Source: Sulfurimonas sp.
GTDB taxonomy: Bacteria > Campylobacterota > Campylobacteria > Campylobacterales > Sulfurimonadaceae
Direction of reading: 5' to 3'
Length of the DNA stretch: 34,934 bases
NCBI RefSeq assembly: GCF_026991475.1
Contig: NZ_JALXBK010000115.1
Span: 1-34,934, forward strand
Positions within the stretch are counted from its first letter, which is position 1, and each line of letters begins with the position of its first letter. The position numbers were made by a program, and so were the translations under genes. Shown here piece after piece: positions 1 to 34,934 of this stretch. The notes under the pieces are model-generated. The model searched no databases. It saw only the letters and a list, made by a program, of their open reading frames with translations, and was not told where the DNA came from.

Positions 1-1
1 T

Positions 2-55
2 GCTTCAAAAATCAAACAATCTCAAGAGTTAAAAGCTCTTGAAAGTGTTCTTTGA
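2..55 (+). CDS. possible 3' end of a plus-strand gene (partial)
   Basis: A frame is open from the first bases of the window to a TGA at 53-55, giving 17 residues rich in Lys, Gln, Ser and Leu and ending in ALESVL. It would be the tail of a gene convergent with lipA. A 7-bp hairpin (arms 22-28 and 36-42) overlaps it. Seventeen codons open by chance is not rare, so the call is weak. Confidence 0.25.
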   Translation, partial: ASKIKQSQELKALESVL

Positions 56-107
56 GGTTTTACTGTTACTAGGCTATTGTCTTTTTTATTTTTTCGCTCC
101 GTTTAAG

Positions 108-947
108 TTATTCTTTATAGGATTGCTCTGCAAAATAAGAACTTCTCACCAAAATGCCTGAAGCCACTGCTTTAAATCCCATAGCATAAGCTTCAGCCTT
201 CAGATCTTCAAAAAACTGCGTATCATAATACTTTTCAACCCTGTGATGCTTCGGTGTAGGTTGCAAATACTGCCCAATTGTCAGCTCACTTACACCAACA
301 TCCAAAAGTTCACGCATACTTTCACGCAACTCATCTTCACGCTCCCCAAGTCCCACCATCAAAGATGATTTGATGATTTTGTTAGAATTTTTAGCATAAT
401 ACTCCAAAACTTTTAATGAACGGTCATAATCACTCTGTGGACGCACACTTTTACTGAGTCTTCGTATCGTCTCCTGATTATGTGCGAGTTTATGGGCATC
501 ACTTGCTATTACTGCGTTTAGAGAAGCTTTGTTGTTACGAAAATCAGGTGTTAAAAGCTCTATTTTTATTTCAGGATTGAGCTCTTTTATTTTTTTCACA
601 CAAGCGGTAAAATGCCCTGCACCATAATCTTTCAAATCATCCCTGTCCACCGAAGTAATGACGACATATTTTAAATCCAGTTCTTTAATGGCGGTCGCTA
701 AACGCAGCGGCTCATCAACATCTACTTTTTGCCCATGTCCAGTTTTTACATTACAAAAAGTGCAGGCTCGTGTGCAAACATCTCCTAAAATCATAAAAGT
801 AGCACTTCCACGACTGTAACACTCCGCTCTATTTGGACAAGCTGCCGCTTCGCATACCGTTGTAAGCTGGTTATTTTGCAATACTACTTGCATATTGTGT
901 AGTAATTCAGGAGCTGGGGCTTTGACCTTTGGCTTAAATGGCTGCAT
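108..947 (-). CDS. lipA: lipoyl synthase LipA
   Basis: Radical-SAM enzyme that inserts two sulfur atoms into protein-bound octanoyl groups to make lipoyl cofactor, here most likely for the PDH E2 subunit encoded nearby. Both iron-sulfur motifs of the family are visible: the N-terminal auxiliary cluster C32-x4-C37-x5-C43 and the radical-SAM CTRACTFC at C58, C62 and C65. The C-terminal RSSY motif is also present. At 279 residues it is close to normal length. The ATG at 947 lies 14 bases inside the end of lipB, and GAGGAGAG about 10 bases upstream is a strong ribosome site, so lipB and lipA are probably translationally coupled. It is last in the lpd-lipB-lipA operon. I am confident of the function. 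Confidence 0.96.
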   Translation of the reverse strand: MQPFKPKVKAPAPELLHNMQVVLQNNQLTTVCEAAACPNRAECYSRGSATFMILGDVCTRACTFCNVKTGHGQKVDVDEPLRLATAIKELDLKYVVITSVDRDDLKDYGAGHFTACVKKIKELNPEIKIELLTPDFRNNKASLNAVIASDAHKLAHNQETIRRLSKSVRPQSDYDRSLKVLEYYAKNSNKIIKSSLMVGLGEREDELRESMRELLDVGVSELTIGQYLQPTPKHHRVEKYYDTQFFEDLKAEAYAMGFKAVASGILVRSSYFAEQSYKE

Positions 948-1518
948 CGTTAAAACTCTCCTCTAAAAAGTGTACTACTGCTGCGTTTACTGCTTCTTGC
1001 GTGAGATTGATACCCTCATTAGCAAGAGAAGTTGGTACAATGCCCTCTAAATTACAGGGGTTAACTTGTGAATGAAAATCCAAATCAACATCTACATTGA
1101 GAGCTACTCCATGCAAAGAAACCCCCTGCGAATAGCGAAATCCAAGCGAAGCAATTTTACGGTTTTGGATGTAAAAGCCGGCTTGTTCTTTGTTGTAAGT
1201 TACTTCCGGCAGATATTTCATAAAAAAAGCCTCAAACGCAGTAAGAACTTTTTTATAAAATTTTGCAGGGTTTTTTACCCCAAAACAGAAATAGTAGATA
1301 TTTTGTCCAGGAGAGTGGCAGGTAATGGAACCGCCTCTATCTGTTTTAATAACTTCTACATTAAAACACTTTTTTTCGGCACTACCAACAGTAAATAGGG
1401 GAGGGTGAGAGCAGAGAATAAGATGATTTTGCCCATCATTTTTTGCGAATTGATGCACTTCTTGCATCTTCTCTCTTACTTCGTTATAGCCAATTTCTCC
1501 CCACTTATGAACAATCAT
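934..1518 (-). CDS. lipB: octanoyltransferase LipB
   Basis: Transfers octanoyl from acyl carrier protein to lipoyl domains, the step before LipA. The 194-residue protein shows the family core: RGGSITCHSPGQ, the lysine block RKIASLGFR, SLHGVALNV, and the NPC motif with the catalytic cysteine. Its ATG overlaps the TGA of lpd in an ATGA arrangement and there is little Shine-Dalgarno sequence of its own, so it is probably expressed by translational coupling. Having lipB, lipA and E3 together fits a dedicated lipoylation unit for the PDH complex encoded just upstream. Confidence 0.95.
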   Translation of the reverse strand: MIVHKWGEIGYNEVREKMQEVHQFAKNDGQNHLILCSHPPLFTVGSAEKKCFNVEVIKTDRGGSITCHSPGQNIYYFCFGVKNPAKFYKKVLTAFEAFFMKYLPEVTYNKEQAGFYIQNRKIASLGFRYSQGVSLHGVALNVDVDLDFHSQVNPCNLEGIVPTSLANEGINLTQEAVNAAVVHFLEESFNDAAI

Positions 1519-2831
1519 AATTTATATAAGGTTCTCTCTAATGCTTCAGAAAAAGTTGGATGTGCCAAAATGGTATGTTTTGCTTGCGCGACATCCATCT
1601 CTCCTGCTAAACTCATAGCAACTGTGGCAATGAGCTCTTCAGCGTTTGGCGCTAAAATTTCAGCACCCAAAATAAAGCCCTCTTCATCCGCAAAACTTAC
1701 CATTATGCCTTTGCTTGCATGGTTGTAAACAGAGTATGTAAACTGGTTAAGTGTAACGAGACTCTCTTTGTAGTTTATACCTTCACTCTCTAGTTGCATT
1801 TTCGTTTTTCCAACGACTGCATAACTCATTGGCAGTATATGGATAAACTTCACAACATGTTCTAAATTCAGAGCACGAGGATTTTTACCCAAGATGCGCT
1901 CTGTTACATTTAAAGCTTCTGCGCGGGCTGCATGAGCAAGTTGGAGCTTGCCGTTACAATCTCCTATGGCGTAATGTTTTTCAAGAGTTGTCTCAAAGAA
2001 AGCATCCGTGACAATGCCATGTTTCACTTCCACTGTATCACAGCCTATCACATCTACATTTGGTCGTCTTCCTGTTGCAACAAGCAGCATCTCTGTGTAG
2101 TTACTACTGCCATTCTCATAAGTGATATGCACACCTTTTTTTGTTGAGGTTGCTTTACTGACAGGATGATTACTTAAAATATTTACGCCGAGTTTTTCAA
2201 GCTGCGTCTGCACAGCACTCTCAATGCTAGGATGCGCCTTTTTTAGCACCTTGTCGTGTCTATTGAGAAGGGTCACTTCCACGCCCGCCGTTGCAAAAAA
2301 ACTTGCCATCTCAAGCCCAATAGCACCCGTTCCATAAATGGATATTTTTTTCGGAAGTTCCTGCAAGTTTAAGACATCATCACTGATGATAATATCTTTT
2401 GCATTGTGAGCAATGCCCTCAGGAATAAAAGGCGAAGAACCCGTCCCTATGACGATATATTCACCCTCTATCACTTTGCCGTTGACTTCCACTTTATGCG
2501 ATGCAATCAACTTTCCTTTTCCTTCAATCAACTCAAAATGAGAACACTGCTTCTGCAGCACTTTTGTGACACTTTTAAGCAGAGCATCTTTTTTCTCAAA
2601 GAGTGTTTTCATATCTAAACGCAGTGAGCCTTCAATTATTTCGTTTTGTGACTCATAAACAAGATTTGAGTAGTGCAAGAACATTTTAGAAGGTATGCAC
2701 CCTTTATGAAGACAAACACCACCAATCTGACTCATATCACTCTCAATAAGTGCCACTTTTTTTCCGTTTTTTGCAGCGACAATCGCTCCGGCATAATTCA
2801 GCCCGCCACCTATGTAAATAATGTCATACAT
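1515..2831 (-). CDS. lpd: dihydrolipoamide dehydrogenase (E3), PDH-associated
   Basis: FAD-dependent disulfide oxidoreductase that reoxidises dihydrolipoyl groups of E2 with NAD+. The redox pair is clear at C40 and C45 in GGVCLHKGCIPSK, the NAD site is GTGAIGLE, and the C-terminal interface motif is HPTFSEALE. At 438 residues it is a little shorter than the usual 460-475. The N-terminal FAD loop is odd: GGGLNYAG replaces the usual GGGPxGY and appears one residue shorter. The start at 2831 has AGGAG 6-7 bases upstream. It heads the lpd-lipB-lipA operon and lies beside pdhABC, so it is the likely E3 partner. A second E3-like protein is encoded at 17360-18751. Confidence 0.93.
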   Translation of the reverse strand: MYDIIYIGGGLNYAGAIVAAKNGKKVALIESDMSQIGGVCLHKGCIPSKMFLHYSNLVYESQNEIIEGSLRLDMKTLFEKKDALLKSVTKVLQKQCSHFELIEGKGKLIASHKVEVNGKVIEGEYIVIGTGSSPFIPEGIAHNAKDIIISDDVLNLQELPKKISIYGTGAIGLEMASFFATAGVEVTLLNRHDKVLKKAHPSIESAVQTQLEKLGVNILSNHPVSKATSTKKGVHITYENGSSNYTEMLLVATGRRPNVDVIGCDTVEVKHGIVTDAFFETTLEKHYAIGDCNGKLQLAHAARAEALNVTERILGKNPRALNLEHVVKFIHILPMSYAVVGKTKMQLESEGINYKESLVTLNQFTYSVYNHASKGIMVSFADEEGFILGAEILAPNAEELIATVAMSLAGEMDVAQAKHTILAHPTFSEALERTLYKL

Positions 2832-2850
2832 TTTTTTCTCCTACTCTCAA

Positions 2851-2856
2851 ATTATA
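2851..2856 (-). promoter_or_regulatory. predicted -10 box for lpd-lipB-lipA
   Basis: The minus strand reads TATAAT here, 20 bases upstream of the lpd ATG. Transcription would start near 2844, leaving a leader of about 13 bases that still contains AGGAG. No good -35 box is seen. Confidence 0.5.
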
Positions 2857-2894
2857 TCAATTTGGATATTTATTTTTCATACTCTTTTATAAGC

Positions 2895-2900
2895 TATAAT
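2895..2900 (+). promoter_or_regulatory. predicted -10 box for the 2924 gene
   Basis: TATAAT preceded by GC, in the plus direction, 24 bases before the ATG at 2924. The same GCTATAAT context precedes the HD-GYP gene and serB. AAGGA lies 8-9 bases before the start codon. The promoter is divergent from that of lpd. Confidence 0.6.
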
Positions 2901-2923
2901 TAACAAAAATATAAGGACTAACA

Positions 2924-3310
2924 ATGAAAAGATCAATACTTTTAGATACACATCCAATGTATGCTATGGAAATTTCAAAATCTGAGGCAAAAGTCTCAAA
3001 TATTGATGAAATTATTACACACTTTAAACAAAAGATACAAGAGAATCCAGAGGCTGTCTTCATCACTGTTTTCGACCACTATGCACATACAAAAGAGCTT
3101 AATGGCGAAATTTTAGATACGATCGTCAATGCTAAAAATCTTCTCTTTTGTTTTGGACATACTATTAAAAATATTGAAATTTTGGTATTTAGACCAAAAT
3201 CAATCGCTATTTGTGAAACTAAAGAGAGTTTCGTTTTAGAATTTTTAGAGACTCCAAGACCCGAAGTGAATGCTTGGATGCAGTCTTGGATCAAAGAACT
3301 TCAAAAATAA
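2924..3310 (+). CDS. conserved-looking hypothetical protein, 128 aa
   Basis: I do not recognise a function. The product is a soluble acidic protein with no signal peptide or membrane segment. It has alternating helix and strand character, with hydrophobic strands around residues 44-50 (AVFITVFDHYAH) and 70-90, and ends in a Trp-containing helix (WMQSWIKELQK). It may belong to one of the Campylobacterota-specific domains of unknown function. It has a clean promoter and ribosome site. It is the only plus-strand gene in the first 31 kb and separates pdhC from lpd-lipB-lipA, as if inserted into an originally continuous PDH/lipoate block. The repeat element at 3313 starts two bases after its stop. 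Confidence 0.75.
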   Translation: MKRSILLDTHPMYAMEISKSEAKVSNIDEIITHFKQKIQENPEAVFITVFDHYAHTKELNGEILDTIVNAKNLLFCFGHTIKNIEILVFRPKSIAICETKESFVLEFLETPRPEVNAWMQSWIKELQK

Positions 3311-3312
3311 TT

Positions 3313-3579
3313 AAGTGCCTGACCATAATAAATGTCATAATTCAATGAAGAAAGAAAACATAAGGTACAAGGCGAAAATTCGCAGGAGCTACTAGTAGCT
3401 TCAAGGATTTTTAACAAAGTAGATTGTGTTTTCTTTCTTCACCCGAAGGGCAACACTTAAAAGGCTTATCTTCTTCGTTAAACTTCGGCTAACGATACTA
3501 GTATCGCTAACCAAAGTTTGCCTTGAATCTAAACCTTTTAAGTGTTGTTGAATATGACATTTATTATGGTCAGGCACTT
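3313..3579. repeat. nested inverted-repeat element (MITE-like), 267 bp
   Basis: The outer arms 3313-3339 and 3553-3579 are perfect 27-base inverted repeats, extended after a one-base bulge by TTCAA/TTGAA. Inside are two secondary structures side by side. Arms 3347-3360 and 3427-3440 (14 of 14) enclose the palindrome AGCTACTAGTAGCT (3387-3400). Arms 3451-3464 and 3534-3547 (14 of 14) enclose AAACTT/AAGTTT and the palindrome CGATACTAGTATCG (3493-3506). Both inner hairpins centre on ACTAGT. It fills the space between two convergent stop codons almost exactly, so it may act as a two-way terminator. No long open frame is present. The design resembles Correia-type or other non-autonomous miniature elements. 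I could not identify a target-site duplication. Confidence 0.85.
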
Positions 3580-3580
3580 G

Positions 3581-4849
3581 CTACTCCTTAAAATTAAGAG
3601 GCTCACTTGCCTCTTTTTTGACATCCGCCATAAAAAGTGCTGCTTCGTAACCATTTATAAGTCGATGGTCTGCTGTAAGTGTTACACTAATTTTGCCATC
3701 ACTTATGCCACCTACTGCAACAATGGCACTCTCATCTTTGTTTATCATTGCATCAAAACGCGCAACGCCAAGCATTCCAAGATTTGAAATACCAAAAGTA
3801 CCGTCTTGCATATCTTTTGCACTAAAATTATTAGTTTTAAGCTTCTCTTTAAACGCAGCGAGTTGCTCTGTTATTTCAGAAATTGTGAGTCTGTTTGCAT
3901 CTTTTATGACGGGCATATAGAGATTTTTTGCATCTGCTACGGCGATGGAGAGCGAAGCATTTGGAGCGATGGAGAGGGCGTTGTCCAAAAGTGTTGTGCG
4001 AAAACTTTCATGCTGCATCATTACTTTTGCAAAAATCTTTACAAGCCACGCTGTCATACTATGTGTGTGGTGTGCCTCAAAAAGTTTGGCATCTACGGAT
4101 TCATAGATGTGATAAATGGGCTTTTGAGCAGAACGCGTTACATTTGCAATGATTGCTTTTTGCATCGGTGAGAGTGCTTTTGGAAGTGCTATTTCATTTG
4201 CATCGATGTAGGTTTGCACTTCATCGCTGTCTATCTTATGATTAAGTTCAAAAAGTGAATGCTCTAGCTGGTACTCTTGCAATAGTTTCAAAGCTTTTGG
4301 CGTGAAATACTTCTCTGTGACATACTCATCGACATCCTCTGTATGAAGCACTTTTTGTGGCATTTTCGCCTGAAGTTTTTCAATATCAACACCCACAGCA
4401 GCGGCTTTTGCTCTGGCTTTTGGAGATATGCCACTTTGTGTTTTATGTGAAATATGTGATGCTTGGCTCTGCTTTGTTGTTGTTGGAGCAACAGAGGATG
4501 TATCAAATATCTCATCTAAAACACTTTTTGTCTCTTCTTTTTTCGAAGTTTGTTCTTCTTTTGGCGCTGTTTTCGGCTTAGTTGCTGCTTGTGCTTGTTC
4601 TGTAGAAGCTGTTGCACCCGTTTCAATACGCGCAATAACAGTCCCAATCTTCACTTCATCATCTTCTTTTACTAAAAGTTCTTTGACAACACCATCTTTA
4701 AAGGTTTGCACCTCCATAATCGCCTTGTCACTCTCCACTTCAGCAATAACATCACCGCTTTTGACACTTTGACCAACACTTACTTTCCAGCTTACTAATT
4801 TTCCCTCTTCCATTGAGTCAGAGAGTTGTGGCATTACTATCTCATACAT
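3581..4849 (-). CDS. pdhC: pyruvate dehydrogenase E2, dihydrolipoamide acetyltransferase
   Basis: Core acyltransferase of PDH that passes acetyl from the lipoyl arm to CoA. The 422 residues show one N-terminal lipoyl domain with the lipoylated lysine K42 in ESDKA, an Ala/Thr/Gln/Lys-rich linker (about 78-130), a peripheral-subunit-binding domain (about 132-172, GISPKARAKAAA), and a CoA-acyltransferase domain to the C terminus. The active-site His is H395 in ADHRLING, but the usual Asp of HxxxDG is N399. The gene overlaps pdhB by 8 bases and ends at TAG 3581-3583, directly against the nested repeat. It is last in the long operon. A branched-chain or acetoin-type E2 is possible, but the neighbouring E1 genes and ppsA favour pyruvate. 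Confidence 0.9.
   Translation of the reverse strand: MYEIVMPQLSDSMEEGKLVSWKVSVGQSVKSGDVIAEVESDKAIMEVQTFKDGVVKELLVKEDDEVKIGTVIARIETGATASTEQAQAATKPKTAPKEEQTSKKEETKSVLDEIFDTSSVAPTTTKQSQASHISHKTQSGISPKARAKAAAVGVDIEKLQAKMPQKVLHTEDVDEYVTEKYFTPKALKLLQEYQLEHSLFELNHKIDSDEVQTYIDANEIALPKALSPMQKAIIANVTRSAQKPIYHIYESVDAKLFEAHHTHSMTAWLVKIFAKVMMQHESFRTTLLDNALSIAPNASLSIAVADAKNLYMPVIKDANRLTISEITEQLAAFKEKLKTNNFSAKDMQDGTFGISNLGMLGVARFDAMINKDESAIVAVGGISDGKISVTLTADHRLINGYEAALFMADVKKEASEPLNFKE
3851..3860 (+). repeat. one of seven same-strand copies of AAACGCAGCG
   Basis: The decamer AAACGCAGCG occurs at 700, 3851, 4957, 11350, 26019, 27488 and 33420, always on the plus strand. By eye I found none in the opposite orientation. 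All copies lie inside minus-strand genes but in two different reading frames (Leu-Arg-Leu in some, Ala-Ala-Phe in others), so the word is not explained by one protein motif. It may be a polarised chromosome signal (Chi-like or KOPS-like). Confidence 0.55.
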
Positions 4850-5819
4850 CGTTTTTTCTCCCCCACGCTATAATCTCTTGGGCAATAGAATCTGGTGTAG
4901 GAATAGATGCAAGTTCTAGCGTTCTGTTGTAAGGAATAGAAACATCTGCTCCAGCTAAACGCAGCGGCGCAGCATCAAGCTCGTAGAACATCTCTTCAGC
5001 CGCCCATGCGACTACTTGTGAACCAAATCCACCTGTTTTATGGTCTTCTTCCACCATTACAAGACGTGAAGTTTTTTTAATGGATGCTGCCAATGTTTCA
5101 TAGTCTATAGGATTGAGTGAACATAAGTCTATAACTTCACATGAACAATTTAATGCACTCTCAATGGCAGGAACACTCTGCATTACGTCATCAACCATCT
5201 TCAGATAAGAGATAATGGTAATGTCCTCTCCCTCTTTAACAATGCGCGCTTTAAACGGGTCAAGCTGCTCTTCAAAGTTCACCTCTCCCTTTTTATTGTA
5301 GAGAAGTTCATGCTCTATAAATACAAAAGGATCATTTGAAAGGATGGCATATTTTAGTGCATGGTAGGCATAATTTACATCGCAAACACTAAGCACTCTA
5401 AGCCCTGGTACGCTACAAAGCATCTGCTCATAACTCTCACTATGTTGTGCTGCGAGTTGTTTACTAACACCTTGTGGAAAACGCACTACCATAGGTAAAA
5501 TCACTTTACCATTACTCATATAGTGGAGTTTCGCCATATGGTTTATAATCTGGTCAAACGCAAGTAAAGAGAAGTTTCCTGTCATAATCTCAGCAACAGG
5601 ACGAAGACCACCTATTGCCATTCCTACTGCATTTCCTACAATGCTTAGTTCTGCTATGGGGGTATCTATAACACGTTCTTCGCCATATTTTTCTACCAGC
5701 CCCTCAGTTACACGAAAACTACCGCCATACAGACCCACATCTTCACCGAGTGTTACCACGGTGTCATCTATTGCCATCACTTCATCAAGTGCCTTATTTA
5801 GCGCTTCACGGTATAACAT
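4842..5819 (-). CDS. pdhB: pyruvate dehydrogenase E1 component, beta subunit
   Basis: The C-terminal transketolase half of the heterodimeric E1, which forms the thiamine-diphosphate site with the alpha subunit and docks E2. The 325-residue length is typical. It begins with the family pattern LYREALNKALDEVM, followed by TLGEDVGLYGG, the glutamate-containing DTPIAELSIVG that activates the cofactor, and the conserved RFPQG, AQHSES and VVMVEEDHKTGGFG-like segments. The ATG follows the pdhA stop by one base and the gene overlaps pdhC by 8 bases, indicating tight coupling. The sequence alone does not exclude a 2-oxoisovalerate or acetoin substrate. Confidence 0.92.
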   Translation of the reverse strand: MLYREALNKALDEVMAIDDTVVTLGEDVGLYGGSFRVTEGLVEKYGEERVIDTPIAELSIVGNAVGMAIGGLRPVAEIMTGNFSLLAFDQIINHMAKLHYMSNGKVILPMVVRFPQGVSKQLAAQHSESYEQMLCSVPGLRVLSVCDVNYAYHALKYAILSNDPFVFIEHELLYNKKGEVNFEEQLDPFKARIVKEGEDITIISYLKMVDDVMQSVPAIESALNCSCEVIDLCSLNPIDYETLAASIKKTSRLVMVEEDHKTGGFGSQVVAWAAEEMFYELDAAPLRLAGADVSIPYNRTLELASIPTPDSIAQEIIAWGRKNDV

Positions 5820-5820
5820 C

Positions 5821-6777
5821 TCAGACCTCCTCTACAAAAACATGTTCAAACAGAGCCGCTACGTTTGGCTCTGTTGCATTCTTGGCAAATGCCACTGCTT
5901 CATCTACTGCTGTTTGTGCTTTTTGTTCAATTTCTTGCAACTCTTTGTCACTGCACATCCATCTCTCTAACAACTCTTTTTTAAAATGTACCAGAGGGTC
6001 TTTTGCCTTGCAATGGCTCATCTCCTGCGTACTTCTGTAACTATTTGCATCACTTACAGAGTGACCTTCAAATCGGCATGTAAAAGCCTCCACAAAAATA
6101 GGACCATGCCCATCTTCAATGAGTTTCTGAGCCTCTTTAATTGTCTCATAAACTGCTTCGGCTTTCATCCCATCAACCGAAAGAGTCATCATATAAGGCT
6201 CTGCTTTTTTAGCCTGCTCGCGAAATGGTGCAGAGCGTTTAATGTTTGTACCGATAGCGTACTCATTATTTTCACATAAGAAGAGTAGCGGGAGTTTATG
6301 TGTTGCGGCAATATTTAACGATTCAAAAAATGCTCCACCATTACTTGCACCATCGCCAAAGATGACCATAACACCGTCTTCTGCACCTTGGAGTTTTCTA
6401 GCATAGGCACATCCCACTGCGTTTGGAATCTGTCCACCCACGATGGCATCGCCTCCGTAAAAGAAACGAGAGGGTTCAAAGAGATGCATACTGCCACCTT
6501 TGCCTCCACTCACACCCTCTGCTTTACCAAAGAGTTCTGCCATTACTGCTTTTGGCTCAATGCCTCTTGCCATAGCCATAACATGCTCACGATAAGTTGC
6601 AAAAATATCGCCTTTTTCAAAGGCTTTCATAGCTGCAACACTAAAAGCCTCCTGCCCAATGTCAAGATGCAAAAATCCTGAAACATTGCCTTGCATATAG
6701 TTCTCTTTGGCAGCGTATTCAAAGTTACGACCTAAAACCATAAAATAGTAAATCTCTTGTGCTAGTAATTTGTTCAT
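5821..6777 (-). CDS. pdhA: pyruvate dehydrogenase E1 component, alpha subunit
   Basis: Thiamine-diphosphate-binding subunit of E1 that decarboxylates pyruvate and acetylates the lipoyl arm. The 318-residue protein has the ThDP/Mg motif GDGASNGG followed by ESLNIAATHKLP and CENNEYAIGT. It also has the phosphorylation-loop-like FEGHSVSDANSYR and the substrate-loop GGKGGSMHLF, all typical of the alpha subunit. The gene lies 2 bases after the preceding membrane-protein gene, so PDH expression appears tied to the upstream array. Heterodimeric PDH is not the usual pyruvate route in Campylobacterota, where pyruvate:ferredoxin oxidoreductase is common. Confidence 0.93.
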   Translation of the reverse strand: MNKLLAQEIYYFMVLGRNFEYAAKENYMQGNVSGFLHLDIGQEAFSVAAMKAFEKGDIFATYREHVMAMARGIEPKAVMAELFGKAEGVSGGKGGSMHLFEPSRFFYGGDAIVGGQIPNAVGCAYARKLQGAEDGVMVIFGDGASNGGAFFESLNIAATHKLPLLFLCENNEYAIGTNIKRSAPFREQAKKAEPYMMTLSVDGMKAEAVYETIKEAQKLIEDGHGPIFVEAFTCRFEGHSVSDANSYRSTQEMSHCKAKDPLVHFKKELLERWMCSDKELQEIEQKAQTAVDEAVAFAKNATEPNVAALFEHVFVEEV

Positions 6778-6779
6778 AA

Positions 6780-7520
6780 TTAAGCCTTTTTAAAAGTAAA
6801 TAATCTTTTTTTATTTAAAGAGTTTAACTCTTTATTAAATTTTTCATTGAACTGGGTACTTTTTTCTTTTAAGTCTTGTAAAAATTTAATACGTCTCTCT
6901 ATAAAATGAAAATATAAGAGACCACTAATGACGGCAGCATAGAGGCACCAGAGTGAGGTGAAACCATAAGGACGCAGTAAGAAAATTATAGTAAGCCCTA
7001 TAAGGTTTAAAACACCAAAAAGTGCTACAGCAATGGAACTACTAAGCATTAATGCACCACATGTGGTAAGAATATAGATAGTAGCATCATAGATATTCGC
7101 CGTCCATGGATTGTTATAGTAGAGTGTATTGTTTATGACAGTGACTGTACTTGGAACGATTGCCAGACCATACATCGTATAAACGGCCAAGCCTAAACCA
7201 AGTAGCGTAAGCATACCAACAAGCTTTTTTCTGTAGCCATCTTTTTCTATAAGCCAAATGGAAAGAGGTATTAAAAATGGTAAAACACCTTGTGCATAGT
7301 AGATAAATATTCCTGCGGCAAGTTCTAAGGCACGATATTCTATATGTCCACCGACACCTAGCCAGACAAACCCTTCTGTAAACTGATGCAGTGCAAATAG
7401 TAGCGGTAGTGAAGCAAAAATAACCTCATTAGGGGTACTGACCTTAGTAAAAGTAAGCAAACCTATAAGACCGATGGCACCTGCAAGTGTAAAATTTAAA
7501 ACTGCGAAATAAATATCCAT
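6780..7520 (-). CDS. polytopic membrane protein, function unknown
   Basis: A 246-residue protein with about seven hydrophobic segments, starting at residues 5-25 and ending near 205, followed by a charged cytoplasmic tail rich in Lys, Asn, Gln and Phe. The segment LFALHQFTEGFVWLG in the second helix resembles a motif I associate with DUF6629-type membrane proteins, but that assignment is uncertain. The start is preceded by AAGGAATT. It sits between the DUF4010 gene (9 bases) and pdhA (2 bases) in the same direction. I cannot assign a transport substrate. Confidence 0.75.
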   Translation of the reverse strand: MDIYFAVLNFTLAGAIGLIGLLTFTKVSTPNEVIFASLPLLFALHQFTEGFVWLGVGGHIEYRALELAAGIFIYYAQGVLPFLIPLSIWLIEKDGYRKKLVGMLTLLGLGLAVYTMYGLAIVPSTVTVINNTLYYNNPWTANIYDATIYILTTCGALMLSSSIAVALFGVLNLIGLTIIFLLRPYGFTSLWCLYAAVISGLLYFHFIERRIKFLQDLKEKSTQFNEKFNKELNSLNKKRLFTFKKA

Positions 7521-7529
7521 ACGAATTCC

Positions 7530-8795
7530 TTACATAATATGTTCATAACCCAAACCAAACGCAATGGTAAGCAAACCTAAAAGAGATATCCAAAGAGCTG
7601 ATTTGTAACTGTTTTTTATACCACCAAACCAGAGGGCATAGAGTGCTTTGAGAAGATTATTACTTCCTGCTGCTATCATTATAGCAGCTACTATCTGAAT
7701 GGAAGAAATACTGAACTTCCCTGTTAAAATAGAGAGAATAAAAGGGTCAATATCTGTAAAACCTACTAAAAATGACAAAATTTCGAGTCCCGATTTTCCA
7801 TAGTTGCTTGTTACATACTGTGTCACAATTATCATTGCAACGAACAAAAATGCAAATACAAAAGCAGTTTTGAGTTCAAGTGGATTTTTATCAACAATGT
7901 CAGGATGTTGTTTTTGTTTGTCATTATTTCTTAGATAAAAAGATGCAATGATAAAACCCACAAGTGATAACAGACCAAAAGGTAACAGAATTTTTTCTCC
8001 AATACTGAAGTTAAAAATAAATGCAACGACTATTAAACGCAGGTACATCACAGAAGTTGCTGAGATAATGGCTGCATCTATAACGTCAAGCCCTTTTACC
8101 TGCCTTGCTTTTCTTGCAAGTACAACAGTTGTTGCAGTCGATGAGTATAAACCGCCAAATATACCTGTTAAAAAGTACCCTTTGGAAGGGAAAAAATACT
8201 TTTGCAAGATATATCCGCCATAACTGATGGCAGAGATAACAACAACAGCAAGCCATATCTTAAAAGGGGAGAGTGGAATATATGGAATAATTTTTGTATC
8301 TGGTAGAAGAGGAAGAATGACCGCGGAGAGTAGAATCATTTTACCAAGTGTCTCAAACTCGGTAATATTGATATCTTTAATGAATTTATCCATCCCCCGA
8401 TTTGAATTGAGTATGAAAACGATACTCACATAAAGCAGCGCTGTCATCCAAAGTGGCTGCAACTCTATCAATGGGCCGAAGCTATAGACCAAGAGCATTA
8501 CTATAAAGAGTAATATACTGCGTTTGCCATCTTTGAGATTATTATTATAAAGTACTGCATAGAGTACACTAAGTGCTAAAAATCCTGCTCCATAGAGTAA
8601 AAGAGTGCTTTTATCGACTAAAAAGAGTATAAAGCCTAAAATACCCACAAAGCTGTATGTTCTCACATCACCAAAAAAGTAGTGCATTTTAGATTCTTGC
8701 TCTTTTTGTGCTCTGTATGACTTGACTTCTAAGCCAATCAAAAAACTAAAAGCACTAACAACTAAAAAATGGACAAGTTCAATGTTCATACTCAT
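7530..8795 (-). CDS. MgtC/DUF4010-family membrane protein
   Basis: A 421-residue integral membrane protein with roughly ten to twelve helices. The N-terminal part (about 1-130) resembles the MgtC/SapB fold: FLIGLEVKSYR, then DVRTYSFVGILGF. The C-terminal part contains the DUF4010 hallmarks GGLYSSTATTVVLARKAR (about 215-235) and FLVGFTDIDPFILS. No biochemical role is firmly known for this architecture; links to divalent-cation homeostasis come only from MgtC proteins. Two in-frame ATGs (8795 and 8789) are possible starts and neither has a strong ribosome site, which suggests coupling to the LOG gene 11 bases upstream. Confidence 0.85.
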   Translation of the reverse strand: MSMNIELVHFLVVSAFSFLIGLEVKSYRAQKEQESKMHYFFGDVRTYSFVGILGFILFLVDKSTLLLYGAGFLALSVLYAVLYNNNLKDGKRSILLFIVMLLVYSFGPLIELQPLWMTALLYVSIVFILNSNRGMDKFIKDINITEFETLGKMILLSAVILPLLPDTKIIPYIPLSPFKIWLAVVVISAISYGGYILQKYFFPSKGYFLTGIFGGLYSSTATTVVLARKARQVKGLDVIDAAIISATSVMYLRLIVVAFIFNFSIGEKILLPFGLLSLVGFIIASFYLRNNDKQKQHPDIVDKNPLELKTAFVFAFLFVAMIIVTQYVTSNYGKSGLEILSFLVGFTDIDPFILSILTGKFSISSIQIVAAIMIAAGSNNLLKALYALWFGGIKNSYKSALWISLLGLLTIAFGLGYEHIM

Positions 8796-8806
8796 ACTGT
8801 TACTAT

Positions 8807-9724
8807 CTACTCAGAGAAGAGTGGATTTCCCTCTTTTTTATGCCATTTAATAATGTGCTCCCACGCTTCATCAGCATTATCTGCAAATTTAAAAATATTT
8901 AAATCATCCGGAGCAATTACACCTTCTTCTTTTAAAAATTCAAAATCTATTGCTTTTTCCCAGTAGCTTTTACCCACAAGTACCACCGGCATAGAGTGTG
9001 TTTTATGCGTTTGAATAAGTGTGAGCGTCTCAAAGAGTTCATCAAACGTGCCAAATCCACCAGGATAGACCACTAGAGCTTTCGCCCGATTTAAAAAGTG
9101 CATTTTTCTCACTGCAAAGTAGTGAAACTGAAAGCAGAGTTCGGGTGTGATGTAAGGATTTGGAAACTGCTCATGTGGAAGATGAATGTTCAGACCTATG
9201 GTTTTTGCCCCTACATCGTATGAGCCACGGTTTGCCGCTTCCATGATTCCTGGTCCTCCGCCTGTCATTATAACGACTTTGCAGTCATCTATATTTTCTC
9301 CACTCTCACCGACAAGACGTCCAAATCTGCGGGCATCTTCATAGTAAATACTTTTTCCAACCATACGCTCAGCCGTATAAAATTCACGCAGTAGTTCTCT
9401 GTTTTCTGGTTTTTTGTCGAGTTTTTCTTGAATCTCTTTAAGTTCATCCATTGCAGTTTGATGCTCTTTAATTCGCGCACTTCCAAAAACGACAATGGTA
9501 TGCTCAATACCATGCTTTTGAATCTCAAGTTCTGCTTTAAGGTAATCAAGTTCAAGACGCACACCTCTTGCGGCATCAGACTTTAAAAAATCTTCATCTT
9601 CTATTGTAAGCCTATATGTCGGGCTGTTTTTTATTTTTTCTATCAGTTCATGAACCTTTGGCTCCTCTGATTCTAGCTTTGGTTTTTCCCAAGGAAGTTG
9701 TGTTCCTCTTTTTGTCTTTTTCAT
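8807..9724 (-). CDS. LOG-family nucleotide 5'-monophosphate nucleosidase (TIGR00730 type)
   Basis: Rossmann-fold protein of the Lonely Guy/'lysine decarboxylase-like' family; members hydrolyse nucleoside monophosphates to base plus ribose 5-phosphate. The diagnostic motif PGGFGTFDELFETLTLIQT is present, with MTGGGPGIMEAANRG upstream. At 305 residues it carries an N-terminal extension of about 90-100 residues compared with the shortest LOG proteins, rich in Lys and Glu (HELIEKIKNSPTYRLT). Its ATG overlaps the stop of the H+-ATPase gene by one base (TAATG). A nucleotide-salvage or alarmone-linked role is inference. Lysine decarboxylase activity should not be inferred from the old family name. 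Confidence 0.9.
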   Translation of the reverse strand: MKKTKRGTQLPWEKPKLESEEPKVHELIEKIKNSPTYRLTIEDEDFLKSDAARGVRLELDYLKAELEIQKHGIEHTIVVFGSARIKEHQTAMDELKEIQEKLDKKPENRELLREFYTAERMVGKSIYYEDARRFGRLVGESGENIDDCKVVIMTGGGPGIMEAANRGSYDVGAKTIGLNIHLPHEQFPNPYITPELCFQFHYFAVRKMHFLNRAKALVVYPGGFGTFDELFETLTLIQTHKTHSMPVVLVGKSYWEKAIDFEFLKEEGVIAPDDLNIFKFADNADEAWEHIIKWHKKEGNPLFSE

Positions 9725-12342
9725 TATAGTGCCTCTTCGCCATATCTTTTTTTATAGTATTTAATAACAGCCATTTTTACTACGTCATTAAAGACAAACC
9801 ATGTTGTTACATACCCCCATAAAAAGAGTGCCCACTGCCAGTTTATGCGAGGAATAAGACCAAAACTGTAAAGACCTATCGCGGTTCCTGCTAATGCAGT
9901 AAAGAGTGAAGCCGTTACAAGTGGCCATGATGGATATGGTTTTTTAAAGAACCAATCGGCTATACGGGTATTAAAAATTGTATAGTGTCCTGCAATGATA
10001 AGTTTTACAAAGAAAAGTGTCTGTACAAAAGCTAAAAATGATTTATCATCTTTCATATTAACCCATGACGGTATCTCTGGTAAAAACATTGCAGAATCAG
10101 GATGTGATTTCAAGTAAATCATAACTATATAAAAAATAGTAAAAGAACTTAGCACTCCAGCAACACCAAGCCATGTTGAGAGGACAAATACCATTTTCAT
10201 ATCCCATCGTACAGGCTTTGATTCTACTTTTGTATTGTCATAAGCAATCGTCATAATAGGGATGTCATTGAGTAGTGCTAAAAGAATAATCATAATAGCC
10301 GTAATAGGATAAAAGTCAAAAATAACAATAGAGAGTGTCATAAATATCAAAATACGTACCGTCTCTGCAATTCTATAGACCACATAACTTTTCATTCGCT
10401 CAAAAACTATACGAGCTTGCTCGATGGCATCTACAATAACACGAAGACCCGGAGCCATCAGCACAATGTCAGCTGCCGCACGAGCAGCATCAGTTGCACC
10501 ACTTACGGCAATACCACAGTCTGCTTTTTTAAGAGCAGGGGCATCATTTACTCCATCACCTGTCATACCGACAATATGATCTGCTTTTTGTAGTTTATCT
10601 ACTATGAAGTATTTGTCTTCTGGAAATACTTGTGCAAATCCATTTGCTTTTTCTATGATTTGAACTATTTCAGATTCATGTTGTTTGACGCTTCCTGCAG
10701 GAAGAGGCTGTGAATTTAGCTCTTTTTGTACATTATTTACAATTGCCGTTACTTCTTTATTGAGAGTCTCTTCGTCAATGCCAGTTTGCACTGTTTTTAA
10801 GATAGAACGAGAGATAAGTTCTGAGAGAAAAACATACTCTTGTGTACTTTGACCTTTGAGCTCTTTGATGTCCTCTATATCTTGACCAATCTCTAAGATA
10901 CCAGAGATATATTTTGCAACGGCGATATTATCACCTGTAACCATCTTGACTGAAACACCTTTTGCGTTTGCTTCAGCTATTGCTTGTTTTGAGTCTTCAC
11001 GAGGAGGGTCAAAAAGAGGAACGAGCCCTACAAAATGATACTTGTCTTCATCTGCTTTTTTATATCCGACACCTAATGCTCTAAAACCTTTTTGTGCAAA
11101 AGAGTCTACCTCTTTGTATGCTTCTTTTTTATCAAACTCTTTTTCATCACACAGTTCAATAATAACTTGAGGAGCACCTTTGGTATAAATCATATTGTCA
11201 GTAAAAATACCTTCAGTTTTCTTACTTACAGGATCAAAAGGTACAAATTTCTTCATCTTTTTTTCTATAAGTTTGTTACTAAGTTTGTGTGCATCAAGAT
11301 AATCAAATATAGGTTTTTCTATGGGATCTTCATTCTCTTTTTTACTTGCAAACGCAGCGTATAACAGAAGTTGGTCTTCTGTGTAATTGCTAGAGAGGTA
11401 TGGGTCAGCGAGACTCATTTTATTTTGAGTGAGTGTTCCTGTTTTATCTGAACATAATATATCCATTCCTGCAGCTTCTTCAATAGCTGAAAGTTTGGTA
11501 ACAATTGCCTCTTTGGATGCTAAAACTCTTGCACCCAGAGCCATAGTAACAGTGAGAACCGCTGGCATAGCAACAGGAATAGCAGAAATAGTCAAAATGA
11601 GTGCAAATATGAGTAAATCTAAAAGTGGTTCTCCTTTTGAGACACCATGCCAAATAATGATGGCAATAAGAAAAATTGTCATAAAAATAAGGAAATCTCC
11701 AACTTTTATAACCATTTTTTGAAAGTGTCCACTCTCCTCTTTTTCTGCTTTAGCAACAAGACCTACAGTTTTTCCAAAGTAGGTGTTTAGTGCTGTAGCC
11801 GTTACTTTTGCTATCATTTCACCTTGTTTTACAATAGCATTTGCATAGAGTGTTTCACCTACTTGTTTATTTACAGGAAGAGATTCTCCTGTAAGTGCAG
11901 ATTGATCAACTTGTAAGAAATCTCCACCTCCAAGCAGAGTACAATCAGCAGAGACAACATCACCGATTTTTATTTTAATAATATCATCAGGAACGACCTC
12001 TTTAGCATCTATATTTTTCCATTCACCTTCACGCAGTACAAGTGCCTTGCGTGCTAGCTTTTTCTTTAGTACAGAAATAGCACTCAAAGCCTTTGACTCC
12101 TGATAAAAATCAACAAAGGCATTTACTAAAAGCATAAGCATAATAACGGAAAAATCTTCCCACCTATGTGCTATTGCTGAGAGAACTGCTGCAATTTCAA
12201 TCATCCAAGGAATAGGACCCCAAAACTTTTTGAAAAGCCTCTGATACCAAGTCTCCTCTTTTTCGTTTATTTCGTTATATCCATATTGTTTTAGTCGTTC
12301 TTGAACTTCTTCTTGTGTAAGTCCGGTCACATTTTCATCCAT
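9724..12342 (-). CDS. P-type (class IIIA) plasma-membrane H+-ATPase
   Basis: ATP-driven proton exporter of the inner membrane. The 872-residue chain has the actuator motif TGES (151-154), the class IIIA membrane signature PVAMP (256-260) followed by AVLTVTMALGAR, the phosphorylated aspartate D299 in SDKTGTLT, then MVTGDN and MTGDGVNDAP. There are about ten membrane helices in the usual 2+2+6 pattern. An extra stretch of roughly 65 residues, running from the TGDNIAVAKYI region to ANGFAQVFPEDKY, makes the cytoplasmic domain longer than typical bacterial versions. The start has AGGAGTT 8 bases upstream. The neighbouring UPF0182, HdeD and DUF4010 genes suggest a membrane-energy or acid-stress module. 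A different ion is possible but less likely. Confidence 0.9.
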   Translation of the reverse strand: MDENVTGLTQEEVQERLKQYGYNEINEKEETWYQRLFKKFWGPIPWMIEIAAVLSAIAHRWEDFSVIMLMLLVNAFVDFYQESKALSAISVLKKKLARKALVLREGEWKNIDAKEVVPDDIIKIKIGDVVSADCTLLGGGDFLQVDQSALTGESLPVNKQVGETLYANAIVKQGEMIAKVTATALNTYFGKTVGLVAKAEKEESGHFQKMVIKVGDFLIFMTIFLIAIIIWHGVSKGEPLLDLLIFALILTISAIPVAMPAVLTVTMALGARVLASKEAIVTKLSAIEEAAGMDILCSDKTGTLTQNKMSLADPYLSSNYTEDQLLLYAAFASKKENEDPIEKPIFDYLDAHKLSNKLIEKKMKKFVPFDPVSKKTEGIFTDNMIYTKGAPQVIIELCDEKEFDKKEAYKEVDSFAQKGFRALGVGYKKADEDKYHFVGLVPLFDPPREDSKQAIAEANAKGVSVKMVTGDNIAVAKYISGILEIGQDIEDIKELKGQSTQEYVFLSELISRSILKTVQTGIDEETLNKEVTAIVNNVQKELNSQPLPAGSVKQHESEIVQIIEKANGFAQVFPEDKYFIVDKLQKADHIVGMTGDGVNDAPALKKADCGIAVSGATDAARAAADIVLMAPGLRVIVDAIEQARIVFERMKSYVVYRIAETVRILIFMTLSIVIFDFYPITAIMIILLALLNDIPIMTIAYDNTKVESKPVRWDMKMVFVLSTWLGVAGVLSSFTIFYIVMIYLKSHPDSAMFLPEIPSWVNMKDDKSFLAFVQTLFFVKLIIAGHYTIFNTRIADWFFKKPYPSWPLVTASLFTALAGTAIGLYSFGLIPRINWQWALFLWGYVTTWFVFNDVVKMAVIKYYKKRYGEEAL

Positions 12343-12362
12343 AATTAACTCCTAAAGATATT

Positions 12363-15062
12363 TTATTCTTTTTTAGATGTTTTAGAAAGAACAGATTGCA
12401 GTTGTTGCATCTCTTTTCCAAAATTTGTCCAATTTCCTTGCTGCAAAAATTGCAACGCCTGATTGTAATGTTTTAGTGCCTCTTTTGTTCCTTGTAGAAC
12501 AGGTGCTTTTAACGATTTAGTTTTCGATACAGAGATATTAAAAATAGCTTGAAGTGCTTCATCTAATGTCCTCCTCATTGCAATTTTATTTTTAAATACG
12601 ACAATCACTCTTTTAAGCTCAGGAATTTGACCTTGTTCTGACTGCAGATATACAGGCTCTACATAAAGAAAAGAGTTTTTAATAGGAATAACAAGCTGAT
12701 TTCCTTTTATAACTCGTGAGCCTTCTTGTCCCCAGAGTGTAAGTTCAGATGAGATTTCTGGTTTTTGGTTAATTCTGGCTTCTATTTGCATAGGTCCATA
12801 AATAAGCTTGTCTTTAGGGAGTGTGTAGACTATCAAATCACCATAATGAGGAGTATCACATCGTGCACACATCCATGCTACCATATTGTCTTTTTTTGAA
12901 GGATTAAGCGGCAGCATCAAAATATACTCTTCGCTTTTCATCTTTGGCAAACGCATAATAATATAATACGGAACCATTTTTTGCTCTTGACCTTCATACA
13001 TAACATTTGGTATTTGCCAATAATCTTCTTGATTATAAAAAACCTTTGGATCAGTCATATGATAAGCATTATAAATTTTTACCTGAATATTGAAGAGATC
13101 TGTAGGGTAACGGATATGCGCTTGTAAAAATTTTGGCATTGCTTTAAAAGGCTTAAATAGTTTTGGATAGATTTTTTCATAAGTCTGAAGCAATGCATCA
13201 TTAGGATTAACAACATAAAAAGAGACATCACCATTGTAAGCATCAATCACTACTTTTACAGAGTTTTTAATGTAGTTGATGCCTCTTCTGATTGGGTTGC
13301 GTGAAATTGGTTCTGAATATGGGTACATATTGCTTGTTGTGTAAGCATCTTGTATCCAGTAAATTTTTCCATCTTTGTCAATCACCGTATATGGTTGTCT
13401 GTCGTATGCAAGAAAAGGTGCTAGTTTTGCAGCGCGCTCAGTGATATTTCTATAGAACATCAGTCGGCTTTTATTGCTCAAATAAGTTGTAAAAAGAATA
13501 TTTATGTCAGAAAATTTCCACGCATATACAAGACGTTTAAAAAGAGAAGATATTTTAACTCCTCCCTCTCCTTTGTAATGCGTGTAAACATTCTTTTCTC
13601 CCTTTGGATAATCAAACTCTTTTGCTTTTGTATTTACAAGAACAAACTGGTCTGTTGATTGACCATAATAGATGCCCATTTGTTTTAGTTTTAATGGTAC
13701 GCTACTTACGGGTGGAATATCTTTTACTATAAGATTTGGCATACCGTTTGCAGTTATTTCATTGACCGGATTCATAACGATTCCGTATCCATGAGTATAT
13801 ATGAGATGTTGATTGACCCATGTTTGCGCTCTGTATGGTATCTCTGAAGCTGGAAGTTCTCTTGCTCCAAGAGCTACTTCGGTGTAGTTTTTAAAATGGT
13901 AACGGTCTACTTCTATATTTTTAAAATCATAATAGAGGCGAATCTCTTGAAGCTGTTTATATGTTTGTATCAGTGGTCTTCTATCCCATAAACGGATATT
14001 TTTGATTGTGTTATGATTTTTCAAAATATCTTGGTAGCTTGCATTGTTGTCTGCTGCAAAAGGTTTGACTTGAATTTTGTCTAGTCCATAAGCTTTTGTT
14101 GTAAATTTTATATTGTTTGCAATGTAAGGAGTCTCTTTTTGTAGCTCGGTTGGTTTGACAATGTACTCTTCAACAACAGAGGGATATATCCAAACAAATC
14201 CAATGACAACAAGAAGCCAAAGAATCAGTGCCCCAACAACAACTTGCATTTTTTTATAGAGTGGATAAAAAAAGAGAAGAAGCGTAACAATGGCTGTCAT
14301 GACAATGATAGTCTTGTAAGCAGGAATTTGGGCATAGACATCCATGTAAGAAGGACCATATGCAACACCATTGGAAGAGTAGAGAATATTATAGAGTTCT
14401 ATAATATAATATGCACAGATGCCAAGCGTAAAAAATGCACCTAAAAGCAAGAAATGTCTCTTCGCTTTTGTCTCAATTTGCAATCTATTATTTTGGTAGT
14501 TAAAAATATTATGCGTATAATAGAAAAAGCCAACAAAAAAAGTGCTCAGAACAAGCATTGTAAAATACCAGTTGAGTACAATTTGATAAACAGGAAGTGT
14601 AAAGAGGTAAAATCCTACATCTTTACCTAAAATAGGTTCCTGCAGATGAAAAGAAGTGGGATGCAGAAATTTTAAAAAATCAATCCAATATGCAGATGCA
14701 GAAGAGCCCATAATAAGCCCAAACAATACGACTATGCTACCCCATGCCAAAATAGAGAATTTTTTATGACTTAGAAATGAAAGCTTTTGCCGTAAATCAT
14801 TATCAAGAAAAGCAATAGAACTCTGATGCTCTTCATGTTTATGATACGCATAATAGAGATTAAGCCCAGCGAACAAAATAAAAATAAAAAAGAAGAGAAC
14901 AAAAGAGAGAATTTGCGCCAAAAGATTGGTATCAAAAACCGAGCTATAGCCTAAGTTTTTAAACCATAGCCAATCCCCATAATAGTCTACAAATAGGCTA
15001 AATAGCGATACAGACAGTAATAGTAAGGCTAATGCAATAACTCTCTTTATAGTTTTGTTCAT
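12363..15062 (-). CDS. UPF0182-family large membrane protein
   Basis: An 899-residue protein of unknown function. The N-terminal third (about 1-300) has seven predicted membrane helices. A large, probably extracytoplasmic, domain follows with family-like blocks such as TIKNIRLWDRRPLIQTYKQL, THGYGIVMNPVN and YTVIDKDGKIYWIQDAYT. The C terminus is a Gln/Lys-rich helix (YNQALQFLQQGNW). These blocks and the overall design match UPF0182/COG1615. Its ATG overlaps the TGA of gap (ATGA), so it should be co-translated with a glycolytic enzyme, and it sits 20 bases upstream of the H+-ATPase gene. Confidence 0.9.
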   Translation of the reverse strand: MNKTIKRVIALALLLLSVSLFSLFVDYYGDWLWFKNLGYSSVFDTNLLAQILSFVLFFFIFILFAGLNLYYAYHKHEEHQSSIAFLDNDLRQKLSFLSHKKFSILAWGSIVVLFGLIMGSSASAYWIDFLKFLHPTSFHLQEPILGKDVGFYLFTLPVYQIVLNWYFTMLVLSTFFVGFFYYTHNIFNYQNNRLQIETKAKRHFLLLGAFFTLGICAYYIIELYNILYSSNGVAYGPSYMDVYAQIPAYKTIIVMTAIVTLLLFFYPLYKKMQVVVGALILWLLVVIGFVWIYPSVVEEYIVKPTELQKETPYIANNIKFTTKAYGLDKIQVKPFAADNNASYQDILKNHNTIKNIRLWDRRPLIQTYKQLQEIRLYYDFKNIEVDRYHFKNYTEVALGARELPASEIPYRAQTWVNQHLIYTHGYGIVMNPVNEITANGMPNLIVKDIPPVSSVPLKLKQMGIYYGQSTDQFVLVNTKAKEFDYPKGEKNVYTHYKGEGGVKISSLFKRLVYAWKFSDINILFTTYLSNKSRLMFYRNITERAAKLAPFLAYDRQPYTVIDKDGKIYWIQDAYTTSNMYPYSEPISRNPIRRGINYIKNSVKVVIDAYNGDVSFYVVNPNDALLQTYEKIYPKLFKPFKAMPKFLQAHIRYPTDLFNIQVKIYNAYHMTDPKVFYNQEDYWQIPNVMYEGQEQKMVPYYIIMRLPKMKSEEYILMLPLNPSKKDNMVAWMCARCDTPHYGDLIVYTLPKDKLIYGPMQIEARINQKPEISSELTLWGQEGSRVIKGNQLVIPIKNSFLYVEPVYLQSEQGQIPELKRVIVVFKNKIAMRRTLDEALQAIFNISVSKTKSLKAPVLQGTKEALKHYNQALQFLQQGNWTNFGKEMQQLQSVLSKTSKKE

Positions 15063-16066
15063 AATTGTCCAGCAATATAATCCGCAACTTCTAATATTCT
15101 TTGTGAATATCCATATTCATTATCATACCATGCCATAACTTTTACCATTTTGTTTCCGACCACTGCAGTTGAGAGTCCATCGACGATGCAAGAGTGGCGG
15201 TTGTTTATAATGTCAGAAGAGACTATCTCTTCAGTGGTAAATTCTAAAATACCTTGTAGTTCACTCTCAGAGGCTTTTTTAAATGTTTCGTTGAGTGCTT
15301 CTTTTGTAACATCTTTGTTTAAGAGTGCCACAACTTCTGTAATAGCTCCATCAGGAACAGGTACACGCAGTGCCATAGCTTCCATTTTACCCTCTAATGC
15401 AGGAATAACCTCTACAGTAGCAATAGCAGCACCTGTTGTTGTTGGAATAATATTGACAGCCGATGCACGACCGCGTCTGCGTTTTTTTGCACGCTTGTCA
15501 ACTGTGACTTGTGAAGAAGTATATGCATGCGTTGTTGTAATCATCGCATTTTCTACGCCATAATTCTCTTCTAGCACTTTCATAACGGGTGCTAGTGAAT
15601 TGGTAGTACAAGAGGCATTTGAAATGATGTGATGTTTATCATTGTCATACTCTGTCTCATTTACACCTTTAACTATTGTAAGGTCAACATTTTTCCCTGG
15701 TGCAGAGATAATAACTTTTTTTGCACCAGCTGTGATGTGTTGCTGTGCTAAAGTACCATCAGTAAAACGCCCAGTACACTCTAAAACTATATCGATGCCA
15801 AGCTCTTTCCAAGGGAGTTCAAGAGGGTTGTGACTGCTCACAATAGTAATCTCATGCCCATCGACTATGAGTTTATTCTCCTGCGTTTGAATGTCAAAAT
15901 TGGCTCTACCATGCACAGAATCATACTTCAAAAGGTAGGCAGCATCTTCAACACTTGAAGTATTTGCTGCAACTATTTCACAATTCTCTGGCAGATTGTT
16001 AATATAATGTCTCAGTACCTGATTTCCAATACGCCCAAGTCCATTTATAGCTACACGTTTTTTCAT
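15059..16066 (-). CDS. gap: glyceraldehyde-3-phosphate dehydrogenase, GapB-like cofactor site
   Basis: Interconverts glyceraldehyde 3-phosphate and 1,3-bisphosphoglycerate. I place the start at the ATG at 16066 (335 residues), because AAGGAGA lies 7 bases upstream and the Rossmann strand KKRVAINGLGRIG begins there; a longer frame from a TTG at 16087 would overlap the end of eno. Catalytic C153 (SNASCTTN) and H180 (TTTHAYT) are present. The position after the second Rossmann strand, usually an Asp that binds NAD ribose, reads A-A-N35-T36-S-S. That resembles the NADP-dependent gluconeogenic GapB of Bacillus rather than GapA. The gene is in one array with ppsA, eno and aldolase, consistent with an upward (anabolic) direction. 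Confidence 0.93.
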   Translation of the reverse strand: MKKRVAINGLGRIGNQVLRHYINNLPENCEIVAANTSSVEDAAYLLKYDSVHGRANFDIQTQENKLIVDGHEITIVSSHNPLELPWKELGIDIVLECTGRFTDGTLAQQHITAGAKKVIISAPGKNVDLTIVKGVNETEYDNDKHHIISNASCTTNSLAPVMKVLEENYGVENAMITTTHAYTSSQVTVDKRAKKRRRGRASAVNIIPTTTGAAIATVEVIPALEGKMEAMALRVPVPDGAITEVVALLNKDVTKEALNETFKKASESELQGILEFTTEEIVSSDIINNRHSCIVDGLSTAVVGNKMVKVMAWYDNEYGYSQRILEVADYIAGQL

Positions 16067-16077
16067 AATTCTTCTCC

Positions 16078-17355
16078 TTATTTCCAAGTATATATTGCTT
16101 CATTTTCAAGCATCATCTCAATCTCTAAGAGACGGTTATATTTTGCAAGTCGCTCACTGCGTGAGGCTGAACCGGTTTTTAAATGTCCTCCGTCCATTGC
16201 TACTGCAAAGTCTGCTAAAAAGGTATCTGCTGTTTCGCCTGAACGGTGAGAAAGTAGGTATCTCCAGCCATTGTCACGACACATTCTTACCGCATCGACA
16301 GTTTCAGTTACTGTTCCAATTTGGTTGAGTTTGATGAGTGAAGAGTTTGCTGTATGCTCTTTTATTCCTCGTGAAATAAATTTGGTATTTGTTACAAAAA
16401 TATCATCACCGATTATCTCTATTTTATCTCCAAGTTCTGCTGTGAATTTTGCAAAACCTTCCCAATCCTCTTCAGCCAATGGGTCTTCCCAGAAGATAAT
16501 AGGATACTTCTCTACCCACTCTTTTGCAAGAGCTATAAGGTCATCACTCGTCTTTTTACCAGCACCTGACCATTTAAGGTCATAATTACCTTTTTTATCT
16601 GTACAAAAAGAGGTTGCCGCACTATCTATACCTATCATGATGTCCTTAGCAGGTTCAAATCCAGCAGTTTTGATGGCTTCTATGATAAGCTCCATTGCCT
16701 CTTCATTGCTTTTTAAATCTGGTGCAAAACCACCCTCATCACCTACAGATGTTGCAAGTCCTCTTGATGCCAAAATCTTTTTGAGTGCATGAAAAGTCTC
16801 TGCTACATAACGCAGACCTTCGCTAAAAGTTGGTGCGCCAAGTGGCACTGCCATAAACTCTTGAAAATCGACACTATTGTCTGCATGCTCTCCACCGTTT
16901 AAAATGTTCATACACGGTACAGGAATACGTCTAGAATCTGCTCCGCCAAGGTATTGGTAAAGTTCAAGTCCGCTTGAAGCTGCGGCTGCTTTTGCTGCTG
17001 CCATTGAGACACCTAAAATTGCATTTGCACCTAAGTTTGATTTGTTTTCAGTGCCATCAAGTTCTATCATCGCTCTGTCTATTTTTGCCTGCTCTTTTGC
17101 ATCCATTCCTACAACAAGAGCTGCAATTTTATCATTGACATTTGCCACTGCGTTTAAAACACCTTTTCCACCGTAGCGAGAAGCATCGCCATCTCGAAGT
17201 TCTACTGCTTCATACTCTCCGGTACTTGCACCTGAGGGTACAGAAGCAGAGACCTTTGTACCATCTTCAAGTTCCATTAAAACGCGTACTGTAGGATTGC
17301 CGCGTGAGTCGAGTATTTCCAATGCTTTTATGCTTTTAATTGTTGAATTTGTCAT
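16078..17355 (-). CDS. eno: enolase
   Basis: Interconverts 2-phosphoglycerate and PEP. The 425-residue protein has the full family pattern: EILDSRGNPTV at the N terminus, SGASTGEYEAVELRDGD, the metal ligands in GIDSAATSF and WEDPLAEEDW, IKLNQIGT with the catalytic lysine, and the signature SHRSGETADTFLAD. The ATG at 17355 is 4 bases after the stop of the upstream flavoprotein gene, and its stop is 11 bases before gap. No anomalies are seen. With ppsA and gap in the same unit, PEP made from pyruvate could be fed straight up the pathway. Confidence 0.97.
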   Translation of the reverse strand: MTNSTIKSIKALEILDSRGNPTVRVLMELEDGTKVSASVPSGASTGEYEAVELRDGDASRYGGKGVLNAVANVNDKIAALVVGMDAKEQAKIDRAMIELDGTENKSNLGANAILGVSMAAAKAAAASSGLELYQYLGGADSRRIPVPCMNILNGGEHADNSVDFQEFMAVPLGAPTFSEGLRYVAETFHALKKILASRGLATSVGDEGGFAPDLKSNEEAMELIIEAIKTAGFEPAKDIMIGIDSAATSFCTDKKGNYDLKWSGAGKKTSDDLIALAKEWVEKYPIIFWEDPLAEEDWEGFAKFTAELGDKIEIIGDDIFVTNTKFISRGIKEHTANSSLIKLNQIGTVTETVDAVRMCRDNGWRYLLSHRSGETADTFLADFAVAMDGGHLKTGSASRSERLAKYNRLLEIEMMLENEAIYTWK

Positions 17356-17359
17356 TCTT

Positions 17360-18751
17360 TTATCCTCTTTTCATCATGCTTTTAAAAAATATCTGCTGCG
17401 CTAATTTTCCAAACGACTCTGTAAGTGTTGGATGTGGATGGATGGCTTTCATGATATCCATAGCACTCATCTCATTTGCAACTATGAGTGCTGCTTCTCC
17501 AATGAGAGAAGAGGCATCTTCGCTTACAATCTCTATGCCAAGAATCACTTTTGATTTTTTATCTATGATAAACTTCACATAGCCCTCAGTCTTTTTGTCT
17601 ATTTGAGAGCGGGCATCTTGTGCAAAATCATACAGTTCAATATCTACATCAAGCTCACGCTTTTTCGCTTGTTCTTCATTGATGCCTGCAACACCAATTT
17701 GTGGGTCACTAAAGAGTACCCAAGAGTTTTTATCATAATTTACTTCATGCTTGGATGGTGCGAACATATTATGCACGACAACACCTGCTTCATAGCTTGC
17801 CGTATGGGCAAACTTTGGTGCAGGAACACAATCACCGCAGGCATAAATATGTTTTTGTGAAGATTGCAGCTCTTTATTTACCACAACGCCACCTCTGTCA
17901 TACTCCACTTTTGCATTTTCTAAACCAAGTGTTGCTACATCTGCACCGCGGCCCGTTGCTAAAAGAACATTTTCAAACTCTAAACTGCGTTCTTGATCAT
18001 TTTGTGAAAATTTTACAATGAACTTCTCATTTTCATAATCAATTGTCTCAAGATTTACATTGCAATCAACAACAATACCATTGTCTTGCATTTTCTTTTG
18101 CACAATGTTTGCACTCTGCTCACTCATATGTTTCAGTATTCTTGAACCACGCTCTAAAATATGACACTTCACGCCAAGCTTGTTAAACATTTGAACAAGC
18201 TCACAGCTAATCGCTCCAGCACCTATGAAAAGTATCTCTTTTGGCAACTCTTTTTCTAAAAAAACATCTCTGTTTGTCCAAGCCTTGCTTACACCATTTC
18301 CTTTAAAAGGAGGAATGTTTGTTTTGCCTCCTGTTGCAATGAGTGCCTTGTCAAAGCTAAAAAGTTCTCCATCTATTCGCATGGTATGAGTATCTACAAA
18401 CTCTGCAGTTCCTTGTTTGAAGTCAAGTAAAGGGAGTTGCTCAATCTGCATTAGAGCAGCTTGTGAGCGTTTTTGCAGTATCTCATCTTTATCTTTTATA
18501 ACCGCTTCCCAATGCATTTGTGGATGATTGTCTTCTATATGAAACTTTTTAGCATTGACAACCTCTGCGTAGTGATTGGCTGCACTCTCAAGCACTTTTG
18601 AGGGAATACACCCTTCAAAAAGGCACTCACCACCAGGTGCATCGCGTTTATCGACAATTAGTGTTTTTACTCCAAATTTCGCTGCTGTCATGGCTGCAGG
18701 TGTTCCTGCAGGTCCCGCTCCGATGACTATTAGACCATAATGTGTTTTCAT
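17360..18751 (-). CDS. second dihydrolipoamide dehydrogenase-like flavoprotein
   Basis: Pyridine-nucleotide disulfide oxidoreductase of 463 residues. It has a canonical FAD loop GAGPAGTPAA, the redox pair in GGECLFEGCIPSK, the NAD(P) loop GAGAISCELV, the second FAD motif YACGD, and the C-terminal HPHPTLTESFG carrying the active-site histidine and glutamate. This is the E3/mercuric-reductase fold with the E3 His-Glu pair intact. It lies between enolase and an AhpD-like gene rather than next to E2 genes, so it may serve a different lipoyl or thiol partner, possibly the AhpD-like protein as in mycobacterial AhpD/Lpd systems. That partner is inference. AAGGAA precedes the ATG. Confidence 0.9.
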   Translation of the reverse strand: MKTHYGLIVIGAGPAGTPAAMTAAKFGVKTLIVDKRDAPGGECLFEGCIPSKVLESAANHYAEVVNAKKFHIEDNHPQMHWEAVIKDKDEILQKRSQAALMQIEQLPLLDFKQGTAEFVDTHTMRIDGELFSFDKALIATGGKTNIPPFKGNGVSKAWTNRDVFLEKELPKEILFIGAGAISCELVQMFNKLGVKCHILERGSRILKHMSEQSANIVQKKMQDNGIVVDCNVNLETIDYENEKFIVKFSQNDQERSLEFENVLLATGRGADVATLGLENAKVEYDRGGVVVNKELQSSQKHIYACGDCVPAPKFAHTASYEAGVVVHNMFAPSKHEVNYDKNSWVLFSDPQIGVAGINEEQAKKRELDVDIELYDFAQDARSQIDKKTEGYVKFIIDKKSKVILGIEIVSEDASSLIGEAALIVANEMSAMDIMKAIHPHPTLTESFGKLAQQIFFKSMMKRG

Positions 18752-18761
18752 TTTTGTTTCC

Positions 18762-19103
18762 TTAAGATTGTGTGAACTCTTCTATTGCATCTTCTACCGG
18801 TATCATATACATAAGTGCCGGACCTCCATGCATAAGTACAGCCTGCATTGCAGCTTCAAGTATTTCTTCTTTTGTTGCACCTGCACCCAAAGCACCTTTT
18901 ACATGTAGGGCTATACACCACTCACACTGCGCTGAAATTGCTAAAGCTACATTGATAAGTTCTGTATATTTATCACCTAACACAGTTGATTTTTCCGTTG
19001 CAAGCATAAACTTGTTAAAGGCATTAATCTGTGTTGGCGTATCTTTTTCGAGCTTTGCAATAAGCTCTTTTATCTCTTGAAGTTTTTGAGTATTTGTTTT
19101 CAT
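18762..19103 (-). CDS. carboxymuconolactone decarboxylase/AhpD-family protein
   Basis: A 113-residue all-helical protein. The AhpD-type redox motif is visible as QCEWCIALHVKGALGAGAT (Cys-x2-Cys with a following His), and the C-terminal helix contains AAMQAVLMHGGPALMYM. Members act as thiol-dependent peroxidase partners or as decarboxylases. The intact CxxC-x3-H favours a redox role. It is 10 bases from both the aldolase gene upstream and the E3-like flavoprotein gene downstream, a pairing that recalls AhpD reduced by lipoamide and Lpd. The physiological substrate is unknown. Confidence 0.88.
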   Translation of the reverse strand: MKTNTQKLQEIKELIAKLEKDTPTQINAFNKFMLATEKSTVLGDKYTELINVALAISAQCEWCIALHVKGALGAGATKEEILEAAMQAVLMHGGPALMYMIPVEDAIEEFTQS

Positions 19104-19113
19104 AACGACTTCC

Positions 19114-20016
19114 TTACTTGAGTAGTTTCAGTGCTTCTTTTACTGTTGCATTTTCACAAGTGATGGCATAAATTGCGTTTGCCATTTTTACAGCCTCTTT
19201 GAACTCTCTTTGGTGGATGTTACGACCTGTTCCGTTTCCACGGCTGCCACCAATACTTTTTTGCTCATATAACTCTTGCAAAAATACTTTTTCATCTATT
19301 TTAGCGCCACCTTCACAAAGTACACCACTTCTTCCTGCCGCCATTGTGACCTCTTGGAGTAGTTTTGCATTAAATTTGCCTTTTTTAGTATAAGGCACTT
19401 TAAGTTTTATAAAATCAGCACCCAAAGCTGCACCAACACCGGCTGCACCTGCTATTAAGTGTGCATCATGTTCATCTTTTACAAACTTGCCTTTTGGATA
19501 AATCCAAAGGACACATATCATTCCGTTTTTGTGTGCTTCATGGACTATTTTTGCCGCTTGAGAGAGCATTGCATGTTCATTTGCTCCACCGAGATAGAGC
19601 GTATATCCAACACCTTTAATGTCAAGTCCACTCTCTTTTTTAAAGTTTACAATTTCATCAACACTTAACCATGCTTCAGAGTAGGGGTCTATTTCATCAT
19701 AAGGAACAAGATTTGTTTTTGAGTTGAGTTTTACAAGGTAGGGAATGTTTTTATAATCACGCCCATATCTGCTAATAAGCCCAAATTGTGTTGCAAAAAC
19801 ACCTACTTTTGCTTTTGAAGCAATTTTAAACATATGTTCAGGGGAGTTGTCCTCTAATGGAATATCTTTGCCATAGAAGTCATTGTTAAGGTGTTCGACC
19901 TTTTGGTCACCTGCAAAAAGCATTAGATGGTTTGTTCCATTTGTTGCTTCTTTAAGATTTTTTTTATAGAGTGCTACTCTTTTTGCCGGCACATCAGCTG
20001 GTACATTAAATTTCAT
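19114..20016 (-). CDS. class I fructose-bisphosphate aldolase (DeoC/FbaB type)
   Basis: Schiff-base aldolase that condenses dihydroxyacetone phosphate with glyceraldehyde 3-phosphate. The 300-residue TIM-barrel protein shows AGDQKVEHLN near the N terminus, LGGANEHAM, WIYPKGK, the lysine-bearing strand GADFIKLKVP that should carry the Schiff base, and a phosphate-binding GGSRGNGTGRN near the C terminus. This is the archaeal/FbaB type, not the metal-dependent class II enzyme. Its ATG overlaps the stop of the hdeD-like gene by one base. In this array it completes part of a pyruvate-to-hexose route with ppsA, eno and gap; pgk, tpi and phosphoglycerate mutase are not in the window. Confidence 0.88.
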   Translation of the reverse strand: MKFNVPADVPAKRVALYKKNLKEATNGTNHLMLFAGDQKVEHLNNDFYGKDIPLEDNSPEHMFKIASKAKVGVFATQFGLISRYGRDYKNIPYLVKLNSKTNLVPYDEIDPYSEAWLSVDEIVNFKKESGLDIKGVGYTLYLGGANEHAMLSQAAKIVHEAHKNGMICVLWIYPKGKFVKDEHDAHLIAGAAGVGAALGADFIKLKVPYTKKGKFNAKLLQEVTMAAGRSGVLCEGGAKIDEKVFLQELYEQKSIGGSRGNGTGRNIHQREFKEAVKMANAIYAITCENATVKEALKLLK

Positions 20017-20612
20017 TATTTTTCTCCATCTTTTTTATCTTCTTTATCATCTACATCTTCAACAAATGCACCACCTAAAAGAAGTGATACTCCATCAAAA
20101 AGTAGACTAATACCGACTAAAAGTCCAATCAAAAAGAGTGAACTTTTTGGCCAACCAATAACAAATAAAACACCAAGGACTAAAGAGGTAATGGCATTAA
20201 AAAGCCATACCAACCAGATTTTTTGAGGTTTAAGTGAAAATGCCAATCCAAAACCTGCAAAAGCATCTGTAAAAAAGTAAATGGCAAAAACAAGCCCAAG
20301 TGCAGCTGCACCTTGAAGAGGGTAGTAGAGCAGTACAAAAGAGGCAAGAACGAGAATGAAACTTTTAAGCCATCCCGCCCAATCCTCTTTGTTACTTTTA
20401 TATGTTAAAAGTCCTGCAGAGATACCCGCAAACATCATCAAGTATGCTACGAGCATTACAGTTGTAACACTCATAAATGCAGGAAATATAATTCCTATTG
20501 CACCAACGAGGACGAAGATACTTCCACTTATTTTGGCATGTTTTTTGAAGTTGTCTACCAAATTTTTATTAAGATTCATCTCTAAATTAAGATTTTTATG
20601 CCATCTCCACAT
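20016..20612 (-). CDS. HdeD/DUF308-family membrane protein
   Basis: A 198-residue inner-membrane protein with six hydrophobic helices, the pattern of HdeD (acid-resistance) proteins: paired helices with GAIGIIFPAFM and VGISLLFDGVSLLLGG. It ends in an acidic/basic tail rich in Asp, Lys and Glu. The start at 20612 is supported by GGGAGA in the last codons of ppsA; a second ATG ten codons later is possible. HdeD in Escherichia coli helps survival at high cell density in acid. A role here next to a proton ATPase is suggestive only. Confidence 0.85.
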   Translation of the reverse strand: MWRWHKNLNLEMNLNKNLVDNFKKHAKISGSIFVLVGAIGIIFPAFMSVTTVMLVAYLMMFAGISAGLLTYKSNKEDWAGWLKSFILVLASFVLLYYPLQGAAALGLVFAIYFFTDAFAGFGLAFSLKPQKIWLVWLFNAITSLVLGVLFVIGWPKSSLFLIGLLVGISLLFDGVSLLLGGAFVEDVDDKEDKKDGEK

Positions 20613-20615
20613 TGT

Positions 20616-23030
20616 TTATCTCCCTAAACTTTTTTCTAATTTACCAATATTTTCTATTGTTTTTAACACTGAATCTGGATTCAGACTCATAGAGTCAATT
20701 CCAAGACGCACTAAATACTCTGCCATTTCAGGATAATCTGAAGGTGCTTGACCACAAATACCACTATGACGGTTGTTGCGTTTACACCCCTCAGTTGCTA
20801 GACGAATCATCTCTTTGACACCCTCATCTCTCTCATCATAATCAAACGCAACCACTTCGCTGTCACGATCAACTCCAAGTGTAAGCTGTGTAAGGTCATT
20901 ACTACCGATGCTAAATCCGTCAAAGATTTTACTAAAGGCATCTATTTGAATGACATTGTTTGGAATTTCACACATTACATAGATTTCTAAGCCATTCTCA
21001 CCCTGTTTAAGTCCATATTTTGCCATTGTGTCAATGACTTTTTGACCCTCTTGTACTCTACGACAAAATGGAATCATAAGCGTAACATTTGTAAAGCCCA
21101 TTTCATCTCGTACACGCTTCATAGCTGCACATTCAAGGGCAAATCCCTCTTCATAGTTTGGATGAGCATAACGAGAAGCACCACGAAAACCAATCATAGG
21201 GTTGTCCTCTTTTAACTCAAAAGTAGTACCACCTAAAAGTGTTGCATATTCATTTGATTTAAAATCACTCATACGAACAACACATTTTTTAGGATAGACA
21301 GCAGATGCAAGAGTTGCTACACCCTCAGAGAGTGTTTTAACAAAAAAGTCTTCCATTGAGCTATATGCCTCAGTAAGTTCTTGTAGTTTTGCTCTTGTTT
21401 CATCATCGACTTTTTCAGGATGTTTAAGTGCCATAGGGTGCGCTTGTATATATTCATTAATGATGAACTCCATTCTTGCAAGTCCTATGCCATCAACAGG
21501 TAATGAACTTAGAGAAAATGCAAGATCTGGATTTCCAAGATTCATCATAATCTCTGTTTTTGTTTTTGGAAGATTTGAGAGGTCTGTTTTTTGAATTTCA
21601 TATTTTAAAATACCTTCGTAAATATGACCATCTTCACCCTCAGCACAACTTACAGTTACTTTATCAGCATCGGCAAGAACTTCTGTAGCATTGTCACATC
21701 CCACAACAGCAGGGATGCCAAGTTCGCGTGAAAGAATTGCCGCATGACAAGTTCGCCCACCTTTGTTTGTAATGATAGCAGCAGCTATCTTCATAATTGG
21801 TTCCCAATCAGGATTGGTGGTATCTGCTACTAAAACTTCACCAGCTTTAAAAGTATCTAACTCTTCTACACCTTTGATGTAGTGTGCTTTTCCTTGTCCA
21901 ATTTTTGTGCCGATTGCCTGACCAGTTACGAGAACTTTACCACTCTCTTGCATATGGTAAACTTCTAAAATATTTCCATGTTTTTGGCTTTGAACTGTTT
22001 CAGGGCGTGCTTGAACCATATAAAGATGCCCATCATTACCATCTTTTGCCCACTCCATATCCATTGGTTTATGATAGCCCGCTTTCTCAGAGTAGTGTTT
22101 TTCAACTTTGATTGCATAATCAGCAAGAACCATAACATCATCATCACTCAGACAAAAATGAGATTGTTCCTCTTTTGTTGTTGGAATATTTTTTGTATAT
22201 TCAACAGCGATATTGTCAAGATTTATGGTATCTGTAAATATCATCTTTTTCTCTTTTGAGCCTAAAGAGCGTTTAAGAACAGTTCTAAAACCTTTGTTGA
22301 ATGTCGGTTTATGTACATAAAAAGCATCAGGGTTAACTGTACCTTGCACTACATTTTCACCAAGACCAAGTGCTGCGTTTATAAAGACAACATCTTTAAA
22401 GCCTGTTTCGGTATCGAGTGAGAACATAACACCACTTGCACCGATGTCACTACGAACCATTTTCATAACAACAACAGAGAGATATACTTTTAGGTAGTCA
22501 AATCCATTGTCATATTTGTAGTGAATAGAGCGGTCGGTAAAGTTTGAAGCAAGACAACGCTTATATGCGTCAAGTAGTTCATCTGCAGTTGCGATGTTTA
22601 AGTAAGTATCGTTTTGTCCAGCAAAAGAGGCTTCTGGTGAGTCCTCAGCAGTTGCAGAGGAGCGCACGGCTACAGAAAGGTTTTCGCCGTACTCCTCTTT
22701 TAGTTTTTCATAAGCACTTAAGATGTCACTTTTTAAATCGGCAGGAATTTCACAGTTGTAAACTATGTCACGACATTTTTTACCTGCAGTTTGTAGTGCA
22801 TCTACACTTGTTACATCAAGATTGTCAAGTTGTTCATGTAACTCTTTCCATGCATTGTTTGCATCAAGCAGATGCACATACGCATCTGATGTTACAGCAA
22901 AACCATTAGGAACGCGAACACCTTCACTCGTTAGGTTTTGATACATCTCTCCCAAAGAAGCATTTTTTCCGCCGACTTCGGCAACATCTGCTATACCTAT
23001 CTCATTAAACCATTTAACATTTTGTGACAT
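20616..23030 (-). CDS. ppsA: phosphoenolpyruvate synthase
   Basis: Makes PEP from pyruvate with ATP converted to AMP and phosphate. The 804-residue enzyme shows the ATP-grasp start (AEVGGKNASLGEM, about 17-29; VAVRSSATAEDSPEASFAGQ, 120-139), the swivelling phosphohistidine H429 in GGRTCHAAILSRELG, and the PEP-binding barrel with EFIINEYI and SIGSNDLTQLTLGVDRDS. The C-terminal Cys block reads GICGQAPSD. Length and motifs fit PEP synthase rather than pyruvate phosphate dikinase, which is longer. GGAG lies about 9 bases before the ATG. It is first in a fifteen-gene array and its promoter region contains a CRP/FNR-like palindrome. Confidence 0.95.
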   Translation of the reverse strand: MSQNVKWFNEIGIADVAEVGGKNASLGEMYQNLTSEGVRVPNGFAVTSDAYVHLLDANNAWKELHEQLDNLDVTSVDALQTAGKKCRDIVYNCEIPADLKSDILSAYEKLKEEYGENLSVAVRSSATAEDSPEASFAGQNDTYLNIATADELLDAYKRCLASNFTDRSIHYKYDNGFDYLKVYLSVVVMKMVRSDIGASGVMFSLDTETGFKDVVFINAALGLGENVVQGTVNPDAFYVHKPTFNKGFRTVLKRSLGSKEKKMIFTDTINLDNIAVEYTKNIPTTKEEQSHFCLSDDDVMVLADYAIKVEKHYSEKAGYHKPMDMEWAKDGNDGHLYMVQARPETVQSQKHGNILEVYHMQESGKVLVTGQAIGTKIGQGKAHYIKGVEELDTFKAGEVLVADTTNPDWEPIMKIAAAIITNKGGRTCHAAILSRELGIPAVVGCDNATEVLADADKVTVSCAEGEDGHIYEGILKYEIQKTDLSNLPKTKTEIMMNLGNPDLAFSLSSLPVDGIGLARMEFIINEYIQAHPMALKHPEKVDDETRAKLQELTEAYSSMEDFFVKTLSEGVATLASAVYPKKCVVRMSDFKSNEYATLLGGTTFELKEDNPMIGFRGASRYAHPNYEEGFALECAAMKRVRDEMGFTNVTLMIPFCRRVQEGQKVIDTMAKYGLKQGENGLEIYVMCEIPNNVIQIDAFSKIFDGFSIGSNDLTQLTLGVDRDSEVVAFDYDERDEGVKEMIRLATEGCKRNNRHSGICGQAPSDYPEMAEYLVRLGIDSMSLNPDSVLKTIENIGKLEKSLGR

Positions 23031-23063
23031 CTGAAAACTCCATTTAATTAAGTTATTAGATGT

Positions 23064-23069
23064 ATTTTA
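23064..23069 (-). promoter_or_regulatory. predicted -10 box for the ppsA array
   Basis: The minus strand reads TAAAAT, which puts transcription start near 23057 and gives a 26-base leader containing GGAG. The expected -35 position reads CATTGT, a poor match, which fits a promoter needing an activator at the palindrome just upstream. Confidence 0.45.
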
Positions 23070-23090
23070 CCCCTCTTAAAGTAAACACAA

Positions 23091-23106
23091 TGTGACATAT
23101 GTCACT
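23091..23106. promoter_or_regulatory. CRP/FNR-family-like operator upstream of ppsA
   Basis: TGTGACATATGTCACT contains a perfect 14-base palindrome (23092-23105) and matches the TGTGA-N6-TCACA form bound by CRP-type regulators at nine of ten positions. Its centre lies 41.5 bases upstream of the transcription start predicted from the TAAAAT box, the class II activator position. The rest of the 314-base gap (23031-23344) is A+T-rich and holds the possible coding remnant at 23200-23349. Confidence 0.55.
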
Positions 23107-23199
23107 TTTAAAGAGTATTTTTAAATTTTTAATGAGGCATGTTTCCCATATTTTGCATTTGAGATGTTTATGGCATAAAACTATATTGCATAGCTTCAT

Positions 23200-23349
23200 T
23201 TATAAGGATGTTGTTGCTTGTAAATTTCTTGATTGAATTTTTTGTGTTTGAACCATTCTTCCAATATCATCAAATAGATGCAGTGTAATCTTTGAAACTG
23301 TTTCTAGTCCGTATTTATAATTATTACTTATAGTATTGAAAGACTTAGG
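23200..23349 (-). pseudogene. possible coding remnant, 49 codons without a start
   Basis: Just beyond the GT2 stop, a minus-strand frame is open for 49 codons from a TAA to TAA 23200-23202. The conceptual peptide looks protein-like and amphipathic (GLETVSKITLHLFDDIGRMV, then QTQKIQSRNLQA). There is no start codon at its head; only an internal ATG could serve. It may be the tail of a gene destroyed when the glycosyltransferases were acquired, or chance. Confidence 0.25.
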
Positions 23350-24169
23350 TTATATGCTGGTTTAACCCTTTTTTACATACATATATATTTTCTTTTTGAT
23401 TTTTTTCAAATCTTTTTCGTTGCTCTTCCGTTGTCTGATTATTTTGCTTTTTATGAAAAAGGTGAAATGCATTTGCTACATTTTTACAAGATAAAAGTTT
23501 TAGACCATAAGCACGAAATCTCCAATCCAAATCAACATCATCTGGAAGCGAAGATTCCCCATAGCTTTCATCAAAACCATTTATAGCTACCATATCCTTT
23601 TTAAAACATGAAAAATTACATCCAATCAAACTTGTATTTCTCTTTCTAGTAGAGATAAAATATTTATATATAAATGAGTTTGGATTTATATATATACCTT
23701 GTTCATATCTTGTATTTTTATCAAACATAAGTTCAATACCAAGAGTTAGATAATGCTTTTGCAAGCTATATGGATTAAGAGTACCTTCTCTAAATTTTTT
23801 TGATAACCTAGCATTTAAGTTAGCCCTTCTCCCCGCTAAAACCACACCTTCCTTCGCGAGTGCAATATGACCAGCTACAAAAGTAGAGTATGGAATTATG
23901 TCTCCATCTAAAAATATAAGATACTCTCCAGAACTCTTTAAAATTCCATTATTTTGAGATTTTGATTTTCTTACACCTTTATCTTCTTGAAAAGTATGTT
24001 TAATATCTATTTCCTTAACAGAGTTAATATACTCTTTCATCTCAAAAGAGTTGTTATCTTCAGCAACAATCACTTCGAAATTTTTGTATGTTTGTATTTT
24101 GAGGGCCTCTATTATAAGATTTAGGGCAGTTATATCTTTATAAACTGCTATAATTATGCTTACTTTCAT
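23345..24169 (-). CDS. glycosyltransferase family 2
   Basis: A 274-residue GT-A-fold sugar transferase, probably cytoplasmic and acting on surface glycans. It has the opening SIIIAVYKD, the nucleotide-sugar metal motif in FLDGDIIP, and the acceptor-side block GFDESYGESSLPDDVDLDW typical of chondroitin-synthase-like GT2 enzymes. Its ATG overlaps the GT4 stop by four bases. Base composition is clearly more A+T-rich than the metabolic genes beside it, and the pair lies alone between two well-conserved units, which suggests a transferred or fast-evolving surface-polysaccharide locus. Donor and acceptor sugars cannot be told from sequence. Confidence 0.88.
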   Translation of the reverse strand: MKVSIIIAVYKDITALNLIIEALKIQTYKNFEVIVAEDNNSFEMKEYINSVKEIDIKHTFQEDKGVRKSKSQNNGILKSSGEYLIFLDGDIIPYSTFVAGHIALAKEGVVLAGRRANLNARLSKKFREGTLNPYSLQKHYLTLGIELMFDKNTRYEQGIYINPNSFIYKYFISTRKRNTSLIGCNFSCFKKDMVAINGFDESYGESSLPDDVDLDWRFRAYGLKLLSCKNVANAFHLFHKKQNNQTTEEQRKRFEKNQKENIYVCKKGLNQHIT

Positions 24170-25278
24170 ACCATATTCTCTAATATAGTTCTTAATTTAA
24201 CAAACTGTTTTTTATCTGAAAACTTATCCTGACATTTTTTTTGTCCGGCTTGAGCCATATCTTTCTTTAGAGAAGGATTTTCTATAAGCTTTTGTATAGC
24301 CTCTGCTAAACTTTCGGCATTTTGATTTTCAAAAAGAAGTCCTGTTTTTTCATCATCTATGATTTCAACCACTCCTCCACTATTTGAACCAATAACAGCA
24401 CTGCCTACTTGCATAGCTTCAATAAGAACTAATCCAAATGTCTCTCTCTTTGAGGCTAAAACCACAGCGTCACAAATCTGATAAAAATGGTGTGGATTTT
24501 TCATAAAACCTAAAAAATGGATATTTTTTTCTATAAATCTTTTTTTTACATCATCTTTTAGCTCTAGCAAATATGATTCTTTCATAGGATGCCCTACAAA
24601 ATAAGCATTTACATTGAATCCTTTCTTTAAAAGAATATCTACAGCCTTTATGAGTAAATGCTGACCTTTTGCTTCATTGATTCTACCAACCATTCCAACA
24701 TTAAAGCTATCTTTACTAAACCCTAACTCTTTTTTTAACTCATTTTGTTTTTCATCATCTAACATTTCAGGCTTATCTGAACCCATATATAGAACTTCTA
24801 CTTGTGGACAAATCTCTTTAGGTATAAATTTTTCTAACTGTTTTTTTACCTGATGAGTAACAGGAAGTAGTAAATTTATATTTTTATATAACCACCTATG
24901 ATAAAAATCATCTTTAAATCTAGTCATAGTCATATTTCTAGTTTGTACTATTTTTGGATTTGATGTTGATAAAAGCTTCGCTAAAACTACAACTGGTAAA
25001 TCTTTTGTCCAGTGAGCATGGATGATCTCTATATTATTCTTATCTATAATATTGGCTATTTTTTTTGCCATAGAAAATATAAATAGATTTGATTTTTTAT
25101 CTAACATCTCATATTTATATGTTGTACCTGTATAGTACTGTTCTAATTTACCTTTTGAATTTATAAGGCTTATAACATTCATATCTTTATCAAGTGCTTT
25201 TGCACTACGAACCATATATAATTCAAGTCCACCTAAATCAGGAGATAAGCAAAGCTCCATTAGATTTTTTTTACTCAT
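24166..25278 (-). CDS. glycosyltransferase family 4
   Basis: A 370-residue GT-B retaining glycosyltransferase. The C-terminal donor half is unmistakable: NVGMVGRINEAKGQHLLIKA, then LASKRETFGLVLIEAM with the E-x7-E motif, and SNSGGVVEIIDDEKTGLLFE. The N-terminal half carries LSPDLGGLELYMV, a glycine-rich loop expected for acceptor binding. AGAGGAAAT precedes the ATG at a good distance. It is co-transcribed with the GT2 gene. Likely role: one of two consecutive sugar additions to lipopolysaccharide, capsule or a glycoprotein; the neighbours do not say which. Confidence 0.9.
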   Translation of the reverse strand: MSKKNLMELCLSPDLGGLELYMVRSAKALDKDMNVISLINSKGKLEQYYTGTTYKYEMLDKKSNLFIFSMAKKIANIIDKNNIEIIHAHWTKDLPVVVLAKLLSTSNPKIVQTRNMTMTRFKDDFYHRWLYKNINLLLPVTHQVKKQLEKFIPKEICPQVEVLYMGSDKPEMLDDEKQNELKKELGFSKDSFNVGMVGRINEAKGQHLLIKAVDILLKKGFNVNAYFVGHPMKESYLLELKDDVKKRFIEKNIHFLGFMKNPHHFYQICDAVVLASKRETFGLVLIEAMQVGSAVIGSNSGGVVEIIDDEKTGLLFENQNAESLAEAIQKLIENPSLKKDMAQAGQKKCQDKFSDKKQFVKLRTILENMV

Positions 25279-25414
25279 TTTTTATATTTCCTCTTTACAA
25301 GCTATTCTTGTAATTTTACCAAAGTAAGCTTGTAATACAATTTTATTAGGCACTTTTACAATAATCTAATTTAAGGTAAACCTCTCGAGTAATAACTGTT
25401 TAAAGCTCAAAGAG

Positions 25415-26473
25415 CTATATTAGTGGAGTAAGGTTTAAGTAAAAGATTGTTCCCTTGTCTATTTGACTCTCAACTGAGATTTTTATTTTTAACTCTTCAC
25501 AAAGTTTTTTGACAATATGCAGTCCTATGCCGATGCCACGCTCTTGCTCTTTGTAAAAACGCTCAAAGACTCGTTTGGGATTTTTGATGCCTTTACCGCT
25601 GTCTTGTATAAGAAGATTATTCTCTTTATAGCGAATATTTACTGTGCCATTTTTTTTATTGTACTTAGCTGCGTTTGAGAGTAGGTTATCTACAATTCTG
25701 CTAAAGGCATCTTTGTTCGTAAAGAGTTTCACATTCATGGTCTCAACACTAAAGTGAATGCTCTTGTAGTTACTGCTTATAAGATTTACTCTCTCTTGTA
25801 AAAAATCATAGAGCTCAAATTCTTCTTTTTGTGAGGCATGAGAGTTTAGGTAAGAACGCAAGTTTGATTGAAGATTTAAGATGTTGGCTACACTGTTTTC
25901 TATGCGTTTTATCTGTGATGTTTCGCCAAATTTACTTTTGAGCATTGAGATATTTAAACGCAAAGTAGAGAGAGGGGTGTTAAAGTCGTGTAAAATATCT
26001 TTGATGAACTCTTCAGTTAAACGCAGCGCATTGCGCAGTGGAGAGAGTGCATAGAGTGCAAAGCCAAAGGAGAGCAGGGCAATGATAAATTCAAGCAGTA
26101 AAAACTGTAACAAAAGGCTGCGTTTAATCTTACTTATTTTTGCAGCATAGAGGCTCTTTTTAAGATAAATTTTGAGGTAATTCTTTTTTGAATTGGGAAT
26201 GGTAAAGTAGGAAGTAAGTTCATCCTGCTTTTTGTAAAGCTTGTAGAGTTCATGCCCATTTTTTTGTACAAAATCTATGCCATACTCTTTACACTGCAGA
26301 TTAAAACTACAGATACGCATTTGTGAAAATATCTGTTCGTCAAGTGTTTGCACCTCTTTTTGGTAGTTGATAAAAAAGAGGGCCCCAATGAGTAGTGACT
26401 GGGAAAAGAAGAAGAGAAAAAAACTTTTAAGAAGTGATTCTTGTTCAACTTTTTTCAAGAATGTACCCCACAC
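25415..26473 (-). CDS. sensor histidine kinase
   Basis: An inner-membrane two-component sensor of 352 residues if the GTG at 26473 is used; a TTG at 26458 is the alternative. Two membrane helices (about 14-36 and 120-143) enclose a periplasmic sensor of about 80 residues with two close cysteines (ICSFNLQC). The phospho-accepting H162 is in ILHDFNTPLS, followed by the N box (DNLLSNAAKYNKK), G1 (DSGKGI), F box (FERFYK) and G2 (GIGIGLHIV). There is no clear HAMP domain. The start lies inside the end of the response-regulator gene. The 136-base gap downstream (25279-25414) holds only a weak 5-bp hairpin. The signal is unknown; a redox or metal cue fits the cysteines and the neighbouring Met/His-rich protein. 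Confidence 0.9.
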   Translation of the reverse strand: MWGTFLKKVEQESLLKSFFLFFFSQSLLIGALFFINYQKEVQTLDEQIFSQMRICSFNLQCKEYGIDFVQKNGHELYKLYKKQDELTSYFTIPNSKKNYLKIYLKKSLYAAKISKIKRSLLLQFLLLEFIIALLSFGFALYALSPLRNALRLTEEFIKDILHDFNTPLSTLRLNISMLKSKFGETSQIKRIENSVANILNLQSNLRSYLNSHASQKEEFELYDFLQERVNLISSNYKSIHFSVETMNVKLFTNKDAFSRIVDNLLSNAAKYNKKNGTVNIRYKENNLLIQDSGKGIKNPKRVFERFYKEQERGIGIGLHIVKKLCEELKIKISVESQIDKGTIFYLNLTPLI

Positions 26474-27080
26474 CTCGAATATTTTTTACAGGAAGTCCAG
26501 TAATGTGTTTGAATTTACTTAAGGCTACGCGAAGCGCAGAGTCAGATGGATTTACAAGACATTCCATCAAAATAGTTTTATCGAGGACATTGCCAATGTT
26601 TTGCATAAAAATATCGCATAGACACTCTTGGACCTCACCAAGAGGAACGATTTGTCCATCTTTATGCAGCTCTTTTTTCTGTGGCGAGTAGCGTAGATTT
26701 TTGTACTCTATATCTTTGCTGACCTGTGAGAGTTTAGCTTTAACGCGTATGAGCAGTTCCTCGGGAAAAAAAGGTTTTTTTATGTAATCATCCGCGCCTA
26801 CTTCAAACCCTTTTGCAATGGTATTTAAGTCCACAAGTGCACTAATAAAAATGGTAGGAGTATTGTCATCTGCATTTCTGAGACTCTCTAGCAGTTCTAT
26901 ACCATTCATATCAGGGACATTGATGTCAAAAACATACAAATCATACTTATTATCATAACTTGTATCTACTGCATCATTGCCATTATGCACAAGTGTTACC
27001 TTGTACTCATGCATCTCAAGCAACTCTTGGAGTGTCTCTGCTAGTTCATAATCATCTTCGAGTAAAAGGATATTAAAAAT
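26445..27080 (-). CDS. OmpR-family response regulator, apparent ATT start
   Basis: Receiver plus winged-helix DNA-binding protein. The receiver needs the strand NILLLEDD at its head. In this frame the only candidate before it is ATT at 27080, because an in-frame TAG lies at 27087-27089. The first conventional start, TTG 27023, would remove the acidic pocket. AAGGTAGG lies 5 bases before the ATT. Numbered from that ATT the protein has 211 residues, with acidic D9 and D10, phospho-acceptor D52 (FDINVPDMNG) and the lysine of DDYIKKPFF. The C-terminal domain ends in KNIRGVGYILE. It overlaps the outer-membrane-protein gene by 8 bases and the kinase gene by up to 29. Confidence 0.85.
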   Translation of the reverse strand: MFNILLLEDDYELAETLQELLEMHEYKVTLVHNGNDAVDTSYDNKYDLYVFDINVPDMNGIELLESLRNADDNTPTIFISALVDLNTIAKGFEVGADDYIKKPFFPEELLIRVKAKLSQVSKDIEYKNLRYSPQKKELHKDGQIVPLGEVQECLCDIFMQNIGNVLDKTILMECLVNPSDSALRVALSKFKHITGLPVKNIRGVGYILEKS

Positions 27081-27915
27081 AGTAACCTACCTTGAGAGAA
27101 AGAGCATTATCACTTGCTGAATCACTTAGACCATAAGCATAAGATAAAATTAAAAATCGGCTTTTATCTATAGAATAATATCCATAAAGAGATGCTGTTT
27201 GTATATCTTCTACACCTTTGTAAATACTATTTGAGAGATTATATGCGCCACTCATATAGAGTTTATTTGTAAAATAGTAACCTAAACCAGCACTATATGC
27301 ATTTGTATCTTGATAAATATAGTTAGTGTTAGTAGTATTAACATCATCATCATTAATCATAGTGTAACTGTAACCGCCAAAAATATTTATTTTAGCTACT
27401 GTATAACTAAGACTTGCCGAACCTGTGTAGTCTGTATTGTTATTATTAAGTGATGTTTGGTATGTTGGTAGTAATGCTCCTGCACCTAAACGCAGCGATA
27501 AGTTTCTGATAGGTCTGAAATTATAAGCGGCTCCAATAAAAGAGTCGTTTAATCCATCTTCATCAGATGAATTTTTTGTTGTAGTCTTATAATAAGAAGT
27601 AGATGCTTGTAGTGAAAAATTACCATAGTAATAGTCCATTTGCAAAGAACCTGAATAAGTGTCTGTTTGATTGAGCGTAGCATAATTTGAATCTGAAAAG
27701 TTTGCACCGATGATTACATCAGCATGTCCTTTTGATGCTTTTTTAACAGAGAGTTTTTTAATACTACATCCATTAATATCTACTAAATCTGTTAAGGGTG
27801 TGTTTGGACATTTGTCAACACTATTAGCTACTCCATCCATATCTGAATCAGAATAAGCAAAGAGTCCGCTAGATAGAAGACCAAAAGTCATTAGTATAAG
27901 TAAGATTTTATTCAT
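27073..27915 (-). CDS. outer-membrane beta-barrel protein with a thrombospondin type 3-like repeat
   Basis: A 280-residue exported protein. It has a signal peptide (about 1-20, ending LFA-Y), then an acidic calcium-binding repeat DSDMDGVANSVDKCPNTP with a second Cys in DINGC (about 22-52). Alternating Tyr/Ser/Asn-rich strands follow and end in Tyr-Tyr-Phe, the terminal aromatic expected for barrel assembly. Strand length suggests about ten strands. AGGAGAAA precedes the ATG. It lies directly upstream of the response regulator and overlaps it, so porin-like protein and two-component system form one unit. Whether it is a channel or a structural protein cannot be told. Confidence 0.85.
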   Translation of the reverse strand: MNKILLILMTFGLLSSGLFAYSDSDMDGVANSVDKCPNTPLTDLVDINGCSIKKLSVKKASKGHADVIIGANFSDSNYATLNQTDTYSGSLQMDYYYGNFSLQASTSYYKTTTKNSSDEDGLNDSFIGAAYNFRPIRNLSLRLGAGALLPTYQTSLNNNNTDYTGSASLSYTVAKINIFGGYSYTMINDDDVNTTNTNYIYQDTNAYSAGLGYYFTNKLYMSGAYNLSNSIYKGVEDIQTASLYGYYSIDKSRFLILSYAYGLSDSASDNALSLKVGYYF

Positions 27916-27950
27916 TTATTTCTCCTGAAAAAATTGGAAGTTTGAGTTGC

Positions 27951-27974
27951 ATAACCACTCTAAAAAGTGATTAT
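27951..27974. terminator. weak hairpin after the Met/His-rich gene
   Basis: Arms 27951-27959 and 27966-27974 pair over nine positions (one G-U in the RNA) with a six-base loop. It follows the stop at 27984 on the minus strand. There is no strong U-run, so it may attenuate rather than end transcription into the outer-membrane-protein gene. Confidence 0.35.
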
Positions 27975-27983
27975 ACTATGTTA

Positions 27984-28502
27984 TTAATGACGATTACTAA
28001 AATCGTTATTTTGAGTTTGATTATTTTGATGTTCCATTTGATCTATATGATTCATATGATCTCCAGCTTGCATTTGGTTTGTTCTTTGAGTTTGATCCAT
28101 GTGTTGCATAGCATGAGCTTGATGCTCCTGAATCATATCTTCTGTCATTTGATGCATATCTTCACCCATTTCTTGTGCGTGATCTTTTGTATCTTGAGCA
28201 TTTTTATGCATTTCCTCGCCCATATCTTGACCTGCTTTCATATTGCTTTGTGCTTGCCCTTGCATTTTCTCTTGCATTTGAGCAATAGCGTCTGTGCGCT
28301 CTTGTACATTCATATTTGCAAGTTGTTCTTTAAACTGGTTCATAAGTTGTACACGCTCTTGTGCAGGTGCATTTTGAATTTTTGTGATTTGAGCATCAAT
28401 ACCTGAGTTAGTGTTATTTGACTGTGTTGCAGTATCATCTGCCATACCTAAAGTTAATGCTCCAAGAAGAGCTACTGATAATGTGATTTTTGCGAAATTC
28501 AT
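27984..28502 (-). CDS. exported Met/His/Gln-rich protein, function unknown
   Basis: A 172-residue protein with a signal peptide (about 1-21, LGALTLGMA) and no cysteine. Residues 76-172 contain fourteen Met and ten His, often as Met-His or His-x-x-x-Met pairs inside a polar helix (GEEMHKNAQ, GEDMHQMTEDM, HAMQHMDQ), with imperfect repetition of the unit AQEMGEDMH. Such composition is seen in periplasmic copper- or silver-binding proteins, but no named family is recognised. It is 68 bases upstream of the outer-membrane-protein gene and probably in the same unit as the two-component system. The leader contains a 6-bp hairpin (28544-28559). A metal-buffer role is inference. Confidence 0.8.
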   Translation of the reverse strand: MNFAKITLSVALLGALTLGMADDTATQSNNTNSGIDAQITKIQNAPAQERVQLMNQFKEQLANMNVQERTDAIAQMQEKMQGQAQSNMKAGQDMGEEMHKNAQDTKDHAQEMGEDMHQMTEDMIQEHQAHAMQHMDQTQRTNQMQAGDHMNHIDQMEHQNNQTQNNDFSNRH

Positions 28503-28590
28503 TTTGAATCCTTTATGTTTTTAATTTTCAAACCTGAAAGTTTTCGCTTTTTGAAGCGACTTCCTTGTTTTGATAGTGGTATTATCACAT

Positions 28591-28801
28591 AAGAGTGTAA
28601 GCGGAGTGTTAGCAGTTTTTTCAGCCACTTGTTTCACGTCATTTGAAACTGATGCGTGAAGCAGAGCTTGTACAAACAAAGCAGAGTGGAAAGTGGATGA
28701 TATACAGTCTAACGCAAAATAAAATTCTCAACTGCTTGTTAGAAGATTTGCAAGAGGAGTTTGAAACTCTTCCAAAGGTCGTTGCCTGTTCAAGGTGCTA
28801 G
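28591..28801 (+). pseudogene. decayed ArsR-family transcriptional regulator
   Basis: The frame open from 28613 to TAG 28799-28801 encodes the recognition helix and wing of an ArsR repressor: QPLVSRHLKLMREAELVQ, then SGKWMIYSL and a C-terminal leucine-rich helix ending ACSRC. Just upstream, in a second frame, ECKRSVSSFF resembles the preceding ArsR segment but is shifted, with an in-frame TAA at 28590-28592. The part between them (about seven residues of the first DNA-contacting helix) is missing at a run of six T. I read this as a frameshift plus small deletion. The stop abuts the convergent ywbE stop. The rest of the 299-base gap (28503-28801) holds only the leader of the Met/His-rich gene. 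Confidence 0.6.
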
Positions 28802-28996
28802 CTAGTATATCTCTTGAACACGCCCAACTTCCCCACTCATTAAACGTACTTTGATGCCATGTGGATGTGTGGGTGATTTTGTAAGAATGTCACGAACGAT
28901 GCCATCGGTCAAATACCCTGTATCTTGGTCTTTTTTTAGCACTATGGCAACGCTCATTCCATGCTTTAGATTAGAGCGTTTTTTCCCATCAAGCAT
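28802..28996 (-). CDS. YwbE-family small protein (DUF2196)
   Basis: A 64-residue basic protein with the YwbE pattern: the N-terminal GKKRSNLKHGMSVAIVLKKD, then TDGIVRDILTKSPTHPHGIK and a C-terminal VRLMSGEVGRVQEI. This looks like a small beta-barrel of the KOW/SH3 type. The function is unknown. The start is 4 bases after the serS stop, with GGGAATG upstream, so it is translated with serS. An 8-base inverted repeat (28787-28794 and 28813-28820) spans its end and the end of the ArsR remnant and could form part of a terminator. Confidence 0.85.
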   Translation of the reverse strand: MLDGKKRSNLKHGMSVAIVLKKDQDTGYLTDGIVRDILTKSPTHPHGIKVRLMSGEVGRVQEIY

Positions 28997-29000
28997 TTGT

Positions 29001-30251
29001 TTACATTCCCATATATGGTTTTAAAACTTCAGGAATGCTAATACTTCCATCCTCGTTTTGGTAGTTTTCCATAATGGCAACGATGGTACGACCAACGGCT
29101 AATGAGCTTCCATTGAGTGTATTTACAAGTTCATTTTTCTTTCCGTTTTTGTAGCGGATTTTTGCACGTCTGGCTTGGAAATCTCTTGTGTTGGATATGG
29201 AACTTATCTCACGGTAAGTATTTTGTCCTGGAAGCCATACTTCGATGTCTGTCGTGTGCGCTGCACCAAAACCAAGATCTCCCGTACATAAGTTTACTAA
29301 ACGGTGTGGAAGCTCAAGTGCCGTTAAAATTTCTGAAGCAGTGTTTACCATATCGTCAAATACTGCTTCACTCTCTTCTGGTTTTGTGATGCAGACAAGC
29401 TCTACTTTATGAAACTGATGCTGACGGATGATACCGCGTGTATCACGTCCTGCTGCACCTGCTTCTTTTCTATAACAAGATGTGTAGCCTGTCATTTTAA
29501 TTGGAAGATTATCTGCTGGAATTATCTCATCTTGAAATAGGTTTGTCAAAGGGACTTCCGCAGTAGGAATAAGAAAAAGTTCTTGTCCCTCTATCTTATA
29601 AAGATCGTCTTCAAATTTTGGAAGTTGCCCAGTGCCTTCGAGTGCTTTTCTGTTTACAATGTGTGGCACACTTACTTCTGTGTAGCCTTTTTTTGCATTG
29701 TAATTGAGCATAAAGTTGATGAGTGCGCGTTCAAGTTTTGCACCCATATCGTAAGCAACACTAAAACGACTTCCTGCGAGTTTGACACCACGCTCGAAAT
29801 CTATCCAGCCGTTTTGTTCTGCAAGTTCCCAATGCTCTTTTGGTGTAAATGAAAACTCTTTTGGAGTAAGCACACGACCGAGCTCAACATTAGACTCTTC
29901 ATCTTCACCGTCTGGAACATCATCATCTGGAATGTTAGGAATTGCCATTGCAATTTTTTCAAGCTCCTCTTGGCGGAGTCTTTGCACTTCGAGTGCATCT
30001 GCAATGTGGATTTTGTTTTCATCTACTTTTGCTTTAAGCTCTGAGATGTCTTTGCCCTCACGCTTGTAAACACCAAACTCTTTACTCATAGCATTTTGTG
30101 CAGCTTGGAGTGATTCAAAATTTACTTTTGCCTCTTTGAGCTCTTCAAATTTTACTTTTACTTTTTCAAGTAGTTTCTCATCAACGCCTTTACGCATCAG
30201 TTTTTTGCTAACAGTATCAAACTCTTTTTGGAGTAGTTTTAAATCAATCAT
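29001..30251 (-). CDS. serS: seryl-tRNA synthetase
   Basis: Class II synthetase charging tRNA-Ser. The 416-residue protein begins with the long antiparallel coiled-coil arm (about 1-105, Lys/Glu/Leu-rich) that grips the tRNA variable arm. It then shows motif 2 ([17 protein letters not shown], followed by [10 protein letters not shown]) and motif 3 ([17 protein letters not shown]) with the PEVLKPYMG ending common to the family. Serine-binding TAEVPLT is present. Length and motifs are normal. The gene is 38 bases downstream of a ModA-like gene on the same strand and may be read from its promoter. Confidence 0.97.
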
Positions 30252-30289
30252 AATTTTCCTAATCAGTATTACTTAAATAATTAACGTGA

Positions 30290-31078
30290 TTATAGCAAAT
30301 TTATATATCCGTTGTCTTGAAAGATTTTTTTCCCTGTATTTGAGTGGATAAATCGGAGAAATTTTTGTGCATTTGGATTTTTAAGTCCCTCTTTTGATAC
30401 AACATAAGCTTGAATAATATGGTTATAGAGCTTTGTGTCGATTTGTATCCAGTCTATTCCCTCTTTTTTTCTCCCTTTTGGAAGAATATATAGAGCCGAT
30501 TTTGATAAAAATCCAGCATCTCCTCTCCAAATAACATTATCTATAGCGGTTGCAACATCTGAAGAGTAGCGTACTTTTTTAAGTGTTTTCATATCGCATT
30601 TTGAATTTTTTAGTACTTGCATTGCAGCTACACCATAAGGAGCGGTTTTCTTGTTTGCTATTGTAATGTTTTTTATTTTTTTTGATGCGAGCACTTTGAT
30701 TCCTTCTTTTTGAAGAGGAAGATATTTTGGTACAAAAAGTATAAGCAATCCTTGTGTATAGTCTATTGGTTTTGTGGCACTTTTTTTTAGCTTATAAATT
30801 TGTGCTGGATAGCGTTTGTTTGCTGAGAAATATATGTCGTACTCTTTACCATGTAAAATGGCATCTGCTGAATAGCCCGAAGAGTCGTATTGTATATGTA
30901 CTGAGGCATTTGGATATTTTTTATAAAATGCTTGTATTATTTGAGGAAAAACAAATTCTAAATTACTCGATGCCAAGATAAAAGCCGGTCTTACATAGGC
31001 TTTTGTTACATTTTTATCTGCTGATAAAGTACTTATTTGTAGGAGTAAAAAAAATAATAATATAAGTTTTTTGCACAT
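30290..31078 (-). CDS. ModA-like molybdate/oxyanion-binding periplasmic protein
   Basis: A 262-residue solute-binding protein with a signal peptide (about 1-20, ending LSA-D). The ModA pattern is visible: ILASSNLEFVFPQI near the N terminus, SSGYSADAILHGKEYDIYFSA, TAPYGVAAMQVL, and a final FLRFIHSNTGKKIFQDNGY. No permease or ATPase genes (modB, modC) are adjacent, so it is either an orphan binding protein or serves a transporter encoded elsewhere. The bound anion may be molybdate or tungstate. Transcription diverges from the HD-GYP gene across a 92-base space. Confidence 0.8.
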   Translation of the reverse strand: MCKKLILLFFLLLQISTLSADKNVTKAYVRPAFILASSNLEFVFPQIIQAFYKKYPNASVHIQYDSSGYSADAILHGKEYDIYFSANKRYPAQIYKLKKSATKPIDYTQGLLILFVPKYLPLQKEGIKVLASKKIKNITIANKKTAPYGVAAMQVLKNSKCDMKTLKKVRYSSDVATAIDNVIWRGDAGFLSKSALYILPKGRKKEGIDWIQIDTKLYNHIIQAYVVSKEGLKNPNAQKFLRFIHSNTGKKIFQDNGYINLL

Positions 31079-31137
31079 TTGTTTTTCTTTAAAGTCAAAT
31101 TCTTGAATAATTTTAGCGTAAGTATATTTAATATTGC

Positions 31138-31143
31138 TATAAT
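31138..31143 (+). promoter_or_regulatory. predicted -10 box for the HD-GYP gene
   Basis: TATAAT in the context GCTATAAT, 28 bases before the ATG at 31171, giving a leader of about 20 bases. The purine run GGGACAGAGGG directly precedes the ATG, so the Shine-Dalgarno is either GGGA or unusually close. Confidence 0.55.
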
Positions 31144-31170
31144 GTTATAAAGTGAGATTGGGACAGAGGG

Positions 31171-32925
31171 ATGAGATATAAAGTAAAATTTATAAACCGG
31201 GTGATTTATATTATTATATTTATTTGGACTATTATAGTTTTGGGTGCTGTTTTAGTAAATGTAAAAAATAACTATGGTTATGCAGACTCTCTTGTAAAAA
31301 CTGAAGCCATTGTAAGTGTAAAAAAAGATTTGGCATACCGCTCTTGGATTGCTTCACATGGCGGTATTTATGTTCCCATAACAAAAAGTACACCTCCCAA
31401 TCCTTATCTTTCATATATAAAAAATCGTGATGTTTGTACAACTGCTGGACAACATTTAACACTTATGAATCCTGCATATACACTTTCCCAAATGATGCAT
31501 GATTACACAAAGCTTTATGGAATAAAAGGTCATACTACAAGTTTAGTACTTATAAACCCAAAGAATAAGCCTGATGCATGGGAAAAGAAGGTGCTTGAAG
31601 AGGCAGAAATTACAAGAAAATCCTACTCAACTAAAGAAGATATGGGTGGTGAAGAGTACTTCCGTTACCTTAGACCATTAGTGACGAAAAAGTCGTGTCT
31701 GAAATGCCATGCTTTTCAAGGTTATAAAGAGGGTGACATTCGAGGGGGTGTCTCTGTTTCTATTCCTCTGAAACCTTATTATGCTGAAGCATTTAAACAC
31801 TCTTTTGAAGAGACAGCTGCTTTACTTTTTATATATCTACTTGGCTTAGGTGTTATATTTTATGGTAAAAAAAGAGCAAAAGAGCTTTTAGAAGATAAAA
31901 TAAAAGATTATGAACAGCATATATTTTCTCTTGTAAATATCATAGAAAAAAGGGACAGCTACACAGCTGGACACTCTAAAAGGGTTGCAAAATACTCTGT
32001 ACTTATAGCTGAGCAAATGGGTTATAATGAAGATAAACTTGACGATTTGTATCGTGCTTGTATGCTTCATGATATTGGAAAAATTTCTACACCAGATTCT
32101 ATTTTACTAAAGCCGGGGCGCTTAACTCCTTTAGAGTATGAAATTATTAAAGAGCATGTTGTTGTGAGTTATGAACTCTTAAGTGGTGTTGATATTTATA
32201 AAGATATTGCAGAGATTGTAAGGCATCACCATGAACACTATGATGGAAGCGGCTATCCGCAAGGCCTTAAGGGAGATGAAATTCCTATGCTGTCTCAGAT
32301 TATGACTGTTGCAGACTCTTTTGACGCAATGACGACCAATAGAATTTATAAGACGAGAAAAGATGTCTCTGTAGCACTTAGTGAGATGCAGCATTTGGCA
32401 GGAAAACAGTTTTACTCTGAGGTTGTAAGAGCGGCATTAGTTGCCCTAAAAGATATATCTGTCGAGATGGAAATATCACAGCAGCCAAAAAGTAAAATAG
32501 AAAAAGAGCGTTTTTCTTACTTTTATAAAGATCAGGTAACTGATGTCTATAACAAAGATTACCTAGAATTTGTGTTGGCATATAACCATACTGATGAGTT
32601 TAATATGCATTGTCTCAGTGCAGTTTCGTTGCATAATTTTAATCAATACAATAAAAAACATGGTTGGAATGAGGGCGATAAACTTCTTAAAAAGTTTGCA
32701 CAGGTTTTAGTCAATATAAATAAAAGTGAACTTGTTTTTCGAGTTTTTGGAGATAGTTTTATAGTTTTAAACTCTGAGCATTTTGATTTAAGCAAACATT
32801 TAGATGTGTTAAATGAGGTTTTAGAGGGGAGTGGTGTTTCAATTTCTGTAAAGCATTCTGATATGAGAACTGAAGATATAAAAATGCTTAGTGACATCGA
32901 AGCCCTTATAAGGCGTAAAGGCTAA
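31171..32925 (+). CDS. haem-binding DUF3365 sensor with HD-GYP domain and degenerate GGDEF tail
   Basis: A membrane-anchored signalling protein of 584 residues. Order: membrane helix (about 10-30); periplasmic DUF3365/Tll0287-like sensor (about 35-205) with a c-type haem site CLKCH (176-180); second helix (about 212-231); HD-GYP phosphodiesterase (about 250-430). The catalytic H300-D301 (HDIGK), HHHEHYDGSGYP and GYP (361-363) are intact, so c-di-GMP hydrolysis is expected. The C terminus (about 450-584) looks like a GGDEF fold, with DQVTDVYNKDYLE and NEGDKLLKKFAQVL, but the signature reads FGDSF (526-530) instead of GGDEF and is probably not a cyclase. Its stop overlaps the convergent metF-like stop by four bases. 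Confidence 0.9.
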   Translation: MRYKVKFINRVIYIIIFIWTIIVLGAVLVNVKNNYGYADSLVKTEAIVSVKKDLAYRSWIASHGGIYVPITKSTPPNPYLSYIKNRDVCTTAGQHLTLMNPAYTLSQMMHDYTKLYGIKGHTTSLVLINPKNKPDAWEKKVLEEAEITRKSYSTKEDMGGEEYFRYLRPLVTKKSCLKCHAFQGYKEGDIRGGVSVSIPLKPYYAEAFKHSFEETAALLFIYLLGLGVIFYGKKRAKELLEDKIKDYEQHIFSLVNIIEKRDSYTAGHSKRVAKYSVLIAEQMGYNEDKLDDLYRACMLHDIGKISTPDSILLKPGRLTPLEYEIIKEHVVVSYELLSGVDIYKDIAEIVRHHHEHYDGSGYPQGLKGDEIPMLSQIMTVADSFDAMTTNRIYKTRKDVSVALSEMQHLAGKQFYSEVVRAALVALKDISVEMEISQQPKSKIEKERFSYFYKDQVTDVYNKDYLEFVLAYNHTDEFNMHCLSAVSLHNFNQYNKKHGWNEGDKLLKKFAQVLVNINKSELVFRVFGDSFIVLNSEHFDLSKHLDVLNEVLEGSGVSISVKHSDMRTEDIKMLSDIEALIRRKG

Positions 32926-33833
32926 ACGAGTATATCTTTTGCTATGTTAAATTGATTTGCTGTCATAAGGTGGATTTTTGGGTGGAGTTCTTTGAGCTCT
33001 TCAAAGAGTTTTTTACTAAGTTCAAACCCTACTTTATACTCTTCATCGACACCTTGTAGATTTGCTTTACGGAGTTTGTCTATCCAACATGGTGGAACAT
33101 TGATGCCTGGTACATGAGAAGCTAAAAACTGTGCGGTACGGAGTTTTGTGATGGGGAAAACTCCTAAAATAAGCTCTGCACTTTTATTTTCAGAGCAGCA
33201 AGCACTGTTTGCTTCTTCTTTAAGCTCTAAAAGTTGTTTTGCATTTTCTACATCATAAACAGGTTGGGTTATAATACCAACTGCACCATGTTTTATCTTC
33301 TTTTGTATTTTTTTTTGGAGCGTTTTTGGATTTTTTGCATAGGAGTTCACTACAGCAAAAGGGTAGATATGCTTAGGTGCTTCGGCAAAAGGTTTTGCTG
33401 CATAATCCATTCCAGAGTTAAACGCAGCGATGATGTCCAAAAGCAGCGATGAATCAGCTTCAAAGACACCCTTTGCGTTTGGCTGATCACTTATGGTTGC
33501 AGGGTCTCCAGTAAGCGCTAAAATAGTGCGAATATCAAATTCATTTGCACCAAGTAGGTCAGATTGGAGTGCTATTTTATTGCGGTCACGCATACTCATA
33601 GTTGCAATGACTGGCTTATGAAATCTCTCTTGGAGTAACTTAGCTCCAAAGAGCGCATTAAACTTCAATTTTGCCAGAGGATTATCTGTTGTAGAGAATC
33701 CGTCTACCATTTCATTAAGTCCAAGTGCTGCTATTTTATCAATAGTAGGCGTGAAAGTTGCAGAGTGTCCAGGGGTCGTCTCAAGTGTAATATATGTATC
33801 GTTTTTTAACTTGTTTATCAGTGTATCAAACAA
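32922..33833 (-). CDS. metF: methylenetetrahydrofolate reductase-like protein
   Basis: A 303-residue TIM-barrel protein of the MetF family, which reduces 5,10-methylene- to 5-methyl-tetrahydrofolate with FAD. Visible family blocks are YITLETTP at the N terminus (carrying the expected glutamate), ILALTGDPATISDQP, GAVGIITQPVYD, LGVFPITKLRTAQFLASHVPG with the VPP that follows, and the closing HLMTANQFN. It is a single gene with no methionine-cycle neighbours. It runs convergently with the HD-GYP gene and divergently from serB. A paralogue with a shifted role is possible, so the gene symbol is tentative. Confidence 0.82.
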   Translation of the reverse strand: MFDTLINKLKNDTYITLETTPGHSATFTPTIDKIAALGLNEMVDGFSTTDNPLAKLKFNALFGAKLLQERFHKPVIATMSMRDRNKIALQSDLLGANEFDIRTILALTGDPATISDQPNAKGVFEADSSLLLDIIAAFNSGMDYAAKPFAEAPKHIYPFAVVNSYAKNPKTLQKKIQKKIKHGAVGIITQPVYDVENAKQLLELKEEANSACCSENKSAELILGVFPITKLRTAQFLASHVPGINVPPCWIDKLRKANLQGVDEEYKVGFELSKKLFEELKELHPKIHLMTANQFNIAKDILV

Positions 33834-33850
33834 AAAAAGTCCTATTTCGC

Positions 33851-33856
33851 TATAAT
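33851..33856 (+). promoter_or_regulatory. predicted -10 box for serB
   Basis: TATAAT in GCTATAATTT, 31 bases before the serB ATG; transcription would start near 33863. GAGAGAAAA provides the ribosome site. The 54-base region is shared with the divergent metF-like start. Confidence 0.6.
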
Positions 33857-33887
33857 TTCGACATTATATACAAAAGAGAGAAAATTT

Positions 33888-34511
33888 ATGCTAAAACTTG
33901 CGGTATTTGACTTTGATTCGACATTAATGGATGGTGAAACTATTGACTTCTTTGCGGATGAATTAGGAATAGGTGAAGAGGTTGCGCGGATTACTGAAGA
34001 GGCTATGAGTGGGAGACTTGATTTTTTTGAGTCTTTGCAGCAAAGAGTAGGGCTTTTAAAAGGGCTTGATTATTCAGTAGTTGAAAAAATTTCCCACTCT
34101 TTACCATATATGGCTGGAGCAAAAGAGACTATTGCCGCGCTTAAAAGTCAGGGTATGACTGTTGTATGTTTTAGCGGAGGTTTTCGTACTGCTACTTCTT
34201 ATGCAAAAGATATATTGGGCTATGATGCAGACTTTTCAAATGTCTTACATGAAAAAGATGGAAAGCTTACAGGACTTGTCGGTGGAGATATGATGTTTAA
34301 TTTCTCAAAAGGCGATATGCTAGTACGTTTGCAGAATGTTTTAGGTGTAAGTAAAGAAGAGACACTTGTTTGTGGCGATGGTGCAAATGACCTTTCTATG
34401 TTTGCGCATGCTGGGACACGAGTTGCGTTTTGTGCAAGAGAGATTTTAGAGCGTGAAGCCAACATCATCATTAAAGAGAAAAATCTCTCTTTGATATTAG
34501 AAAAAATATAA
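33888..34511 (+). CDS. serB: phosphoserine phosphatase
   Basis: HAD-superfamily phosphatase completing serine synthesis. The 207 residues contain motif I DFDSTLMDGET (nucleophile D8, acid D10), motif II CFSGGF, the lysine motif SKGDML, and motif IV GDGANDLSMFAHAGTRVAF, with a helical cap after motif I that includes a MSGRLDFFESL segment matching SerB. There is no ACT domain, as is usual for short SerB proteins. It is followed 8 bases later by a small hypothetical gene in the same operon. serS for seryl-tRNA lies 4 kb away but in a separate unit. Confidence 0.93.
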   Translation: MLKLAVFDFDSTLMDGETIDFFADELGIGEEVARITEEAMSGRLDFFESLQQRVGLLKGLDYSVVEKISHSLPYMAGAKETIAALKSQGMTVVCFSGGFRTATSYAKDILGYDADFSNVLHEKDGKLTGLVGGDMMFNFSKGDMLVRLQNVLGVSKEETLVCGDGANDLSMFAHAGTRVAFCAREILEREANIIIKEKNLSLILEKI

Positions 34512-34519
34512 GGATAAAT

Positions 34520-34825
34520 ATGTTGAAAAATACAGTGTGGAGACAATACCACGATGAGAATAACTTTAGAGAAAAACTTGCAGAGTTTTGTAAGATGGAT
34601 AGTTTGGATTTAATGGAAGATGATAAAGATTTATATAGTGTTTTAAAAGCAAAGCTTACAAAAAAAGAGCTCAAACTTTTTGCTATGGATACGGCAGGTC
34701 TTGATTCTGAGGTGATTAAAAGTGAGTTTGATTATGATGATGAAGCACTAGAAAAAGCGAAATTTAAACTTTATAAAAAACTTATACAAGATAAAACTAG
34801 ACTTGCATTTGGTAGTGTTCAATAA
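34520..34825 (+). CDS. small hypothetical protein, 101 aa
   Basis: A highly charged, mostly helical, cytoplasmic protein. The segment LTKKELKLFAMDTAGLDSEV and the following helices, ending with KFKLYKKLIQDK, resemble the spacing of a sigma-region-4-type helix-turn-helix, but I recognise no family. AAGGATAAAT precedes the ATG 8 bases after serB, so it is co-transcribed. The end of a transposon begins within a few bases of its TAA, so the native C terminus may have been altered by the insertion. Confidence 0.75.
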   Translation: MLKNTVWRQYHDENNFREKLAEFCKMDSLDLMEDDKDLYSVLKAKLTKKELKLFAMDTAGLDSEVIKSEFDYDDEALEKAKFKLYKKLIQDKTRLAFGSVQ

Positions 34826-34934
34826 TCTGTGTCAGCATCGGATAATTCCTAAAATTGTATCATAAATCTAAAGCATCATCCAACCTGCCATCGAAAAAGA
34901 TGGCAAGTTGTGAGATGGTAAGTGACCAGTTCCG
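34826..34934 (-). mobile_element. right end of an insertion sequence, probably IS256 family (partial)
   Basis: Between the stop of the small hypothetical gene and the window edge lies the 3' end of a transposase gene and about 34 bases beyond it. The stretch starting CTGTGTCAGCATCGG (34827 on) is the natural place for the terminal inverted repeat. The other end is outside the window, so neither repeat nor target duplication can be confirmed. The hairpin 34881-34910 (12 paired positions, one mismatch) lies inside the transposase coding end. Confidence 0.6.
34860..34934 (-). CDS. transposase C-terminal fragment, IS256/mutator type (partial)
   Basis: The minus strand is open from the window edge to TGA 34860-34862. 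The 24 residues include RNWSLTISQLAIFFDGRLD, which matches the end pattern of mutator-family transposases (RNW, then hydrophobic QLAI-F-GR). The DDE catalytic residues would lie outside the window. With only 24 residues the family is likely but not certain. Confidence 0.6.
   Translation of the reverse strand, partial: RNWSLTISQLAIFFDGRLDDALDL

Follow-up and report, generated by a model that had tools for sequence, protein, structure and literature searches.

Several described systems resemble the element reported here. In the parts of the literature covered, the RUP repeats of pneumococcus, which are mobilised by IS630-Spn1, are non-autonomous, carry IS630-like ends, use a TA target and fold with their ends paired (PMC2229807; PMC3049150). 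The Correia/NEMIS elements of Neisseria are likewise small and are described there with terminal inverted repeats (TIRs) of about 24–26 bp, a terminal TA and a hairpin structure (PMC2229807), while the BOX elements of Streptococcus pneumoniae combine a modular interior of conserved secondary structure with TIRs resembling those of an insertion sequence, ISSpn2 (PMC3049150). The passages on the REPIN/RAYT system describe two inverted hairpins, each with one special strand, that are moved in trans (PMC3116915; PMC3733652), and those on the CIR repeats of Caulobacter/Brucella describe two arms joined by a linker (PMC2229807). The family described below bears on the question of why end-to-end folding is so frequent among bacterial MITEs.

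Position and architecture of the element

The window analyzed in this work is the whole 34,934-nucleotide stretch of contig NZ_JALXBK010000115.1 from Sulfurimonas sp. (assembly GCF_026991475.1, the source genome). The 267-bp element (Table 1) is the sole place in this window where inverted pairs of 20-mers lie less than 1 kb apart. The stop codon TAA of the upstream gene occupies positions 3308–3310 and the downstream gene, on the minus strand, ends at 3581–3583; the element therefore takes up the whole intergenic gap except for TT and G, in agreement with an earlier note on this DNA that had placed it between two convergent stop codons. It should be mentioned that the upstream gene (2924–3310) encodes a small protein with relatives in 77 of 135 genomes of the genus and with a diverged paralogue (41% identity) elsewhere in the source genome (G000:C29:5160–5540).

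The terminal 27 bases (3313–3339 and 3553–3579) are complementary at exactly 27 of 27 positions, as the earlier note had stated for the outer arms. No open reading frame of 100 aa or more is present inside 3313–3579, and the TIRs are not accompanied by a transposase gene. The perfect 14-base stem claimed for each half was also recovered: the basal stem of the first hairpin (hp1) is a perfect 15 bp and encloses AGCTACTAGTAGCT at 3387, and that of the second (hp2) is 14 bp and encloses CGATACTAGTATCG at 3493, both 14-mers being perfect palindromes as reported. Two features had escaped notice: the halves are separated by another small hairpin, CCCGAAGGG, and they are related to each other in inverted orientation. 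Both consist of a hairpin unit whose mismatched CAAGGC/TAACG loops are near-invariant, and the two units face each other across the CCCNNNGGG hairpin.

Table 1. Features of the 267-bp element in window coordinates (CM R1, covariance model of the hairpin unit)
Feature	Position	Strand	Remarks
Left target dinucleotide TA	3312–3313		Assigned by target-site comparison
Left outer arm	3313–3345	+	33 nt; 27-bp perfect TIR AAGTGCCTGACCATAATAAATGTCATA, then A and TTCAA (pairs with TTGAA of the right arm); TIR equals the ends of IS630-family elements L069/L088/L096 at 24/27 positions
Hairpin unit A (hp1)	3346–3441	+	Basal stem, near-invariant CAAGGC / TAACnnAG internal loops, apex AGCTACTAGTAGCT; CM R1 match 3353–3431, + strand, 87.8 bits (itself a training sequence)
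Central mini hairpin CCCGAAGGG	3442–3450		Predicted fold; CCCNNNGGG in 29/29 aligned copies
Hairpin unit B (hp2)	3451–3547	-	Related to unit A in inverted orientation; minus strand carries CAAGGC..TAACG; apex CGATACTAGTATCG; CM R1 match 3461–3540, - strand, 82.0 bits (itself a training sequence)
Right outer arm with second TIR	3548–3579	-	Pairs with the left outer arm
Right target dinucleotide TG	3579–3580		Usually TA; one of 8 imperfect cases among 43

None of 200 dinucleotide-preserving shuffles was as stable as the predicted fold of the element (z -14.6 as DNA and -15.4 as RNA). The fold is a predicted four-way junction made of the outer stem, hp1 (96 nt), the mini hairpin (9 nt) and hp2 (97 nt), with no unpaired linker. 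The same linker-free junction is the lowest-energy fold in 35 of 50 diverse elements (264–289 bp), and 10 further elements depart from it solely by an unformed mini hairpin; thus in about 30% of these elements the exact junction is not the minimum-energy fold. Within Campylobacterota the plan comprises, in almost all elements inspected, a total length of 264–275 bp and arms of 31–35 nt, the longer tabulated lengths being due to chance extension into the flanks or to nested inserts. About a dozen unrelated kinds of arm sequence were found around the shared core.

Two copies with additional sequence were also seen. Close to the hp1 apex of one (L105, 922–1208), 19 bp including CCCTTTGGG have been inserted and form an extra hairpin, and in hp2 of the other (L224; G114:C24:7249–7699) a palindromic element of about 180 bp is nested.

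Dispersal and transposase partners of the ends

The possibility of a mobile miniature element, raised in the earlier note, gained support from an empty site, dispersed copies, TA targets and an IS630 partner with near-identical ends. The search among relatives proposed there returned both an empty site and additional copies at other Sulfurimonas loci. In the sister genome (G123) the element is absent from the orthologous site, whose flanks are 98% (left) and 95% (right) identical: the empty site reads ..CTTCAAAAATAGCTACTACTACTCC.., and in the source genome the element stands between ..CTTCAAAAATAATTA and TGCTACTCC.. The join in the sister genome departs at a few bases from the sequence expected for a clean TA insertion, and for this reason the exact target cannot be recovered at this locus. 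As defined by the TA target sites, the mobile unit spans 3314–3578, with TA on the left and TG, where TA is expected, on the right. Both sides carry TA in 35 of 43 independent copies with AAGT..ACTT ends.

The closest full copies (L008 and L009; 97% and 95% identity) are located at different loci in other Sulfurimonas genomes. Copies were collected through sequence searches and from targeted stretches of genomes. The terminal sequence is present in 29 of 135 genomes of the genus, mostly as inverted pairs spanning about 267 bp, and its exact matches in named genomes were all from Sulfurimonas. A search of plasmids and phages with the element itself revealed no copy.

Some genomes contain several copies. 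At least 11 copies of a ATTACCGnACCAA type, about 97–98% identical in the three compared, occur in one complete genome (G360), where no longer insertion sequence bearing ends of this type was seen. Three identical copies in another genome (L243, L244 and L245; G198) also have identical flanks and therefore probably lie within a larger repeated locus.

Autonomous elements with similar ends were found in other genomes. IS630-family elements of about 1.07 kb in G152 and G153 have the ends AAGTGCCTAACCAAAATTAATGTCATA with TA outside; their terminal sequence TAAGTGCCTAACCAAAATTAATGTCATA compares with TAAGTGCCTGACCATAATAAATGTCATA in the window element. Four elements with a PF13358 transposase (L069, L088, L096 and L091), all from genomes other than the source genome, agree with the window element at 24 of 27 terminal positions, and the ends of two further IS630 elements (L075 and L090) correspond to two other arm types. 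The autonomous partner with the same 27-base ends that the earlier note had envisaged thus exists in the form of close, 24/27 matches in other genomes, and not in the source genome, in whose 131 contigs neither DDE_3 (IS630) nor Y1 transposases were found. Since these transposases were not found there, the element may now be stranded in this genome. The Correia-like layout suggested for it holds in that both are IS630-type MITEs with TA sites, and fails for the interior, which is different, larger and four-armed; the Correia end sequence presumably differs as well.

A second kind of partner was revealed for the AGACTTCTTTCATAACC-type arms. They match a 907-bp insertion sequence that is present in four copies in G382 and has two reading frames matching HTH_Tnp_4 and DDE_Tnp_4, that is, of IS5 type. 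The AGACTTCTTTCATAACC-type copies of the source genome are 96–99% identical to each other, and all four are flanked by 3-bp duplications, AAT/AAT or ATT/ATT, in contrast to the TA of the IS630 type. Just 17 nt of these arms match the insertion sequence; the remainder, up to about 32 nt, is unrelated and yet paired. Therefore, it is the architecture that sets arm length, not the insertion sequence.

By every sequence feature tested, the 267-bp element is a non-autonomous DNA transposon, an IS630-type MITE. Its dispersal, TA sites and end similarity are read directly from the compared genomes, and transposition in trans is the process to which they point.

Constraint on the units and their distribution

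The stems show strong covariation. In the alignment of 29 copies, 95.1% of the pair cells are paired, 59 pairs have changed on both sides, and double-change cells number 331 against 87 in shuffles. In slid versions of the alignment the paired share falls to about 40%. A comparison of distant units placed most of the near-invariant bases in internal loops, those around CAAGGC and TAACGnnG.

The two kinds of mismatch are unequally distributed. With wobble given no advantage in the scoring, the ratio of G-T to A-C mismatches on the strand read inwards from the end is 44:6 in the basal and 44:3 in the middle stems of the units and 11:17 in the outer arms, counts that come from related sequences, are not fully independent and could alternatively arise from strand-biased C-to-T change. 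One family was also counted separately for its two facing units. Here the basal stems are biased on opposite strands, as expected (38:10 versus 11:41); of the upper stems, that of unit A has no bias (46:47) and that of unit B is biased (29:101). With G-T in excess over A-C in the units only, constraint appears to act on the units, and not on the ends, in the form of one particular single strand. This suggests that the units, and not the outer arms, act as a folded single strand, either ssDNA or RNA; a structured RNA, which the earlier note had considered, is one of these two options. Such a strand-specific constraint separates the part concerned with transposition from a part serving something else, and it makes the question of end-to-end folding directly testable.

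To describe the distribution of the unit we used two covariance models. R1 detected units in at least 32 of 298 Campylobacterota genomes and the broader R2 in at least 72 of 397, belonging to 27 of 68 genera, all of these counts being lower bounds from models whose training sets were drawn partly from the same genomes. In nearly all inspected cases two units face each other over a short C-G hairpin within outer arms. The source genome contains at least 10 four-armed elements of four arm types. For annotators, this is a family to mask, carried by the above genomes and with several copies located at contig ends.

Outside the phylum, where the spread is judged from a few plasmid records, R1 scored units absent from its training set at 60.9 bits in a plasmid of Subdoligranulum (Bacillota), at 56.5 and 55.6 bits in Pseudoalteromonas and at 42.2 bits in Catenovulum. 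The units of Pseudoalteromonas and Subdoligranulum occur singly. The Subdoligranulum hairpin lies at 57445–57575 of plasmid OY725836.1, and in Pseudoalteromonas replicons (NZ_CP022523.1, 13 places) the unit is part of a multi-copy element of roughly 197 bp with other ends. A search with a 60-nt unit consensus gave no match, and four matches of a motif scan in viral contigs were discarded when R1 failed to confirm them.

Reduced forms were also observed. Single-unit versions of about 160 bp (L213, G094:C13:3934–4092; L257, G453:C18) have an outer arm leading straight into one hairpin. End-only palindromes of 45–62 bp that have no core are known for three arm types (L116, 959–1003; L024, from 1501; L225; L222; L207), and they may be either deletion products or precursors.

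Proposed mechanism, alternatives and comparison with described systems

We consider it highly probable that the element is a MITE moved in trans by an IS630 transposase and that its interior is a conserved folding module, which most likely holds the ends together while the element is single-stranded. An IS630-family transposase, supplied in trans, would bind both 27-bp ends, excise the element and then insert it at a TA dinucleotide. On either single strand, with the ends paired, the interior would close into a four-way junction of fixed size. Judging from the wobble bias, the constrained strand of each unit would be the one that is read 5' to 3' starting at the end and going inwards; since the units form an inverted pair, a fork or RNA polymerase entering from either direction would first meet a unit in working orientation, located in the transcript or on the lagging-strand template that is exposed. 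Most likely, the module would serve to fold the element during its single-stranded phase at the replication fork. Such folding would hold both ends together and sustain copy number, whichever transposase recognises the ends. We infer the role at the fork from a strand bias that an RNA role would fit equally well, and that a C-to-T bias could produce too.

A possible but distinctly less probable reading is that the interior works as RNA, the first unit folding in a read-in transcript and causing pausing, termination, cleavage or protection that insulates the neighbours, similarly to the mRNA effects of RUP, BOX and NEMIS. The stable RNA fold (z -15.4), the excess of G-T over A-C in the units, which is the expectation for RNA, and one terminator-like match within hp1 are consistent with it, and BOX and RUP have been argued, in the passages covered, to influence co-transcribed genes (PMC3049150). 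However, no T run follows the outer stem, and the gene context of 58 copies is convergent in 5, divergent in 24 and tandem in 29, so many copies have no flanking gene transcribing into the element. Of a transcript-dependent RNA role and a DNA role at the replication fork, the divergent contexts favour the latter, though not decisively.

It is rather doubtful that mobility resides in the two-unit core, as a REPIN-like element of its own that enters end-only palindromes or other transposons, with the arms as mere landing sites. One core within IS630-type arms, IS5-type arms and about a dozen arm types, the end-only palindromes, the single-unit forms and the units outside the phylum would agree with such a history. 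Internal deletion explains the end-only palindromes equally well, though, and the arms measure 31–35 nt regardless of their ends, even where just 17 nt match, as in the IS5 type. Besides, the inner part of the arm stays paired, which is not expected from insertion into short palindromes, and the source genome has yielded no Y1 transposase.

It seems unlikely that the fold is free of selection and that the hairpins of an otherwise ordinary IS630 MITE simply arose as by-products of its origin (inverted duplication, template switching). According to the passages covered, end-to-end folding is found in many bacterial MITEs (PMC2229807; PMC3049150), and perfect arms can be restored through template switching; yet by-product hairpins would leave unaccounted for the near-invariant unpaired loops, the constant dimensions over about a dozen arm types, the strand-specific wobble confined to the units, the double changes far above shuffles and the sharing of the core with IS5-type ends.

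A dedicated bidirectional terminator between convergent genes, as the earlier note had also envisaged, is very improbable and was dropped as the main role: the window copy does lie exactly between two convergent stop codons, but the sister genome manages without the element at this site, the other copies are mostly in tandem or divergent contexts (5/58 convergent), and a scan of both strands for a G+C stem with a T run gave one weak match, on the plus strand inside hp1, and none after the outer stem.

Beyond the reading as a MITE with a folding module, we tentatively raise the possibility, against which the chances are appreciable, that the paired-hairpin core is a distinct undescribed module of at least three phyla. 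It would be flanked by ends belonging to unrelated transposases (IS630, IS5, probably also others), and its near-invariant single-strand motif would be recognised, at the replication fork or in RNA, by a host factor that is widely conserved. If true, one module could parasitise many transposon families.

A REPIN/RAYT system had been the first guess from the ends, and it was abandoned when no Y1_Tnp (PF01797) match was found in the source genome; PF01797 is present in 46 of 100 genomes of the genus. Rfam covariance models produced a sub-threshold chance match only, and literature searches, with most subscription papers outside their scope, returned no description of these repeats.

The nearest kinds are RUP, Correia, BOX and REPIN, as far as the covered parts of their descriptions go (PMC2229807; PMC3049150; PMC3116915; PMC3733652). 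On the same basis, RUP is 107 bp long and confined to one species group, whereas the Sulfurimonas element is 267 bp and four-armed, and its core, unlike RUP, extends to additional phyla and to other ends, among them those of IS5 type (PMC2229807; PMC3049150). The interior of Correia/NEMIS is described there without a facing pair of conserved-loop hairpins (PMC2229807). BOX has a variable number of modules and a length of 67–637 bp in the account covered, while here the length is fixed at about 268 bp and the ends vary (PMC3049150). The REPs are given in the passages covered as 20–40 bp units with GTAG/CGTC tags and a Y1 transposase, and no units of this type were found here, where they are about 95 nt long with CAAGGC/TAACG loops and DDE-type ends (PMC3116915; PMC3733652). 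The CIR repeats have a GANTC motif and no closing outer stem, a distinction drawn from the description covered (PMC2229807). In the passages covered, none of RUP, Correia, BOX and REPIN is described as keeping one fixed four-armed core across the ends of different transposase families (PMC2229807; PMC3049150; PMC3116915; PMC3733652). In the family reported here, the ends switch transposase family around a core whose geometry is fixed and whose loops are near-invariant.
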